This document shows, one piece after another, positions 1-64,000 of a DNA stretch of 64,000 bases (position 1 is the stretch's first letter; the number at the start of each line of letters is the position of its first letter). Both the position numbers and the translations under genes were made by a program. The stretch lies in the NCBI GenBank assembly GCA_019752045.1, contig JAIEMP010000009.1:62001-126000 (forward strand), written 5' to 3'. This stretch comes from Chitinophagaceae bacterium. GTDB taxonomy: Bacteria > Bacteroidota > Bacteroidia > Chitinophagales > Chitinophagaceae. The notes below the pieces were generated by a model. It did no database searches and was not told the DNA's origin. It saw nothing but the letters and a program-made list of their open reading frames with translations.

Positions 1-2267
1 GGATCCTTGGGCATGCGTTGAATTTCAAGACTCAACATTCCTAATTGTTTCATTACATCCGGAACACAATCGGGCACCATTCCCAAATCTTCGCCGCATA
101 TAAGCATATTGGTTGATCGCTTGAGATATGGCAGTTTGGCCATGGCTTCCTGTTTCCAGAAAGCATCCTGACGGCGGAAGAAATAATTAATATAGAGATC
201 TTCCAGTTTTGCTTTTGTATCTGCATCAAAATAACTGAAGGATATTGTTGAACTCATGCTGATGCGAAAATGAAACTGCTGTGCCTGACTTCCTTCCACT
301 TCAAAAAAGATCACATTGCTGATGCAATCGTACAATGCTTGTTTGAGACGATTGTTGAGTTCAGTTTGTTCCTGTTGTTGAAAGTATGCCTCCGTTTTGC
401 GCTGGGTATTAAACTCTTCTTTTAATTCATACTGATCATTGTTGATCCTGTTAAGAAAGGATTTCATCAATTCTGCATCAGCTCCCATCAACTCATTTAA
501 AACGGAATCATTAATAAATGGTTTGCATAATCGTTGATAATCGAACCATAAACCTTTTTGTCCAAACTCACTGATATGAACAGGTGTAGCGGGAACAAAG
601 TAACCAAGGATACCTTCAACTGCATGCATGGGTATACTCCATATCCGGAAGAACCCAAGTATATGATCAATACGGAATGCATCAAAGTAATTACTCATTT
701 GCTCAAAACGTTTGCGCCACCAGCTGAAATCATCTGCAGCCATACGTTGCCAGTTGTAAGTAGGAAAACCCCAGTTCTGTCCTTTTACTGCAAAATCATC
801 CGGTGGTGCTCCTGCCTGCATACTCATATTGTATAATTCAGGTTCAACCCATGCATCACAACTGTTACGGTAAATGCCAATAGGTATATCGCCTTTTACA
901 ATGATCTGATGCTGGTGTGCATATGCTGTTGCTTCTTTTAACTGCAGATGCAAATGATACTGTACAAAATAATGTAGAGCAATTTCATCGTACTGCTTAT
1001 GAGAGGGGTCTGCAAATTTCTGAACTGCTTCTTCATTGTAAACATTATGCGTTTTCCACTGACTGAAATCAGAAGTTTTGTATTTATCACGCAGATAACA
1101 GAAAGCTGCATAGGGCACCAACCAATGACGGTTGAGATCAAAGAACTCAAAGAACTTGATATCTTCGTGCATTTCATCTTTCAGTTCGTTGTACAATTCT
1201 TTAATGGCAGCCCATTTTAATTTCATCACAGCTTCATAATCCACTTCGGGCAATGCGTTGAGTTCTTTCTGTTTTTTCTTTAATGATTTTATCACATTAT
1301 GATTCGCCGATCCTGCTACCTGTTGTAAATTGATATACAAAGGATGTAATGCAAAAGCTGAAATGGCTGCATACGGATAAGAATCAATCCATGTATGCGT
1401 TGCAGTAGTATCATTTACCGGCAAAATCTGAATAAGCTTCATGTTTACTTTAACCGCCCAATCAACCAATTGTTTCAGATCTGTAAACTCTCCTGCGCCG
1501 GTACTGTTTGCTGTACGCAAACTAAAGACCGGAACAGAAACTCCTGCTCCTTTCCATGTGTTGTTGGGTAATTGTGCAAAACCATCATGCAAAATGCTGA
1601 TCTTCTTTTTACCATAGCTATCATACAAGATGCGGTTATTGCCCGACTCAAAACCAACAAAGGTTTTGGTTGCTGTATTGAAAACGCCATATTTATACGC
1701 CACCGGAAAACTTTCGCCTGACAGATTAAGTTTTACCGTCCACCAATTATTTTCAAGATTCATTAACAAAGGTGCTTCTTTACTCCAGTTGGTAAATGTT
1801 TCATTGCTGCCCGCTACACAAAGCACTTCATCGGCTTTAATCAAGGGAGCTTTTACTTTGAAAATATGTGTAACAGATTTTAATGCTTTTGATTTTACCT
1901 GTTTATGTTTTGGGAGCAACACTTCTTTGAATGGTTGCGTGTAAAAAGCATTTTCAAAGTCACCTGCATGGTTCCAGGTATCAATTAAGGTTAATTCATC
2001 AACGGTCAGTTTCATTGTATCAACCATCCGGTCGTTTCCCCATTCCAAAATGGTTTCGCCATTTTCATTTTTGAGGAGATAATTATACTGAAGTACATTT
2101 TCGAACTCTTTGCCGAGCTCTATGGTAACCGTCCAGAATTCATCTGTAAGATATTGCATAGATAAGGCGGCAGCAGGTTCGTTATTTCCCAATTGTTCGC
2201 AATTTCCGGTAACATAAAGGCTTTGGCCGAATTGGGTAAAAAAACGCAGATAGAATTGAATCTTCAT
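1..2267 (-). CDS. malQ: 4-alpha-glucanotransferase with N-terminal starch-binding modules, 3' end cut by window
   Basis: Disproportionating GH77 enzyme that transfers alpha-1,4-glucan chains in cytoplasmic maltodextrin and glycogen metabolism. About 755 codons are visible, from an ATG at 2267 down to the window edge, and the C-terminus is missing. The N-terminus (MKIQFYLRFFTQFGQSLYVT) looks like a CBM20 module, followed by a second similar module and then the GH77 barrel. The catalytic nucleophile is visible in FRIDHILGF (about 645-680) and the acid/base Glu in CGEDLGMV (about 70-95). The third carboxylate would lie beyond the window. Tandem CBM20 modules ahead of GH77 are typical of Bacteroidetes MalQ. 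No signal peptide is seen. The next gene upstream is a GH97 glycosidase on the same strand, so a link to alpha-glucan use is possible. Identity is strong; the 3' end is unknown. Confidence 0.93.
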   Translation of the reverse strand, partial: MKIQFYLRFFTQFGQSLYVTGNCEQLGNNEPAAALSMQYLTDEFWTVTIELGKEFENVLQYNYLLKNENGETILEWGNDRMVDTMKLTVDELTLIDTWNHAGDFENAFYTQPFKEVLLPKHKQVKSKALKSVTHIFKVKAPLIKADEVLCVAGSNETFTNWSKEAPLLMNLENNWWTVKLNLSGESFPVAYKYGVFNTATKTFVGFESGNNRILYDSYGKKKISILHDGFAQLPNNTWKGAGVSVPVFSLRTANSTGAGEFTDLKQLVDWAVKVNMKLIQILPVNDTTATHTWIDSYPYAAISAFALHPLYINLQQVAGSANHNVIKSLKKKQKELNALPEVDYEAVMKLKWAAIKELYNELKDEMHEDIKFFEFFDLNRHWLVPYAAFCYLRDKYKTSDFSQWKTHNVYNEEAVQKFADPSHKQYDEIALHYFVQYHLHLQLKEATAYAHQHQIIVKGDIPIGIYRNSCDAWVEPELYNMSMQAGAPPDDFAVKGQNWGFPTYNWQRMAADDFSWWRKRFEQMSNYFDAFRIDHILGFFRIWSIPMHAVEGILGYFVPATPVHISEFGQKGLWFDYQRLCKPFINDSVLNELMGADAELMKSFLNRINNDQYELKEEFNTQRKTEAYFQQQEQTELNNRLKQALYDCISNVIFFEVEGSQAQQFHFRISMSSTISFSYFDADTKAKLEDLYINYFFRRQDAFWKQEAMAKLPYLKRSTNMLICGEDLGMVPDCVPDVMKQLGMLSLEIQRMPKD

Positions 2268-2595
2268 AATCAACTATTGGGCGGTAAATTAAAGAAAAAA
2301 GCCCAACTACACGAAAGCTTCATGGAATGTACAAGGGGTTTGTTTTTTGGACGAAATAAAAGAGGATTCATCATCTATTTTTCAAACAACAAAAATTCGT
2401 ATTGGCAGGTTATTATGTTAGAGCATACATTTATACCATTCATTAAGTGAAAAGGCTTTTGTGCAATACTTAGCTGATATTGGGATGTAGCAATACTATA
2501 TATGAAGTAATCAATGACGAAGTATTAAATATCGTAATAACTTATTACTGTCATAAACCGACTTCGTTTTTTTTGAATCAGGGGTAAATGTTTAT
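2268..2595. other. Intergenic region between malQ and GH97 gene
   Basis: About 330 AT-rich bases without a convincing gene. A weak 7-bp palindrome, GTAATAACTTATTAC, lies at 2534-2548 and an A-run on the minus transcript side follows the GH97 stop, but there is no clear rho-independent terminator. A short plus-strand reading frame at 2193-2450 overlaps the start of malQ antisense and has no recognisable features. The malQ promoter should lie here, but I see no good TAnnTTTG box. Confidence 0.5.
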
Positions 2596-4521
2596 TCATT
2601 CTAAAATCAGTACAAAACCGCTTGCTGGTTTTAAAGAAATAGTTTGTTTTCTTCTGCTGTCAACCTGTTTTTCAACAAATGAAAAGGGAGCATCGCCATC
2701 CGTAATTAATGTGCCTTTCTTCTTGTTGAGTATACTAAGATTCAGTTCAATTTCTTTACTTGCCTGTTCTGCATTAATACCTGCTATATACCATTTGTTT
2801 TGATGCTTGCGTGCAATCACCGCATATTTACCCGGGAACCCATCAATGAATTTTACATCATCCCAGCTTGTTGGCAAATCTTTTAAAAATTGTTGAATGT
2901 TTGCGGGAACATGCTGCATGCCTTCAGGTGATTCCGCAAAGTGCTGAATACCTGAGAGGAATAAAACCGATGTTGCCAGTTCAAACACAGCAGTTGTTTT
3001 GCGTTGAACTTTGGTTTGAATTTTATACAGGTTCATAGGTGTAAAATCCATTGGATCAAATGCATTGCGTGTAAACGGAAGCATTGTACAATGTGTGGCC
3101 TGCAGATCTGCATCTTTCTGTTCAAAGGTTATCATTTCAAAACCACGAACCGCTTCTGTTGTCATGAGATGCGGATAAGTGCGTGCCCAGCCTCTTGGCA
3201 ATGTTGCTACGTGAAAATTCACCAGCAATTGATATTTCTCTGCATCTTTTAAAATATCTAAGTAATATTCCATTACCGACTGACCATCACCTGCAAAGAA
3301 ATCGATCTTTACTCCTTTAATGCCCATTTGCTGTATGCGTTGAAATTCTTTTGCCCTGCTTTCGGCAGTGAGCAATAAGTTCTTCGGTGTGTACTTTACC
3401 GTATTCCAATCACCTGCAGAATTATACCAAAGAAGCAAACCTACATTTTTTGTTGTAGCATAGTCGGCCAGCTCTTTTACTTTATCATAACCTATCTTAC
3501 GATCCCAGTCAGCATCAATTAAACAATACTGCCAGTTCATTGCTGCAGCATAATCAATGTACTTTTTCTGCTCATCATACACAATAAAATCATCTTTTGA
3601 ATTAATCCAGCTCCACGATGCTTTTCCCGGTATGATGAACGATGTGCTTTTAACTGTTGCTGGTTTTGCAAGATCTGTACCCGCTGTTGATTCAATGATT
3701 GCAGAAAGATTTCCTATAGTAATGATGCGCCATGGTGAAACATAGGTTGATTGAAAAGTTGGCAGCAATCCTTTTCCTGTAATAATCTCACGGGGATCGG
3801 AATAGGCAATACTGTATTCGCCATCCGGTGATTCGGCTTTTAAGTGTGTTGCACAATCATTCGCTTCAACAGCTGCTTCGGTGATCAGCACCCAGGTGTT
3901 TTCATTCCTGAATAAAGCCGGATAGACCCATCCTGCTGCAGATGGAGATACCGTTCCAACCGGAAGATCCTGCACATAATGCTCTTCATATGCCGGATTG
4001 GTTTGCTCCCATCCCGTTTTAGAAACCTGCATGGGTTGTAACCATGCTTTAGCAGATAAAGGGAAATGAAAACTTGTTAATTCAGCTGTGATGTTATCAA
4101 TGAAATTGTTATTCGCTTTGTACTGATAACGGAAAGCGACTGCATCATTTGAAACCTGGAAAATAATATCCAATGATTGGCCATTCTTATTTCTAAACTG
4201 TACGGTACGTTTATTGGCTTTGTAATTGATTTGTTTTTTCTTGGCATACAACATTGTATAGGCATCATTTACCTGTTGTACCGATGTTGCGCCCAGCAGA
4301 TTGTTTCCTTTTGAAAAATCAATTGATGAAGTGGTAAATCCTAATGAAGAGGAACGCAGAACTTCTGTATCCATAAACCGAACGCTGTATTTGATAGCAC
4401 CTTCGCTATTTACAGAAACCTGTACGGTTATTTTTTTATCGGGGCTTGTAATGCCTACTTGTGCAGTAACAGAATAGAATGCAACGATGAATAACAAAGC
4501 AATCACAATACGCATCAGCAA
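2596..4521 (-). CDS. GH97 family glycoside hydrolase, retaining (alpha-galactosidase-like) type
   Basis: Secreted or periplasmic glycosidase of 641 residues. A Sec signal peptide (RIVIALLFIVAFYSVTAQ) is followed by the GH97 N-terminal beta-sandwich, a catalytic barrel and a C-terminal beta domain. The barrel contains LIDADWD, LLWYNSAGDWN, GIKGVKIDFFAGDG (nucleophile candidate Asp407) and TTEAVRGFE (acid/base candidate Glu456). An Asp in the KxDF motif is the hallmark of retaining GH97 enzymes such as the Bacteroides alpha-galactosidase, whereas inverting SusB-type alpha-glucosidases use Glu bases. So alpha-galactosidase or a related activity is more likely than alpha-glucosidase. MLM or M3 are both possible starts. 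It stands alone between malQ and the lactate genes. Family confidence is high, substrate confidence low. Confidence 0.9.
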   Translation of the reverse strand: MLMRIVIALLFIVAFYSVTAQVGITSPDKKITVQVSVNSEGAIKYSVRFMDTEVLRSSSLGFTTSSIDFSKGNNLLGATSVQQVNDAYTMLYAKKKQINYKANKRTVQFRNKNGQSLDIIFQVSNDAVAFRYQYKANNNFIDNITAELTSFHFPLSAKAWLQPMQVSKTGWEQTNPAYEEHYVQDLPVGTVSPSAAGWVYPALFRNENTWVLITEAAVEANDCATHLKAESPDGEYSIAYSDPREIITGKGLLPTFQSTYVSPWRIITIGNLSAIIESTAGTDLAKPATVKSTSFIIPGKASWSWINSKDDFIVYDEQKKYIDYAAAMNWQYCLIDADWDRKIGYDKVKELADYATTKNVGLLLWYNSAGDWNTVKYTPKNLLLTAESRAKEFQRIQQMGIKGVKIDFFAGDGQSVMEYYLDILKDAEKYQLLVNFHVATLPRGWARTYPHLMTTEAVRGFEMITFEQKDADLQATHCTMLPFTRNAFDPMDFTPMNLYKIQTKVQRKTTAVFELATSVLFLSGIQHFAESPEGMQHVPANIQQFLKDLPTSWDDVKFIDGFPGKYAVIARKHQNKWYIAGINAEQASKEIELNLSILNKKKGTLITDGDAPFSFVEKQVDSRRKQTISLKPASGFVLILE

Positions 4522-4595
4522 TTTTTTTAACAGTAAAAGGATGTTCCTTACAAAGAAACAGAAAGATTGTTACTGCGGGAAAATTAAAACCCTAA

Positions 4596-4603
4596 CAAAT
4601 GTA
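4596..4603 (-). promoter_or_regulatory. Candidate -7 promoter element for the GH97 gene
   Basis: On the minus strand the sequence reads TACATTTG, a perfect match to the Bacteroidetes -7 consensus TAnnTTTG, about 75 bases before the GH97 start. No convincing -33 TTG is visible, so this is a candidate only. Confidence 0.4.
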
Positions 4604-4630
4604 TGTGAATGATGCCCGAAGAAATAGAAA

Positions 4631-4705
4631 CACTGATGACACAGATTCGAGCTGATTTACACTGATCTTATCCATTTTTATTCGTCCTAATCAGCGTCAT
4701 CAGTG
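4631..4705. repeat. Imperfect palindromic intergenic repeat with CACTGATGAC ends
   Basis: Perfect 10-base inverted ends CACTGATGAC (4631-4640) and GTCATCAGTG (4696-4705) enclose further CTGAT-containing segments (ACAGATTCGAGCTGATTTACACTGAT). It lies just past the lutC stop and could also act as a transcript-end hairpin. It resembles the small repeats scattered between genes in Bacteroidetes genomes. Confidence 0.65.
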
Positions 4706-4711
4706 ACTCTA

Positions 4712-5293
4712 TCAAATAATATATACGATCAAACTTCTTGCGCCATGGGCACCAATCACCAGGCTTTGCTCAATGTCAGCAGTTTTAGAAGGTCCAGCTA
4801 AGAACACCCCAAAACCATCTTTTGCGCTTTCAATTTGTTGATAGGCATGATGCATGGTAGCAACAATGTTTTTCTTTTCAATCACAATCACTAAATGCTG
4901 ACAAATAAATGGCAATAAACGATTACCCATCTGGCTTTCATACAACCAGATAGCACCATTCTCAGCAACTGCAATGGTTCCTTCTACATAAGCAGTATCA
5001 ACAGCAGCAAGATCAGGTGCTGTTAAATGAGCAATGGACTCTTCTACGTCGCCTAATGATGCAATTCTGTTCAAAACAAAATCACCGTTTGCTTTTTTGG
5101 TTTGAAGCTCTTCTTTTAATGAGTTGATGTCTTGCAATTCAACAGTACCGCCACCGATACTTTGCAATACGGTTTTGTATTGTTGCAGCAGATCATTGTA
5201 TTGAATAACTTCAACAAGATCAATTGCAGGTAATTCTGTCAACGATGGTTTGTTTGCAGTAATTGTTTTTAATATCGTTTCTCTTGCACTCAT
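4712..5293 (-). CDS. lutC: L-lactate utilisation protein LutC (LUD domain)
   Basis: Third subunit of the LutABC system that oxidises L-lactate to pyruvate in the cytoplasm. The 193-residue product is a single LUD domain, with the typical glycine-rich end GVFLAGPSKTADIEQSLVIGAHGARSL. I place the start at 5293 (MSARETIL) because this ATG overlaps the lutB stop in an ATGA arrangement, the same coupling seen between lutA and lutB. An in-frame ATG at 5317 would give eight extra residues inside lutB and is less likely. It is the last gene of the rhaI-rhaB-lutABC unit, where it would dispose of L-lactate made from rhamnose. Confidence 0.9.
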   Translation of the reverse strand: MSARETILKTITANKPSLTELPAIDLVEVIQYNDLLQQYKTVLQSIGGGTVELQDINSLKEELQTKKANGDFVLNRIASLGDVEESIAHLTAPDLAAVDTAYVEGTIAVAENGAIWLYESQMGNRLLPFICQHLVIVIEKKNIVATMHHAYQQIESAKDGFGVFLAGPSKTADIEQSLVIGAHGARSLIVYII

Positions 5294-6666
5294 TGTTGTT
5301 TGTTCTTGATGTACCAATCACGGAAACTTTGTTTTGGCGGCGCAGGCATCTCCCGTTGTTTGTACCAAGGGTTAAGTTTGTTATTCAATAACCAGGGAAA
5401 CAAACGCATCACTGCTCTTCCTGCTTTACCTGCAAAGCGATACAAGCCCGGTCTTGCTAAAACAAATGCCATTCCTTTCAAACCAACTTTCTTGCTTGCA
5501 TCAACATAACCTTCTTCAACCAACACTTGGCGCCATTTCCATAACTGATCATGTATATCAATTTTCACGGGGCATACATTACTGCAACTGCCGCAGAGCG
5601 TTGATGCAAATGGAAGATCGGCGTTTGCACGCATATCAATATTGGGATTTAGAATGGAACCGATTGGGCCAGCAACTGCTGTATGGTAACTATATCCTCC
5701 GCTTCGTCTGTAAACCGGACAAGTATTAAAACATGCGGCGCAACGGATGCACTTCAATGAATTTCTGAAATCAGCACGACCAAGTTGCCTGCTTCTCCCA
5801 TTATCAACAATCACAATGTGCATCTCCTGCCCTTCTCTTGGTTTATTAAAATGACTCGAGTAAGTTGTGATAGGTTGACCTGTTGCGCTTCTTGCAAGCA
5901 AACGAAGAAATACAGAAAGATGTTCTGCTTTCGGAATCATCTTTTCAAAACCCATGCAGGCGATGTGAATCTTTGCAGCATGTGCGCCCATATCAGCATT
6001 GCCTTCATTGGTACAAACTACAAAGCCACCTGTTTCTGCAACTGCAAAGTTTACACCTGTAATTGCAAGCTCCGATTCAATAAATTTTTCACGGAGATGC
6101 TGACGTGCTGCTTCCGTTAAATATTGCGGATCGTTGTTTCCTTTTTCAGTATTCAGATGTTCGTGAAAAGTATCGCTCACATCCTGCTTCTTTAAGTGAA
6201 TGGCAGGTAATACAATATGACTTGGCGCTTCATATCTTAATTGCACAATACGTTCGCCGAGATCTGTATCAATTGTTTCAACTCCCTTTGCATGAAGGAA
6301 CTCATTCAATCCACATTCTTCCGTAAGCATGCTCTTACTCTTAACGATCTTCTGAATGTTGTTTTTCTGAATGAGATCAAAGATGATACGGTTATGATCG
6401 GCTGCATCTGGTGCCCAATGGATAGTAACACCATTAGCGTTTGCATTGGCTTCAAACTCTAATAAGTAATTATCGAGATTGGAAAGTGTATGATTTTTTA
6501 TTTGCGAAGCCCATTCTCTCAGCTGTTCCCATTCAGGTAAACCATGAGCGGCCTTATCTCTTTTTTGCCGAACGAACCAAAGTGTTTCATCATGCCAATC
6601 AGTTCTTGGCTCATCTTTGATGAACTGTTCTGCAGCTTCTGCATGTGAAAGTGAACTTTTACTCAT
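5290..6666 (-). CDS. lutB: Iron-sulfur L-lactate oxidation protein LutB
   Basis: Iron-sulfur subunit of LutABC, 458 residues. An N-terminal LUD-type domain (about 60-290) is followed by two ferredoxin-like clusters, CIRCAACFNTC (306-316) with its following CP and CGSCSNVCP (358-366), as expected for two [4Fe-4S] centres. It overlaps lutA and lutC by ATGA at both ends, so the three are translationally coupled. The ATG at 6666 overlaps the lutA TGA, which fixes the start. Context with rhamnose genes suggests its substrate is L-lactate produced by lactaldehyde dehydrogenase rather than external lactate only. Confidence 0.94.
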   Translation of the reverse strand: MSKSSLSHAEAAEQFIKDEPRTDWHDETLWFVRQKRDKAAHGLPEWEQLREWASQIKNHTLSNLDNYLLEFEANANANGVTIHWAPDAADHNRIIFDLIQKNNIQKIVKSKSMLTEECGLNEFLHAKGVETIDTDLGERIVQLRYEAPSHIVLPAIHLKKQDVSDTFHEHLNTEKGNNDPQYLTEAARQHLREKFIESELAITGVNFAVAETGGFVVCTNEGNADMGAHAAKIHIACMGFEKMIPKAEHLSVFLRLLARSATGQPITTYSSHFNKPREGQEMHIVIVDNGRSRQLGRADFRNSLKCIRCAACFNTCPVYRRSGGYSYHTAVAGPIGSILNPNIDMRANADLPFASTLCGSCSNVCPVKIDIHDQLWKWRQVLVEEGYVDASKKVGLKGMAFVLARPGLYRFAGKAGRAVMRLFPWLLNNKLNPWYKQREMPAPPKQSFRDWYIKNKQQ

Positions 6667-7400
6667 GCGTTGCTGTTTAAGATTTCTGCAATATGGATCG
6701 TTTTCACGTTACTGCCATTTCGCTTCAAGATACCTTCTAAATGCATTAAGCAACTCACATCAGTACCAGTAATGTATTCAACTTCGTTGGCAGAATGTTC
6801 AGTTATTCTATCCTTTCCCATTTTCACACTCACTGCTTCTTCAAACACACAAAACGTTCCACCAAAGCCGCAACATTCATCGCTGCGAAGAGGTTTGCTC
6901 AACTGCAACCCTTTTACTTGCGATAATAATTGTTCAGGTTTTGAGAAGGATGGCAACATACGTTCAGTCATGGAAGAAAGATGTAAACCACGCTGACCAT
7001 GACAACTGTTGTGCAACCCAACTTTGTAAGGAAATGATGCATCGATCTTTTCTATTTTCAACACATCCACTAAAAATTCAGTAAGCTCGTATATATGTTT
7101 ACGGATGTGTTCAGCTTCACCCGGATGTTGCTCATCGTGCAGGTGTTCTTTTAAATGCAATACACAACTTCCCGATGGCGCAACGATATAATCAAAGCCG
7201 GTAAAATTTGCAACAAAGTTTTTATCGCATCCTTTGCTCAGAGAAGCAAAGCCGCTGTTTGCCATTGGCTGGCCGCAACAGGTTTGATTAAGTGGAAAAG
7301 AAACATTGCAACCAAGCTTTTCTAAAAGCTGAAGTGTTGCAATACCCACCTGCGGATAAAACTGATCGATATAACAGGGAATGAATAATCCAATTTTCAT
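6663..7400 (-). CDS. lutA: L-lactate oxidation protein LutA (CCG-domain Fe-S oxidoreductase)
   Basis: First subunit of LutABC, 245 residues, belonging to the heterodisulfide-reductase-like cysteine-rich family. Two CCG-type motifs are present, TCCGQP (about 39-44) and DECCGFGGTFC (about 174-184), with further cysteines in APSGSC and NSCHGQ, the usual ligands of this family. Length matches the family. It starts 13 bases after the rhaB stop and ends in an ATGA overlap with lutB. The position directly after rhaB makes it part of the rhamnose unit, converting the three-carbon product L-lactate to pyruvate. Confidence 0.93.
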   Translation of the reverse strand: MKIGLFIPCYIDQFYPQVGIATLQLLEKLGCNVSFPLNQTCCGQPMANSGFASLSKGCDKNFVANFTGFDYIVAPSGSCVLHLKEHLHDEQHPGEAEHIRKHIYELTEFLVDVLKIEKIDASFPYKVGLHNSCHGQRGLHLSSMTERMLPSFSKPEQLLSQVKGLQLSKPLRSDECCGFGGTFCVFEEAVSVKMGKDRITEHSANEVEYITGTDVSCLMHLEGILKRNGSNVKTIHIAEILNSNA

Positions 7401-7413
7401 GTTGTTCTACAAC

Positions 7414-8793
7414 TCATCGTTTCTGAAGTCCTGAATAATATTTTAGCTCAATGATATCGGTTGGCAATGGCTTGCTGTTCCAATGATCGTGGATGACCAG
7501 TGCTGCGCCTAAAGCAGAAGCCTGTGCTACGGAGGCAGCATAGATTTCAATACCAGGAAACACTTCGGCCAGCATATGCATAAAAACTGGATTCTTTCCA
7601 AAACCTCCGTCAACAAAAATGCGTTTTACAGATGTCCCTTTCAAAACAAGGTTAGTACTGTACAACTGCTGTGTAATTAAATCTGCAATCAATTGATGAT
7701 ATGCCTGCTCATAACTGCTGAACTTTTTCAGATCCCGTTTAGCAAACACAGATTGCTGAATCATTACATCATCTGCTCCTTTTTTGCTGAATGCTTTACC
7801 CAATTCAAGTTGATCAATAATATCCTGATCACACTCAACCGTTTTATAATAATCTTCGGACAGTTTAAAAAATGCAGCCAGTTTTTTTGTTTGCTGCTCA
7901 TGTTCATACCCTGCAAACAGGCGTGAAGCCTTTACAGGATTACCTTCATAAGAAAGATAACTTAAACAATCCTGGTGTAATTCAAAATCGCTCAGCAATG
8001 TATGATTGAATGGATTGAGTGTAATACACCATGTTCCTGTTGAAAGCAGGATGAACGGGTCGTTAAATGATGTAAAATAAGGAATCAAGGCCGAAGAACT
8101 GTCGTGTAAACCTGCACCAACAGGAATAGTATCATCTATATAACCTGCAATGGCTTTGCAATCCAATACATCGGGAAATTTTTCAGCAATGCCTTCCTTC
8201 TGCACCCAGTCATGATATTTTTTCTTGCGGTAATCCCACAAATTAGTATGACAACCGATACTGGTAATATCTGTAAACAATTTGCCGCAAAGGATAAAGC
8301 TGAGATACTGTGGAAGGTGAAGTGCATACTTGATCTTTCCGAATACTTCCGGCCGTTGATATTTCAACCGGTACAACTGCATACCTGAATTAAGATTGCC
8401 TAATACAGGTGATGCTGTTTCTTTTGACACTTTACTTTCTCCGCCATAAGTGTCGTAAAAAAGTTTCTGGAGTTCCTGCGGATAAGGTTTCAGATAATTA
8501 TATAAAGGAAGCAACACATTCAGTTCATCATCAAGGTGAACAAAACTTGCACCATAAGCAGAAAAATTGACTGTTTTGATTTCAAACTTACTACCCTGCA
8601 GCACTGCATCAAATGAAGACTTCACCCATTCAGTAAGTGTATGTACATCTTCGCAGGGAAACCCATCTTCGTCTGTGATTTCGGTCATGGGTTTGCTTTC
8701 TTCATGCAGCACTCTGTAATTCTCATCAAAAACCAACAGTTTTTTATTGGTTTTACCGATGTCAAAAATTGCTATGGCGGGAATCTTAATCAT
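7414..8793 (-). CDS. rhaB: L-rhamnulokinase (FGGY carbohydrate kinase)
   Basis: Phosphorylates L-rhamnulose at C1 with ATP. The 459-residue protein has the FGGY fold: an N-terminal phosphate motif (IAIFDIGKTNKKLLVF), the catalytic-base region GAGLHDSSSALIPYF, STGTWCITLNPF and a C-terminal nucleotide-binding glycine motif FVDGGFGKNP. FDIGKTNKK rather than the DxGTxS of xylulokinases is common in rhamnulokinase-like members. The start ATG shares its A with the rhaI stop (TAATG), so the two are coupled. Operon context with rhaI, the aldolase/dehydrogenase and rhaT supports L-rhamnulose over other ketoses. Confidence 0.88.
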   Translation of the reverse strand: MIKIPAIAIFDIGKTNKKLLVFDENYRVLHEESKPMTEITDEDGFPCEDVHTLTEWVKSSFDAVLQGSKFEIKTVNFSAYGASFVHLDDELNVLLPLYNYLKPYPQELQKLFYDTYGGESKVSKETASPVLGNLNSGMQLYRLKYQRPEVFGKIKYALHLPQYLSFILCGKLFTDITSIGCHTNLWDYRKKKYHDWVQKEGIAEKFPDVLDCKAIAGYIDDTIPVGAGLHDSSSALIPYFTSFNDPFILLSTGTWCITLNPFNHTLLSDFELHQDCLSYLSYEGNPVKASRLFAGYEHEQQTKKLAAFFKLSEDYYKTVECDQDIIDQLELGKAFSKKGADDVMIQQSVFAKRDLKKFSSYEQAYHQLIADLITQQLYSTNLVLKGTSVKRIFVDGGFGKNPVFMHMLAEVFPGIEIYAASVAQASALGAALVIHDHWNSKPLPTDIIELKYYSGLQKR

Positions 8794-10067
8794 TATAATC
8801 CTGTTGCCACAGTCTTACTGCCTCTTTCTTTAACTAACTGCTCCCTGATTTTCTGTTCACGGAAGAATTGCAAAGGATATAATGCTGCACCGCTTCTCAA
8901 CCTTGCCTCAGCAACTAATGGTCGCAGATCAGTTCTAAATGTATGTTGCAATATTTCCTGCGCTTGCACTACATCGTTACTGTCCTGTGCAGCATTCAGT
9001 TTTTTTCTGTCAACTGTTAATGCCTGTGCATAGGCGATCATAATGGCTTCAACTGATTGCAATAAATCTTCCAAAGGATCTTTTACATTATGACTTGCAT
9101 CAATCATCCACCCAAGATCTGTTGTATGATCCATGCCTCTTGCATCCATACCTTCTACCAATTCGTTAAAAATCAAAAACAACTGGTATGGTTTGATGCT
9201 GCCAACTGTAAGATCATCGTCACCATATTTACTATCATTGAAATGGAAGCCTGCTAATTTACCTTCCATCAACAGCAAGGAAACAATCTGTTCAATATTT
9301 GCGTTGGGCAAATGATGACCCAGATCAACCAATGTATACGCCTGCGGGCCGAGTTTATTTGCATAAAGTAATGATTGCCCCCAGTCTCCTACCGTCATTG
9401 AATAGAAGTTTGGTTCAAATGCTTTGTACTCCACAAACACTTTCCAATTGGCAGGCAGTGCTGCATAAATTTCCTGTAAACTTTCTAATGTATTTTGAAA
9501 TGCCTTTCTGAAATTTAATTGACCAGGAAAGCAACTGCCATCACTTAACCAAACAGTTAATGCAGTTGATCCAAGTTCAACACCATGTTTAATTACTTCA
9601 ATATTATGTTCAATGGCTTGTTTACGTACTGCTTTATTTACATTTTGTAAAGAACCAAATTTATAACTGAACGCCTGATCTTGCTGGTCCTGAAAAGTGT
9701 TTGAATTCACCGCATCAAACTTTAAACCCAACTGTGAAGCGGTTGCTTTAATGGATGCATAGTTCTCAGGAATATCCCAAGGGATGTGTAAAGAAATGGC
9801 GCCGCTTGATTGGTTGAGTGCATGCAATAAACCCACATCTTCTAATTTTTGTTCAAGATTACCTGGTTCACCTGCGCCTGCAAAACGACCAAAGCGTGTA
9901 CCGCCTGTGCCTAATGCCCAACTGGGAATTGCCACCTGGAAATCGATGAGCTTTTGCAGCACATCTTCCACATTATTTATTTCTGAAGAAATGAAATCGA
10001 ATTTGCGTTTGTGATCAGTTGCGTGTAATCCGTTAAACTCAGCGATCCTGTTTTTTTCTAACAACAT
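8793..10067 (-). CDS. rhaI: L-rhamnose isomerase, RhaI-type TIM-barrel
   Basis: Converts L-rhamnose to L-rhamnulose. The 424-residue protein belongs to the xylose-isomerase-like barrel family that includes the Pseudomonas/rhizobial L-rhamnose isomerases, not the E. coli RhaA family. Metal-binding segments are visible: FVEYKAFEP, TLVDLGHHLPNANIEQ and GFHFNDSKYGDDDLTVGS. It is the first gene of the rhaI-rhaB-lutABC unit, preceded by a palindromic operator-like site and a perfect -7 box. Members of this family can act on several sugars, so the substrate rests on context, which here is strong. Confidence 0.88.
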   Translation of the reverse strand: MLLEKNRIAEFNGLHATDHKRKFDFISSEINNVEDVLQKLIDFQVAIPSWALGTGGTRFGRFAGAGEPGNLEQKLEDVGLLHALNQSSGAISLHIPWDIPENYASIKATASQLGLKFDAVNSNTFQDQQDQAFSYKFGSLQNVNKAVRKQAIEHNIEVIKHGVELGSTALTVWLSDGSCFPGQLNFRKAFQNTLESLQEIYAALPANWKVFVEYKAFEPNFYSMTVGDWGQSLLYANKLGPQAYTLVDLGHHLPNANIEQIVSLLLMEGKLAGFHFNDSKYGDDDLTVGSIKPYQLFLIFNELVEGMDARGMDHTTDLGWMIDASHNVKDPLEDLLQSVEAIMIAYAQALTVDRKKLNAAQDSNDVVQAQEILQHTFRTDLRPLVAEARLRSGAALYPLQFFREQKIREQLVKERGSKTVATGL

Positions 10068-10093
10068 AAAGCAAGTTTGTATAGCAAGTTACT

Positions 10094-10131
10094 CAAATTT
10101 AAAAATCGGGTCGATAGAGAACTATCAACCC
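10094..10131 (-). promoter_or_regulatory. Promoter -7 box and palindromic operator candidate upstream of rhaI
   Basis: On the minus strand TAAATTTG (10094-10101) matches the -7 consensus perfectly, 27 bases before rhaI. Immediately upstream is a 24-base palindrome (10108-10131) with arms GGGTTGATAG and CTATCGACCC around TTCT; 9 of 10 arm positions pair. Its position over the -33 region fits a repressor or activator site, possibly for the GntR-type regulator at 13734-14765. The assignment to that regulator is inference. Confidence 0.55.
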
Positions 10132-10193
10132 TGTTAACTACTATTGATTATGAGAATAAATTCTTAGAAGCTGTTTTGAAATGATTTTTTTGT

Positions 10194-10268
10194 CGCAGAG
10201 AAAAGAGAAAAGGAGTTTAACGCAGAGTATTTTCTCTGCGCTTGTCTTTGCGTTCTCTTTTCTTTGCG
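10194..10268. repeat. Nested palindromic repeat, CGCAGAGAAAAGAGAA type
   Basis: Outer arms CGCAGAGAAAAGAGAA and TTCTCTTTTCTTTGCG enclose an inner hairpin CGCAGAG (10221-10227) / CTCTGCG (10234-10240). It sits between the rhaI promoter and the end of the upstream aldolase/dehydrogenase gene and may also terminate the latter's transcript. It belongs to the same broad class of A/C/G-rich intergenic repeats as those at 23345, 53986 and 58451. Confidence 0.65.
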
Positions 10269-10314
10269 CCCCAAAAAAAGATAAGTAAATCATAAAAATA
10301 AATTTAAACAGATC

Positions 10315-12435
10315 TTAGCGAACAAATGCAGTGGCAACGCCGCCATCCACATTCAATACGTTACCGGTTGATTTGCTTAATAAGCCTCCTGCAAAAGCAA
10401 AGCAGGCATTGGCAATATCTTCAGGCAAAATGATCTCGTTTAATAATGTGCGACCGGCATAGTAAGCTGGTAATTCCTCAATAGTGATACCATAAGCCTT
10501 GGCACGACCTTCGGCCCAGCCACCGCTCCAGATATTACTGCCTGCAATAACCGCATCAGGATTCACAACATTTACACGAATCTTATCCTTTCCTAATTCA
10601 GCAGCATTTAATCTGGATAAATGCAGTTGTGCCGCTTTTGCAGAACCATAGCCAGCATTATTCGGACCGCTCACCAATGCATTCTTACTTACAATGTTTA
10701 ATACATCTCCACCAGTACCCTGCTTGCGCATAATCTCAATGGAACGTTGTGTAACAAGAAACTGACCTTTCACCAATACATCGTATAAGAGATCCCAATC
10801 TTTTTCAGAATGATCTTCAATTGATTTTGAAATTGACAACCCTGCATTGTTCACCACAATATCAACACCACCAAATGCAAGTGCTGCACTGGCCAATGTT
10901 TGCTGTATGGTATCATCTTTTGTAACATCCAATACATCGGCTGCTACAGCATCTTTTCCAAACTGTGCAGTAAACTCTTCCTGTGCTTCCACCAAACGTT
11001 CAGCATTCATATCATTCAGGATCACACAGGCACCTTCTTCTGCAAATTTCTTTGCAATGGCTTTTCCAATTCCACCGCCACTGCCGGTAATCAAAGCAAT
11101 CTTTCCACTCAATGCTTTTGGTTTTGGCATACGCTGAAGCTTCGCTTCTTCCAACAACCAGTATTCAATATTAAATGCTTCCTGGCGTGGTAATGAAGTG
11201 TATTCTGAAATTGCTTCAGCACCTTTCATTACATTAATAGCATTGATATAAAATTCTGCTGCTACTCTTGCGGTTTGTTTGTCTTTTGCAAAAGTGAACA
11301 TACCCACACCTCTGTACAGAATCACCACGGGGTTGGGATCACGCATTGCAGGACTGTTTGCATGTTTGCAGGTAGAATAATACTCTGCATACATATTGCG
11401 GTATGCTTCAAATAAAGGAGCAATTTTTTCTTTGATCTTATTTACATCGCTCAAATCCTCTGCTGATTCAAGATTCAATACCAACGGAGATATTTTTGTT
11501 CGAAGGAAGTGATCCGGGCAACTGGTTCCTAACGGAGCCAAACGATCGAGATCATTAGAGTTGATATACTCCAGCACTCTTGCATCATCTGTAAAGTGAC
11601 CGATCATTCTGTTCTGCGAAGAACAAAAACCTCTTAACACCGGCGCCAATGCTGCTGCCTGTTTTTTACGATCAGCTTCCGGTAACGATGTTTGTTTTGC
11701 ACCGCCAAACACTTCTTTTTGTTTGCTGATGTTGTCCTGCAGATATTCAGCACAACGTTCAATTACTTCCAGTGTGTTGATGTATGATTCATAAGCAGTA
11801 TCGCCCCAGGTAAATAAACCATGCGAGCCGAGCATGATTCCACGAATACCGGGATTTTCATCCAGACATTGCTTTAACATCAATCCCAGTTCAAAACCGG
11901 GCTTCTGCCATTTTACCCAACCGATTGTTCCGTTAAATAATTCTTTGGTGATTTTTTCTCCATCCTTTGCTGCTGCAATAGCAATGGCTGCATCGGGATG
12001 CAGGTGATCAATATGTTTAAATGGAAGAAACCCATGTAAAGGTGTATCGATCGATGGCGCTTTAGATGCCAGATCATAAATACAATGGTTGAACAACTCT
12101 ACCATTTCATCTTCGTGTTCTTTACCACGATAAATATTTTTTAAGCTTCGTAAACGATCTACATACAATGCAGCCAAACCACTGCGCTTCATGGTGCCGA
12201 GATCGCCACCGCTTCCTTTTACCCACATTACTTCTACTTCTTTTCCTGTAAGCGGATCTTTGGCCATGGCCTTACACGAAGTATTACCACCACCATAGTT
12301 GGTTAAACGAAGATCTGCTCCTAATAAGTTGGAACGATAAACCAATAATGCCACTTCATCACCTGCCAGCTCTGCTGCTTTGGTTTCATCCCACAAATAA
12401 CTTACGTGTTTAAAATTCTTAGTTGCTACTGACAT
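10315..12435 (-). CDS. Bifunctional L-rhamnulose-1-phosphate aldolase / L-lactaldehyde dehydrogenase
   Basis: Fusion protein of 706 residues. The N-terminal part (about 1-430) is a class II aldolase with the zinc-site motif HIDHLHPD and a second histidine region, GSHGLFTWGDT. The C-terminal part (about 440-706) is a short-chain dehydrogenase with the NAD motif TGSGGGIG, NNAGLS and the catalytic YGSAK. This architecture is the known RhaE-RhaW fusion that cleaves L-rhamnulose-1-phosphate to DHAP and L-lactaldehyde and oxidises the aldehyde to L-lactate. It follows rhaT by 18 bases. The L-lactate product explains the nearby lutABC genes. Both active sites look intact. Confidence 0.93.
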   Translation of the reverse strand: MSVATKNFKHVSYLWDETKAAELAGDEVALLVYRSNLLGADLRLTNYGGGNTSCKAMAKDPLTGKEVEVMWVKGSGGDLGTMKRSGLAALYVDRLRSLKNIYRGKEHEDEMVELFNHCIYDLASKAPSIDTPLHGFLPFKHIDHLHPDAAIAIAAAKDGEKITKELFNGTIGWVKWQKPGFELGLMLKQCLDENPGIRGIMLGSHGLFTWGDTAYESYINTLEVIERCAEYLQDNISKQKEVFGGAKQTSLPEADRKKQAAALAPVLRGFCSSQNRMIGHFTDDARVLEYINSNDLDRLAPLGTSCPDHFLRTKISPLVLNLESAEDLSDVNKIKEKIAPLFEAYRNMYAEYYSTCKHANSPAMRDPNPVVILYRGVGMFTFAKDKQTARVAAEFYINAINVMKGAEAISEYTSLPRQEAFNIEYWLLEEAKLQRMPKPKALSGKIALITGSGGGIGKAIAKKFAEEGACVILNDMNAERLVEAQEEFTAQFGKDAVAADVLDVTKDDTIQQTLASAALAFGGVDIVVNNAGLSISKSIEDHSEKDWDLLYDVLVKGQFLVTQRSIEIMRKQGTGGDVLNIVSKNALVSGPNNAGYGSAKAAQLHLSRLNAAELGKDKIRVNVVNPDAVIAGSNIWSGGWAEGRAKAYGITIEELPAYYAGRTLLNEIILPEDIANACFAFAGGLLSKSTGNVLNVDGGVATAFVR

Positions 12436-12453
12436 ATTTAGCTCTTTTTATAA

Positions 12454-13542
12454 TTAATGCAGGCTGTTACCATATCCGACCAATAAAACCGAAAGGATAA
12501 TGATAATAATACCTGTTGTAACTGTTGCGATTGTTTTTTTACTTACACCCTTCCATTCTTTTAATACAAGTCCCCACATATTGGCTACAAGAATAATGAA
12601 AGCCATGTGCAGGATCCATGAGCTGGGCCCGTTTCCTAATTTACTTTCGCCCATGCCATAAAAGAAGAACTGCAAAAACCAGGTTGTTCCAGCTAATGCA
12701 GAGAAGAGATAGTTTTTTAATAACGGCGTTTTCTTATCGGTATAATCACCGAATGTTTTGTTGCGTGCATTTAAGATAACACACCAAATGAGGTTGGTTG
12801 TTAAACCACCCCAGAGAAGCACTACATAAATTACATTGTTGCGATAGAGAAATTCTCCATCGCCGGGATTCGCCAATTTCCATGCTTCGTTTGCAACGGT
12901 TGCCATTTCCTGTCCTGCTTCCAATCCAAAATTGAAACAGGCACTGAGCACACCTGATACTATGGAAACAAACATTCCTAATCCAAACTTGTATTCTGTT
13001 TTTACAACCGCTCCATGTGGATCGGTTGAAGTTGTATTCAATTCTTTTTCTTTCATCATACCGGCCTTACCGCTGATGATGATGCCAATGATACAAACCA
13101 GCAAACCTGCAAGAATGGTAACACCCCAACGGGAACCAATCATCATACCAAACGTATCTTTTCCTTCAACAGGATTAAAGTCGTAATAAATAGATGGAAT
13201 CAATGCACCAAACACCATGCATAAACCTAAGATGATGCTGCTGCCAAGTGATACGCCTAGATAACGTACACCAAGACCATAGGTTAAACCACCAATGCCC
13301 CAAAGTACACCAAACAGAAAGGTAGCTCCAAGGGCAGAACCGGCTGCACCACTAATAATATCAGCAAAACCGGGAATGGTTAAGTAAGCAGCTAAAGGGG
13401 GAACAATTAACCACGAAAACAGACCACCAATGATCCAATAATTTTCCCAATGCCAACCTTTGACTTTCTTGTACGGGATATAAAAACTGCCGGAAGCAAA
13501 GCCACCAACAAAATGAAAGATAACTCCAAGTAAAACCTGCAT
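12454..13542 (-). CDS. rhaT: L-rhamnose/proton symporter RhaT
   Basis: Inner-membrane permease of the drug/metabolite transporter superfamily with about ten hydrophobic segments. The N-terminus MQVLLGVIFHFVGGFASGSFYI with KKVKGWHWENYW closely follows the pattern of enterobacterial RhaT. I choose the ATG at 13542 because the reading frame further upstream (to 13611) is basic, unlike the family, and lies in the regulatory region; this gives 362 residues, near the usual 344. It is the first gene of the rhaT-aldolase/dehydrogenase unit and is divergent from the GntR-type regulator. Confidence 0.92.
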   Translation of the reverse strand: MQVLLGVIFHFVGGFASGSFYIPYKKVKGWHWENYWIIGGLFSWLIVPPLAAYLTIPGFADIISGAAGSALGATFLFGVLWGIGGLTYGLGVRYLGVSLGSSIILGLCMVFGALIPSIYYDFNPVEGKDTFGMMIGSRWGVTILAGLLVCIIGIIISGKAGMMKEKELNTTSTDPHGAVVKTEYKFGLGMFVSIVSGVLSACFNFGLEAGQEMATVANEAWKLANPGDGEFLYRNNVIYVVLLWGGLTTNLIWCVILNARNKTFGDYTDKKTPLLKNYLFSALAGTTWFLQFFFYGMGESKLGNGPSSWILHMAFIILVANMWGLVLKEWKGVSKKTIATVTTGIIIIILSVLLVGYGNSLH

Positions 13543-13588
13543 TCGTAATATTTTATATGGCAATAATGTGAAAGAGATAAAAGTACTG

Positions 13589-13692
13589 TGTCCCCTTTTT
13601 CTTACTGTCATGCCCCATCATGCTATATAAGATGGCTTTTAAGGTTTTAAATGGTATTTTTTAATATTTATACTTACCTTTTGTCCCCTTTT
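13589..13692. promoter_or_regulatory. Divergent control region with two direct TGTCCCCTTTT repeats
   Basis: The rhaT-regulator intergenic region contains two identical copies of TGTCCCCTTTT on the plus strand, at 13589-13599 and 13682-13692, 93 bases apart. They flank the region where both divergent promoters must lie. They are plausible binding sites for the adjacent GntR-type regulator or part of a repeat family. The sequence alone does not decide. Confidence 0.4.
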
Positions 13693-13733
13693 AAAAGCTG
13701 AAATAAAGGTCTTTCATAAAGTTTTGAATTCAC

Positions 13734-14765
13734 ATGTCTACTGATAATATATACCGCCATATCCTGATTGATGAGCAATCCATTACCCCCAAATATGTAC
13801 AGCTTGTGAACTCTGTTTTAAAAGGAGTTGAACAGGGGAATATCAGAAAAGATTATCAACTCCCTTCGATCAATGATCTCAGTTATGAATTGGATATTTC
13901 AAGAGATACGGCTGAAAAAGCATACCGGCAGTTAAAGCAGTTGGGTGTAGTGGGATCAGTTCCGGGCAAGGGCTATTTTATTTCTAATACAGATGTAAAA
14001 CAGTCGATCCGTGTGTTTCTCATCTTCAACAAACTGAGCGATCATAAAAAGATCATCTACGATTCCTTTGTTGCAACACTTGGCAACAGGGCCGCAATCG
14101 ATTTCTATATTTACAATAACGACTTCAGCCTGTTTAAGAAGCTGCTTCAAAACCGGAAAGAAGGTTATACGCATTATGTCATCATCCCGCACTTTCTTGA
14201 AGGTGGCGAAAAAGCTTATGAGATCATTAATGAACTGGAAGGTGCTGAACTGATCTTACTCGACAAGCTGATCCCCGAGGTAAAAGGTGAATACGGAGCA
14301 GTGTATGAAAATTTCGAAAAAGACATTTTCGAAGCATTGAAAGAAGCGCTTACACAGTTGAGTAATTATCAAACACTGAAACTGGTTTTTCCATCATATA
14401 CCTATTTCCCTGATGAAATTCTGAAAGGCTTTGAACGGTTTTGTCATGAGTATGCATTTAGCTACAGCATTGTCCATAAGATAGAAGATGAAAAGATCAA
14501 AGAAGGTGAGGCATACATCAACCTGATGGAAGATGATTTGCTGATCCTGCTTGAAAAAATTAAAACAACTTCACTCGAAGTAGGTAAAGACATTGGTATC
14601 ATTTCTTATAATGAAACGCCATGGAAACGATTTTTGCTGGATGGCATCACCACCGTTTCAACTGATTTTAAAAAGATGGGAGAAATGGCGGCGCAGATGA
14701 TCCTGAACAATGAGCGCAAACATCTGGAAGTTCCTTTTGCATTGACACTGCGGAATTCATTGTAA
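13734..14765 (+). CDS. GntR-type transcriptional regulator with sugar-binding (LacI-like) effector domain
   Basis: Predicted DNA-binding regulator of 343 residues. Residues about 15-85 form a GntR winged helix (PKYVQLVNSVLKGVEQGNI, LPSINDLSYELDISRDTAEKAYRQL, GKGYFIS). The remainder resembles a periplasmic-binding-protein effector fold with the conserved end GISYNETPWKRFLLDGITTVSTDF typical of LacI-type domains. It is divergent from rhaT with about 190 bases between starts, so it most likely senses a rhamnose pathway intermediate and controls the two rhamnose transcripts. The effector and binding site are not visible directly. It ends 21 bases from the convergent antiporter gene. Confidence 0.82.
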   Translation: MSTDNIYRHILIDEQSITPKYVQLVNSVLKGVEQGNIRKDYQLPSINDLSYELDISRDTAEKAYRQLKQLGVVGSVPGKGYFISNTDVKQSIRVFLIFNKLSDHKKIIYDSFVATLGNRAAIDFYIYNNDFSLFKKLLQNRKEGYTHYVIIPHFLEGGEKAYEIINELEGAELILLDKLIPEVKGEYGAVYENFEKDIFEALKEALTQLSNYQTLKLVFPSYTYFPDEILKGFERFCHEYAFSYSIVHKIEDEKIKEGEAYINLMEDDLLILLEKIKTTSLEVGKDIGIISYNETPWKRFLLDGITTVSTDFKKMGEMAAQMILNNERKHLEVPFALTLRNSL

Positions 14766-14786
14766 ACTAATAATAGAGTTCAATCA

Positions 14787-16387
14787 CTATCCTTCATAGA
14801 TCTCAAGCTTCAATCTTGTTTCTTCCAAATCTAGTTCATGCTCTATTTTCCGGAGTATCTCTTCACTGGCTTTACCGCTGCGATGCAATTCATCCAGTGA
14901 TTTCCGTTCAGTGGCAATCAGATCAATTTGCAGTTGAGTGAAATCATTAAAAATATTTCCTGCAAGTGTTTGTCCCTTTCCAAAATAATTTGCAGGCAGA
15001 TCTGTTCGCTGCAAACGGTTGTATTTTACTTCATACTTGCTTTTGATATTGCGGAGTAAATCATCATGTATCAACGAAAGATTTTCTTCAATATGGGTAA
15101 TGGTATTTGCCACTACAGCTGTTCTTATTTCGTATTCTTCTGCAGCAAATGAATGTGGTTTTATTTTGAGTTTGCGCACAACCCAAGGCAGTGTAAAACC
15201 AAGCAATACTAGTGTTGAAAGGATCACACAAAACGTTATATAGATCACCAGGTTTCGATGAGGAAACGCATTGCCATCGGGCAATACAATCGGTATGGCC
15301 AATGCCGCAGCCATGGACACCACACCACGCATACCGGCCCATCCAACAATCAACATCTGGCGAATATCAAATACTTCTGTTTCCCTGATTCGTTTGCTTA
15401 ACATTCTTGACATCACCGATCCAGGTACAACCCATATAAACCGAACCAGTATTACTACAATGCTGATCACAAATGCATAGACTGCCAGCGACCATAAAGG
15501 GTAATCGCTGATTCCGTTCATGACATTCCGTAACTGTAACCCAATTAAAACAAACACAAGCCCATTTAAAATATACACCAGCACCTCCCACACAGAGTAG
15601 GCCATGATTCGACTTTGATGTGATAATATCTCTGCTGAACGGAAAGAAAGATACAGACCGGTTGTTACTACTGCCAGCACACCGGAAAAATGAAACTGTT
15701 CTGCCAGCAGGTAAGAAGCAAATGGAGTAAGCAATGTGAGTGTTACTTCTATTACCGGATCACAAACAAATTTTTTATGGAACAAATACATTCCATACCC
15801 TATGAGTAAACCAATGAGAATACCTGCAGCAGCAATCATTAAAAAATTAAGTCCTGCTTCCCATGCAACAAAATTGCCTGCAGTAATTGCTGTTAACGCA
15901 TATTTATATGCCACCAAACCACTGGCATCATTTACAAGGCTTTCTCCTTCAAGTATTGTAATGGTTCTTGGATGTAATCCCAAGCCTTTTGTAACAGATG
16001 TTGCTGCTACTGCATCGGGTGGTGAAACAATGGCCCCAATTAAAAAGCCACGGGCCAACTGATAGCTGGTATCAGCCAATGAGCTGCTATTGCAACAAGT
16101 GCAGTCGTAAACAATACAAGACCAATGGCTGCAAAACTGATGGGCCGCAGGTTGGCTTTAAAATCATGCCAGCTGGTATTCCATGCAGCGGCATATAAAA
16201 GTGGTGGTAAAAAAATAATGAACACAACTTCTGGTGCTAATTCAATAACCGGAAGCCCCGGAATGATGCTGATAGCAACACCACTTAAAACCAGCGCAAT
16301 GGGAAAAGGGAATTTATATTTATTACTGAGTATGCCAATACAAGCAATACCAAATAACAATAAAACGATGATGGCCGTATTCTCCAT
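14787..16387 (-). pseudogene. CPA1 Na+/H+ antiporter split by a one-base frameshift
   Basis: Inner-membrane monovalent cation/proton antiporter. Two reading frames cover one protein: 16387 to 16040 (MENTAIIVLLLFG to ISWPVAF, then stop) and the downstream frame, which resumes as FLIGAIVSPPDAVAATSV and EGESLVNDASGL and ends in a cytoplasmic helical tail at 14787. Adding one T to the T5 run (A5 on the plus strand, 16042-16046) restores ISWPVAFLIGAIVSPPDA, exactly the family pattern. The rest is intact at about 530 residues, so this is a very recent mutation, phase variation, or a sequencing error in a homopolymer. If real, the first product has only about three membrane segments and would not transport. 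Confidence 0.85.
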
Positions 16388-16431
16388 GGAAGTAAAAATA
16401 AGTTGAAATAAAGAAAACCCGTTGGATTGAG

Positions 16432-17094
16432 TCAGGTGAACAGCACTTCCAGCCGTTCATCTGTAAAATCTTTTACACACATCAATACATGATCAAACCC
16501 ATTCAATTCATTTGCTTCGTGCATCGTTGTTATCACCACTGCTTTCATACCTGCCCGTTTTGCACTCTCTACTCCTTTTGGTGAATCTTCAAATACAATA
16601 CAATGCTCCGGAGCTACTCCAACTTGTTCAGCACATTTCAGGAATGTTTCCGGATCGGGTTTACTGAATGCAACATCATCCGCACTTACGAACGCATCAA
16701 AATAACGACGGAGATTAAGGTGATCCAGTACAAAATCAATATTAAACATGATGGCCGCTGAGCCAATAGCCATTTTAATCTGTTGCTGATGTGCTTTTTC
16801 TAAAAACATCTCTAAACCCGGAAGTAATTGCAGGTACGGTTTAAATGCCTGCTGGTACTGCCGTTCTTTTTCAATGCTCATTTCATGTTTCTGTTCATCG
16901 CTGAAACGGCCGGGAAACATGCGCTCCAGCAGCTCATCGTTTTTGCCGTAACATTCTTCTTTCATACGTTCCATTGAAATAGTTGCACCCAGCGCATTCA
17001 GGATATCATGCCAGGCTTTGATATGATAGTGCATATCATCAATCATGGTTCCATTCAGATCGAACAAAAACGCCTTTTTATCATTCATTCTCAA
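16432..17094 (-). CDS. HAD-superfamily hydrolase, beta-phosphoglucomutase-like
   Basis: Cytoplasmic HAD phosphatase or mutase of 220 residues. Motif I is FDLNGTMID, motif II includes IGSAA, motif III the Lys of FSKPDP, and motif IV FEDSPKG, with a helical cap after motif I. The second Asp of the usual DxDGT is replaced by Asn, so the general acid/base of phosphatases and phosphoglucomutase is missing. This substitution may be normal for a Bacteroidetes subgroup but leaves the reaction uncertain. It follows the sugar symporter gene by about 100 bases, separated by a terminator-like hairpin, so membership of the arabinose operon is doubtful. Confidence 0.8.
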   Translation of the reverse strand: MRMNDKKAFLFDLNGTMIDDMHYHIKAWHDILNALGATISMERMKEECYGKNDELLERMFPGRFSDEQKHEMSIEKERQYQQAFKPYLQLLPGLEMFLEKAHQQQIKMAIGSAAIMFNIDFVLDHLNLRRYFDAFVSADDVAFSKPDPETFLKCAEQVGVAPEHCIVFEDSPKGVESAKRAGMKAVVITTMHEANELNGFDHVLMCVKDFTDERLEVLFT

Positions 17095-17123
17095 AGCTGT
17101 TTATTTTACTTACTAAAAACACA

Positions 17124-17163
17124 ATCGCCCATGCAAATCACCAAACGTTTTTACATGAGCGAT
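17124..17163 (-). terminator. Hairpin terminator candidate after the sugar symporter gene
   Basis: On the minus strand ATCGCTCATG (17154-17163) pairs with CATGGGCGAT (17124-17133), ten pairs with one G-U, loop of 20, followed by TGTGTTTTTAG. It would end or attenuate the long arabinose transcript before the HAD gene. Confidence 0.5.
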
Positions 17164-17191
17164 CGTTAATATAAATTCTTCAACTGTTGTT

Positions 17192-18934
17192 TTACCAGAA
17201 CTTTACATACAATGCTGTAAGAATAAGCAAAGTAAACACGATCATGGCAATTACAGCAGGCTTCAACTTAAACATTTCCTTATCTAATTCAAATGCCTTT
17301 GGATTAACTTTTGGTCCGGTAAGACTAATAGCAATCATAACAGCCATAGTAATAAAGAAAGCCCATCCCATATTAATGAGGAATGGAATTTCGTAAACGC
17401 CGTCATTATTTTTGAAAGCAGTATACATCAATGTTTCGTGACCAAACACATTAACCGCAAAGCTGTTAAAGAAAATAGCCATTACAAACCCTGTAATTAA
17501 TCCGGCCACTGCAGCTGCACCTGTTGTACGTTTCCAAAACATACCCAGTATAAACATGGCAAATACACCGGGGCTGATAAAGCCTGTATATTTCTGAATA
17601 AATGTAAAGCCCCCTTCTCCGCTGATCCCCAGCAGATCTTTCCACTCAAATGCCACTGCTAATAAAATAGAAACCAATGCAGCCATTCTGCCAACCCACA
17701 CCATGTTTTTTTCTTCACCTTCATTATATACCGGAGCAGCATCCATTGCCGGCGCATGTGGATCTGTTGCAGGTTTTTTTCTGAAATACTTTAAATAAAT
17801 ATCCAGTGTAAAGATGGTACCAATACTGTTGAGTTTACCTGCCAGTGAGGCAACAATAGCTGCAGTTAATGCAGCAATGGCCAGTCCTTTTAAGCCTGAT
17901 GGTAAAAATCCAAGAATTGCTGAATAGGCATCATCCATGCCACGTAGTCCTTCTAAATGTCCATTCTTGTGCAGTACATAAGCAGCAATACCCGGCAACA
18001 TTACAATGATGGGCATGAGTAATTTCAAAAACCCTGCAAACAAAATTCCTTTGCGTGCAGTATCTAAATCGGCACCCAATGCTCTTTGTGTGATGTATTG
18101 GTTACAACCCCAGTAATTTAAGTTTACAATCCACTGACCCGCAAAATACATCGCTATACCGGGCAGGATTAAATACTTGTTGATGTCTTCCTGCGATGAT
18201 GCTTCAGTTGGTTTCTTTAATATCATATGGAAATGATCCGGTGCCTGTGCCATTAATGTTTTAAACCCTGCAATGGCATCTCTTCCTAAACCAAATTTTT
18301 CACTTACTATGGTTAACGCAAAATAGATGGTTGCAAAACCACCAATGATCAATACAGCTACCTGTATTACATCTGTATAACCAATCACCTTCATACCACC
18401 CAGCGTAATAATGAGTGCAAACACTGCAAGTGCAATCATAACTGCATGTAAATATTCAGGCCCTATCAATCCACTGATAGCAATCGCTCCTAAATATAAA
18501 ATAGAGGTAAGATTTACAAACACGTATAAGAACAACCAGAAGATGGCCATGATTAATGAAACTGTTTCATTATACCTCGTTTTTAAAAACTGAGGCATGG
18601 TGTAAATCTTATTCTTTAAATACACGGGCATGAACCAGACAGCAATAATGATCAACGCCAATGCAGCGATCCATTCGTAAGCTGCAACTGCAATACCTAC
18701 AAAATAACCGTTACCACTCATGCCGATAAATTGTTCTGCGGAAATATTAGAGGCAATTAATGAGGCTCCAATTGCCCACCATGTAAGTGAACCTTCAGCT
18801 AAAAAATAATCATGTGAAGCGGAAATGGTAGCTTTCTTTTTCTTATTGTACACCCAGTAACCATAACCGGCCACAAGAATAAAATAAAAAACGAAGATGA
18901 GAATGTCTAAGCCAGATAAACTGTTCATTGGCAA
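17192..18934 (-). CDS. Sodium:solute (SSS family) sugar symporter, probably for L-arabinose
   Basis: Inner-membrane sodium-coupled sugar transporter of 580 residues with about 14 hydrophobic helices. It resembles the vSGLT branch: NISAEQFIGMSGNGY near residue 70 carries the Asn and Gln that bind sugar in vSGLT, and LNYWGCNQYITQRALGA and GLAIAALTAAIVASLAGKLNSIGTIFTLDIY are family signatures. The position 70 bases after araA in an arabinose locus suggests L-arabinose uptake from the periplasm after SusCD import and hydrolysis. The substrate is inference from context. Confidence 0.87.
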   Translation of the reverse strand: MPMNSLSGLDILIFVFYFILVAGYGYWVYNKKKKATISASHDYFLAEGSLTWWAIGASLIASNISAEQFIGMSGNGYFVGIAVAAYEWIAALALIIIAVWFMPVYLKNKIYTMPQFLKTRYNETVSLIMAIFWLFLYVFVNLTSILYLGAIAISGLIGPEYLHAVMIALAVFALIITLGGMKVIGYTDVIQVAVLIIGGFATIYFALTIVSEKFGLGRDAIAGFKTLMAQAPDHFHMILKKPTEASSQEDINKYLILPGIAMYFAGQWIVNLNYWGCNQYITQRALGADLDTARKGILFAGFLKLLMPIIVMLPGIAAYVLHKNGHLEGLRGMDDAYSAILGFLPSGLKGLAIAALTAAIVASLAGKLNSIGTIFTLDIYLKYFRKKPATDPHAPAMDAAPVYNEGEEKNMVWVGRMAALVSILLAVAFEWKDLLGISGEGGFTFIQKYTGFISPGVFAMFILGMFWKRTTGAAAVAGLITGFVMAIFFNSFAVNVFGHETLMYTAFKNNDGVYEIPFLINMGWAFFITMAVMIAISLTGPKVNPKAFELDKEMFKLKPAVIAMIVFTLLILTALYVKFW

Positions 18935-19004
18935 GTTTTAGGTTTTGAAGAATATGATCGTTATTTAAAATATTTAAATCTATGAATAAAAACTATTAAT
19001 TGAA

Positions 19005-20495
19005 CTACTTATAAAAAACTTGATTCCATCGCAGCTCATTTTTGAATTGATAGAGGTCGGTTTGCTTACCGATGCGAACATATTCGATCCCGGCCATCTC
19101 AGCAAAGTCTTCCATGTGTTCTGATGTAAGGTTCTGACTATAGCCTGTATGATGCGCCCCGCCTGCCAAGATCCATGCTGCGCAACCATCATTCATATTT
19201 GGATAAGGTTTCCACAACACCCGTGCAACAGGAAGTTTGGGCAAATCAGCCACAGGTGCCACTGCTTCCACTTCATTAACTAACATTCGGAAGCGGTTGC
19301 CCATATCTACAACTGATGCATTGAGTGCAGCACCTGCGGCTACATTAAATACCAAACGAACAGGATCTTCTTTTCCTCCAATACCCAACGGATGAATTTC
19401 GCAACTGGGTTTTCCATCGGCAATACTTTCGCAGATCTCCAACATGTGTGAACCAAGTACCAACGGATTCTTCGGATCGAAATGATAGGTGTAATCTTCC
19501 ATAAAACTGTTACCACCTTTCAATCCTGTGCCCATTACTTTCATTGCCCGTACAAGTGCTGCCGTTTTCCAATCGCCTTCGCCGGCAAAACCATAACCCT
19601 TACCCATCAAACGTTGTGCAGCAATACCCGGTAATTGTTTCATACCATGCAGGTCTTCAAACGTATCGCTAAAGCCTTTGAAATTTCCATGTTCTAAAAA
19701 GTATTGCAAGCCAAGTTCAATTCGTGCAGCTTCACGTAAGGACTGATATTGATTACCATCTTTCTTTAAAGATGCAACAACATTGTAGGTATCAAAATAT
19801 TCCTGTGTGAGTTGATCGATTGCTGCATCACTTACTTCATTGATTACTTTTACTAAATCACCAATGCCATGTGTATTTACACTGTAACCAAATTTCATTT
19901 CTGCTTCCACTTTATCGCCATCGGTTACAGCAACATAACGCATGTTATCGCCAAAGCGAACAAAGCGTGCACCTTGTGAATCATTCCAACCCGCTGCAGC
20001 TCTCGCCCATGTGTTGATGCGATCCAAAACATTCGGATCCTGCCAGTGACCAACTACTACCTTACGCTTCAACTTCATGCGACTCATGATAAAACCAAAC
20101 TCTCTGTCGCCATGTGCACTCTGATTAAGGTTCATGAAATCCATATCAATTTCACTCCAAGGAATATCCCGGTTGAATTGTGTATGCAGATGAAGCAATG
20201 GTTTCTGAAGAATACTCAACCCTCTGATCCACATTTTTGCCGGTGAAAATGTATGCATCCATGTAATGATACCGATGCAATTTGTTGTAGTATTTGCTGC
20301 TGCACAAACGGCATAGATCTCTTCCGGCGATTTCACCGTTGGTTTAAATACTACTGTTACCGGAATGACTGATGCATTATTCAATGACGTTGCGATCTCT
20401 TGTGAATGGATGGCCACCTGTTTCAATGTTTCCTCACCATATAAATCCTGACTGCCGGTTACAAACCAAACTTCTGATTGTTTTAATGTGTTCAT
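19005..20495 (-). CDS. araA: L-arabinose isomerase
   Basis: Interconverts L-arabinose and L-ribulose in the cytoplasm. The 496-residue protein is full length. Metal- and substrate-binding residues known from E. coli AraA are all in recognisable context: [50 protein letters not shown] and the C-terminal [11 protein letters not shown]. It starts 38 bases after the GH127 gene and is part of the arabinose operon with araB and araD. Confidence 0.97.
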
Positions 20496-20533
20496 GTTAA
20501 TTGGTTAAGATGTAGAGCTTACTTAGTTGATTA

Positions 20534-22540
20534 TTATTTGGGTAAAATATCAATGTCTTTGATTTTTTCAGGGAACCATACCATCATTTCGCCCTTGCCT
20601 CTGTTGGCCCATGCATAATAAGGAATGGCAACAAATGGCTGCTTCACTGTTTTTACTTCCGTATCGTTAATGATGATTGCATTCGCTTCAGCTTTGAGCG
20701 TCATAACTCCATTTAATAATGCAGGTTGAAATTCAGTTGTAAAAGATGTGGCAGCAGGCAGAATTAGATTGGCGGCCCTGCCATTGTTATCGGCCCACTC
20801 AGCACAATACATGATTGGCCCCCGTTGCAACGCAACTTTACCACTATTCTCTTTGAGCTGCTCATTGGCAATTACACGACGAACTTCCATTGGCAGCTTT
20901 ACTTCTACTACGTCATTTTTTTTCCATGTTCTGTTGAGCACTGCATAACCGGATACCATTTCATATGCTGCAGCTTTGCCATTTACAAAGATTTGAATGT
21001 TGGAATTTGAAGGAGATTGAAATGCATAGAGATCGGAAGGAATTGCAACATTCATCGCCCAACCCGGAATACGCATTTTTAGTGTGAAAGGGATTGTTCC
21101 TTTTTTGGGCGATACAATAAACTTCAGATCACCATTCCACGGATAATTATTTTGTTGTGCAATATCAACTGCCTTTCCTTCAAAATTAAGTGTTGAATTA
21201 CTGTTGATGAATAAATTCACAAATACTTCGTTTCCTTTTTGTGCATAGATATAACCGGGTACAGAAGGAAGTAATCTTGTCATGTTGGTTGGACAGCAGG
21301 AGCAATCAAACCAACCGGAACGTTCGCCTTCCATATCCTTATGCAAAGAATGATTTTTGATCTGCATGGCGTTTGTGTAGAAAAATGATTTGCCATCTAA
21401 CCCAACACCGGAGATCAATCCATTGTATAATATTTTTTCGAGCACATCAATATACTTTGAGTCGCCATGTAGCTGAAACATACGCTGGTTCCAGTACACA
21501 TTTGCAATGGCTGCGCATGTTTCGTTGTACGCAGTTGCGTTTGGCAATTCATAATTATCACCATAGCGTTCACCCGAACCAACTGCTCCTGCTCCGCCTT
21601 GTACATAAATTTTTTTTGTAACCATGTTGGTCCAGATGCTGTCAATTGCTTTGAGCATTACTTCATCACCTGTTAACGCAGCAATATCGGCAACGGCTGC
21701 ATACAAATAACCTGCACGTACAGCATGGCCAATAGCTTCTTTCTGTTCTGCAACAGGAATATGATCCTGCCAGTATGCACCACTTTTCCAGGGGTCTTTA
21801 TTCTTTGCATCATAGCCGGCGAAATGCCCCCGCTCTTCAATAAAATATTTTGCTGTTGTTACATACTCCTGCTTACCTGTAATGCGGAATAACTTTACCA
21901 AACCCATTTCAATTACCTGATGACCGGGCGCTACATGCAGTTTATCTTTTCCAAAAACAGAACATACAAGGTCTGCATTTTTTAATGCGATGTTTAACAG
22001 ATTGCGTTTACCGGTTGCTGCAAAATGTGCAGCAGCTGCTTCGTATAAATGACCTGAGTTGTATAACTCGTGACTTAGCTCCCGTTCTTTTTCCCAACGT
22101 TTGGCACCGGCCCAAACATGCGGCTTGGTTGGATCAATGGTTCTTGCTGTATACAAATAACCATCCGGCTCCTGTGCTTTCGCAATTTTATCAATCAATG
22201 AATCAATATAGATTTCTAATTTTTTATCGGGGAATAAACTCAGCGAGAATGAAGCGCCTTCAATCGTTTTATAAATATCTGTATCATCAAACGGATAAAT
22301 GGTGCAGAATTTTCCGCTCTTTGCTGCAGCCATTTCAAAATTCTTTAAACGACCTGTGCGTTCGCAGCGCTCAAACGATGCCGGAATTGTTACGGTATGA
22401 TTGATCTTGATGCGTGGCAACCAAAAATTATCGGAGAGCTGCACACTTGTAAATGAAACTGGTTTGTACGGATAATCCTTTTGCTGTGCAGATGTTTCGA
22501 TACCATACAACATTATAAGCGACAACAATAGTTTCTTCAT
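20534..22540 (-). CDS. GH127 beta-L-arabinofuranosidase-like enzyme
   Basis: Secreted glycosidase of 668 residues with a Sec signal (MKKLLLSLIMLYGIETSAQ) and an all-helical catalytic domain followed by beta domains. The unusual zinc-thiolate active site of GH127 is visible: NETC with Glu340 and Cys342, and DCSCCPTN with Cys415 and Cys416, matching the spacing of the characterised Bifidobacterium enzyme, in which one of the paired cysteines is the nucleophile. Characterised members remove beta-L-arabinofuranose. Here it would release arabinose from side chains that the GH51 and GH43 enzymes leave. It is 11 bases from araD. Confidence 0.9.
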   Translation of the reverse strand: MKKLLLSLIMLYGIETSAQQKDYPYKPVSFTSVQLSDNFWLPRIKINHTVTIPASFERCERTGRLKNFEMAAAKSGKFCTIYPFDDTDIYKTIEGASFSLSLFPDKKLEIYIDSLIDKIAKAQEPDGYLYTARTIDPTKPHVWAGAKRWEKERELSHELYNSGHLYEAAAAHFAATGKRNLLNIALKNADLVCSVFGKDKLHVAPGHQVIEMGLVKLFRITGKQEYVTTAKYFIEERGHFAGYDAKNKDPWKSGAYWQDHIPVAEQKEAIGHAVRAGYLYAAVADIAALTGDEVMLKAIDSIWTNMVTKKIYVQGGAGAVGSGERYGDNYELPNATAYNETCAAIANVYWNQRMFQLHGDSKYIDVLEKILYNGLISGVGLDGKSFFYTNAMQIKNHSLHKDMEGERSGWFDCSCCPTNMTRLLPSVPGYIYAQKGNEVFVNLFINSNSTLNFEGKAVDIAQQNNYPWNGDLKFIVSPKKGTIPFTLKMRIPGWAMNVAIPSDLYAFQSPSNSNIQIFVNGKAAAYEMVSGYAVLNRTWKKNDVVEVKLPMEVRRVIANEQLKENSGKVALQRGPIMYCAEWADNNGRAANLILPAATSFTTEFQPALLNGVMTLKAEANAIIINDTEVKTVKQPFVAIPYYAWANRGKGEMMVWFPEKIKDIDILPK

Positions 22541-22551
22541 GATGTTGATTT

Positions 22552-23253
22552 TTATATTTGTCCGTAATAACTATCCGGCCCGTGTTTACGTTCGTAATGT
22601 TTTTGCCGGATGGAATCTTTTAGTCTTGGTGCATTTGGATTGATCTGTTCAGTAAGCAACGACGTTTGTGCAATAAACTCCAGCACTGCACTGTTGTGAA
22701 CTGCTTTCGCTGCATTCTTACCCCAGGTGAATGGTGCATGATTACCCACTAAGATCATTTCCACTTCTTCATAACTCAATCCACGATCTTTAAAGCAATT
22801 GAGAATTTGAAAACCTGTTTCGTATTCATAATTTCCTTTGATCATGTCATCACTCATGGGAGCTGCACATGGAATATCAACAGTGTTATAATCAGCATGT
22901 GTTGTACCGAAGATGGGAATATCCCTTTGCGATTGCGCCCATGCTGTTGCGTAAGTTGAATGTGTGTGAACAATGCCACCGACCTTTTCCCAATGCTTGT
23001 ACAGCACTGCATGTGTTTTTGTATCGGATGAAGGGCGAAATGTGCCTTCCACTGTGTTTGCATCAAAATCAACAATCACCATTTTGTCAGGCGACAGATC
23101 TTCGTATGGAACACCACTTGGTTTAATGGCGAATACGCCTAAGCTTCTATCTACGGCACTTACGTTTCCGAATGTAAACAGCACCAACCCTAATTTGGGT
23201 AACAGCATATTTGCTTCGTATGCTTCTTCCTGTATGCGACTATACTTACTCAT
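22552..23253 (-). CDS. araD: L-ribulose-5-phosphate 4-epimerase
   Basis: Converts L-ribulose-5-phosphate to D-xylulose-5-phosphate, the exit to the pentose phosphate pathway. It is a class II aldolase fold of about 233 residues. Visible motifs are FTFGNVSAVD, KPSGVPYEDL, the zinc-binding GGIVHTHSTYATAWAQ and GNHAPFTWGKN. I prefer the start at 23253 (MSKYSRIQEEAYEAN), which aligns with the short N-terminus of the family. An ATG at 23274 would add seven residues. It lies between araB and the GH127 gene. Confidence 0.95.
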   Translation of the reverse strand: MSKYSRIQEEAYEANMLLPKLGLVLFTFGNVSAVDRSLGVFAIKPSGVPYEDLSPDKMVIVDFDANTVEGTFRPSSDTKTHAVLYKHWEKVGGIVHTHSTYATAWAQSQRDIPIFGTTHADYNTVDIPCAAPMSDDMIKGNYEYETGFQILNCFKDRGLSYEEVEMILVGNHAPFTWGKNAAKAVHNSAVLEFIAQTSLLTEQINPNAPRLKDSIRQKHYERKHGPDSYYGQI

Positions 23254-23344
23254 AAAATTTTGTTTGCCATTCATTCAAATCTGCGTTAAGAGAGTATCTA
23301 ATTAACAGATAACTTTTCGACCACCCTTATGTGCTTTGTGCATA

Positions 23345-23405
23345 CTTTGAGTTCTTTGTGTAACATTTTTCTTCATCATTCTATAGTATCACAAAGAACT
23401 CAAAG
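23345..23405. repeat. Palindromic repeat with perfect 16-base arms
   Basis: CTTTGAGTTCTTTGTG (23345-23360) is perfectly inverted at 23390-23405 with a 29-base loop. It sits in the 200-base gap between araB and araD, the widest in this part of the operon, next to a copy of the 20-base GTCAGACGCCCTCGTCGGAC repeat. Confidence 0.7.
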
Positions 23406-23425
23406 AAGTGACTCCGTCTGTTATT

Positions 23426-23447
23426 CGTCCGACGAGGGCGTCTGACG
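23426..23447. repeat. Copy 1 of the GTCAGACGCCCTCGTCGGAC repeat
   Basis: On the minus strand GTCAGACGCCCTCGTCGGAC with flanking CG on each side. The same 20 bases recur at 57545-57566 and 57694-57714. The repeat is itself a near-palindrome (GTCnGACG and CGTCnGAC around four bases), and in this copy an outer CGTCTG/CAGACG pair (about 23415-23460) extends the stem. It is a REP-like element. Confidence 0.75.
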
Positions 23448-23453
23448 AGTTTA

Positions 23454-25151
23454 TCAGACGAAAGATTCAACTGACTGTTCTATTGTTTGCTCTTCCATAA
23501 ATGCACCCACTTCTTTATATTTCTCATAACGGTGTTGGTAAACCGCTACACGATCAGGGTTGGGATGATACTCGTTATCAAAGCCCTGCCCCATTGCCTG
23601 CATGGCATCTTCCACTTTACTGTACACTCCACCAACCGTTGCTGCAAACATTGCAGCGCCCAATGCACAGGTTTGTTCACTCGTATGAATTTTGATAGGC
23701 ATGTTCATCACATCCGCCATCATTTGCATAATGAAGGGTGATTTTTTTGCAACACCACCCAGACCAATTAAACCTTTCACGGGAATACCTTGCTCAACAA
23801 AACGCTCTACAATTGCTTTTGCACCAAAGCAGGTTGATTCAACTACTGCTCTGAACATTCTCACTGCATCACTTCCAAGATCAAGTCCGGTAATTGATGC
23901 CGTTAATAATTGATTGGCATCAGGTGTTCTTCTACCATTGAACCAATCAACAGCCAGTTCACTGTGTTCATCTATTTCTAATTGTTCTGCCAGCTTACTT
24001 AATTGCGGGATGATGGCATCTTCTGTTTCGCTGATGAGTTTTGCTTTTGTTGCATCATCAACCAAAGTTGATTTCGACAATATCTGTTGCAAGGGCCATG
24101 TAAGTAAACGTTTGTACCATGCATATGCATCACCAAATGCAGATTGACCAGCTTCCAACCCGATCATTCCGGGAATAACGGAGCCGGGTACCTGCCCGCA
24201 AATTCCTTTGATGAGTTTTCCTTCCACATCTTCTGCTGGCACTACCATCATATCACAAGTGGAAGTGCCCATTACTTTGCTTAAGTAATAAGGTTCAATT
24301 TGTCCACCCACTGCACCCATGTGTGCATCATAAGCGCCAACACCAATGACTGTTGTTTCAGGTAAACCTAAACGTGTTGCCCATTCTTTGGTAATAGTGC
24401 CTACAGATTGATCAGCAGGGTATGTGTCTTTGAATAAACGATCTGTAAAACCATCGAGCAATGGATCGAGTGATGCAAAGAATTCATTGGGTGGAAGTCC
24501 GCCCCACTCTTTTGCCCATAATATCTTATGACCTGCAGAACAGACCCCACGTTTCATTTGATGCACATCTGTTCCGCCAGCTAATAGGAATGGAATCCAA
24601 TCGCAATGCTCAACAAATGAATAAATACTGTTTCTTACTTTTTCATCTGCACGTAATACACGCAGGAGTTTTGCCCAGAACCATTCGCTTGAATAAATAC
24701 CACCAACAAACTGCAAATAGTTTGTATCAAATTTTTCTGCATGTGCATTGATCTCTGCTGCTTCACCAACACCGGTATGATCTTTCCACAACACAAACAT
24801 GGCGTTGGGATTTTCTTCAAAGCCAGGAGTTAATGCAAGCGGTGTTCCTGTTTTATCAACAGCAACAGGTGTTGATCCTGTTGTATCAACAGACAATGCT
24901 TTCACCTTTGCTGCAATAGCATGGCCAACCTTTGCCACACATTCTTTAATGGTTGCTTCCAATCCTTCTACATAATCCAATGGATGTTGGCGAAATTGGT
25001 TTTCATTTACATTGCAGTACAACTGCTTTTCCCATCTTGGATAATAAAACACTGCCGAAGCAAGTTCTTCACCATTAGCCGCATTCACAAGAATGGTTCG
25101 TACAGAATCTGATCCATAATCAACCCCAATTACATATGCTTCCATACTCAT
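23454..25151 (-). CDS. araB: L-ribulokinase
   Basis: Phosphorylates L-ribulose. FGGY-family kinase of 565 residues. The N-terminal phosphate loop is YVIGVDYGSDSVRTILV, followed by the ribulokinase-type VDTTGSTPV, WKDHT, GVGAYDAHMGAVGG with the catalytic Asp, GTSTCDMMVVP and the C-terminal GLGGVAKKSPFIMQ. Length fits AraB, which is longer than xylulokinase. It starts 37 bases after the transaldolase gene. Confidence 0.96.
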   Translation of the reverse strand: MSMEAYVIGVDYGSDSVRTILVNAANGEELASAVFYYPRWEKQLYCNVNENQFRQHPLDYVEGLEATIKECVAKVGHAIAAKVKALSVDTTGSTPVAVDKTGTPLALTPGFEENPNAMFVLWKDHTGVGEAAEINAHAEKFDTNYLQFVGGIYSSEWFWAKLLRVLRADEKVRNSIYSFVEHCDWIPFLLAGGTDVHQMKRGVCSAGHKILWAKEWGGLPPNEFFASLDPLLDGFTDRLFKDTYPADQSVGTITKEWATRLGLPETTVIGVGAYDAHMGAVGGQIEPYYLSKVMGTSTCDMMVVPAEDVEGKLIKGICGQVPGSVIPGMIGLEAGQSAFGDAYAWYKRLLTWPLQQILSKSTLVDDATKAKLISETEDAIIPQLSKLAEQLEIDEHSELAVDWFNGRRTPDANQLLTASITGLDLGSDAVRMFRAVVESTCFGAKAIVERFVEQGIPVKGLIGLGGVAKKSPFIMQMMADVMNMPIKIHTSEQTCALGAAMFAATVGGVYSKVEDAMQAMGQGFDNEYHPNPDRVAVYQHRYEKYKEVGAFMEEQTIEQSVESFV

Positions 25152-25188
25152 AAAATCTCATTATAAAATCAAACATTATCAAATTGCC

Positions 25189-25842
25189 TTACTGCATTTT
25201 TTTTGAATCTTCTAAAAACTTGGCTAACCCAATATCTGTTAACGGATGTTTTAATAATCCGAGAATAGAATCTAACGGACAGGTACAAACATGTGCACCC
25301 ATTTCGGCAGCAGTAATTATATGATTCACATTGCGGATGGATGCAGCCAGTATTTCTGATTCAAATCCCTGAATAGCATAAATGTTTGCGATCTGTTGGA
25401 TGAGTTGCATACCATCCCAACCGCCATCATCAATACGACCAACAAACGGAGAGATATAAGTTGCCCCCGCCTTAGCAGCAAGAATAGCCTGACCTGCAGA
25501 AAAAATCAATGTACAATTAGTACGAATCCCATTATCGGTAAACCATTTGATTGCTTTAATGCCATCTTTAATCATCGGCACTTTTACCACAATATTTGGA
25601 TGTAATGCTGCTAACACTTTTCCTTCAGCAATAATTCCGTTATAGTCTGTTGCAATTACTTCTGCACTGATGTCGCCTTCAACCATTTCACAAATGGTTT
25701 TGTAATGTTGCTGTATCGCTGCTTCGCCTTTGATGCCTTCTTTCGCCATTAACGATGGATTGGTAGTAACACCATCCAGTATTCCGAGTTCGTTTGCTTC
25801 TTTGATCTGTGCAAGATTAGCTGTGTCAATAAAAAATTTCAT
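25189..25842 (-). CDS. Small transaldolase (fructose-6-phosphate aldolase/TalC-like)
   Basis: Cytoplasmic transaldolase of 217 residues, the short decameric type. The Schiff-base lysine is in [10 protein letters not shown]; other signatures are [17 protein letters not shown] at the start, [14 protein letters not shown] and [15 protein letters not shown]. Whether it is a transaldolase or a fructose-6-phosphate aldolase cannot be told by eye. Its place between the mutarotase and araB suggests it feeds xylulose-5-phosphate through the non-oxidative pentose phosphate pathway. Confidence 0.93.
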
Positions 25843-25860
25843 GTTGTTATTGAGATTAAA

Positions 25861-26994
25861 TTAGTTAACTGAGACTTTATATTTTGTTACGGTATGATAT
25901 TTTTCGCCCGGTTTCAACAAGGTTGATGGAAACGCAGGCTTATTGGGTGAATCAGGAAAATGCTGTGTTTCCAAACAAAGACCTGTGTGCAGGTTGATGG
26001 ATTTTCCATCACTTGTTTTAATGGTACCATCGAGGAAGTTGCCAGAATAGAATTGCAGGCCCGGTTCTGTTGTAAATACTTCCAGCTTTCGACCACTTAC
26101 TGAATCTGATAAAGTTGCAACCAATTCAAGATCGCTTCCATTACGTGTCAACACAAAATTGTGATCGTAACCACCTTCAACCGCTGCAATACGTTCACCA
26201 ATTTTATGTGGTTGTAAAAAATCGAATGCTGTTCCATTTACATCTTTCAATTCACCGGTTGGAATTAATCCTGCATCAACGGGTGTGTACTTGCTTGCAT
26301 TGATCTGTAATTGATGATCAAGAATGGTATTGTTTACATCACCAGTTAAGTTGAAATAACTGTGGTTAGTTAAATTCACAACCGTTGCTTTATCTGTTTC
26401 TGCAGAATACTCAATCAACAACTCATTCTCATCAGTAAGCGTATAAACAACAGTGATGTTCAGATTACCGGGATAACCTTCTTCGCCATCCTTACTTAAA
26501 TATGTAAGCGTTAATGAAGCAGTACTGTCTGAAGGCGTTGCATCCCAAACCACTTTATCGTAGCCTTTGTTGCCACCATGCAAATGATTTTCACCATTGT
26601 TAGTTGCAAGCTGATAGATTGCGGTATCAATCTTAAACCTTCCTTTTGCAATGCGATTGCCATAGCGTCCAATGATTGCACCGAAGTATGGAGGCTTGGC
26701 AAGATATCCGCTCAGGCTATCGAAACCCAACACCACATTACTTTTGTTACCGTCTTTATCAGGTGTTACCCATGATGTAACAATACCACCATAAGTAGTG
26801 ATTTTTACCTGCACTCCATTTGCATTTGTTAATGTGTATAAATCAACCTGTTTGCCATCTGCTTCGCCCCAGGCAACTTTGGTAATTTTTTCATTAGCTG
26901 ACGCTTCGCTTTTCTTTTCAGCATTGTCGCCACATGATGTGAGTGCGGCTGTTGTAATAGTTGTCATCAATATTAATTTTTTGAAATGATTCAT
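25861..26994 (-). CDS. Aldose 1-epimerase (mutarotase), lipoprotein
   Basis: Interconverts alpha and beta anomers of free sugar. The 377-residue protein begins with a lipoprotein signal (LILMTTITTAALTSC), so it should be anchored in the periplasm or outer membrane rather than cytoplasmic. Catalytic residues are visible: the His of NHSYFNLTG and the Glu of CLETQHFPDSPN. Other motifs are GRYGNRIAKGRF and NGENHLHGG. It precedes the transaldolase gene by 18 bases. In this context it would process arabinose released by the furanosidases. Confidence 0.92.
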   Translation of the reverse strand: MNHFKKLILMTTITTAALTSCGDNAEKKSEASANEKITKVAWGEADGKQVDLYTLTNANGVQVKITTYGGIVTSWVTPDKDGNKSNVVLGFDSLSGYLAKPPYFGAIIGRYGNRIAKGRFKIDTAIYQLATNNGENHLHGGNKGYDKVVWDATPSDSTASLTLTYLSKDGEEGYPGNLNITVVYTLTDENELLIEYSAETDKATVVNLTNHSYFNLTGDVNNTILDHQLQINASKYTPVDAGLIPTGELKDVNGTAFDFLQPHKIGERIAAVEGGYDHNFVLTRNGSDLELVATLSDSVSGRKLEVFTTEPGLQFYSGNFLDGTIKTSDGKSINLHTGLCLETQHFPDSPNKPAFPSTLLKPGEKYHTVTKYKVSVN

Positions 26995-27027
26995 GTGTAT
27001 ATTTTTATTTTTTATTGGTCACATGGT

Positions 27028-27087
27028 ATATCCATTAAAATTATCATCACTGTTTGCATAAGCTAACTCGATAATTTTTATGGATAT
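27028..27087. repeat. Long-armed inverted repeat between the GH43 and mutarotase genes
   Basis: Arms of 17 bases, ATATCCATTAAAATTAT (27028-27044) and ATAATTTTTATGGATAT (27071-27087), pair at 16 of 17 positions with a 26-base loop. No U-run follows directly, so this is not a standard terminator. It may be an mRNA stability or processing element inside the operon. Confidence 0.6.
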
Positions 27088-27101
27088 TTCATATGCTCGT
27101 T

Positions 27102-28112
27102 TTATTTTTTTAATGTTGGCCAGCCTTCGCTATCCCATTCAAGTTGGTTAATTAATAATTTTGAACGACCCCTGTCTATCGCATCATATCCGTGATAGAT
27201 AATATAGTCCTTACCATCGAAAGTATAAACTGAGTTGTGCCCTGCTCCAAACCATTCTTTCCCATCGCCTTGTACAATCAACGATCCACCATTGGAGGTC
27301 ATAGGTACAGCATTTTTATCAAGATATGGACCGGTGATTGTTTTACTTCTTCCAACCACAACTTTGTAATCACTTTTTTCTGCTCTGCAACAATAATCCC
27401 AGGAAACAAACAAGTAATAGTATTCTCCTTTCTTAAAAATATATGGTGCTTCAATAGCTGCATCACCTGCTGATGTATCGGCCATTCCAAATGTGCGGGG
27501 CCTTGCGGCAATGGTATACCACTGTTCGGGTTGTGCAATGGAAATAAGATCAGCATTGAGTTTCACCAATTTCATTCCATTCCAGAATGAGCCAAAGCTG
27601 AGCCATGCTGTTTTGGTTTCATCAATAATTAGATTAGGATCAATAGCATTCCACATATCTCTACCGGGAACTGATTGTATCAGTTTGCCCATGTCGATCC
27701 ACTTAAAATCAGGAGAGGATTGATTCAATGTTTTATTCACTGCAACGCCAATGCAGGAAGTGTTTTTGCCAAATGCCGATACAGAATAATAGAGATAATA
27801 GTTGCCGTTATGAAAACTGATATCCGGTGCCCATGTGTGACCTTTGTAACCGGGAATGGTTTCTACTGCCCACTTTGGCGGCATTGCAAAAACCGGTTTT
27901 TCTTTTCTCCAGTTTTCCATATCGGTTGATGAAAAAACAGATATCCCAAATCCTGTACAAAAAAGATAATACGTATTTCCTTCTTTGATCATCACCGGAT
28001 CGTGCACTGCTGTTTCTCTTGATGGTTTGATGGTGCCAACAGAATCGGGTTGCCGTTGTGCGTTTGCAAACAAGGAGGTGAAAAAAAGAATAAAAATCAG
28101 ATTACTTTTCAT
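27102..28112 (-). CDS. GH43 family arabinanase/arabinofuranosidase
   Basis: Secreted five-bladed beta-propeller glycosidase of 336 residues with a Sec signal (MKSNLIFILFFTSLFANAQ). The inverting GH43 residues are visible: catalytic base Asp in AVHDPVMIKEGNTYYLF, the pKa-modulating Asp in NAIDPNLIIDE and the catalytic acid Glu in AAIEAPYIFKKG. The WAPDISFHNG motif is also typical. The architecture fits an endo- or exo-acting alpha-1,5-L-arabinanase. It starts five bases after the GH51 gene. It is shorter than the paralogous GH43 at 30172-31656. Confidence 0.92.
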   Translation of the reverse strand: MKSNLIFILFFTSLFANAQRQPDSVGTIKPSRETAVHDPVMIKEGNTYYLFCTGFGISVFSSTDMENWRKEKPVFAMPPKWAVETIPGYKGHTWAPDISFHNGNYYLYYSVSAFGKNTSCIGVAVNKTLNQSSPDFKWIDMGKLIQSVPGRDMWNAIDPNLIIDETKTAWLSFGSFWNGMKLVKLNADLISIAQPEQWYTIAARPRTFGMADTSAGDAAIEAPYIFKKGEYYYLFVSWDYCCRAEKSDYKVVVGRSKTITGPYLDKNAVPMTSNGGSLIVQGDGKEWFGAGHNSVYTFDGKDYIIYHGYDAIDRGRSKLLINQLEWDSEGWPTLKK

Positions 28113-28117
28113 TTAAA

Positions 28118-30112
28118 TTATTTTAGCAGTTTGATGCGAAGAATACTGAAAGAATAAGGAGCTGATTTGTAATCAAACTTCTTGCCCTTGACATCCATCG
28201 TAGTTTCTGTGGGAGCAACATCCTGCGGACGATCGATCGTATTCATTTTTGAAAGATCGTTTTCCTGCATTACAATGAGGGTTCCTTTTGAAGCGAGCTT
28301 TTTCACTCCTTCAATTGACAATGTATTGACTTGCTCTCTGCCGGATGCATTTACAATTTTAATCACCAGTTCATTTTTTGCTTTATCAACTACTGCTGAT
28401 GCATATAAACTATCCTGACCTGCCAGCACATCATTGTTGAGTGTAATGGGTACAACATGTGTTCCTTTATTGAGCGAGAATAATTTTTGTACATAATAAT
28501 CAGGCGTACCATATGCATTCAAATTATCAACCCAGATTAAATCGGGCTTCCACTGCCAACCATCCACATGTGCAAACAATGGTGCATACGATGCCATGTG
28601 CACCACGCCGGCATTACGTTCGAGACCGGTCATAAATGCTGCTTCGGTAATAGCTGTTAACCAGTTGTTTTTATTTTCAACACTTACAGTTTTATCGCTT
28701 TGTGCTGCCCACTCACCCGCAAATATTTTCGATCCGGTTCGTGGGTAATTATCGTAACGTCGTGCATTTTGTAAAAACCATTCGGGCCTGCGGTAGTAAT
28801 GCTCATCAATAAAATCAACATTCATGTTGCGTAATGCGGTATTGAGCAAATCAAAACGTGCACCATCAGGATCCGTACCTGAGCTGGTTACTAATTTTAT
28901 TGCCGGATATTTTTCTTTGATCGCCTTTTGAAAAATCTGTAAACGTTCAATGTACTGTGGTCCCCAGTTTTCATTACCAATGCCCAGAAATTTTAAGTTG
29001 AATGGTGCAGGATGTCCCATGGCTGCACGTTTGCTGCCCCAGGTGGTTGATACATCGCCATTGGCAAATTCAATTAAGTCCAACGCATCCTGTACATAAG
29101 GATCGAGTTCATCTAACGGAACAAGCTCTGCTGTGTTAAACTGGCAGGCCATTCCACAATTGAGAATAGGTAATGCTTCTGCGCCAATATCTTCTGCTAA
29201 CTGAAAGTATTCGAAGAAACCTAAGCCGAATGTTTGAAAATAATCAGGTGCTGGGCGATGTGCAAATTCAAAATTCCAACGGTTGATGATGAGTTGACGG
29301 TCTTCAACAGGGCCAATGGTTTTTTTCCATTGATATCGTTGCGACAGATCAAAACCTTCTACAATGCATCCGCCCGGAAAACGTATGAAGCCCGGTTTCA
29401 TGTCAGCAAGTTTCTGAATCATATCAGCACGCATTCCGCCCGGTCTATTCTTCCAGGTATCTTCCGGAAACAATGAGATCATATCCATATCAATGGTTCC
29501 TGTTCCTTCAAACCATATTCTGCATTGTGCTTTTAATTCAGTTGCCGTTGCATTAAAACTTGCTGTTTGCTTTTTCCATGTAGTTGTCGAGGCTGTTATA
29601 TTTGTAACTGTACTGCCGATGATTTCATTTTTTGCATTGAGTAGTTCAATATGAATTTTTATCCCGTTTGCAGATGTGCGGTACATCAATGAAAAATCAT
29701 AACCCAAATTTTTCTTGATGCCCATTCCACGAAAACCTTCATTCGTTATACTGAGACGTTCTTTTGTTGCATTGTTTAATTGTACACGAAGAAAACGTGG
29801 ATTGGGAAGATTCGCAGCTTGTCTGTTTTGCACAGTAACGGCGCCTTCAACAAATGGCTGTTGCTCCACTTTCCAACCCATCATGGGCTTATTAAATTCA
29901 AATGAACGGTTCTTGATAAGCTCAGCATAAATACCGCCATCAGCACCCATATTGATGTCTTCAAAAAACACACCCCACATGGTAGGCTGTACATCGGCAA
30001 CGGACTGATTGGGTTTAATAACCAGCGTTTGCTTTTGTTGCGCAAGAGCAGTATTTACAAACATTATTACTGCAGCAATGGCAAGAATGGTTTTCTTCAA
30101 TTTCATAAACAA
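28118..30112 (-). CDS. GH51 alpha-L-arabinofuranosidase with N-terminal carbohydrate-binding domain
   Basis: Secreted enzyme of 664 residues that removes alpha-L-arabinofuranose. A Sec signal is followed by an N-terminal part with a beta-sandwich insertion (about 50-220) resembling a CBM4/9-like module, then the GH51 barrel and C-terminal beta domain. The acid/base Glu is in LGIGNENWGPQY and the nucleophile Glu in IFAGEWAAQ. FIRFPGGCIVEGFDLSQRYQW is also typical. It is clearly different from the shorter GH51 at 31663-33231, so the two are likely to act on different linkages or locations. Confidence 0.93.
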   Translation of the reverse strand: MFMKLKKTILAIAAVIMFVNTALAQQKQTLVIKPNQSVADVQPTMWGVFFEDINMGADGGIYAELIKNRSFEFNKPMMGWKVEQQPFVEGAVTVQNRQAANLPNPRFLRVQLNNATKERLSITNEGFRGMGIKKNLGYDFSLMYRTSANGIKIHIELLNAKNEIIGSTVTNITASTTTWKKQTASFNATATELKAQCRIWFEGTGTIDMDMISLFPEDTWKNRPGGMRADMIQKLADMKPGFIRFPGGCIVEGFDLSQRYQWKKTIGPVEDRQLIINRWNFEFAHRPAPDYFQTFGLGFFEYFQLAEDIGAEALPILNCGMACQFNTAELVPLDELDPYVQDALDLIEFANGDVSTTWGSKRAAMGHPAPFNLKFLGIGNENWGPQYIERLQIFQKAIKEKYPAIKLVTSSGTDPDGARFDLLNTALRNMNVDFIDEHYYRRPEWFLQNARRYDNYPRTGSKIFAGEWAAQSDKTVSVENKNNWLTAITEAAFMTGLERNAGVVHMASYAPLFAHVDGWQWKPDLIWVDNLNAYGTPDYYVQKLFSLNKGTHVVPITLNNDVLAGQDSLYASAVVDKAKNELVIKIVNASGREQVNTLSIEGVKKLASKGTLIVMQENDLSKMNTIDRPQDVAPTETTMDVKGKKFDYKSAPYSFSILRIKLLK

Positions 30113-30171
30113 CTCAATTTATGTACGTTTTACTGTTTGCTTGTCCTGTAGCATCCCGTTCAGGTTGGCGT

Positions 30172-31656
30172 TTACTTTTTCTTTCCCCAAATGGCAGTAC
30201 CCTGGTTATTTAATCCGGTAAATATGATCGTATTCTTTTTGTTTTCCCAGTCACGGCCTTTTTGTACATACACTTTATCTGTAAATCCATTTGCCCAATT
30301 CAATTGCAGCCAGGGAGCAGCGTAAGTCCATGTATTTGCTGCATTGCCATTAAGTGTTCCGTTTGCACTGATGGTTAAATTCACAGCATTTTGAAAGTCG
30401 GGATTTGTCTGTTCAACTGAATAACCCGGTACGATAGTATAACCAAGAACAATTTGCTCCCAATCACCCACTACATCAGCTTGTGAAATAAGTGAATCTA
30501 TCTCCCAGGCATAACGTTCGGGAGAAGCTACGGGCCAACCATCCTGTGTCCAGAATAATTTGCGTACATGCATGTTCATATAATATTTATCAATCCCCGG
30601 CCGGCCCTGGTGAGCAATAAAATAATTTCCTGCACCATCGCTGAATGCAGTGGAGTGGGCAACACCCTGCCATCCGCTATGGCCGTTAAACTTGTATGGT
30701 GCAATAATCATTGGACCATGATCTACATTTGTATTGGCATCAGCTCCGTTGAAATCATAAAACGGTCCATCCGGCTTGTCGCCACGCATTACACGCACAT
30801 TGTATTTTGTTTCTAACCAATCGTATGCGATAAAGAGAAAATATTTATTGAGTGCTGCATTATAAATAATATCGGGTCCTTCAATATTGCCATTGTATCT
30901 GCCTCCTGTAAATCCACGGTTAGCAATACGTTTTCCTTTATCGCCACTGATGAATGCAAGACCGGTTGAAGGATTTAACTTCAACGCATAGATGCCATCC
31001 CAAGCAGAACCATAATGCATCCAATGCTCTCCACCCGGTGTAACAATCACAGCAGGATCAATCGCATTTGTTTGAACTGAATTATTATTTAAGGAAGTGA
31101 CAGCAAGACCCTTTTCTGTAAATGGACCTGCCGGATTACTTGCAGTTGCCAATCCAATTACACTTAAGCGAGGCAACGAACAGGTTAAGGAATAATACAA
31201 ACGATATTCGGCACCTACTTTCACTATACATGGTGCCCATAATGAATTAAACGGAGTGCCTCCTGCCTGAGTAATAAACGCAGAACCCATAGCAGGTAAC
31301 CCATTAAACACCCATCCTACAAAAGTCCATTGTACCAGATCTTTCGAACGACGGATCTGCAGGCCGGCACGTACATCAATTCCATAACCTGCGTCTGTAC
31401 TGTAGGAATAATAATATTCGCCATCTTTTATAATTGCCGGGTCATGTGTATTGTGTGGCCCCCATTGCTGGTAATTAGCAAAGGGTGCAATGGCTCCATA
31501 AGTATCGTTGATTGAATTAATATCAAATGCAACAGGAGGTGGTGGCGGTACCGGGTCTGGTGTAGATACGATGCCTTTATTTTTTTTACATGATCCCAAC
31601 AGCAACAGAAATACTATTGCCATTACTCCGAATTTCATTGGTTGAAACAGTTTCAT
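30172..31656 (-). CDS. GH43 family endo-arabinanase-like lipoprotein
   Basis: Lipoprotein of 494 residues. The signal IVFLLLLGSC and a proline-rich linker (PDPVPPPPPVAF) place the enzyme on the outer membrane, probably the cell surface. GH43 residues are visible: base Asp in NTHDPAIIKDGEYYYSY, Asp in NAIDPAVIVTPG and acid Glu in GNIEGPDIIYN. A C-terminal beta domain from about 400 follows. This layout resembles surface endo-alpha-1,5-L-arabinanases that cut the polymer before SusCD import. It starts six bases after the GH51 gene. Confidence 0.91.
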   Translation of the reverse strand: MKLFQPMKFGVMAIVFLLLLGSCKKNKGIVSTPDPVPPPPPVAFDINSINDTYGAIAPFANYQQWGPHNTHDPAIIKDGEYYYSYSTDAGYGIDVRAGLQIRRSKDLVQWTFVGWVFNGLPAMGSAFITQAGGTPFNSLWAPCIVKVGAEYRLYYSLTCSLPRLSVIGLATASNPAGPFTEKGLAVTSLNNNSVQTNAIDPAVIVTPGGEHWMHYGSAWDGIYALKLNPSTGLAFISGDKGKRIANRGFTGGRYNGNIEGPDIIYNAALNKYFLFIAYDWLETKYNVRVMRGDKPDGPFYDFNGADANTNVDHGPMIIAPYKFNGHSGWQGVAHSTAFSDGAGNYFIAHQGRPGIDKYYMNMHVRKLFWTQDGWPVASPERYAWEIDSLISQADVVGDWEQIVLGYTIVPGYSVEQTNPDFQNAVNLTISANGTLNGNAANTWTYAAPWLQLNWANGFTDKVYVQKGRDWENKKNTIIFTGLNNQGTAIWGKKK

Positions 31657-31662
31657 ACTTAT

Positions 31663-33231
31663 TTATTTCAAGGTTAACACAACAACAGAAAATGGAGGCA
31701 GTTTTACCTGGATGGATGTGCCGGATAATTTCGCTCCGTTAAAAACGGTTGGTTGAATTTTGTTTGGCTCATCAAATGAATTAAAATCCTGTAATTTTTT
31801 TGAAGTAAGAATACGACCTGTAACTGCATTGTATTTTGCACCACGCAGATCAATGCTGATGGTTTGTTCTTTTGACGCATCAATATTTACCAGCGAAATA
31901 TGTGTTACAGCAGCAGCATTCTTTGATGCTGATACAGAAACAGCAGGCAATTTTTCTGCACCAAAAACATAATCATTTGTTGTGAGTTGTATTGGCAGCA
32001 TGGTTGCATCCTGGTGTACGTTGTACATTTCCATTACATGATAGGTTGGTGTAGTGATCATCTTTTCTTTATTGGTAAGAATCACTGCCTGCAACACATT
32101 CACTGTTTGTGCAAGGTTGGCCATACGTACACGATCGCTGTGATTATTAAAAATATTGAGTGTAACACCTGCAATCATGGCATCACGAATGGTATTTTGC
32201 TGATACAGAAAACCAGGGTTTGTTCCCGGCTCAACTTCATACCAACCACCCCACTCATCAACAACCAATGCAACACGTTTTCTCGGATCATATTTATCCA
32301 TGATGGTTGAATGACGTGTTACCAGCTCTTCCATACGCAGCGCCGATTTTATTGTGGCGAAATACTGGGCTTCGGTATAATTGGTGGCCGATCCTTTTTC
32401 TGTCCATTTTACATTTGCATAATGATGCAGTGCTACACCTTCCATCATGTGATGCGGAATATCACGCATCAATACTTCTGTCCAGTTGTAATCATCCACG
32501 TTTGCACCTGATGCTACACGAAAGAGTTTGTCGCTGTTGGTCCAATCGGTCATGTACGTTGCATACTGACGAAATACATTTGCATAATACTCGGGTTTCA
32601 TGTTACCACCACAGCCCCATGCTTCATTACCAACTCCCCAAATGTTTACACCCCATGGTTCTGTGCGTCCATTTTTTACACGCCATGTACTCATGGGACT
32701 GGTGTTGGGTTTACCATTTACATATTCAACCCAATCGGCTAACTCCTGTACAGTACCGCTTCCTACATTTCCTGCCAGATAAGGTGTTGCGCCAATTAAC
32801 TCACACATGTTTAAAAAATCATGTGTACCAAAACTATTATCTTCTGTTACCCCACCCCACCAACGATTAACAATGGAGGGACGGTTTGCCTTTGGACCTA
32901 CTCCATCTTTCCAATGATAGGTATCGGCAAAGCAACCACCTGGCCAACGAAGGTTTGGAACTTTTAATTTCTTTAAAGCATCAATGATATCGTTCCGCAC
33001 ACCATTTGTGTTGGGAATAATTTTATTTGTATCACCAACATAAAACCCACCATAAATACAGGCACCTAAATGCTCAGCAAAATGACCATAGACGTGTTTG
33101 TTGATGATGTGCTTACCGGCATCGGCATTGATGGTTGCTGAATTTTGTGCAAACAAACCGGTAACAACAGCAAAAGTAAATATGGCAACAGCCAATCCTT
33201 TTTTCATTTTTTTAGAAGTAGTCATTGTCAA
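31663..33231 (-). CDS. GH51 alpha-L-arabinofuranosidase
   Basis: Secreted enzyme of 522 residues with a Sec signal (GLAVAIFTFAVVTGLFAQ), typical GH51 length without extra module. Motifs are NKHVYGHFAEHLG, LRWPGGCFADTYHWKDGVGP, the acid/base Glu in IWGVGNEAWGCGG and the nucleophile Glu in LVVDEWGGWYEVE. The first ATG is at 33231, but M9 (MKKGLAV) would give a more usual signal peptide. It begins four bases after the VCBS gene and would release arabinose from the oligosaccharides taken up. Confidence 0.94.
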   Translation of the reverse strand: MTMTTSKKMKKGLAVAIFTFAVVTGLFAQNSATINADAGKHIINKHVYGHFAEHLGACIYGGFYVGDTNKIIPNTNGVRNDIIDALKKLKVPNLRWPGGCFADTYHWKDGVGPKANRPSIVNRWWGGVTEDNSFGTHDFLNMCELIGATPYLAGNVGSGTVQELADWVEYVNGKPNTSPMSTWRVKNGRTEPWGVNIWGVGNEAWGCGGNMKPEYYANVFRQYATYMTDWTNSDKLFRVASGANVDDYNWTEVLMRDIPHHMMEGVALHHYANVKWTEKGSATNYTEAQYFATIKSALRMEELVTRHSTIMDKYDPRKRVALVVDEWGGWYEVEPGTNPGFLYQQNTIRDAMIAGVTLNIFNNHSDRVRMANLAQTVNVLQAVILTNKEKMITTPTYHVMEMYNVHQDATMLPIQLTTNDYVFGAEKLPAVSVSASKNAAAVTHISLVNIDASKEQTISIDLRGAKYNAVTGRILTSKKLQDFNSFDEPNKIQPTVFNGAKLSGTSIQVKLPPFSVVVLTLK

Positions 33232-33235
33232 TGCT

Positions 33236-36200
33236 TTATTTTTTTAACGAGGTTGTGATTGTAAATATTTTTAGTTTATTGTCGTTGGGAGCTACCAGTA
33301 AAATCTTTTCTTTGTTTTTGATGGACAATAATTTCATATCCTTGATATCTCCATCAATTATTAATCCACTCTCTGCAGCTTTCACCGGAACAAACGCTCC
33401 TCTGCCATTTCCTTTTAATACCAGCCCGTACGATGCATCGTGCCTGCCGGTACTTGCCGCCATTTGATATTCATTGCCTGCAATGATCAAATCTACATTT
33501 CCATCTGCATCTATATCATCTGCAACAATACTGTTCACCGGAGCAAATTGCGCCTGTACCGGCAATTCATGTGTTTTAAATTTTCCGTTCCCCAGATTTT
33601 CAATCCAAACGGTTGAAAATGTTTCACAGGTTAATGTAGTCCAATCATCTCTGCCAAAATCGCTGAGGAGCTTTTGCATGGTTACAGTTGCATAATCTTT
33701 ATGCAACAAATATTTCTTTTTAACGGCAGGCACCTGTTCGGACAGTTGATTGCGATCTAATGCCGGATAAAGTTCTGTTTTTCCTTTTTCATTGTTGATG
33801 TAATAGGCAGGTATCAGATCAATCGATCCATTCTTATCCATATCCTTTGCATACAGTTGCATGGACTTTCCTTTGCTGAGGTGATACTTATTATTATGCC
33901 CCATGTTACCAGCCACATAATCCATATCGCCATCTTTATCAATATCTTCGGGTTGCAACGATCGCCAGAAACCGTTCATGTTGGTAAGCCCCGTTTCATT
34001 TGTTATTTCAACCAGTTGATTGTTTTCATTTTTAAAAAAACGGATGCTTGTAAATTCACCACAAACAATAAGGTCGGCTTTTTGATCATTGTTGAAATCG
34101 GTGAATTGTGCGGCTTCGATCATGCCTGCAAATTCCAAAGCCGGACTTACAGTTTTCGTTACGTCTGTAAATATTCCATTATTGTTCTGTAATAAATAAC
34201 TACGTGGCGACTGCGGATATTGATGTGGCAACAATCGGCCGCCGATGAACACATCCATGTCGCCATCACTATCGAAATCAGCAACCGTAACTGCTTTTGT
34301 GATCACCGGAATAAACGGCAGTGCATTTGCATTCAATGTAAAATTGCCTTTACCATCATTCAAATAAAAACGGGGTTGATTGTATTTCGTAACGGTAAAT
34401 TCAGAGCTGCCACCTGTTACCAGTAAGTCTAAATCGTTATCGCCATCAGCATCAAACAACACAGCTCCGAGATCTTCTTCGGGTTTCATCCCTTCAACCA
34501 GATTGGACGAAACAAAACTCCCATCTGCCTGTTGAAAAAATAATTTACCCGATTGATTAGCTGCACCGCCAACAAAAAAATCCATGCGTCCGTCAGCATT
34601 CAGATCGCCTGTTGCAATACAGGGCCCCAGTTGCGAATAACGTTGCAGCAAGGGTTGATGTGCTCCAAAATCAAAATGCTGTACTTCACTATGCTTATAA
34701 TCAAGTATGATCTTATTGGTAGTTTCCTGCAAAAAGGCAGTTGGCAGCAAAGGGCTTTCATTCAACTGCATCTCAACTGCATCATTATACTGAAGCGTGA
34801 GAAATTGATTTGCTTTCACATTCCGAAGTATCTGAAATTTATGATCAGGCCATTGAATTTTCACAGAATCGAGTACAGTTGCTGTTCCGGTTCCAACATG
34901 CAAACGAAAATCAACACTCGATGAAAAACCTCTTACCGGTGATTGTTCAACTAATTGTTGCTGGCCTTTATTGTAAACAGTAAGTTTAGATCCAAGACCT
35001 GCTGGATTATTCTGTGATCCTTTTAACTGAATGGAAAGAAAATTTTGTGTAGTGTCGGTAATACGTTGACGCAGTTCATTTTTCCATACAAATGCTTCCT
35101 GGTTGATATTGTTTACCACAAGATCAAGATCGCCGTCATTGTCCAGATCAGCATAAGCTGCACCGCTTGAAATGGAAGGAATAGCAAAACCTGCTGCTGT
35201 ACTAATATTCTGAAATGTAAGATCACCGTTGTTTTGATAGAAATAATTCTCCATGGCAACACTGCCATATTCATCAATTTCTTTTCGTAAAGATGCAATG
35301 GTACTTTGATCGAGTGGTTTTTGTGAAGTACCGCCACCAAATGTATAATTGGTTACATGCGTTTGTGCATTGCGAAAGGTTGCATAATCATTATTGGTCA
35401 CATCTTTACCTAAACCGTTGGTAATATGCATGTCTTTCCAGCCATCATTATTAAAGTCGGCCATTAAAACACTCCAGCTCCAATCTGTTTCAAACACATC
35501 TGCCAATTGTCCGATCTCGCTGTAATAAGGAACCTGTTTATTCTGCACCTGTCGGTTACCGTTATTAAGGTGAAGCATATTCCGCATATACGCCGGTTCA
35601 TAACCAAGACGCTGCTGCACATCAAATTTTTCCTGGTTGCTGCTGTTGAGCATCATTTTCTTTCGCTCATTGGTTTCAGGTAACATATCCAGCGTTACCA
35701 GATCGGGCAGCAGATCATTATTGATATCTGCTGCATCCACTCCCATGCTATTGTAGCTTTGGTATTTGATGGATGCTGCAATCATATTTGAGAAAGTACC
35801 ATCCTGATTGTTGATCCATAAAAGATCGTTGCCGATATAATCGTTGGCAATGTAAATGTCGGGCCAGTTATCTTGATTGACATCTGTAACAACAATTCCT
35901 AATCCGTAGCCATCTTCTTTAATGCCCGCTTGTAACGTAACATCTGTAAATACAGGATGACTGTTACCGTTAGCTACACCCATATTCATGTAGAGCTTAT
36001 CCTGTGCAGGAGAAGCGCCACTGGTATCTTTTGGTTGAAGATTATTGGCAGTATGGCTGTAAAGACGATGGTTGAGTAAATACATATCCAGATCACCATC
36101 TTTATCAAAGTCGAGAAATGCAGCTTGTGTGGAGTAACCGGTATCAGCTAATCCATAAGCTGCGGCCTGTTCTGTAAAATGCAGTTTTCCATCGTTGATG

Positions 36201-36691
36201 AATAATTTATTTCTACGCTTTTCTGCATTGGCTGAATGTGAAGAAGAAAGATAAATATCTTCAAAGCCATCGTTGTTAATATCTATAACGGTTACACCGG
36301 TACACCATTGATCGGTTTGCAATCCGGCACGTGCTGTAATATCTTCAAATTGAAAATTCCCTTTGTTGAGATATAGTTTGCTGCTCACCATGCTGCCTGC
36401 AAAAAAAATATCCTGCAAACCATCATTATTGAAATCACCAACTCCAACACCTGCACCGTTGTACATATACTCATTCCTGAAAACATTTACCGAATCACTT
36501 TCTGTAATGGTATTGTTGAACGAGATGTTTGTATCATCAGCTTTCATCAATGTAAAATGAAACGCAGCATCGGGCATATGATTTGATGAACACCCATAAT
36601 GAAATGCAGTGAGTACGAGAAAGAGATAATATGTTTTTATCAGCTTTAGCACAATCAATAATTCACACTTCAGGTTACTTGTTTTAAACAA
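33236..36691 (-). CDS. Large VCBS-repeat / ASPIC-UnbV surface lipoprotein
   Basis: Exported protein of 1151 residues with a probable lipoprotein signal (LFLVLTAFHYGC; the -3 residue is atypical). It consists of many FG-GAP/VCBS calcium-binding repeats of the form DFNNDGLQDIF, in two blocks separated and followed by regions of the ASPIC/UnbV type (LGSKLTVYNKGQQQLVEQSP, LHVGTG). These build beta-propellers rich in Asp/Asn loops. Proteins of this type accompany SusCD pairs in Bacteroidetes and are thought to bind glycans or act as scaffolds, but their role is not settled. It sits between susD and the GH51 gene, so it is part of the arabinan system. Confidence 0.85.
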   Translation of the reverse strand: MFKTSNLKCELLIVLKLIKTYYLFLVLTAFHYGCSSNHMPDAAFHFTLMKADDTNISFNNTITESDSVNVFRNEYMYNGAGVGVGDFNNDGLQDIFFAGSMVSSKLYLNKGNFQFEDITARAGLQTDQWCTGVTVIDINNDGFEDIYLSSSHSANAEKRRNKLFINDGKLHFTEQAAAYGLADTGYSTQAAFLDFDKDGDLDMYLLNHRLYSHTANNLQPKDTSGASPAQDKLYMNMGVANGNSHPVFTDVTLQAGIKEDGYGLGIVVTDVNQDNWPDIYIANDYIGNDLLWINNQDGTFSNMIAASIKYQSYNSMGVDAADINNDLLPDLVTLDMLPETNERKKMMLNSSNQEKFDVQQRLGYEPAYMRNMLHLNNGNRQVQNKQVPYYSEIGQLADVFETDWSWSVLMADFNNDGWKDMHITNGLGKDVTNNDYATFRNAQTHVTNYTFGGGTSQKPLDQSTIASLRKEIDEYGSVAMENYFYQNNGDLTFQNISTAAGFAIPSISSGAAYADLDNDGDLDLVVNNINQEAFVWKNELRQRITDTTQNFLSIQLKGSQNNPAGLGSKLTVYNKGQQQLVEQSPVRGFSSSVDFRLHVGTGTATVLDSVKIQWPDHKFQILRNVKANQFLTLQYNDAVEMQLNESPLLPTAFLQETTNKIILDYKHSEVQHFDFGAHQPLLQRYSQLGPCIATGDLNADGRMDFFVGGAANQSGKLFFQQADGSFVSSNLVEGMKPEEDLGAVLFDADGDNDLDLLVTGGSSEFTVTKYNQPRFYLNDGKGNFTLNANALPFIPVITKAVTVADFDSDGDMDVFIGGRLLPHQYPQSPRSYLLQNNNGIFTDVTKTVSPALEFAGMIEAAQFTDFNNDQKADLIVCGEFTSIRFFKNENNQLVEITNETGLTNMNGFWRSLQPEDIDKDGDMDYVAGNMGHNNKYHLSKGKSMQLYAKDMDKNGSIDLIPAYYINNEKGKTELYPALDRNQLSEQVPAVKKKYLLHKDYATVTMQKLLSDFGRDDWTTLTCETFSTVWIENLGNGKFKTHELPVQAQFAPVNSIVADDIDADGNVDLIIAGNEYQMAASTGRHDASYGLVLKGNGRGAFVPVKAAESGLIIDGDIKDMKLLSIKNKEKILLVAPNDNKLKIFTITTSLKK

Positions 36692-36743
36692 TCATTCCCG
36701 CCCGCAATAAAAAACCGGACGGGAATGAAAGAATCGTTCTTAT

Positions 36744-38306
36744 TTAATTTGCCGAATTTGGCTTGAGGTTTTTGTTTACGTCCAGCTCCTGTTGTGGAAT
36801 TGGAAGATATTCATTACCCGGCGTCCAGAAATTAAAATCAGGATCATGTGCTTTTAATTCTGCAAGCTTTGTTGCATCGTACAACCAACCCCAACGGATA
36901 ATATCATTGATGCGCTGACCTTCGATGGCAAACTCCAGTGCCCTTTCATGTGCAATTTGATCACGCATTTGTGCCTGAGTCATATTTGGTTTCACTACCG
37001 CCAAATCGGGCAGCTTTGCTCTTGTACGTACCTGTTGAATAAAGGGATAAGCCTGAGTTGTTCTGTTGGTTTCATTTAATACTTCGGCATACATCAATAA
37101 TATATCTGCATAACGGAGGATGCGATAGTTGATCCCTGATTCAGCAGCTCCTTCAAAAGGTTTACCATTACCAACACCATCGTTGGTATATTTTCTTGGA
37201 TAGATCCGGTTGATTGGATTAAACCAGGGACGACCATAAGCCATGATTGAATTATCTGCAGGTTCAAACGATGCAATGGTTACCAATAAACGTGGATCGC
37301 TTTTTCCATCAACAGTTTGCTCTTGTTTGTATTCATTGTATATCCAACGTGTAGGCAGGTAATCAGAAAAACCTGCACCTTCCATACCGTATGTTACAGA
37401 AATGGCCTGCACCTGTTTCCATGAACCAACAGGATCGCAACACCAATTAATATCAGTACCAACACCTTCTGTAAACTGTACTTCAAAAAGTGATTCGGCA
37501 TTGTTTTCATTTACATCTTTAAAATTATCACGGTAATCGGGCATTAAAGAATAAACTCCGTTTAAAGGACCGCCAGCAAAGAATTTTTCAAGCTGTGTTC
37601 CTGCTTTTGCATAATCTTTTCTGAATAAGTATGATTTGGCCAACATCCCTGCTGCTGCACCTTTAGTAGCTCTGCCTTTTTGTCCCTGATCGAGACCCGT
37701 TACGCTTGTATAAGAGATTGGCAGGTTTGCTTCTGCTGCTGCAAAATCTGCATAGATCTGGTTCCATAACGCTTCTTCAGTTGCAGTTGGAGTGCTGTAA
37801 TCTGATGGGTTTGTAATTGGTTGTGTAATTACCGGAACGGCTTTAAAGGTTGTTGCAAGATTATAATAGGCCAACCCACGGAGGAAATAAGCCTGACCAA
37901 GCAATCTGTTTTTTTCTGCAGCAGGCAATACAGATTCATCATATTTACTTACATAAAAAATAACCTGGTTTGCTCTGTTAATTACGAGATAGAATTCTCT
38001 CCATATCCAGAATACCGGACCTGAAGTTGACGGAATAATAAACTGACCGGTTAATACCAGATCGAGCCATGGACTATCGCCGGTAAAATCATCACCCCGG
38101 CTATCGGTTAATCCCGGAAATGAACGCATGTAAGAACCATCAACCGTTAACGCATTATAGATTGCTGTAACGCCGGAATAAGCTTGTTCTTTGGTTTTCC
38201 AATAATCAGATGAGGTTAATAAATTCGGATTAACCAGATCCAGTTTTTTATCACACCCGCTGTTGAAAAAAGAACCACAGATAATGAGAAATAATATTTT
38301 TTTCAT
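36744..38306 (-). CDS. SusD-like surface glycan-binding lipoprotein
   Basis: Outer-membrane lipoprotein of 520 residues that caps the SusC channel and binds oligosaccharide. The lipoprotein signal is FLIICGSFFNSGC; the N-terminus KLDLVNPNLLTSSDYWKTKEQAYSGVTAIYNAL and C-terminal motifs RYADILLMYAEVLNE, RTRAKLPD and ALEFAIEGQRINDIIRWG are classical RagB/SusD features. It follows susC by 26 bases. The predicted ligand is arabinan oligosaccharide, from the enzymes encoded downstream. Confidence 0.96.
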   Translation of the reverse strand: MKKILFLIICGSFFNSGCDKKLDLVNPNLLTSSDYWKTKEQAYSGVTAIYNALTVDGSYMRSFPGLTDSRGDDFTGDSPWLDLVLTGQFIIPSTSGPVFWIWREFYLVINRANQVIFYVSKYDESVLPAAEKNRLLGQAYFLRGLAYYNLATTFKAVPVITQPITNPSDYSTPTATEEALWNQIYADFAAAEANLPISYTSVTGLDQGQKGRATKGAAAGMLAKSYLFRKDYAKAGTQLEKFFAGGPLNGVYSLMPDYRDNFKDVNENNAESLFEVQFTEGVGTDINWCCDPVGSWKQVQAISVTYGMEGAGFSDYLPTRWIYNEYKQEQTVDGKSDPRLLVTIASFEPADNSIMAYGRPWFNPINRIYPRKYTNDGVGNGKPFEGAAESGINYRILRYADILLMYAEVLNETNRTTQAYPFIQQVRTRAKLPDLAVVKPNMTQAQMRDQIAHERALEFAIEGQRINDIIRWGWLYDATKLAELKAHDPDFNFWTPGNEYLPIPQQELDVNKNLKPNSAN

Positions 38307-38332
38307 AATTTTTTATTTTAGTATTACGGTAC

Positions 38333-41300
38333 TTAGAATGTTACCTGTACTCCAAACATGATTGTTCTTGGTTTAGGATAAGAACCAAAATCAAATCCTG
38401 GATTCAATACACCGGAAGTAAAATCGGGGTTGTATCCCTGATATTTCTGGAAAGAATATAAATTTTGAACAGTTGCATATACTCTTGCATTTGAAATCCC
38501 TTTCAGCAAAGAAGGAAGTGTATATCCGAGTGCAATAGTATTGATACGCAGATAACTTCCATCCTGTAACCAACCCGGACGATTGGAATCTTTTCCGTTA
38601 TTGATATCATCATCGTTTAAACGTGGAATATCTGTGTTTGTGTTGGTTGGAGTCCATCTGTTCAGCATATCAACATGATAATTAATTGAACCGGCAGAGC
38701 GGTGCAGATCTCTGTACATCCGGCTGTTGATCAGGAATTTTGCACTTCCTGAAGCAAAAAAAGTAAGATCAAAATTCTTATATGCACCAGAGAAAGAGAA
38801 TCCATAATTGTATTTTGGAATACCGCTGCCAAGTGAAACTCTGTCATAAGCTTCGTTTACTACACCATCTGGTTTGCCATCTGGTCCGCTTATATCTTTA
38901 TACCGAACATCACCCGGTTTAAGCACAGCACCAAACTGAGTGGCATGTGCATTAATTTCAGCCTGCGATTGAAACAGACCATCATACACAAATCCGTAAT
39001 GTGCACCTACTTCGCCACCAATAACCGTTCTTGCACCCGCACCAAAAAGTGGTTCATTGTTACCTCCTAAGGCCAATACTTTATTTTTCAGTGTAGAGAA
39101 GTTTGCAGAAATATCAAAAGTAAAATCGCCTTTTCGTTTATGATAAACTGCAGAAAATTCAACACCTGAGTTTTGAAGAGATGCTGCGTTTACAACAGGG
39201 TTAAGGTTGGTGAAACCAACACTTGCCGGAATAGTAATACCAACTAAGATGTCGGTACTTTTTGCCATATAGTATTCAGCAGAAAAATCTAAAGCCCCAT
39301 CCAGAAACTTTGCATCAAATCCAATATTGGTGATTTCTTTTGATTCCCATTTAATGTCTGGTGATGCAACCAATGTTTGTAACCCACCTGTATAACTGAT
39401 ACCATTAAAAGTATAAACAACACCTGTATTGATGGTTCCCTGAAACTGGTAATCTGCAATTTGCTGGTTACCTAATTTACCATAGCTTCCTCTTAACTTA
39501 ATATCCGAAACAATGGATTTTGACACTTTCCAGAATTTCTCATTACTGATTTTCCAGCCCACAGATGCTGCAGGAAAATATCCAAACTTATTGGCCGGAG
39601 CAAACCTGGATGAACCATCTCTGCGAAGTGACGCAGATAATAAATACCTGTCATCATAAGAATAGTTTACTCTTCCAAAATAAGAACTTAATGCATTTTC
39701 AAATTGTGATCCGCTGGATGAACGTGTTTGTCCATTGTTGATCACCGGATAATATGGAAGTGTGAACCCCTCGGCCCTGCTGCCTCTGAAAACAGAACTG
39801 CCATATCTGTAAGATTGACCGAGTAGAGCTTCTACGCTGTGTTTACCAAATTCTTTTTGATAATCGAATGTGTTTTCAATGGAAGCATTTGTAAATACTC
39901 TTGAATCATCATTTAAACGTGCAATATTTCTGCTGAAGAAATTACCAAAGTAAAAAGCAGGTTGCCAGGTATAATCTCTGGTAATAGTCTTATCATAATT
40001 CAAACTTGTTTTGAACTTGAGATTGTGACCACTGCTTTTTAATATTTTATATTCACCGTATACGTTTGCAAAGGTGCGGTCTACATCTACATAGTTTTGC
40101 AATACACTGTTAACACCAATACCATTTAAAGAGTTTGCTCCGTTAAATTCTGAATTAGAGCCTCCAAAACCATTGAGGTTTCTTGCATCATAAACCGGCA
40201 TTGTAGGAATAGCAATGACCAATGAACCAATTAAGGGTGGAATTCCGCCCAATAAAATATCGTCTCTGAAAGTGAGTGTATTTTCTTTGGAGTGGGTATA
40301 GCTGAAAGACTGTCCGATTTTAAATCTGTTTTTTTCAGCCGATGTATTAACACGTGCTGTATAGCGTTTGTAGTCGGGGCCATTACCAACATAGGTGCCG
40401 TTATTATCAAAATAATCGAGCGACAAATTATAGGTACTGTTTGCACCTCCACCCGACATGTTAACGTTATGATTCTGTCTGTTGCCCGTTTTCAATCCTT
40501 CCTTTTGCCAGTCTGTATCAATGTTGTTTACAAACAGCGGATGATTGGGATCGTTTGCAGGGAACAATGGTTTGCCGGCATTGGTACGGGACTCGTTGTT
40601 GAGCATTTGATATTGTGCACGGTTGGTTACATCCTGACGTTGCCATACCTTATCAATACCATAGTAACCATTGTATGTAATTTTCATTTCAGCATTCTTA
40701 CGTCCCTGTCTGGTGGTGATGATGATTACACCATTTGCAGCAGCAGCACCATAGATAGCGGCAGCCGATGCATCTTTCAACACCGTCATACTTTCAATAT
40801 CATTCGGACTGAAATCACGAATGGAAGCACCGGGCACTCCATCAACTACATAGAATGGCTGAGAGCCACCAAATGTGCTGAATCCACGAATACGAACATT
40901 GGGTGCAGCACCGGGTTGTCCGTCACTGTTTACCTGTACACCCGTAGCCCGTCCCTGTAACAGTTGCGACATATCGCTGGTTGAATACTTTCTGGTTTCA
41001 GCAATATTTATTGCCGAAACAGAACCGGTTAAATCTTTTACACGTTGTGTACCGTAACCAATTACAACAACTTCTCCAAGATCGGCTGCTGCATCTTCAA
41101 GTTCAATACTTAAAGTTGTTTTTCCATTGAGCGATACTTCCTGAGATGCATATCCTACAAAAGAAATCATCAATACATCGTTTGATGCAGCTGCAATACT
41201 AAATTGCCCCTTGGCGTCTGTTTTAGTGGCAGCTGATTTTCCTTTTACAGAAATGGTAGCACCATTTACAGGGTTGCCTGATTTGTCAACTACAGTTCCA

Positions 41301-41404
41301 CTTACAGTTGATTGTGCATACAGACCCGTTGAAATAAAGAGAGCAAAAAAGACAATCAGCAGATTGATCATTTTTTTTAGCAGCAAGGAGTTTGTTTCCT
41401 TCAT
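38333..41404 (-). CDS. SusC-like TonB-dependent outer membrane transporter
   Basis: TonB-dependent beta-barrel of 1023 residues. A Sec signal (LLIVFFALFISTGLYAQ) is followed by a carboxypeptidase-D-regulatory-like domain (about 33-110), the SusC signature GEVVVIGYGTQRVKDLTGSVS, a plug with LLQGRATGVQV and IRGFSTFG, and a barrel ending in an aromatic residue (IMFGVQVTF). There is no N-terminal extension for an anti-sigma factor, so control is probably through the divergent AraR. It is the first gene of the arabinan operon. Confidence 0.96.
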   Translation of the reverse strand: MKETNSLLLKKMINLLIVFFALFISTGLYAQSTVSGTVVDKSGNPVNGATISVKGKSAATKTDAKGQFSIAAASNDVLMISFVGYASQEVSLNGKTTLSIELEDAAADLGEVVVIGYGTQRVKDLTGSVSAINIAETRKYSTSDMSQLLQGRATGVQVNSDGQPGAAPNVRIRGFSTFGGSQPFYVVDGVPGASIRDFSPNDIESMTVLKDASAAAIYGAAAANGVIIITTRQGRKNAEMKITYNGYYGIDKVWQRQDVTNRAQYQMLNNESRTNAGKPLFPANDPNHPLFVNNIDTDWQKEGLKTGNRQNHNVNMSGGGANSTYNLSLDYFDNNGTYVGNGPDYKRYTARVNTSAEKNRFKIGQSFSYTHSKENTLTFRDDILLGGIPPLIGSLVIAIPTMPVYDARNLNGFGGSNSEFNGANSLNGIGVNSVLQNYVDVDRTFANVYGEYKILKSSGHNLKFKTSLNYDKTITRDYTWQPAFYFGNFFSRNIARLNDDSRVFTNASIENTFDYQKEFGKHSVEALLGQSYRYGSSVFRGSRAEGFTLPYYPVINNGQTRSSSGSQFENALSSYFGRVNYSYDDRYLLSASLRRDGSSRFAPANKFGYFPAASVGWKISNEKFWKVSKSIVSDIKLRGSYGKLGNQQIADYQFQGTINTGVVYTFNGISYTGGLQTLVASPDIKWESKEITNIGFDAKFLDGALDFSAEYYMAKSTDILVGITIPASVGFTNLNPVVNAASLQNSGVEFSAVYHKRKGDFTFDISANFSTLKNKVLALGGNNEPLFGAGARTVIGGEVGAHYGFVYDGLFQSQAEINAHATQFGAVLKPGDVRYKDISGPDGKPDGVVNEAYDRVSLGSGIPKYNYGFSFSGAYKNFDLTFFASGSAKFLINSRMYRDLHRSAGSINYHVDMLNRWTPTNTNTDIPRLNDDDINNGKDSNRPGWLQDGSYLRINTIALGYTLPSLLKGISNARVYATVQNLYSFQKYQGYNPDFTSGVLNPGFDFGSYPKPRTIMFGVQVTF

Positions 41405-41867
41405 AATCGTTTGTTTTGTAATTAATAAGCAGGTTCTATTGATTGAAAATTATCTTTTAGTTTCTTTTCGATGCATATATTGATCAGTATGATTTGTATG
41501 AACGGTTGAATGAAATAATGAAGAGAAGTACCCGGTTAAAGAATCTAATAAAAAAGGATCGGACAGACTATTTGACTGAACCGCAGCCTGTACATAAAAA
41601 ACAGCCGCACATTTTAGTGAGCAGGAAATATTTCGTTGCAGAATTTCTTTTTTCATACAGCAAAAGGGATAAATAATATTGCCAATCGTTTAAGCCTGAA
41701 AACTATTTTTTTGGATATGAAAACAGTACTGATTATTTCAAAGCTGAATCGAAAATAAAACATTTTTTTAATAATTGTCTTTTTTACATTTATTTTTTTT
41801 CCACCTTATTTTTATGCTGTATTCACGAATACTCGTGTTTACCTATCTTTAAACCCATTTTTAGTTT
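41405..41867. other. Divergent control region between susC and araR
   Basis: 463 AT-rich bases without a convincing gene; a 68-codon minus frame at 41450-41656 lacks any recognisable features. It must hold the promoters for both the susC operon and araR. The only clear element is the palindrome at 41819-41842 close to araR. Long T/A-runs at 41761-41810 are notable. I do not find a perfect TAnnTTTG for susC. Confidence 0.5.
41819..41842. promoter_or_regulatory. Palindromic operator candidate for AraR, with -7 box downstream
   Basis: Arms GTATTCACGAAT and ACTCGTGTTTAC pair at 9 of 12 positions, giving GTAnnCACGAnT-AnTCGTGnnTAC. It ends two bases before TATCTTTA, a 7-of-8 match to the -7 box, and lies 25 bases before the araR start. 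A repressor bound here would block araR, consistent with autoregulation. Action on susC, 415 bases away, is possible but unproven. Confidence 0.6.
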
Positions 41868-42572
41868 ATGACAAAATATCAAAGACAAACCCGACTGTTG
41901 ATTGCTGTTGACTGTATCGTTTTCGGGTTTGATGGCCAAAACCTTAAGATACTTTTAATCAAAAGGGGGTTTGAACCCAAAAAAGATCACTGGAGTTTAA
42001 TGGGAGGATTTGTACAGGCTACAGAGAGCACCGATCAGGCAGCAACACGTGTGTTGAAACAGCTCACCGGCTTGGAAGGAGTTTATCTGGAACAGTTTCA
42101 AACTTTTTCAGCACCGGACAGAGATCCGATTGAGCGAACCATCTCCATAGCGTATTTTGCTTTAATTGATATTCATTTATATGAAAAACAAATCAGCGAT
42201 GAGTATCACCCGGAATGGTTTCCTTTGAATAAAATACCCGAACTTATTTTTGATCATAATCAAATGCTGGCTTTAGCAAAACAAAAACTTCGGTATAAAG
42301 CTGCCCTTCACCCCCTCCTGTTTGAATTGTTGCCGCCAAAATTTACCTTACCCCTGCTGCAGAACCTGTTTGAAGATGTGTATGAAACAACATTCGACAA
42401 ACGGAATTTCAGCCGTAAGATTATGTCAACCGGTTTGTTGCTGAAGCAAAAAGATAAAGACAAAGAAAACTCAAAAAAGGGTGCTTATTATTATAAGCTG
42501 GACAAAAAACATTATCAAAAAAACTTTCACAAGTTTCTCCATTTTATTCCTAACCCGAATGGGTTTATTTAG
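41868..42572 (+). CDS. araR: NrtR-family (Nudix-winged helix) regulator, AraR-like
   Basis: Predicted transcription factor of 234 residues. The N-terminal Nudix domain (about 8-150) includes WSLMGGFVQATESTDQAATRVLKQLTGL, but the Nudix-box glutamates needed for hydrolysis are degraded (expected REExxEE; here ATRVLKQLTG), as in regulatory members. The C-terminal part (about 150-234) is the winged helix characteristic of NrtR, with FTLPLLQNLFEDVYETTFDKRNFSRKI. A member of this family is the L-arabinose regulator AraR of Bacteroides thetaiotaomicron. Divergence from the arabinan operon and the upstream palindrome support the same role here. Confidence 0.85.
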   Translation: MTKYQRQTRLLIAVDCIVFGFDGQNLKILLIKRGFEPKKDHWSLMGGFVQATESTDQAATRVLKQLTGLEGVYLEQFQTFSAPDRDPIERTISIAYFALIDIHLYEKQISDEYHPEWFPLNKIPELIFDHNQMLALAKQKLRYKAALHPLLFELLPPKFTLPLLQNLFEDVYETTFDKRNFSRKIMSTGLLLKQKDKDKENSKKGAYYYKLDKKHYQKNFHKFLHFIPNPNGFI

Positions 42573-42692
42573 TCAGATAATTTGCTGCTTTTCATTTTCC
42601 CAGAAAGAGATGATTTCCAAAACCAGTTAAAGTAAACTCTGTATGCAATAGAAAAAACCGGACAGTTGTAACACTGCCCGGTTTATAATTTT

Positions 42693-42780
<88 letters not shown>

Positions 42781-42838
42781 GCCGCAAATGTACGGGTAGA
42801 GATTATTTGTCCCAAAAAATAGTGGTAAAATAAAACAA

Positions 42839-42861
42839 CAGGCGGCTGAAACGGCCGCCTG
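42839..42861 (-). terminator. Rho-independent terminator of mutS2
   Basis: GC-rich hairpin with 8-bp arms CAGGCGGC and GCCGCCTG and a seven-base loop, followed on the minus strand by TTGTTTTATTTT. It lies about 40 bases after the mutS2 stop. Confidence 0.85.
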
Positions 42862-42901
42862 CAAAGTGTTCTGAAAGAAAAATAGATTTTTGATGCAGAT
42901 G

Positions 42902-45004
42902 CTATTCTTCCACTTTATCAACTACAACCACCAGATCACTGAGGCTGATGGTGATGGGAATGGCTCCTAATTGCACCACAGCATTTTTACCCCGCAGTTC
43001 TTTTACAATACCGATCTGACGGTTCTTCATCATCTTTACTTTTACTCCGGGCTTTATTTCACCACCCACTTCTTTAAACTTTTCGCTGATCTTTTTATCT
43101 TTTTTCTCGGCTACCTGTTTTTGTTTCTGATCAAACAGCAACGCATTGATCTGCTTCATTACCTCCTGCTTATTGTCGCTCCGTTTCCATTCCTGTACGA
43201 TGGCTTTTAATTTGCGATCCATATCCTTTAAGTAAGTAATACGGTCTTCGGTAATTTTATTCTGCTGTTTCAGCAACTCAACCTGTTGCTGATGTTTTTC
43301 TTTATTGAGTACCTGCTCCATTTCCTTTTTCAGCTTTTCATTTTCTTTCAACAGGCGATGCAGTTCCTTTTCTTTCTTTTCTATCTGCCGCAAATCACTC
43401 TCCGCACTGTTTAATAACTTATCTAATCGGAAATGATCTTCATCTACCAGTTGTCTTGCACGTTCAATCAGTTTTTTATCGAGACCAATCCGTTCTGCAA
43501 TTGCAAATGTGTAGGAGCTGCCCGGTTTACCAATGATGAGTTTGTAGAGCGGCTGCAAACTCTTTTCATCAAAACTCATAGCACCGTTAATGATACCCGG
43601 CGTATGATTGGCCATTACTTTTAAATTGAGATAATGGGTTGTAACAATGCCAAGTGAATGTTTTTTTACCAGCTCCTGCAAAATCACTTCTGCAAAAGCT
43701 CCTCCCAGATTGGGATCACTGCCGCTACCCAGTTCATCAATAAAAAAAAGTGTGCGGCCATTTGCTGTTTCCATAAAATGCTTCATGTGCATTAAATGAC
43801 TGCTGTAGGTGCTGAGATCATATTCAATGCTTTGCGTATCGCCGATGTGAATCATGATTTGTTTAAACAATCCGAATTCACTATCGGGGTGAACAGGTAC
43901 CAGCAAGCCGCATTGCACCATCAACTGCATCAACCCCACTGTTTTTAAAGTAACCGTTTTACCACCGGCATTAGGTCCGGAGATAACGAGTATGCGACTC
44001 TTCTCATCTAAACGGATATGGGTAGGAATGGTAGGCTTATTATTTTTCTTATTGTACAGTAACAGTAAAGGATGAAAAGCATCTTTCAAATAGATAACCG
44101 CTTTGTCTGTAATCACGGGCAGGTTCGCCTGCATATCTACCCCCAGCTTTGCTTTAGCACGAATAAAATCAAACTCACCAAGTATATTGTGATAGGTTGT
44201 GAGCAGAGAAGCATACACCGATAACTGTTGTGTAAGATCACGGAGAATGCGATAGACTTCCCGGCGTTCTTCATTTTCTAAACTGAAGATGTCGTTGTTC
44301 AGTTCTATGGTTTCTTCGGGTTCAACAAAAACCGTTCTTCTGGTTTCACTTTCACCATGCAGAATTCCTTTTACCTGTCGTTTCTGTTCTGCAAACAGCG
44401 CCACCACTCTTCTGCCGCTTAAAAACGATTCTTCTATATCTGCCACATAACCCTGCTTCTGTAATTTTTTCAACACCTTATCAAATTCACGACGCAACTC
44501 ATTTCTTTTCCTGTACAAATTCATGCGGATACTGCTTAACTCTTCGCTTGCATCATCTTTCACTACACCGCCATCATCCAGCACATCATTGATTAATTCA
44601 AGAATAACTTTCTCGTAATAGGTTCCTTCAATTACTTCTGTTAAGGCCTTATATGCCATTCGTCTGTCTGCATCAAACCAGCGGAAAATGCTTTGTGTAT
44701 TTTCTGCCAGTTTGCGCAACAATACTATCTGTTCTTCACCCAACACAGCACCCGGTATGGAAAGCAATTTTAATTCTCTGGACAGATTAAGAATATAATC
44801 GTTAGGGAAGTATTGACCCTGCTCCTGCAGCAATTTCATTTCATAACTCTGCTGCAGTTGCAATTGGATGTATTCTTTTTTGGTATGAATACGCAGATCT
44901 GCAGCCTTGTTTTTTGCATACTCTGTTTTACAATGCGCAAGCAGCAGTGCTTTAATTTTATCAAGCTCCAATTGTACAAGTGCAGAATCCGGAAAAAATT
45001 TCAT
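42902..45004 (-). CDS. mutS2: MutS2-family ATPase without Smr domain
   Basis: MutS-like ATPase of 700 residues. Elsewhere the family acts in recombination control or rescue of collided ribosomes. Walker A is ISGPNAGGKTVTLKTVG, Walker B LFFIDELGSGSDP; a long charged coiled coil (about 515-615) and a KOW-like end (GVKVKMMKNRQIGIVKELRGK, LSDLVVVVD) follow. Family members are usually 770-800 residues with a C-terminal Smr nuclease domain; here the protein ends right after the KOW-like region and a terminator follows at once, so Smr is absent rather than frameshifted. A near-leaderless start after TACCTTTG is likely. Confidence 0.9.
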   Translation of the reverse strand: MKFFPDSALVQLELDKIKALLLAHCKTEYAKNKAADLRIHTKKEYIQLQLQQSYEMKLLQEQGQYFPNDYILNLSRELKLLSIPGAVLGEEQIVLLRKLAENTQSIFRWFDADRRMAYKALTEVIEGTYYEKVILELINDVLDDGGVVKDDASEELSSIRMNLYRKRNELRREFDKVLKKLQKQGYVADIEESFLSGRRVVALFAEQKRQVKGILHGESETRRTVFVEPEETIELNNDIFSLENEERREVYRILRDLTQQLSVYASLLTTYHNILGEFDFIRAKAKLGVDMQANLPVITDKAVIYLKDAFHPLLLLYNKKNNKPTIPTHIRLDEKSRILVISGPNAGGKTVTLKTVGLMQLMVQCGLLVPVHPDSEFGLFKQIMIHIGDTQSIEYDLSTYSSHLMHMKHFMETANGRTLFFIDELGSGSDPNLGGAFAEVILQELVKKHSLGIVTTHYLNLKVMANHTPGIINGAMSFDEKSLQPLYKLIIGKPGSSYTFAIAERIGLDKKLIERARQLVDEDHFRLDKLLNSAESDLRQIEKKEKELHRLLKENEKLKKEMEQVLNKEKHQQQVELLKQQNKITEDRITYLKDMDRKLKAIVQEWKRSDNKQEVMKQINALLFDQKQKQVAEKKDKKISEKFKEVGGEIKPGVKVKMMKNRQIGIVKELRGKNAVVQLGAIPITISLSDLVVVVDKVEE

Positions 45005-45033
45005 ACAGAAAAAACCTCTTTTTTATGTGCCCG

Positions 45034-45041
45034 CAAAGGTA
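45034..45041 (-). promoter_or_regulatory. Candidate -7 box for mutS2
   Basis: TACCTTTG on the minus strand is a perfect TAnnTTTG match, 29 bases before the mutS2 ATG. A matching -33 TTG at the right distance is not obvious. Confidence 0.45.
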
Positions 45042-45154
45042 ATTCTAATCAGCGTTCCTTGTGTCACTCACTTGTACTGCAAAACACCAGTCAACTCAAG
45101 GTTCAAAAGATGAATTAACAGTTATTTCCTAAATTGCCTTAAATAACTATGTAG

Positions 45155-45733
45155 ATGAGATTTTGTTTAATTCTTCTTGCATTTATCCCCCGTTTTGTTA
45201 GCGCACAAATCAACTATGAAGATTCAATTCATCTGTACCAAAAAAATTATTCAGCCAATCATGAAGTGGTAAAAGGTCTGGATAAAAAGAAGATAACGTT
45301 TTTCTCTGTGCATAAGCAATACCGAATAACCACAGCTTTTGAACGAAAAGAAAACAGTCCCTGGTTTATGATGAGCACATCAGGTAATACGAAACAACAA
45401 TACCGTGTGTATGGCATTATCCGTTTCAATATACATGATACTGCACTAGTATTGCACATCTATCAATCCCGCTCACTTATGAGTTCTGAACAATACAAAG
45501 AACATTTGTTCATTCCATTTACAGATCTCACTTCTGGAAGAGAAACCTATGGTGGCGGACGTTATATTGATCTCAGCATTGCTGACATCAGAAGCAATAA
45601 TTACGTCATTGATTTCAACAAAGCTTATAACCCATATTGTGCTTACACAACTGGTTATAACTGTCCTCTTCCACCTAAAGAAAATGATCTTCCTGTGGCA
45701 ATTCAAGCAGGCGAAATGATGTTTGTTAAATAA
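45155..45733 (+). CDS. DUF1684 family secreted protein
   Basis: Exported protein of 192 residues with a short Sec signal (FCLILLAFIPRFVSAQ). The family signature is clear: FIPFTDLTSGRETYGGGRYIDL, then VIDFNKAYNPYCAY and YNCPLPPKENDLPVAIQAGE. DUF1684 proteins are widespread in Bacteroidetes; their function is unknown. It is monocistronic, divergent from mutS2, and followed by msrA after 150 bases. Confidence 0.85.
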   Translation: MRFCLILLAFIPRFVSAQINYEDSIHLYQKNYSANHEVVKGLDKKKITFFSVHKQYRITTAFERKENSPWFMMSTSGNTKQQYRVYGIIRFNIHDTALVLHIYQSRSLMSSEQYKEHLFIPFTDLTSGRETYGGGRYIDLSIADIRSNNYVIDFNKAYNPYCAYTTGYNCPLPPKENDLPVAIQAGEMMFVK

Positions 45734-45883
45734 AATGAATAACAAGTGATCATATAGCAGCACATTTTTCAACCCAAACGTTAAAGCAATTTTAAAATCC
45801 ATCATTTGACAGCTGCAATACAAATACAATAAATCTTTCGGCACAATTTTAAACGTAAATTGCACATTGCCTAATTAAACTAA

Positions 45884-46573
45884 ATGAACATGTGGAGTAA
45901 GCTTCTTTTCAGTATTTCCATTTTCTACAGCATTTTTCCATTTTCGTCCTGTGCCACAGGCGAAAGTAAAATTAAACTCATGAACGATCAATCAACTATA
46001 GGCTCATTTGCGGGAGACTCAATGAACAGTGCCGAAACAGATACGGCTACTTTTGGTGCAGGATGTTTCTGGTGTGTGGAAGCAATTTTTCAACAGGTAG
46101 AAGGTGTGCTGAAGGTAACCAGCGGTTACTGTGGTGGCCATGTTGTGAACCCAACGTATGAGCAGGTATGCAGCAAAACAACCGGACATGCGGAGGTGGC
46201 GCAACTGATTTTTGATCCGAAAAAAATCAGCTTTGATGAGTTACTTGAAATTTTCTGGCAAACGCATGACCCCACTACGTTAAACCGTCAGGGAAATGAT
46301 TCCGGTCCGCAATACCGCAGTGCGGTATTTTACCACAATGCAGAACAAAAAGAAAAAGCAGAAAAGTATAAAGCAGAGCTGGATAAAAGTGGCGCCTTTG
46401 GAAAACCGATTGTAACGACCATTGAAAAATATCATAATTACAGCGAGGCAGAAAACTATCACCAAAATTATTATAACATGAATAAGAACTCTAATCCTTA
46501 TTGTTACTATGTGATTAAGCCCAAGCTGGATAAGTTTGAAAAAGTGTTTAAGGATAAGAAGAGGAAAAACTAA
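45884..46573 (+). CDS. msrA: Peptide methionine sulfoxide reductase A, lipoprotein form
   Basis: Reduces methionine-S-sulfoxide in oxidised proteins. It has 229 residues with an N-terminal lipoprotein-like signal (SIFPFSSCATGE), so it probably acts in the periplasm. The catalytic motif is GAGCFWCVEAIF; other signatures are GYCGGHVVNPTYEQVC, TGHAEVAQLIFDP, THDPTTLNRQGNDSGPQYRS and YHQNYY. The resolving cysteine is probably in the C-terminal NPYCYYVIKPKL. Confidence 0.94.
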   Translation: MNMWSKLLFSISIFYSIFPFSSCATGESKIKLMNDQSTIGSFAGDSMNSAETDTATFGAGCFWCVEAIFQQVEGVLKVTSGYCGGHVVNPTYEQVCSKTTGHAEVAQLIFDPKKISFDELLEIFWQTHDPTTLNRQGNDSGPQYRSAVFYHNAEQKEKAEKYKAELDKSGAFGKPIVTTIEKYHNYSEAENYHQNYYNMNKNSNPYCYYVIKPKLDKFEKVFKDKKRKN

Positions 46574-46683
46574 GGCACAAGATTCAAGAGACAAGGCACA
46601 AAAGAAAACCCAAAATCCAATATCCAAAAAACAAGAACAAACTCCAACCAGCAACTCAGAACTTAGAACTTTAGAACTGACAA
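46574..46683. repeat. A-rich low-complexity intergenic repeat between convergent genes
   Basis: The gap between msrA and the convergent solute-binding gene contains degenerate tandem words, CAAGATTCAAGAGACAAGGCA, AAAATCCAATATCCAAAAAA and CTCAGAACTTAGAACTTTAG, each with near-repeats at about ten bases. Such word repeats are common between genes in this group and may mark replication slippage. No clear terminator is present. Confidence 0.45.
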
Positions 46684-48372
46684 CTAGTTCAACTTAACTT
46701 TTCTTAGTTCCAGCCAGTTTAAAGCATTTGGCTTAAAGCCTTTAACAGTGGGCTGCACAAGATGAATCACCATATCGTACCAAAGCGGAACAACAGGCGG
46801 GTTATTCATTAAAATTTGATCCATTTGCTGATACAATTGATACCGTATTGAATCATTCGGTTCTCTGTTTGATTGTTCGTACAAGGCATCAAACACCGGA
46901 TTTTGATATCGTGTATAATTCGGCGGTGCCGGATTTTTTCCATAAAACACACTCAGATAATTTTCTGCATCAGGATAATCGGCAATCCAGCTGCCACGAA
47001 AAAACAAGGCTTCGCTTTTTGATGTTTGAGTGAGCAACAAACTTTTCTGAACTACTTCTACTTTTACCGTTAAGCCAATATCCTGCAGTTGTCTTGCAAT
47101 GTAACTTCCAAGATCGGCATAGATGGGGATGGTAAGTAATTTAATCTCCGGTACATTTTGCATGGACTTAAATCCTGCCTCTTTTAATAAAGCCATTGCT
47201 TTTATCGGATTGTAATGATAGCCTTTCACAGCAACCGTATCGAAGCTTGGCAAACCCATCGGTATAAACCCACTTTCAGCAGCCGTACCAATTGAATTGC
47301 GTAAGTAGAGCATCATCTTTTTCCCGTCGAATCCATAATTAATAGCCTGACGAATTGCTTTTAATCGAAGTGGAGAATTTTTTACAATATCTTTCGTTGA
47401 ATCAACCAACATACCAATGTATTCAATGTTGAGATAAGGATGTTTGTTGAGGATGACTTTGTTTTTCCAGCTTTCTCTTAACTCTCCTTTCTTGCTGAGC
47501 ACTTCATCTTTAAACGACGGATCAATGTCATTGATGAAATGCAAACGTCCCTGTCTGAATTCTAAAAACTCAGTGGCCTTGCTGTCGAGAAAAGTTACTT
47601 TTACTCCATCCAGATAAGGAAGTTGATGACCGGCACTGTCTTTTTCAAAATAGTTGGGATTACGTACAAGAATCAACGCCTGTCCTTCTTCCCATGCTTT
47701 CAATTGAAAAGGGCCTGTGCCACATGGGTTTCTTCTGAAATCGGCACCATACATTTCAACCACTTCTTTTGGCACTACCGAACAATAAACATTACTGAGC
47801 ACACCAAGAATTTGAACAAAAGGTTTTAATAAATTGATTTGAAAAATACTGTCGTTGATGGCAACAAAACCGGTAGCAGCATCTACCCTGTTATTAAAAA
47901 TCCAGGCACCGGGGCTTGCAGTGTTCTTATCCATCAATCGTTGAAAACTATATACAACATCAGCAGCCGTCATTTTTCTCCCTTTTCCGTTTGGAAAGGC
48001 GGAATGATCATGAAAGAACACATCAGTACGCAAATGAAAAATAATACTCAACCTGTCTGCACTTACCTCCCAGCTTTTTGCAAGTGAAGGAACAATATGC
48101 AACTGATCATCCGTTTCAACCAAAGTATTATAAAGTTGATGTGTAGCCCATATAACGGATTGACTTTTTGCAAACGCAGGATCTAATGAACTGATGCCGC
48201 TTACTTCGTTGTAACGAAAAATATTCTGCTCATTCTTACGGGCCTTGCCACAGGAAAATAAAAAGAAAAAGGAAAGGATGAATACTGAGTATTGAATTGC
48301 AGTATACTTCAGTGTTAAAAAGCATTTTTGGTTAATACACTCCCCGCTGATTATTTTTTTAGCTTTCTGCAT
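46684..48372 (-). CDS. Family-5 (peptide/oligopeptide) solute-binding lipoprotein
   Basis: Extracytoplasmic binding protein of 562 residues, DppA/OppA-like. The lipobox is FFLFSCGKARK after an unusually long N-terminal region; typical motifs are ISSLDPAFAKSQ, LAKSWEVSADRLSIIFHLRTDVFFHDH, TAADVVYSFQRLMD and RNPCGTGPFQL. No ABC permease or ATPase genes are nearby, so its partner is unknown. Divergent from the M1 peptidase gene with only 39 bases between starts, so a joint role in peptide use is possible. Confidence 0.88.
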   Translation of the reverse strand: MQKAKKIISGECINQKCFLTLKYTAIQYSVFILSFFFLFSCGKARKNEQNIFRYNEVSGISSLDPAFAKSQSVIWATHQLYNTLVETDDQLHIVPSLAKSWEVSADRLSIIFHLRTDVFFHDHSAFPNGKGRKMTAADVVYSFQRLMDKNTASPGAWIFNNRVDAATGFVAINDSIFQINLLKPFVQILGVLSNVYCSVVPKEVVEMYGADFRRNPCGTGPFQLKAWEEGQALILVRNPNYFEKDSAGHQLPYLDGVKVTFLDSKATEFLEFRQGRLHFINDIDPSFKDEVLSKKGELRESWKNKVILNKHPYLNIEYIGMLVDSTKDIVKNSPLRLKAIRQAINYGFDGKKMMLYLRNSIGTAAESGFIPMGLPSFDTVAVKGYHYNPIKAMALLKEAGFKSMQNVPEIKLLTIPIYADLGSYIARQLQDIGLTVKVEVVQKSLLLTQTSKSEALFFRGSWIADYPDAENYLSVFYGKNPAPPNYTRYQNPVFDALYEQSNREPNDSIRYQLYQQMDQILMNNPPVVPLWYDMVIHLVQPTVKGFKPNALNWLELRKVKLN

Positions 48373-48397
48373 AGATAATTACTGCTAAATTTAGGCT

Positions 48398-48405
48398 CAA
48401 ATATA
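48398..48405 (-). promoter_or_regulatory. Candidate -7 box for the solute-binding protein gene
   Basis: TATATTTG on the minus strand matches TAnnTTTG perfectly, 25 bases before the ATG at 48372. The -33 element would fall inside the start of the divergent peptidase gene. On the plus strand TAAATTTA nearby is a possible -7 box for the peptidase. Confidence 0.45.
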
Positions 48406-48411
48406 GATCCG

Positions 48412-50127
48412 GTGAAAAAAAAGAATCGCACAGCCTGTTTCAGTTTTCTTCTGCTTGTGTTACTGTTTCAAACAGCAACTGTTCAATCACAATCGTTTCA
48501 TAACGGTGAGCAACTCACAAGACAGGACACTTTGCGTGGCTCCATTACTGCAGAACGTGCCTGGTGGGATGTGATTAAATATGAGCTGGCAGTAACACCC
48601 AACTTTTTAAACTTCACCATCAGCGGCAGCAATACCATCTCCTTTAAACTGGTAAAAAAGAAAGGGGCCCGTATGCAGATTGATCTGCAGGACCCATTGA
48701 TTATTGACAGTGCAATATTAAATGGTGTAGCCATGAATTTTACACAGGAAGGAAATGTATGGTATATTGAAATGCCAAAACGCAGAATGCCAAAGACGCT
48801 TACTGCAGATAAAGACCTGCATCAACTTTATTTGGTTTATCATGGTGTGCCAAAGCCTGCACTGCGTGCTCCATGGGACGGTGGCATTGTATGGAAAAAA
48901 GATAAAAATGGTAACCCATGGATTAATGTTGCATGCCAGGGTTTAGGTGCAAGTGTGTGGTGGCCATGCAAAGATCACCAGAGCGATGAACCGGATAAAG
49001 GTGTACGCATCAGTGTTACTGTACCTGATACACTTACTAATGTTTCGAACGGACGTTTACAGCAAGCAGTTGCAGACGGCAAAGGAAATAAAACATGGAC
49101 ATGGATTGTTACGCAGCCTATCAATTTATATAATGTTACAATGAATGTGGGCAAGTATGCACATTTCAGCGATACAATGCAAGGTGAAAACGGAAAACTT
49201 GATCTTGATTATTATGTGCTCGATTACAATCTTGCTAAAGCCAAAAAACATTTTGAACAGGTGAAGCCAATGCTTCGTGCTTTTGAATACTGGTTTGGTC
49301 CCTATCCTTTTTATGAAGATGGATATAAGCTGGTGGAAAGTCATCATCTCGGTATGGAACACCAAAGTGCAGTTGCTTACGGTAACGAATACATGAACGG
49401 TTATAAAGGAAACGACCTGAGCGGCTCTGGTTGGGGATTGAAATGGGATTTCATTATTGTTCATGAAAGCGGGCATGAGTGGTATGGCAACAACATCAGC
49501 ACAAAAGACATTGCAGACATGTGGGTGCATGAAGGATTTACCAACTACAGCGAAACGCTCTACATTGATTATTTGTTTGGTACTGCTGCGGGTGATGCTT
49601 ACGTACAGGGAGTTCGGCGAAATATCCAAAACGATATTCCGATTGTTGGTAAATACAATGTAAACAAAGAAGGCAGCGGCGATATGTATCCGAAAGCTGC
49701 TAACATGATTCACATGGTGCGGCAAATTATTGGAGAGAAAAGTACCTTCCGCATGTTACTTCGTGATATGAATGAAAAATACCGCCATAAAACAGTGACA
49801 AGTGCTGAGATAGAAGATTTTATTTCGAAACGTACGGGATATAACCTGAGTAAAGTGTTTGATCAATACCTGCGTACTACACAGGTGCCCACACTGGAAT
49901 ACTATATTACAACTGAAGCAGGCACACAGATTTTAAATTATCGCTGGGTAAATTGTGTAAAAGGTTTTAATATGCCCATTTTACTGCCGGGTAACAGCAA
50001 TCCAAAATATGGTTTGATGCTGGCAACTGAAAACTGGCAAAAGATGCGGACTAATTTTAAAGAAGACGAAGACATCAGTAATCTGATGGACAGAAATTTT
50101 TATGTAAATTATAAAAAGATAAAATAG
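48412..50127 (+). CDS. M1 family metallopeptidase (aminopeptidase N-like)
   Basis: Exported zinc peptidase of 571 residues with a GTG start at 48412 and a Sec signal (TACFSFLLLVLLFQTATVQSQ). The beta-rich N-terminal domain leads to the substrate-binding GMEHQSAVAYGN and the zinc motif HESGHEWYGN with the third ligand Glu in WVHEGFTNYSE. It lacks the large C-terminal helical domain of APN, as do the shorter M1 members in Bacteroidetes. It probably trims peptides in the periplasm. Confidence 0.93.
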   Translation: MKKKNRTACFSFLLLVLLFQTATVQSQSFHNGEQLTRQDTLRGSITAERAWWDVIKYELAVTPNFLNFTISGSNTISFKLVKKKGARMQIDLQDPLIIDSAILNGVAMNFTQEGNVWYIEMPKRRMPKTLTADKDLHQLYLVYHGVPKPALRAPWDGGIVWKKDKNGNPWINVACQGLGASVWWPCKDHQSDEPDKGVRISVTVPDTLTNVSNGRLQQAVADGKGNKTWTWIVTQPINLYNVTMNVGKYAHFSDTMQGENGKLDLDYYVLDYNLAKAKKHFEQVKPMLRAFEYWFGPYPFYEDGYKLVESHHLGMEHQSAVAYGNEYMNGYKGNDLSGSGWGLKWDFIIVHESGHEWYGNNISTKDIADMWVHEGFTNYSETLYIDYLFGTAAGDAYVQGVRRNIQNDIPIVGKYNVNKEGSGDMYPKAANMIHMVRQIIGEKSTFRMLLRDMNEKYRHKTVTSAEIEDFISKRTGYNLSKVFDQYLRTTQVPTLEYYITTEAGTQILNYRWVNCVKGFNMPILLPGNSNPKYGLMLATENWQKMRTNFKEDEDISNLMDRNFYVNYKKIK

Positions 50128-50239
50128 TTGAAAAAAGATTTATGATATAAGGTTTAAGGCATAAGGAAAAACATGCACCGATCAATACTTTCTAAGCTTA
50201 CCTTTAACCCTAAACCTTTTGCCATTAACCTTAAATTGA
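50128..50239. repeat. Degenerate inverted repeat upstream of the flippase gene
   Basis: Words AAGGTTTAAGGCATAAGG and, inverted, CTTTAACCCTAAACCTTTTG and ATTAACCTTAAA lie between the peptidase and flippase genes. This is an imperfect palindromic arrangement of TTAAGG-type words rather than a coding or clear promoter region. Confidence 0.45.
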
Positions 50240-51748
50240 ATGGGACAAATCAGGAAACAAGCCATTATCTCCAGTATTGTTATTTATATTGGCTTTTTTG
50301 TTGGTTTTATTAATACCTGGCTCTTTACCAAGAACGGGATTTTTTTACCCGAAGAATATGCACTGACCCGTTTGTTTTTTGATGTAGGGCAAATTATGTA
50401 CGCTGTTGCCAGTCTTGGTTCCATCTCAGTCATTTATAAATTCTTCCCTTATTATAAAGATAACCTTGCACCTGAAGAAAATGATTTGGCAACATGGGTA
50501 CTTGTTACATCACTGATTGGTTTTTTGCTGGTGATTATTGGCGGATTGATATTTGAACCGCTGATTGTGCAAAAATTTTCGGGCCGCTCACCATTGTTTG
50601 TAAACTATTATAAATGGGTGTTCCCGTTTGGGTTAGGACTTTTATTGTTTACGCTTTTAGAAACACTGAGTAATAATGCAAGAAAAACCATCTACCCTTC
50701 TTTTCTCCGTGAAACGGGTTTTAGATTAATCACTACTCTACTGATTGTATTGTTCCTGTTTAACACAATCAGCTTTGATCTGTTCATCAAACTATTTGCA
50801 TTCAGTTTTCTAGTCACCGCTTTTTTACTTGCTATTTCACTGGTTAAAAACGGACATCTGCCATTCACTTTCAAGATGAGCCGGGTAACAAAAAAATTTA
50901 AAACAAAAATGCTTACACTGGCCGGCTTTGTTTTTTCCGGACAGGTGATTTACATTTTAGCGCAAGTGATGGACAGTATTTTTATTGCCAGTTTAATGGG
51001 TTTGATCCCAACCGGCATTTTTGCACTTTCCTCCTATATCGCCAACCTCATTCAAATTCCGCAACGTAGTATGATTTCGATTACGTTACCTGCATTGTCG
51101 CAAGCATGGAAAGATAAAAACATGCATGAGATTGAACGTATATACAAGCGATCATCCATTAATCTGTTGCTGGCTGCGTTATTTATCTTTGGAGGAATTT
51201 GGCTCAATATTGAAGAAGCATTTCGTTTGCTTGATATTCAATCTGAATATACAACGGGATTAACCGTGATCTTTATCCTGAGTATTTCACGGATTATTGA
51301 TGCGGGTACTGGAGTTAATTCGCAGATTCTGATGACATCCACCCAATGGAAGTTTGAATTTTTAACAGGTGTATTGCTCTTATCAATTAGTTTACCGCTG
51401 AACTATGTGTTGATCAAAAAATTTGAAATTGAAGGAAGTGCTTATGCAAATCTCATATCGTTCAGCATATATAATCTCATTCGTTATTTTTTTCTTTGGA
51501 AGCGTTTTCAACTGCAACCGTTCAGCAGTAAAACAGTATTCAGTATTGTTACTGCGGTTGCAGCTTACTTCATCAGTTTCTATCTTTTTCAGGAAATGAG
51601 CGGATGGATGGGCATTATTCTGCGAAGCGCAGTATTCACCATTCTATTCTTCAGCAGCATCTTTGCATTCAAGCTTACACCTGATGCGATGCAGTTGTTA
51701 GACATAGCGAAGAAACGTTTCAAGCCCCCATCCCCTAAAGGGGAGTAA
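50240..51748 (+). CDS. Polysaccharide/oligosaccharide flippase (Wzx/MATE-like)
   Basis: Inner-membrane export protein of 502 residues with about 14 hydrophobic segments, belonging to the polysaccharide transporter branch of the MOP superfamily (GQIRKQAIISSIVIYIGFFV at the start, repeated six-helix halves). It probably flips lipid-linked glycans. No glycosyltransferases are nearby, so the substrate is unknown. The last eight residues, PPSPKGE and the stop, come from a copy of the CCCC-hairpin repeat at 51724-51745, so its natural C-terminus was replaced or extended by the repeat. Confidence 0.85.
   Translation: MGQIRKQAIISSIVIYIGFFVGFINTWLFTKNGIFLPEEYALTRLFFDVGQIMYAVASLGSISVIYKFFPYYKDNLAPEENDLATWVLVTSLIGFLLVIIGGLIFEPLIVQKFSGRSPLFVNYYKWVFPFGLGLLLFTLLETLSNNARKTIYPSFLRETGFRLITTLLIVLFLFNTISFDLFIKLFAFSFLVTAFLLAISLVKNGHLPFTFKMSRVTKKFKTKMLTLAGFVFSGQVIYILAQVMDSIFIASLMGLIPTGIFALSSYIANLIQIPQRSMISITLPALSQAWKDKNMHEIERIYKRSSINLLLAALFIFGGIWLNIEEAFRLLDIQSEYTTGLTVIFILSISRIIDAGTGVNSQILMTSTQWKFEFLTGVLLLSISLPLNYVLIKKFEIEGSAYANLISFSIYNLIRYFFLWKRFQLQPFSSKTVFSIVTAVAAYFISFYLFQEMSGWMGIILRSAVFTILFFSSIFAFKLTPDAMQLLDIAKKRFKPPSPKGE
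51724..51745. repeat. CTCCCC-hairpin repeat forming the flippase C-terminus
   Basis: Minus-strand form CTCCCCTTTAGGGGATGGGG. The hairpin CCCCT/AGGGG followed by a G-run matches the copy in hisH at 52764-52786 over 19 bases. On the plus strand it encodes PPSPKGE and the stop follows at once. Confidence 0.75.
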
Positions 51749-51760
51749 TACAATCCCCGA

Positions 51761-52486
51761 CTATGAGTTAAATCGTTTCAACTCATTCAACGTTATTCTT
51801 CCTTCATAAATGGCTTTACCGATGATAACACCGTTGCAGCCGATCTCAGCTAATTCATCCAGATCTTGCATGGAACTTACGCCGCCGCTGGCAATGAAAT
51901 GCAGTTGAGGAAATTTTTGAATGATGTTTTTGTAGAGTTCTGTTGATGGACCTTCGAGTCGACCATCCTTACTTACATCAGTGCAGAAGATCTGCTGCAC
52001 AGCATGATTGATATATTTTTCAATAAAATCGTAGATCCAGATATCAGTTGTTTCCAACCAACCGCCAACAGCAATTTTTTCATTCTTTACATCCGCACCT
52101 AATAAAAATTTCGCTGCGCCAAACTGTTGCAGCCACGATACAAACGTTGCTTCATCTTTCACCGCAATGCTGCCAACTGTTGCCAATGCAGCTCCGGAAT
52201 TGAACACAATGTTTACATCTTCTGCTTTTTTAATACCGCCGCCAAAGTCAATTACCAATGAAGTCTTACCTGCAATCGTCTCCAGCACTTTCCAGTTTTT
52301 AACTGCACCGGCTTTTGCACCATCCAGATCAACTAAGTGCAAACGCTGCAAACCTGCATCTTCAAATTCCTTTGCTACTTCTAAAGGATGTTCGTTGTAA
52401 ATTTTCTTTTGTGAATAGTCGCCTTCAGTTAAACGTACACATTTACCGTCTATAATGTCAATGGCTGGTATTATCTGCATTCTCAA
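51761..52486 (-). CDS. hisA: Phosphoribosylformimino-5-aminoimidazole carboxamide ribotide isomerase
   Basis: Amadori isomerase of histidine biosynthesis, 241 residues, (beta-alpha)8 barrel. The catalytic Asp pair is visible in IPAIDIIDGKCVRLTEGDY and CTDVSKDGRLEGPS; HLVDLDGAK, FGGGI and ASGGVSSMQDL are phosphate-binding signatures. It follows hisH by 22 bases and closes the trp-his transcript. hisF and the other his genes are not in the window; the next gene is convergent. Confidence 0.96.
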   Translation of the reverse strand: MRMQIIPAIDIIDGKCVRLTEGDYSQKKIYNEHPLEVAKEFEDAGLQRLHLVDLDGAKAGAVKNWKVLETIAGKTSLVIDFGGGIKKAEDVNIVFNSGAALATVGSIAVKDEATFVSWLQQFGAAKFLLGADVKNEKIAVGGWLETTDIWIYDFIEKYINHAVQQIFCTDVSKDGRLEGPSTELYKNIIQKFPQLHFIASGGVSSMQDLDELAEIGCNGVIIGKAIYEGRITLNELKRFNS

Positions 52487-52508
52487 TTATGAATTATTCA
52501 ATTATCAA

Positions 52509-53102
52509 TTACAAGTCAAGAAAGTTTTTGAGTATCATATCTCCCACCTTCGCACTTTTCTCCGTATGAAACTGCACACCATAAAAATTATCTTTCTGCA
52601 CCGCACTTGCATATTCCAATCCGTAGTTTGATGTTGCAATGCAATATGGATTCATTTCTGCATAATAACTATGTACATAATAGATATAACTATGTTCAGG
52701 TACATCTTTAAACAGATTGGTTTTCAAATTGTAAATATCATTCCAACCAACCTGCGGCACTTTGCCCCCATCCCCTAAAGGGGGGCGAAACAAACGAACC
52801 TTCGCAGGAATAATACCCAGGCATTCCGTATCACTTTCTTCGGAATGTTCAAACAGCAACTGCATACCCACACAAATACCCAACACAGGTTGCTTTAATT
52901 GTTTGATCACTACATCCAAACCTTTTTCCTTCAAACTATCCATAGCACTGCGTGCAGCACCTACACCGGGGAAGATCACTTTGTCTGCAGCAAACAATTC
53001 TTCTTTATCATCCGTCACTTTTGCATCAACACCTAAACGTTCCAATGCAAACAGCACCGACTGAATATTTCCGGCGTTGTATTTTACGATTGCTAAATTC
53101 AT
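52509..53102 (-). CDS. hisH: Imidazole glycerol phosphate synthase, glutaminase subunit
   Basis: Class I glutamine amidotransferase that feeds ammonia to HisF. 197 residues; the oxyanion motif FPGVGAARSAM, nucleophile Cys77 in LGICVGMQLL and the His/Glu of QFHTEKS are intact. Residues 107-114 (PPLGDGGK) interrupt the usual KVRLF-(K)VPQVGWN stretch and are encoded by a palindromic repeat. HisF is absent from the neighbourhood, although HisH works only with it. It follows trpA with a palindromic element between. Confidence 0.95.
   Translation of the reverse strand: MNLAIVKYNAGNIQSVLFALERLGVDAKVTDDKEELFAADKVIFPGVGAARSAMDSLKEKGLDVVIKQLKQPVLGICVGMQLLFEHSEESDTECLGIIPAKVRLFRPPLGDGGKVPQVGWNDIYNLKTNLFKDVPEHSYIYYVHSYYAEMNPYCIATSNYGLEYASAVQKDNFYGVQFHTEKSAKVGDMILKNFLDL
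52764..52786. repeat. CTCCCC-hairpin repeat inserted in frame in hisH
   Basis: Minus-strand form GCCCCCCTTTAGGGGATGGG. The hairpin CCCCT/AGGGG plus G-run matches the flippase copy. It encodes about eight residues (107-114) between beta strands of HisH, where the family has none. Confidence 0.75.
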
Positions 53103-53122
53103 AGTACCTTTCTTTGTCGCTC

Positions 53123-53218
53123 ATTGTCTGAACTGGGATAAGTGTGATGTTTGGGATTGATGAGATTGAAACTCATCTCAAATATCTCATCAATCCTATA
53201 AATCACAGTTCAGACAAT
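53123..53218. repeat. Solo GTCTGAAC palindromic element at the trpA stop codon
   Basis: 96 bases with perfect 13-base ends ATTGTCTGAACTG (53123-53135) and CAGTTCAGACAAT (53206-53218), and a perfect inner pair GGATTGATGAGAT (53154-53166) / ATCTCATCAATCC (53184-53196). The trpA stop TGA lies within the GTCTGAAC end. GGAT words recur about every 10 bases. It is the same family as the ends enclosing the GxxExxY gene at 60340-60843. Confidence 0.8.
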
Positions 53219-53977
53219 TGCTTTCAAAAATTTCTTTGTTGTTTCACTCACATCCGTTGCATTCTCCAATGCCTTGATATATGCCGTACCAATAATTGCT
53301 CCATTAGCATTTGCACAAGCCGCATCAAATGTTTGTTTGTCCTTAATACCGAAACCAACTAATACAGGATTCTTTAGCTGCATTGCTTTTAATTTTTGCA
53401 GATAAGCATTTACATCGGTCATGTTCTTATCACTGCCTGTTGTAGAAGAAGATGAAACCGCATATAAAAAGCCAGTGCTTAAACTGTCTAATTTTTTAAT
53501 CCGTTCATCACTTGTTTCCGGTGTAACAAGGAAAATAAAATCAAGACCGTATTGTTTGATGATTGCACCATACTCTGTTTCAAATTCATACTCCGGTAAA
53601 TCAGGTAAAATCAACCCATCCACACCAACATCCGCTGCCTCTTTACAAAAACGCTCAAAGCCATATTGCAACACCGGGTTCATATAACCCATTAAAATGA
53701 TGGGCACATTAATTTCTTTCCGTGCATCTTTTAATTGCGCAAACAATGTTTCAATCGTCATGGCATTTGCCAAAGCAACTAAACCACTGTTTTGTATCAC
53801 CGGACCATCCGCCAACGGATCACTATAAGGCATTCCTAACTCAATTAAGTCGGCACCATTTTCCTGTAATGCTTTCAGTACTTCCAATGTGCTGTTCAAC
53901 TTCGGATAGCCTGCAGTGCAGTACACGTTCAATACACGATTGCTTTTCTTTTGAAATAAATCTTTTATTCTGCTCAT
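53210..53977 (-). CDS. trpA: Tryptophan synthase alpha chain
   Basis: Cleaves indole-3-glycerol phosphate to indole, which is channelled to TrpB. About 255 residues; the catalytic Glu is in IELGMPYSDPLADGPVIQ and the Asp in LILPDLPEYE; VTPETSDERI and VGFGIKDK are also typical. I choose the ATG at 53977 (MSRIKDLF), as in other family members; the ATG at 53989 lies in the neighbouring repeat. The stop codon is part of the GTCTGAAC element (53210-53218). Confidence 0.96.
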   Translation of the reverse strand: MSRIKDLFQKKSNRVLNVYCTAGYPKLNSTLEVLKALQENGADLIELGMPYSDPLADGPVIQNSGLVALANAMTIETLFAQLKDARKEINVPIILMGYMNPVLQYGFERFCKEAADVGVDGLILPDLPEYEFETEYGAIIKQYGLDFIFLVTPETSDERIKKLDSLSTGFLYAVSSSSTTGSDKNMTDVNAYLQKLKAMQLKNPVLVGFGIKDKQTFDAACANANGAIIGTAYIKALENATDVSETTKKFLKAIV

Positions 53978-53985
53978 AAATTTTA

Positions 53986-54038
53986 CCACGGAGACACAGA
54001 GAGCACGGAGATACTCTGTGTCTCCGTGCCTCTGTGGT
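53986..54038. repeat. CCACGGAGACACAGAG palindromic repeat between trpB and trpA
   Basis: Perfect 15-base arms CACGGAGACACAGAG (53987-54001) and CTCTGTGTCTCCGTG (54014-54028) with a 12-base loop, plus an outer CCAC/GTGG. It fills the trpB-trpA gap. Related sequences lie at 57600-57640, 58451-58507, 59302-59340, 10194-10268 and 23345-23405. Confidence 0.75.
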
Positions 54039-54042
54039 TAAC

Positions 54043-55230
54043 TTATAAATGTTTCATGTATGTCGCCAGATCCTTATCCCCTCTTCCACTCAAACAAATA
54101 ATCACCTGATCGTCTTCTTTAAATTTATAATGATGTAATACCGCAAACGCATGCGCTGTTTCCAACGCCGGAATAATTCCTTCCAGCTTGCTCACTTCAA
54201 ACGCAGCCGCTAATGCTTCATCATCCGTTGCACTTAAAAATATTCCACGACCACTCTCAAATAAATTCGCATGCATCGGACCAATTCCGGGATAATCCAA
54301 ACCCGCCGAAATACTATGTGGCTCCACCACCTGTCCATCTGCAGTTTGCATCAATAAACTTTTACTGCCATGCAAAATGCCGGGCTTGCCGAGTTGTGTT
54401 GTAGCAGCACTCAATCCACTGTTCACACCATGTCCGGCAGCTTCTACAGCAATCAACTGTACACTCAATTCATCTAAGAAATGATAGAACGCACCGGCTG
54501 CATTACTGCCACCACCAACACATGCCATTACATGTGTTGGTAATTCTTTGCCTGTATGTTCTTTTAACTGCCAACGCATTTCTTCGCTGATCACACTCTG
54601 AAATTTCGCCACCATATCCGGATATGGGTGCGGACCAACCACGCTGCCGATGATATAATGTGTATCGTTGGGATGATTGATCCAGTCACGAATGGCTTCA
54701 TTCGTAGCATCCTTTAATGTTTTACTTCCGCTTGTTGCAGGAATCACTGTTGCACCCAGCATTTTCATACGAGCCACATTCGGTGCCTGGCGTTCAATAT
54801 CTTTTTCGCCCATGTACACAATGCACTCAACACCTTTCAACGCACACACCGTTGCAGTTGCCACACCATGTTGCCCCGCACCTGTTTCTGCAATAATGCG
54901 TTTTTTACCTAAACGTTCAGCCAGCAAAATTTGCCCTACCGTATTATTGATCTTATGTGCACCGGTATGACAAAGATCTTCCCGCTTCAACCAGATATTG
55001 GTGTTGAATTGCTTGCTCAACCGCTTTGCATAAAATAACGGTGTCGGACGACCGACATAATCTTTTAGCAATCCCCTGAACTCTTTTTGAAAAGCAGCAT
55101 CGCTCATAATATCGAGGTAACGGCTCTGGAGTTCCTCCACATTGCGATGCAGCATTTCCGGGATATACGCCCCACCGAATTTTCCGTAATAACCTTGCAA
55201 AGAAGGTTTTTGATATGTTGTTTCCATCAT
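54043..55230 (-). CDS. trpB: Tryptophan synthase beta chain
   Basis: PLP enzyme that condenses indole with serine. About 395 residues. The PLP lysine is in LCHTGAHKINNTVGQ; other signatures are YYGKFGGAYIPEML, GAGQHGVATAT, ACVGGGSNAAG and CLSGRGDKDL. The start at 55230 (MMETTYQKP) fits the family better than the ATG at 55266. The usual partner trpA follows. The gene immediately upstream is a foreign-looking insertion, so trpB depends on read-through of it. Confidence 0.96.
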   Translation of the reverse strand: MMETTYQKPSLQGYYGKFGGAYIPEMLHRNVEELQSRYLDIMSDAAFQKEFRGLLKDYVGRPTPLFYAKRLSKQFNTNIWLKREDLCHTGAHKINNTVGQILLAERLGKKRIIAETGAGQHGVATATVCALKGVECIVYMGEKDIERQAPNVARMKMLGATVIPATSGSKTLKDATNEAIRDWINHPNDTHYIIGSVVGPHPYPDMVAKFQSVISEEMRWQLKEHTGKELPTHVMACVGGGSNAAGAFYHFLDELSVQLIAVEAAGHGVNSGLSAATTQLGKPGILHGSKSLLMQTADGQVVEPHSISAGLDYPGIGPMHANLFESGRGIFLSATDDEALAAAFEVSKLEGIIPALETAHAFAVLHHYKFKEDDQVIICLSGRGDKDLATYMKHL

Positions 55231-55308
55231 TTTATATTTTTTATGATACCAGCTTTTGTTTTCCATGGCATCAACTGTTGCGTCGCAATCCTTTCATCGG
55301 TTGTACAC

Positions 55309-55980
55309 TTATTTAGCATTGAATTTTTGAATACGCTCATTTACTTCTTGAAGAACAGAATTAATATTTTTTATCTCATCTTCCAACCTTTGCAGTTTCT
55401 TATTCTTTACATTTTCAAAAGAATTAATAATTAACAAAGCTTCCTTATATTCATCTTCAAAAATTTCTTCTGCGACTGTGGCAATAACATCTACCAATTT
55501 AAATATGATTCCCAAATCAATTAAACTGGATGGAAAATTATAAACATGGAGTTTATTAGAAAGATGAACGCTTTCGAAATTGTTCTTCCCATCAATTCTA
55601 TAATTATGCGCCAAAACATTATTTCTAACTTTTCTTAAATCTTCCCATAAATTAATTTGATCTAACACAGGTTGAATAATCTGTTTATAGCTTGATATTT
55701 TCGAGTTAACACTCTCTTCGGTTGAATGATGCCTAAACAAATAATTATTAAGCTCATCAATTAAAGAAACAGTATCAATCAATACTTTTGATTGAGTTAA
55801 AAATCGAATAGTTTGTCCTTCCTCAAAAGTCACTTTTTCACTAATACTCATTCTATGTACATTAATCTTCCGCATAATGTTTCCAAAGAAAACCACATGA
55901 TATACGGATTCAATAAAATGTGAGTGTGTAACCACATCAGGCATTTTTTTCCATTTCTTCTTGGTGGATTTATCTACCAT
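55309..55980 (-). CDS. AT-rich hypothetical protein with HEPN-like RxxxxxH motif
   Basis: 223 residues, mostly helical, no signal peptide, C-terminal coiled coil (about 190-223). The stretch LRKVRNNVLAHNYRI has Arg119-x5-His125, resembling the Rx4-6H active site of HEPN RNases such as the AbiU2-like group; this is a motif-level guess. Three 60-base blocks I counted within the gene have about 26% G+C against roughly 40-48% in neighbouring trp genes, pointing to acquisition. It lies between trpB and the RAYT, in the same direction as the operon. I do not recognise it with confidence. Confidence 0.55.
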   Translation of the reverse strand: MVDKSTKKKWKKMPDVVTHSHFIESVYHVVFFGNIMRKINVHRMSISEKVTFEEGQTIRFLTQSKVLIDTVSLIDELNNYLFRHHSTEESVNSKISSYKQIIQPVLDQINLWEDLRKVRNNVLAHNYRIDGKNNFESVHLSNKLHVYNFPSSLIDLGIIFKLVDVIATVAEEIFEDEYKEALLIINSFENVKNKKLQRLEDEIKNINSVLQEVNERIQKFNAK

Positions 55981-56007
55981 AATCTTCTCTAAAAGTTTTA
56001 ACCCGCT

Positions 56008-56031
56008 CTGCGAAGTCTCCAGACTTCGCAG
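56008..56031. repeat. REP palindrome 1, left of the RAYT
   Basis: Arms CTGCGAAGTCT and AGACTTCGCAG, perfect 11-bp stem around CC. Its arms are identical to those of REP 6 (56749-56772) on the other side of the transposase gene, apart from the central bases. Confidence 0.85.
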
Positions 56032-56040
56032 TTTTATGCA

Positions 56041-56058
56041 AAAAGTCTCCCGACTTTT
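56041..56058. repeat. REP palindrome 2
   Basis: Arms AAAAGTC and GACTTTT around TCCC; shares the GTCtccnGAC core with REP 1. Confidence 0.7.
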
Positions 56059-56072
56059 CGTTCTTTTTAAAT

Positions 56073-56091
56073 ATCCTGTCAGAGACAGGAT
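56073..56091. repeat. REP palindrome 3
   Basis: Arms ATCCTGTC and GACAGGAT around AGA. The core GTCAGAGAC is the same as in REP 5 at 56722-56740. Confidence 0.75.
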
Positions 56092-56099
56092 GTATAGTA

Positions 56100-56123
56100 C
56101 TTCAAAGTCCGGAGACTTTGAAG
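56100..56123. repeat. REP palindrome 4
   Basis: Arms CTTCAAAGTC and GACTTTGAAG around CGGA; same architecture as REP 1 with different outer bases, as expected for a family diversified by stem compensation. Confidence 0.75.
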
Positions 56124-56131
56124 AGCAATAC

Positions 56132-56698
56132 TCAAATCAATTCAACATTCATAATCCCTCTCCCCAACATATAATTCGACGCACTGGAATACAAATAATC
56201 TTCGGGCTTTTCTACAATACCTGCTCTTACAGGATTGTAATGCGTATAATCCAGCTTTGTATCTGTAAAGGCTTTACTGAAACATTCTTCCGGATGGTTA
56301 TCGTTACTCCATATCTGCCATCCCTTATTATTCGGATTTTTTGTGCCATAATATTCAAACTGATGCTTCATCCAGCTACTCCTGCTTTCCATTTCACTTT
56401 CAATAACCGGTACCATTTGTTTATGTGTAAATTTCTTAAAGTCACGAATAATATCACTCAATGTTTTTATCTGTTTATCGTTTGCTCTTGCGATCATGTG
56501 CATGTGATTACTCATAATAACATAGGCGTTTAAAATCAACTGTTCGTTGTGCTGGGCAAAACGCAATGCATCTAAAACAATATCCCTGTACACCTGCCGT
56601 GAAAATAAATCAATCCATCCGCACACTGTGAACGTTAAGAAGTGTGTTGCAAACTGATCCCTGATTACATAGCCTTCTCTGAAATCTGTATCCTTCAT
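56132..56698 (-). CDS. REP-associated tyrosine transposase (RAYT, Y1_Tnp family)
   Basis: Single-strand DNA transposase-like protein of 188 residues. The HUH metal motif is HMH (65-67) in VIMSNHMHMIA and the catalytic tyrosine lies in LDYTHYNPVRAGIVEKPEDYLYSSA (Tyr151 or Tyr154), the signature of the TnpA_REP family. Family members bind and cut REP palindromes. Here six matching palindromes flank the gene within 140 bases on either side, so this is a complete RAYT-REP unit. It stands inside the trp operon between trpF2 and the HEPN-like gene, in the same direction. The gene appears intact. Confidence 0.93.
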   Translation of the reverse strand: MKDTDFREGYVIRDQFATHFLTFTVCGWIDLFSRQVYRDIVLDALRFAQHNEQLILNAYVIMSNHMHMIARANDKQIKTLSDIIRDFKKFTHKQMVPVIESEMESRSSWMKHQFEYYGTKNPNNKGWQIWSNDNHPEECFSKAFTDTKLDYTHYNPVRAGIVEKPEDYLYSSASNYMLGRGIMNVELI

Positions 56699-56721
56699 AC
56701 AAAAAAATTTCGTTTCATGAT

Positions 56722-56740
56722 GTCAAGTCAGAGACTTGAC
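56722..56740. repeat. REP palindrome 5, right of the RAYT
   Basis: Arms GTCAAGTC and GACTTGAC around AGA, 25 bases upstream of the RAYT start. Core identical to REP 3. Confidence 0.8.
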
Positions 56741-56748
56741 GCATATAA

Positions 56749-56772
56749 CTGCGAAGTCTGGAGACTTCGCAG
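56749..56772. repeat. REP palindrome 6
   Basis: Arms CTGCGAAGTCT and AGACTTCGCAG around GG; same arms as REP 1. It lies 20 bases beyond the trpF2 stop. Confidence 0.85.
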
Positions 56773-56791
56773 AGCAGCACCTTGCAAAGCC

Positions 56792-57487
56792 TTATCCTCT
56801 CAATTCACCCACAAACTTCTTCACCAATTCCATATCTTTTATGCTCGGCATTGTTTCAAACTTGCTGTTAATATCCACTGCAAACAAATCTTTAGCTACT
56901 TCTTCATTGGCAAAACTTTTGATCGCTGCTGCATCGGTTGGTTCAATACCACCACTTAAGAAAAAGGGTTTGCCAATATTCAATCCCTTCAGCATATTCC
57001 AGTTAAACTTCTTTCCCGTGCCGCCGTAACCTGCACCCATCGTATCAAACATGTACATATCCACCGCTTCCACATAATCCTTGATCATCCAGGGAATATT
57101 GTCATCATCCGTAATGCGGAATGCTTTGATCACAGAAATATAATCACTCACCTTTTCACAGAACTTCGGCGTTTCATCGCCATGCAACTGCACCATATCC
57201 AACCCAAAATTCTCAACATGGTTAATGATCTCATCATACGACGCATTTACAAATACACCTACCTTGTATACTTTCAACTTTGCTTTCTTTACCTGCACAC
57301 CCGTAAGATGTTTCAACACAAATCTTGGTGAACGATGATAAAAGATCATCCCGGCAAATTCAACACCCATCTCACCCAATTGTTGCATTTGTGCAAGATC
57401 CGTCATGCCGCAAACTTTAATACGAAACCCTCCCCGCTCCCTGAAGGGAGAGCCTGAAGCCTCGCTATGATTTTTTACATCACTCAT
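56792..57487 (-). CDS. trpF: Phosphoribosylanthranilate isomerase, second copy
   Basis: Amadori isomerase of tryptophan synthesis, 231 residues. The catalytic Cys26 is in RIKVCGMTDL and the catalytic Asp in YMFDTMGAGYGGTGKKFNW; VQLHGDETPEFC, FLSGGIEPTDA and AVDINSKFE complete the barrel signatures. Residues 1-22 (with SEASGSPFRERGG) are an extension over the family, encoded by a palindromic repeat at 57425-57462. The paralogue at 57779-58432 lies just upstream. Both copies keep the catalytic residues, so they may share the work or differ in substrate. Confidence 0.93.
   Translation of the reverse strand: MSDVKNHSEASGSPFRERGGFRIKVCGMTDLAQMQQLGEMGVEFAGMIFYHRSPRFVLKHLTGVQVKKAKLKVYKVGVFVNASYDEIINHVENFGLDMVQLHGDETPKFCEKVSDYISVIKAFRITDDDNIPWMIKDYVEAVDMYMFDTMGAGYGGTGKKFNWNMLKGLNIGKPFFLSGGIEPTDAAAIKSFANEEVAKDLFAVDINSKFETMPSIKDMELVKKFVGELRG
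57425..57462. repeat. CTCCCC-hairpin repeat at the 5' end of the second trpF
   Basis: Minus-strand form contains CTCTCCCTTCAGGGAGCGGG then GAGGG. It encodes the N-terminal extension (about residues 8-21) of this TrpF. It is the most divergent copy of the family but keeps hairpin and G-run. Confidence 0.65.
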
Positions 57488-57544
57488 ATTATACCAGTTT
57501 AAAAGTTAAACCGGCAAGCAACAATTGATCTATCTGTTTTATCC

Positions 57545-57566
57545 CGTCCGACGAGGGCGTCTGACG
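57545..57566. repeat. Copy 2 of the GTCAGACGCCCTCGTCGGAC repeat
   Basis: Same 20 bases as at 23426-23447, in the trpF1-trpF2 gap, in the same orientation as copy 3, 149 bases away. Confidence 0.75.
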
Positions 57567-57599
57567 TGGCGTGTTTTTTTCAATCACCCTCAACTTCAA

Positions 57600-57640
57600 T
57601 TCTTCGTGTTACTTTGTGCCTCCGTGTCTTTGTGGTTCAA
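57600..57640. repeat. Half copy of the TTCGTG..TTTGTGGTT repeat family
   Basis: Plus-strand words TTCGTG, CTTTGTGCC, TCCGTGTC and TTTGTGGTT in series, equal to one arm of the palindrome at 53986-54038. No opposing arm is present. Confidence 0.55.
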
Positions 57641-57693
57641 ATTATCCTCTCCAGCCACTTGTTAGAGTTTTCGGGAACATGTCAATTAAAACC

Positions 57694-57714
57694 CGTCCGA
57701 CGAGGGCGTCTGAC
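57694..57714. repeat. Copy 3 of the GTCAGACGCCCTCGTCGGAC repeat
   Basis: Same 20 bases as copies 1 and 2, preceded by CC as in copy 2. Confidence 0.75.
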
Positions 57715-57737
57715 ATCGTTTGCAAATTAACCTGCGC

Positions 57738-57779
57738 TTATCCCAACAATCCTGTCATCCCACAAATCACAGTTCAGAC
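57738..57779. repeat. Single arm of the GTCTGAAC element at the trpF1 stop codon
   Basis: On the minus strand the sequence runs AGTCTGAACTGTGATTTGTG then GGATGACAGGATTGTTGGGAT. The first base overlaps the TAG stop of the trpF gene at 57779. It is the third place where this family abuts a trp stop codon (also trpA and trpG). No matching second arm is seen downstream. Confidence 0.65.
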
Positions 57780-58432
57780 TATTTCATCCCCAACTTAAAC
57801 TGCAGCACTAAACTCATATCTTTTTCACCAGGTGCTTTCTCCACTTTGCTGTTAATATCCACACCATAAAAATCAGGATGCTTCAATGCTTTAATGCGTT
57901 TTACATCTTCAATTCCTATTCCACCGCTCAGGAAAAACGGTTTTTCAATTTTACTTTTTTCAATAATACTCCAGTCAAATTGTTTACCTGTACCGCCTTT
58001 GAGCGCTGGTTTTCCTCCCCCTTCGGGGGAGTTAGAGGGGGCCGTGTCAAACAAATAATAATCACAAGCCCCATCATAAGGTGCAACCAACGCATCAATA
58101 TCTTTTACCGATTCATCAATATGAAATACTTTGATCACTTCCACATCTTCATTCAAATTAGAACAAAACTCAGGTGTTTCTTCACCGTGAAGTTGCACAA
58201 CATCCAAACCATACTCTTCAATAGCATCCAGGATATCGCTGTACGATGGATTTACAAACACTCCAACTTTCTTCATGTCGTAATCAGCCTTCTTGATCTC
58301 TTTCTTATCAAGCTTCCCTTCCACATAACGGGGAGAGTTCTTGTCGAAAATAAATCCGACAAAATCAATATCCAATCCTTCTAACTGTTGTACCTGTTTC
58401 AATTGGGTAATACCGCAAACTTTAATATTCAT
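57779..58432 (-). CDS. trpF: Phosphoribosylanthranilate isomerase, first copy
   Basis: 217 residues. Catalytic Cys6 in NIKVCGITQL and Asp129 in YYLFDT; VVQLHGEETPEFC, GGTGKQFDW, FFLSGGIGIEDV and YGVDINSKVE are conserved. Residues about 131-146 (APSNSPEGGGKPALKG) expand the loop right after the catalytic Asp, and the DNA is a CTCCCC-hairpin repeat (58014-58043); the paralogue has only MGAGYGG there. Whether the enlarged loop still permits catalysis is unknown. It follows trpC by 73 bases. Confidence 0.94.
   Translation of the reverse strand: MNIKVCGITQLKQVQQLEGLDIDFVGFIFDKNSPRYVEGKLDKKEIKKADYDMKKVGVFVNPSYSDILDAIEEYGLDVVQLHGEETPEFCSNLNEDVEVIKVFHIDESVKDIDALVAPYDGACDYYLFDTAPSNSPEGGGKPALKGGTGKQFDWSIIEKSKIEKPFFLSGGIGIEDVKRIKALKHPDFYGVDINSKVEKAPGEKDMSLVLQFKLGMK
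58014..58043. repeat. CTCCCC-hairpin repeat inserted in frame at the catalytic loop of trpF1
   Basis: Plus-strand CTCCCCCTTCGGGGGAGTTA then GAGGGGG: a seven-base stem with TTC-type loop and the trailing G-run. It encodes about 15 residues after Asp129. Confidence 0.8.
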
Positions 58433-58450
58433 ATTGTATTGTATTGTTTT

Positions 58451-58507
58451 ACCACAAAGACGATAAGGCGGTAAAAAACTACTTTGCGCCTTCGTGCCTT
58501 TGCGGTT
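58451..58507. repeat. ACCACAAAG-type palindromic repeat between trpC and trpF1
   Basis: ACCACAAAGACG at the left, CGTGCCTTTGCGGT at the right, and an inner AAGGCG (58465-58470) / CGCCTT (58487-58492). An imperfect copy of the family at 53986-54038. Confidence 0.6.
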
Positions 58508-59291
58508 ATTTCTGATTTAACTTGTTTACAAATTCTTCAAATGCTTTTCCGGGATTCACTTCTTTCATAAAATTTTCACCAATCAAGAATCCACTGAACC
58601 CGTTTGCTTTAAACAATAATATATTTTCAACGGAACTGATGCCGCTCTCCGCTACTTTAATTTTATCTGCCGGAATTTGTTTCGCCATGCGCAAACTCCG
58701 TTCAATATCTACTTCAAATGTTTTGAGGTTACGATTGTTGATGCCAATAATTTCCGTTTCCTCACAAATATGCTCCAACTCTTCTTCTGCATGCAGTTCC
58801 AGCAACACTTCCAGCTCCAGCGATTTCGCAAAGGTCGCCAATCGTTTCACTTCAGCAGGCGTTAAACAGGCTGCGATGAGCAAAATTACATCAGCTCCCA
58901 TTGCCTTTGCTTCCGTGATCTGGTATTCATCAATAATGAAATCTTTTCTTAAAATAGGAATTTCATTTACTCTTGCTTTCAGCAGATCGTTTGCACTGCC
59001 ACCAAAGAACTGCTCATCAGTTAACACACTCAAACAAGACGCTCCGTTCATTGTATAAGCAGTTGTTACTTCCACCACATCAGCCCTACCATTGATCACT
59101 CCTTTTGATGGCGATTGACGTTTGAACTCTGCAATAATTCCTGTCTTTGTATCATCGAGCAGGAACTGTTTTAATGAAAGAACAGGTCTTGCATACAACG
59201 GTTGTTTCTGTAATTCAGCAACACTCGTTTTCTTCTTTCGCTCTTCTACTTCAATCCGTTTTTGTAATATAATCTTATCTAAAATATTCAT
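58506..59291 (-). CDS. trpC: Indole-3-glycerol phosphate synthase
   Basis: Closes the indole ring from CdRP. 261 residues, (beta-alpha)8 barrel. Signatures are IIAEFKRQSPSKG (catalytic Lys), LSVLTDEQFFGGS, ILRKDFIIDEYQ (Lys), IGINNRNLKTFEVD and VAESGISS. Length is normal and no repeat is inserted in the gene. It follows trpD by 51 bases containing a half repeat. Confidence 0.96.
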   Translation of the reverse strand: MNILDKIILQKRIEVEERKKKTSVAELQKQPLYARPVLSLKQFLLDDTKTGIIAEFKRQSPSKGVINGRADVVEVTTAYTMNGASCLSVLTDEQFFGGSANDLLKARVNEIPILRKDFIIDEYQITEAKAMGADVILLIAACLTPAEVKRLATFAKSLELEVLLELHAEEELEHICEETEIIGINNRNLKTFEVDIERSLRMAKQIPADKIKVAESGISSVENILLFKANGFSGFLIGENFMKEVNPGKAFEEFVNKLNQK

Positions 59292-59301
59292 GGTTTATCT
59301 C

Positions 59302-59340
59302 TTCGTGAATCTTTGTGTTCTTTGTGTCTTCGTGGTTCAA
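59302..59340. repeat. Half copy of the TTCGTG..TTCGTGGTT repeat between trpD and trpC
   Basis: Plus-strand TTCGTGAATCTTTGTGTTC followed by TTTGTGTCTTCGTGGTTC; one arm only. It fills the whole gap. Confidence 0.55.
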
Positions 59341-59342
59341 TA

Positions 59343-60338
59343 CTAATTATTTAATTCAATCAACTTTTTCAAACATCCATTTGCTCGTCCGCTTTCCAAA
59401 CTTGCAACGGCTGCAGCAAACGCATCATCATAGGTTTTATAAGCACCTGTGCAATACAAACCCATTGCTGCATTCGCCATCACAACTGCATTCTGTGCCC
59501 ATGTACCTTCGCCACTTAAAATTTTCGTAAAGATCTTTGCAGCTTCTTCAATACTATTACCACCATGTATATCGGTTTGCTGCACCGTCCGTTTGCCCAA
59601 CTGTTCCGGCGTCATAATAAACTCACCTTTGTTGGTGATCACTTTTGTATCGTTGGTCAAGGAGATTTCATCGTATCCATCCAGACTATGAATAATGGTA
59701 AACGCACCACCCGATTGTTGCAGCAAATAATTATACACTCTTGCCATCTCTAAACTATACACACCCACCAACTGATACGCCGGACTTGCCGGATTCACCA
59801 TTGGCCCCAGCATATTAAAAAAGGTACGCATACCGAGATTCTTACGGATAGGTCCAACTGTTTTTAATGCCGGATGAAACATCGGTGCATGCATGAAACA
59901 AATATTTGCTTCTTCCACTTCACGCTTCAACTGATCAACATTGTTCTTGAATTTATAACCCAGCTGTTCCATTACATTACTTGCACCACTAATAGTTGAA
60001 GCGCCATAGTTACCATGCTTGGCAACTTTTTGTCCGGCACCTGCAACAATGAAACAAGAAAGCGTTGAAATGTTGAACGTGTTTTTTCCATCACCACCTG
60101 TGCCAACAATGTCGAGCACCGAATGTCCATTTAAATCAACAGGTACACAGAGTTCAAGCAACGCATCACGAAAGCCTTGCAACTCTTCAATTGTAATGCT
60201 GCGCATGAGATACACCGTCATAAAAGCTGTGATCTCATGTTCGTTGTACATCGCTTTACCAATGTTCAATAACACTTCTTTCGCCTGCTGACGATTGAGA
60301 CTTTTATGTTCAAATAATAACTGTAAAATCTTTTTCAT
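59343..60338 (-). CDS. trpD: Anthranilate phosphoribosyltransferase
   Basis: Joins anthranilate and PRPP. 331 residues; PRPP-binding VGTGGDGKNTFNIST and KHGNYGASTISGASNVMEQLG, and the Mg-binding SLDGYDEISLT, are present. The start ATG at 60338 overlaps the stop of the inserted GxxExxY gene as ATGA, so trpD translation may now be coupled to that gene. Confidence 0.96.
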   Translation of the reverse strand: MKKILQLLFEHKSLNRQQAKEVLLNIGKAMYNEHEITAFMTVYLMRSITIEELQGFRDALLELCVPVDLNGHSVLDIVGTGGDGKNTFNISTLSCFIVAGAGQKVAKHGNYGASTISGASNVMEQLGYKFKNNVDQLKREVEEANICFMHAPMFHPALKTVGPIRKNLGMRTFFNMLGPMVNPASPAYQLVGVYSLEMARVYNYLLQQSGGAFTIIHSLDGYDEISLTNDTKVITNKGEFIMTPEQLGKRTVQQTDIHGGNSIEEAAKIFTKILSGEGTWAQNAVVMANAAMGLYCTGAYKTYDDAFAAAVASLESGRANGCLKKLIELNN

Positions 60339-60778
60339 TTGTCTGAACCGGGATTTTTAGGATTGGTTGGATGATTGGGATGAAGAAAAATTGCAGGATT
60401 ATATTTCTTGTTTGCAAACCGGTGAAATTCCATTCGTTTACTTCCGAAATTAATCAGCAGACCTACTTCAAGGTTATACGCTTCTAAATAATTCATCGCC
60501 TGAGCAAAATGAACATCTTCCAATTTTATGATTGCTTTCAATTCAACACTTATTTTATTGTCAATTAAGAAATCTACCCTTCTCGTTCCAATCTCCTGAT
60601 CGAGATAATAAATCGGCATTTCAAATTCACGGGCATAATCTAACGGAATTAATTTCAACTCCAGTTCTAACGCACGTTGGTAAATAACTTCCTGGAATCC
60701 ATTTCCAAGTGTGCCATGCACTTTAAAACAGGCGCCAATAATCTTCTCAGTTATATCAGCATATTTAAATTCCGGCAT
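60335..60778 (-). CDS. GxxExxY protein, PD-(D/E)XK nuclease-like
   Basis: 147 residues. The family motif is GFQEVIY (Gly27-Glu30-Tyr33), and the nuclease-like core is RRVDFLIDNKISVELK (Asp69, Glu79-x-Lys81). Function is unknown; the PD-(D/E)XK fold suggests DNA cleavage. The C-terminal tail HPNHPTNPKNPGSDK is translated from one arm of the enclosing palindrome, and the stop overlaps the trpD start. It is an insertion between trpG and trpD, which are normally adjacent. The gene is intact. Confidence 0.88.
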   Translation of the reverse strand: MPEFKYADITEKIIGACFKVHGTLGNGFQEVIYQRALELELKLIPLDYAREFEMPIYYLDQEIGTRRVDFLIDNKISVELKAIIKLEDVHFAQAMNYLEAYNLEVGLLINFGSKRMEFHRFANKKYNPAIFLHPNHPTNPKNPGSDK

Positions 60779-60843
60779 AACATCACTTTTAAAAGTTATT
60801 CCAATCCCACTAATCCATTCATCTCATTCATCCCAGTTCAGAC
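60340..60843. mobile_element. Putative GxxExxY-containing palindromic element
   Basis: About 500 bases bounded by GTCTGAAC (60341-60348) and its inverse GTTCAGAC (60836-60843). Both arms go on with GGAT-containing words about every 10-11 bases (left GGGAT, GGATT, GGATG, GGGAT; right, inverted, GGGAT, AGATG, GGATT, GGGATT). The only gene inside is the GxxExxY gene. The outer ends lie exactly at the trpG stop and next to the trpD start. The solo palindrome at 53123-53218 and the arm at 57738-57779 look like versions without a gene. That this is mobile is inference. Confidence 0.6.
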
Positions 60844-61428
60844 CAGCCAGTTCCTCAATATCTTTTCCCCCACCGGCGTCAACACACTTTCCGGATGAAA
60901 CTGCACTCCCTGCACATCATATGTTTTATGTTGCAGAGCCATAATCATTCCTGTTTCATCTTCTGCTGTTATTTCTAACTCAGCAGGAAAGCCTTCTTTA
61001 TTTACTACCCAACTATGGTAACGGCCAACTTCAATTGTTTCGGGCAGATCATTCAACACAGCATTTTGTTTTTTGGATCTTGGATTTTGAATATTGATCG
61101 GTGTTGCTATTCCATGAAATACACTTGACAAATTCGTCAACGTTCCCCCAAATGCTTCAGCAATTGCCTGGTGACCTAAACAAACACCCAGAATAGATTT
61201 TGTTGCTGCATATTCTTTGATCAATGGCAACAACAATCCAGCTTCTACAGGAATACCCGGACCGGGTGATAAAATAATTTTATCATAGTCCTTCACCTTC
61301 TCCAATGGAATCTGGTCGTTGCGATACACATCTACTTTTATATGTGTGATCTTCTCAACCAAATGGACAAGATTATACGTGAACGAGTCATAATTATCAA
61401 AAACCAATATGCGACCTGAAAAACTCAT
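60838..61428 (-). CDS. trpG: Anthranilate synthase glutaminase component
   Basis: Provides ammonia to TrpE. 196 residues; LVFDNYDSFTYNLVH at the start, SPGPGIP, nucleophile Cys in LGVCLGHQAIAEAFGG and VQFHPESVLTP with catalytic His and Glu. The last residues LV and the TGA stop are in the GTCTGAAC element. It follows trpE by 43 bases. Confidence 0.96.
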   Translation of the reverse strand: MSFSGRILVFDNYDSFTYNLVHLVEKITHIKVDVYRNDQIPLEKVKDYDKIILSPGPGIPVEAGLLLPLIKEYAATKSILGVCLGHQAIAEAFGGTLTNLSSVFHGIATPINIQNPRSKKQNAVLNDLPETIEVGRYHSWVVNKEGFPAELEITAEDETGMIMALQHKTYDVQGVQFHPESVLTPVGEKILRNWLV

Positions 61429-61449
61429 TTTTATTTTTTTAGGGTGTTA

Positions 61450-61481
61450 AAAAGTCTCCCTTTAGGGAGATTTAGAGGGTT
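61450..61481. repeat. CTCCC-hairpin repeat at the trpE stop codon
   Basis: Plus-strand AAAGTCTCCCTTTAGGGAGA then TTTAGAGGG. The TTA of TTTAGAGGG, read on the minus strand, is the TAA stop of trpE, so the repeat supplies the end of the gene. Nearly identical to the copy at 62591-62627. Confidence 0.8.
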
Positions 61482-62932
61482 TCCGCTCTTTCAATTGCCT
61501 TCTTCAACGCTCCCAATTTATGATTCACTTCCTGTAATTCACTTTCAGGATTGCTTGCTGCTACTACACCTGCACCGGCTTGATAAACCAATGTATTTTG
61601 TCGACTCAAAAATGTACGGATCATAATAGCATGATTACAACTTCCATCAAAACCCATAAAGCCAATGCCACCGCCATAATAACTTCTTGCGGTTGATTCG
61701 TAAGCATCAATCAACTGCATGGCTTTGATTTTTGGCGCACCACTCAACGTACCTGCAGGAAATGTTTTTGCCAGCAATTCAAACGGGTTGGAACCGGGAC
61801 GAACTTTCGCCACCACTTCACTCACCAAATGAATCACATGACTGTAGTACTGTACTTGTTTGTAATGCGCCACACTTACATCATCACACACACGACTTAA
61901 ATCATTTCTTGCTAAATCAACCAACATCACATGCTCGGCATTTTCTTTTACATCTTTCAGCAAACGTTCGGCTTCCTGTTGATCAACCTCATCATCGCCT
62001 GTACGTTTGAATGTTCCTGCAATAGGATGCACAACTGCTTTGCCCCGTCCGAACGGATCATCCGGGCGGGCATTTTGAATGATGATCTGCGATTCAGGTG
62101 ATGAACCCATCAACCTATAATCGCCGTAATCAAAAAAGAATAAATAAGGAGAAGGATTAATGCTGCGCAATGCACGGTACACATTAAATTCATCGCCATT
62201 GAACGATTGCTGAAATCGTCTGCTCAACACAATCTGAAACACATCACCTCTGTGGCAACTGGCAATCCCTTTCTTTACCATTTCCACATATTCTTCGTTG
62301 GTTACATTGCTACTTTCTTCACCTTTTACTGCAAACGGATAAACGGGAACATCTTTACTGCGGATCAAACTTTCAACAACGGCTACATCACTTTCAATGC
62401 CGGCGATCTTATTCTCACAAATGAACAATTCATCTTTATGATGATTGATCGCAATCACGTATTGATACAAGCGATACCGCATTAACGGAATAGCAGCCGG
62501 ATCTTTTCGTTCTGCATTCAGTTTGATGGTATCAAAGAATTGTACCGCATCATATGTAGTGTAACCATAAAGACCTTGTGCAAACTTAGAAGCCCCCTCT
62601 AAATCTCCCCCGGAGGGAGAGACTTTTGAAACCTCAAACCTGTTTAAAAAATCAAACAACTGCTGCGGCACTTCCGTTGGCTGTTTGATGGCAATACGTT
62701 CCGGTTTTTGTCCGGGTAACTTAAACTCAATGCTGGTAGTAGAAGTAATCTCCATCCCCGCAATGGCATTGATAGCAATAAACGACCAGCTGTTTTCTGC
62801 TGCATGATGATCTGTACTTTCCAGCAGTATCGTATCCCGGAACCGATCTCTCAACCGCAGATAAATTCCAACAGGCGTAAACACATCTGCCAGCATTTTT
62901 TTACAAGTCGTTTCTATGTTTATTTTCTTCAT
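61472..62932 (-). CDS. trpE: Anthranilate synthase component I
   Basis: Makes anthranilate from chorismate, 486 residues. The feedback site motif LLES near residue 36, DVFQIVLSRRF, GSSPE, HPIAGT-(F)-KRTG, LVDLARND and TFPAGTLSGAPKIKAM are intact, so Trp inhibition is expected. Residues about 102-116 (SKVSPSGGDLEGASK) interrupt the non-catalytic N-terminal domain and are encoded by a CTCCCC-hairpin repeat; the C-terminal ETL and stop come from another copy. First structural gene after the trpL attenuator, with about 140 bases between terminator and ATG. Confidence 0.96.
   Translation of the reverse strand: MKKINIETTCKKMLADVFTPVGIYLRLRDRFRDTILLESTDHHAAENSWSFIAINAIAGMEITSTTSIEFKLPGQKPERIAIKQPTEVPQQLFDFLNRFEVSKVSPSGGDLEGASKFAQGLYGYTTYDAVQFFDTIKLNAERKDPAAIPLMRYRLYQYVIAINHHKDELFICENKIAGIESDVAVVESLIRSKDVPVYPFAVKGEESSNVTNEEYVEMVKKGIASCHRGDVFQIVLSRRFQQSFNGDEFNVYRALRSINPSPYLFFFDYGDYRLMGSSPESQIIIQNARPDDPFGRGKAVVHPIAGTFKRTGDDEVDQQEAERLLKDVKENAEHVMLVDLARNDLSRVCDDVSVAHYKQVQYYSHVIHLVSEVVAKVRPGSNPFELLAKTFPAGTLSGAPKIKAMQLIDAYESTARSYYGGGIGFMGFDGSCNHAIMIRTFLSRQNTLVYQAGAGVVAASNPESELQEVNHKLGALKKAIERAETL
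62591..62627. repeat. CTCCC-hairpin repeat inserted in frame in trpE
   Basis: Minus-strand AAGTCTCTCCCTCCGGGGGA then GATTTAGAGGGGGC, nearly the same as the copy at the end of trpE. It encodes KVSPSGGDLEGA. Confidence 0.85.
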
Positions 62933-63021
62933 GATCTGTTTAATTCATTTTATGATCCATGCTGCTCCAATTCTACTCAGCTTCATTGGCGTCGCACTCT
63001 TTTACGTCAGTATTTTCATTC

Positions 63022-63072
63022 ATCTTGAGCGAAGTCGAAAGACCCACCCCTAACCCCTCCAGGGAGGGGAAT
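63022..63072. repeat. Composite repeat in the trp leader: CATCTTGAGCGAAGTCGAAAG word and CCCCT hairpin
   Basis: CATCTTGAGCGAAGTCGAAAG (63022-63042) is followed by CCACCCCTAACCCCTCCAGG and GAGGGG (63044-63070), the seventh copy of the CTCCCC-hairpin family. Both lie in the untranslated stretch between the attenuator and trpE. The first word resembles a common Bacteroidetes intergenic repeat. Confidence 0.6.
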
Positions 63073-63078
63073 AAAAAA

Positions 63079-63098
63079 ACCCCGAAAAACTTCGGGGT
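63079..63098 (-). terminator. trp attenuator terminator hairpin
   Basis: Minus strand ACCCCGAA-GTTT-TTCGGGGT, a perfect 8-bp stem, followed by TTTTTTATT. It lies 34 bases after the leader peptide stop and 147 bases before trpE. Its left arm is shared with the antiterminator, so the two structures exclude each other. Confidence 0.92.
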
Positions 63099-63143
63099 CT
63101 GAATATGATTGAAACAATCACAGTAATAGCATTACAGACCCCT
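63094..63143 (-). promoter_or_regulatory. trp antiterminator hairpin
   Basis: Minus-strand GGGGTCTG (63135-63142), overlapping the last codons and stop of the leader peptide, pairs with CAGACCCC (63094-63101). Formation uses the CCCC of the terminator's left arm. When ribosomes stall at the Trp codons 14 bases further upstream the antiterminator can form; when they reach the stop they cover GGGGTCTG and the terminator forms. Confidence 0.88.
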
Positions 63144-63191
63144 TAGAGTTGTATGCCACCACCACTGATTATTTACAATTGTCTTGTTCAT
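63132..63191 (-). CDS. trpL: trp operon leader peptide with three consecutive Trp codons
   Basis: Nineteen codons, MNKTIVNNQWWWHTTLRGL, with TGG TGG TGG at 63156-63164. Random occurrence of a Trp triplet directly before a mutually exclusive hairpin pair and trpE is very unlikely. The peptide's function is to make ribosome position report charged tRNA-Trp. The ATG is only about eight bases after the -7 box, so the transcript is nearly leaderless. No Shine-Dalgarno sequence is visible. Confidence 0.93.
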   Translation of the reverse strand: MNKTIVNNQWWWHTTLRGL

Positions 63192-63198
63192 TGCTATG

Positions 63199-63228
63199 CA
63201 AATATGTCGAAGGATGATGGAACTGCAA
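63199..63228 (-). promoter_or_regulatory. trp operon promoter
   Basis: On the minus strand TTG (63226-63228), a 19-base spacer and CATATTTG (63199-63206), seven of eight matches to TAnnTTTG. Spacing fits the Bacteroidetes -33/-7 promoter. Transcription should start within a few bases of the trpL ATG. Confidence 0.7.
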
Positions 63229-63328
63229 AATTTTTTTTAACGTTTGGTGCTTTCTCAACATCAAACGAATGTTTAACTTGCTCCAAAAATATATCCATTT
63301 CAGAATCATAACCTTTAAAAATAATCGT

Positions 63329-63787
63329 ATGAAACGTATTGCATTTATTACAGCTGTAGCCCTTACAATCACTGTTCTGTTTTCTTTTACATCCGTGCAG
63401 GAAGAAGCGGATGCCATTATAGGCGTGTGGAAAAACGGTGAAGGAACAGGTATGATCCGGATTTATAAAAACGGCGAAAAATACCAGGGCAAAATTGTGT
63501 GGCTGAAAGAACCCAACGATCCCGATACCGGCAAGCCAAAGCTTGACAAAAACCACCCTGATGAATCAGTACGTACAAGACCTGTACTTGGTATGATTAA
63601 CACCTGGGGTTTTGAATACAAAGGAAAAAAGCTGTGGGATGATGGTAAAATCTATGACCCCAAAAACGGCAACACCTACGATTGTACGATGAAGTTAAAA
63701 GATCAAAACAGTCTTGAAGTAAGAGGTTATATCGGAGTCTCACTCATTGGACGTACAGATGTATGGACCAGACAGGTTTCAAAATAA
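63329..63787 (+). CDS. DUF2147 secreted protein
   Basis: Exported protein of about 152 residues with a Sec signal (RIAFITAVALTITVLFSFTS). The family signature is clear: IIGVWKNGEGTGMIRIYKNGEKYQGKIVWL, KLDKNHPDESVRTRPVLG, KLWDDGKIYDPKNGNTYDC and LEVRGYIGVSLIGRTDVWTR. Function is unknown. The start at 63329 is chosen over an upstream ATG at 63269 because it gives a proper signal peptide. Divergent from the trp operon. Confidence 0.9.
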   Translation: MKRIAFITAVALTITVLFSFTSVQEEADAIIGVWKNGEGTGMIRIYKNGEKYQGKIVWLKEPNDPDTGKPKLDKNHPDESVRTRPVLGMINTWGFEYKGKKLWDDGKIYDPKNGNTYDCTMKLKDQNSLEVRGYIGVSLIGRTDVWTRQVSK

Positions 63788-63800
63788 TTATAAAAAAAGA

Positions 63801-63819
63801 ACCCCCGCAATGCGGGGGT
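63801..63819. terminator. Bidirectional rho-independent terminator
   Basis: ACCCCCGCAATGCGGGGGT hairpin followed by TTTTTTT on the plus strand and preceded by A-rich sequence (so also T-rich on the minus strand). It lies between the DUF2147 gene and the convergent partial gene and serves both. Confidence 0.92.
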
Positions 63820-63828
63820 CTTTTTTTA

Positions 63829-64000
63829 TCAGGGACTTACAAAGTTTAAACTTATATTGAAGAAAAACGGGTTGGTTAATTTACTGCTGAAAAACAACTG
63901 ATCATTTTTTCGTGCATCATACTTATTCATTACATCATATCTCCAGTTGTAACGCAAGCCGCCCTGCACATTCAGCCAAACAAAACCAAACAGTCGCTTA
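63829..64000 (-). CDS. C-terminal fragment of an unknown, possibly outer-membrane, protein
   Basis: 56 codons, ending LTNPFFFNISLNFVSP, with the stop at 63829-63831; the start lies beyond the window. Alternating hydrophobic and polar residues with aromatic ends (RLFGFVWLNVQGGLRYNWRY) suggest beta-barrel strands. I do not recognise the family. Confidence 0.6.
   Translation of the reverse strand, partial: KRLFGFVWLNVQGGLRYNWRYDVMNKYDARKNDQLFFSSKLTNPFFFNISLNFVSP

Follow-up and report, generated by a model that had tools for sequence, protein, structure and literature searches.

GxxExxY nuclease genes and inverted word arrays suggest a RAYT/REP-like family of palindromic elements

A nuclease gene within palindrome arms in a trp operon

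The window, which is the whole stretch of 64,000 nucleotides analysed here, belongs to a genome of 4.16 Mb in 29 contigs and holds a trp operon with Pfam matches for nine genes. Between trpG and trpD lies a GxxExxY gene enclosed by inverted arms with GTCTGAAC at their ends. The preliminary description had made this claim, and the family matches (TIGR04256, PF13366) and arm coordinates confirm it. The features of the locus are as follows.

60335-60778, minus strand: GxxExxY gene, 147 amino acids, PD-(D/E)XK nuclease family, between trpG and trpD
60341-60381, plus strand: trpD-side arm, GTCTGAAC followed by GAT words at offsets 11, 20, 29 and 38
60804-60843, minus strand: trpG-side arm, the inverse of the trpD-side arm
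53126-53215: GTCTGAAC palindrome without a gene, lying between trpA and a glutamine amidotransferase gene
57738-57779, minus strand: single GTCTGAAC arm, at the end of a trpF-like gene (57779-58432)
60341-60348 with 60836-60843, 53126-53133 with 53208-53215, and 57772-57779: the copies of GTCTGAAC
53985-54038: gene-less palindrome of CACAGAG flavour, clean, between trpA and trpB
57602-57636, minus strand: single array of CACAAAG/CACGGAG flavour
58451-58506: gene-less palindrome of CRCNAAG flavour, one side degenerate, at the junction of the trpF-like gene and trpC; extent judged by eye
59301-59336, minus strand: single array of CACAAAG flavour, between trpC and trpD

The stop codon of the GxxExxY gene overlaps the start of trpD (ATGA), and the last residues of the protein are indeed encoded by an arm, the trpD-side one at 60341-60381, as had been proposed. 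Read inward from GTCTGAAC, the inner words of both arms are GAT at offsets 11, 20, 28-29 and 37-38; the steps are thus 9, 8-9 and 9 bases, and the period of 10-11 bases given at first has to be corrected. The solo copies that had been placed at 53123-53218 and 57738-57779 do carry GTCTGAAC there. The first of them supplies the stop codon of trpA, beside a glutamine amidotransferase gene that we judge by its position to be hisH. The trpG stop codon is likewise the TGA of GTC-TGA in the trpG-side arm. Besides the trpG and trpA sites of the window, a GTC-TGA at a palindrome end serves as the stop codon of the upstream reading frame at three further loci (L293, L317 and L319).

GTCTGAAC has five copies in the window, where 1.18 would be expected, and none of 100 shuffles reaches five; CACAGAG-like word pairs number 12, against one in the reversed window. 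Between 52900 and 61500 no Rfam family reaches its gathering score: the best score of the gene-less palindrome is 26 bits, for a gathering score of 80.

The same operon holds a RAYT gene (56132-56698, minus strand; NF047646, 88 bits) with palindromes of its own, of CTGCGAAGTCTCCAGACTTCGCAG type, whose inverted 45-nt arms span 56005-56049 and 56731-56775. Two unlike palindrome systems, that of the RAYT and that of the GxxExxY gene, coexist within 5 kb of the window. A role of this RAYT as mover of the GxxExxY palindromes is not supported, because its own palindromes differ. A reading frame of 223 codons without a Pfam match (55309-55980, minus strand) lies between trpB and the RAYT. The operon also has two phosphoribosylanthranilate isomerase (trpF-like) genes near each other (56792-57487 and 57779-58432), and between them a perfect 23-bp direct repeat, CCCGTCCGACGAGGGCGTCTGAC, at 57543-57565 and 57692-57714.

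The window protein is a plain member of the GxxExxY/PDDEXK_3 family: it matches TIGR04256 (E 2.9e-37; 127.6 bits, cut-off 35) and PF13366 (E 5.5e-36), and no other family, known transposase families and the IS200/IS605-related tyrosine transposases included. Asp69, Glu79 and Lys81, described earlier as intact, are present; an alignment of 51 sequences shows no variation at D69 and E79 and almost none at K81. The AlphaFold2 model, with a mean pLDDT of 85.8, is a compact, confident domain plus a tail of low confidence, part of which the arm encodes. Foldseek matches it best to four chains of SSO0001, a Cas4 (top E 1.5e-3, probability 1.00), and more weakly to AddAB, lambda exonuclease, splicing endonucleases and other nucleases; none of these matches falls below E 0.001, and a sequence search for a relative of solved structure found none up to E 1. 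The conserved D69, E79, K81 and Q93-Y97 fit the RecB/Cas4 layout (D, E-x-K, Q-xxx-Y). Altogether, the GxxExxY protein is probably a PD-(D/E)XK nuclease with a RecB/Cas4-like fold, as judged from its motifs and the predicted structure. It resembles in fold and motif layout the RecB/Cas4/lambda-exonuclease branch, from which it differs as a single domain of about 120 residues that here lies outside any CRISPR or recombination operon.

Arms and arrays across loci and genomes

We scored inverted arms around each gene, with an inverted-repeat score of at least 24 as threshold. The source genome has nine GxxExxY genes, eight of which reach it, mostly with flavours other than GTCTGAAC; the ninth (L008) yields no scoring pair, and words resembling an arm lie upstream of it. 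The threshold is also reached by 28 of the 30 best-scoring loci in the phylum, by 21 of 27 further ones in the genus and by 55 of 74 from other genomes, belonging to many phyla; the remaining 19 of these 74 show no arms at threshold, and five of the 55 (L158, L159, L167, L171, L192) appear by eye to be other palindromes that lack the words. Shuffled flanks score as high in less than 1% of cases, and none of 29 trpG control loci does. When arms are swapped between GxxExxY elements, 10% of the pairs reach the threshold in the source genome, 20% in the phylum, 9% in the genus and 21% among the others, in line with a shared grammar. In the wider sample, where 77 of 80 loci could be placed in 17 phyla, arms at threshold occur in 12 phyla, as read from titles and scores; the sampled loci of Fidelibacterota, Chlorobiota, Cyanobacteriota, Hydrogenedentota and one archaeon stay below it.

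The commonest arm consists of an outer box near TKAACC, which at the trp copy reads GTC-TGAACC, and two to four CRCNRAG words 8-11 bp apart. At least two chained words are found within 180 nt at 115 of 141 GxxExxY loci, at one of 29 trpG loci and at none of 46 loci of another gene family, the four-helix-bundle genes described below. Reversed flanks give 27 of 141 for GxxExxY, perhaps because some arrays look alike backwards. At the ssb site and at L131 the palindrome lies beside the gene instead of around it.

The proposed link of gene and repeat is supported and becomes wider: most GxxExxY genes examined have arms. GTCTGAAC as the single defining repeat is rejected: it is one minor flavour, used among the nine genes of the source genome by the window copy alone.

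CACAGAG-like arrays follow the gene as well. We searched 296 genomes of the phylum, 152 of which have a TIGR04256 match, with a strict pattern of three words, each match being a single arm. It finds 441 matches in 80 genomes (the reversed pattern finds none in the 296): 437 in the 152 genomes with GxxExxY and four in the 144 without. When the comparison is confined to the 232 genomes of taxonomic families that include both kinds, arrays occur in 58 of 116 with the gene against 3 of 116 without it (CMH p 4e-6). Half of the genomes with the gene, 76 of 152, have no strict array. The source genome has nine strict matches, none of them at a GxxExxY gene, and arrays can greatly outnumber genes (28 to 1 in G221, 27 to 2 in G286). 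On comparative sequence grounds, gene and arrays belong together, and gene-less arrays of CACAGAG-like flavours appear almost confined to genomes with the gene.

For GTCTGAAC, the refuting condition named in the preliminary description, abundant solo palindromes in genomes without a GxxExxY gene, gives a mixed outcome. Its arrays give 75 matches in 26 genomes, again with none for the reversed pattern in 296 genomes: 17 gene-bearing genomes hold 58 of the matches, and nine genomes that lack the gene hold the other 17. As a share of genomes this is 17 of 152 against 9 of 144 (Fisher p 0.15). The nine genomes without TIGR04256 are G135, G174, G186, G222, G246, G250, G285, G321 and G332, and eight of them belong to one family, f32. 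It is possible that GTCTGAAC arrays have another carrier gene in these genomes. In a genome that does have GxxExxY, an unrelated reading frame of 182 codons lies inside GTCTGAAC arms (L310).

A second gene family shows a similar architecture. The TIGR02436 four-helix-bundle genes, 16 in the source genome and present in 223 of the 296 genomes, lie between inverted arms at 14 of these 16 loci and at 17 of 30 in the phylum, which leaves room for arms coming from machinery common to both families. The words of GxxExxY are found at none of the 46 four-helix-bundle loci, however, and the best arm period is 7 or 8 in 28 of 30 armed loci, against 8-11 in 95 of 110 armed GxxExxY loci. This period count predates the exact placing of the gene in four GxxExxY loci cut by a contig end (L073, L232, L248, L249). 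Three strict-array matches in total occur in the 83 genomes that have four-helix-bundle genes but no GxxExxY match. Array number correlates at 0.60 with the number of GxxExxY genes and at 0.48 with that of four-helix-bundle genes.

Spacing of the arms, the protein tree and the sites of insertion

Elements with uneven spacing and at least three words per arm bear on how the arms are read. In 15 of 16 the inward spacing is identical on both arms (for example 10-11-10), and steps are equal at a rate of 0.97, where shuffling them within the element gives 0.51. Spacing strings swapped between such elements agree in 51%, because few spacing classes exist. Both arms carry words in 73 of 150 elements; over all of these, 95% of 119 steps agree, where independent draws would give 30%. 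Word identity behaves differently: the variable letters match between arms at 0.800 in order and at 0.808 out of order, with a permutation p of 0.57 that was computed before a small row correction. Read in the sense RNA, the differences between arms would give 40 G-U and 40 A-C pairs.

Mirrored spacing with unmatched words means that words and distances are kept, not base pairs. This favours protein binding to the two arms side by side over a selected hairpin, although hairpin formation as such would be compatible, and suggests that the words are protein-binding sites. An inverted duplication could also have left the two arms with mirrored distances. Equal distances combined with unmatched words lead to a sharp, testable prediction for end recognition.

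Arms vary with the protein that they enclose. The tree comprises 139 proteins, 11 of 150 rows being left out: eight with stops or fragments (L076, L129, L147, L158, L236, L244, L254, L255) and three further ones; L073 entered it without its first seven residues. Arm labels change 16 times on the tree against 29.1 when shuffled, and none of 200 shuffles is as low. The GTCTGAAC label changes once: a single branch (SH-aLRT 91) separates all seven of its proteins from the rest, and these seven are the four trp-insertion copies, L250 and L251 of the same genus, and L315 of another family of the phylum. Beside the gene of a Persicobacter homologue, 58% identical, lies a palindrome built of GATT words that lacks the GTCTGAAC end. 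The spacing class changes 25 times against 48.5 shuffled; once rows are limited to at most 70% identity, it changes 18 times against 26.3. At 60% or below the signal is weak, with 9 of 300 shuffles as low for spacing and 18 of 300 for labels, and the word letters give none (9 changes, 8.6 shuffled). Protein pairs at 70-90% identity share the first spacing in 91% of cases, those at 40-60% in 28-29%. Arm flavour and spacing therefore track the protein clade, with a weak or absent signal among rows at most 60% identical.

Sites in relatives come in occupied, empty, decayed and single-arm versions. The trpG-trpD site without the element, which the preliminary description had suggested looking for, was found: the element is present in 4 of 23 genomes, the source included (G000, G013 and G002 of the genus and G020 of another genus), and most of the others examined have a gap of a few dozen bases. 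At the metH junction, among 14 genomes, seven bear the gene, one has a single array, five are empty and one has another insert; the gene-bearing elements are of at least two unlike arm types, and two of the empty sites have a flank that is about 90% identical. The different insert at this junction (L282, in G009) implies that the site may be a hot spot. At the ssb site, 13 of 14 genomes were inspected: six have the gene, with the whole palindrome upstream of it in five, three a remnant of its 3' part, two neither, and two are uninformative. By eye, no consistent target duplication is seen, the metH site included, and the compared relatives show no excision product and no recent insertion or jump. 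A search of phage records with the homologue L065 gave no match.

GxxExxY matches number 1 to 10 per genome within the genus, broken ones counted. The trp copy itself evolves slowly: its dN/dS is 0.04-0.09 in five of six pairs and undefined in one, against 0.06-0.10 for trpG, with dS saturated for the G020 pairs. A trp insertion common to four genomes of two genera and under strong purifying selection also fits a useful resident gene.

A proposed partnership and its alternatives

On balance we favour the view that the element is a small PD-(D/E)XK nuclease gene together with its cognate inverted word arrays, a widespread pair in a partnership of RAYT/REP type. The comparisons suggest a family of palindromes that move or maintain themselves and that apparently has no earlier description, and we infer that the arrays are moved by the enzyme, which would bind the words and cut the ends. 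The arrays would offer about one word per helical turn; several protein units would sit next to one another on the words of the two arms, with the spacing as a ruler, and the nuclease would cut at the outer box (near TKAACC) or at an extruded hairpin. Repair or replication would then place copies of the palindrome, either gene-bearing or gene-less, at intergenic positions near gene ends, which palindromes may favour. Labour would be split as proposed for RAYT and REP, by an unrelated enzyme. If true, this would assign a substrate and a function to the common GxxExxY family, account for a class of palindromes between genes and provide a PD-(D/E)XK counterpart to the RAYT/REP partnership.

The likeness to RAYT/REP can be followed point by point. 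The RAYT study (PMC2817692) names as criteria a gene between inverted repeats, coevolution, and a correlation of gene presence with repeat number. A small gene flanked by two inverted palindromes is found at most, not all, GxxExxY loci; gene-less palindromes occur in the same genomes, protein and repeat coevolve, and the presence of GxxExxY correlates with the number of CACAGAG-like arrays. The parallel drawn from the window alone is thus supported and extended by the arms, the co-occurrence of CACAGAG-like arrays, the agreement with the protein tree and the element-free sites. There are differences too: the enzyme is a PD-(D/E)XK protein, whereas that of RAYT is an IS200/IS605-related tyrosine transposase; unlike in REPs, each arm is a series of words spaced by about one helical turn; and rayt genes are described as fast evolving (PMC2817692), whereas the trp copy evolves as slowly as trpG. 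By analogy, we take the GxxExxY element to work like RAYT/REP without belonging to it.

Insertion sequences differ in that the GxxExxY protein matches no known transposase family, but occupied and unoccupied versions of the trpG-trpD, metH and ssb sites are shared with transposable elements. TAACTGA heptamers are also short words in intergenic arrays, which the available text of PMC4679880 presents as direct repeats with one inverted case, mentioning no linked nuclease. The literature matches listed, a set to which subscription papers and preprints do not belong, hold no description of GxxExxY arms or inverted arrays; in one of the papers found under the family names, GxxExxY occurs once, for a domain beside a reverse transcriptase.

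An unlikely alternative to the nuclease-array partnership makes the gene a passenger: other machinery, be it replication slippage, a RAYT or an unseen enzyme, would make and move the arrays, with GxxExxY and four-helix-bundle genes as cargo. Two unrelated protein families between inverted periodic arms, nine genomes that have GTCTGAAC arrays without the gene and a RAYT nearby in the window all speak for it. The two families nonetheless differ in grammar (no GxxExxY words at 46 four-helix loci; periods of 7-8 against 8-11), the arm type tracks the GxxExxY tree, and the RAYT has different palindromes of its own.

We would put at the same low level a resident function, in which a defence or repair nuclease has the arrays as autoregulatory or self-protecting sites that spread by ordinary duplication. 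Purifying selection on the trp copy, the cognate arrays and the RecB/Cas4-like fold would all suit such a nuclease. It accounts poorly for the range of match numbers inside a single genus, from 1 to 10 per genome, and for arrays in far excess of genes in G221 and G286.

A little less probable again is a role in RNA, where the arms would pair in the transcript and RNase III would excise the unit or insulate it within the operon mRNA. Intervening sequences of 23S rRNA are known to have an ORF between inverted arms. A study of the Coxiella intervening sequence with its S23 ORF, which calls it selfish, describes a related layout excised by RNase III (PMC4990558). The inverted arms of the window do lie inside an operon, and mirrored spacing taken alone is compatible with pairing. 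A hairpin selected for pairing is not supported, however: comparing the words of the two arms in their order gives no better match than comparing them out of order, and would-be G-U differences are as many as A-C ones. The S23/TIGR02436 sequences share with our element the small ORF between inverted arms and differ from it in that the GxxExxY unit is intergenic (in the trp operon) and not in 23S rRNA, has an unrelated PF13366 protein and different words, and shows no sign of selection on pairing in its arms.

That the palindromes are ordinary intergenic terminators, or chance ones beside an unrelated gene, is very improbable: solo copies do sit at gene ends, but the controls contradict it, with no arms at 29 trpG loci, no match of the reversed patterns in 296 genomes and no Rfam family at gathering score in 52900-61500.

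A broader form of the nuclease-array partnership seems to us an even bet. Here a superfamily of palindromic mobile elements would extend over a dozen or more phyla: single-domain RecB/Cas4-like nucleases would read mirrored arrays in phase with the helix as ends and copy them by way of a hairpin or cruciform, yielding many gene-less palindromes between genes, and the four-helix-bundle genes would form a parallel system with arrays of 7-8 bp. A second, unrelated protein family with an array grammar of its own suggests that the architecture is general. At the four-helix-bundle loci (L016-L031 and L092-L121), inverted arms with a 7-8-bp period come in many flavours.
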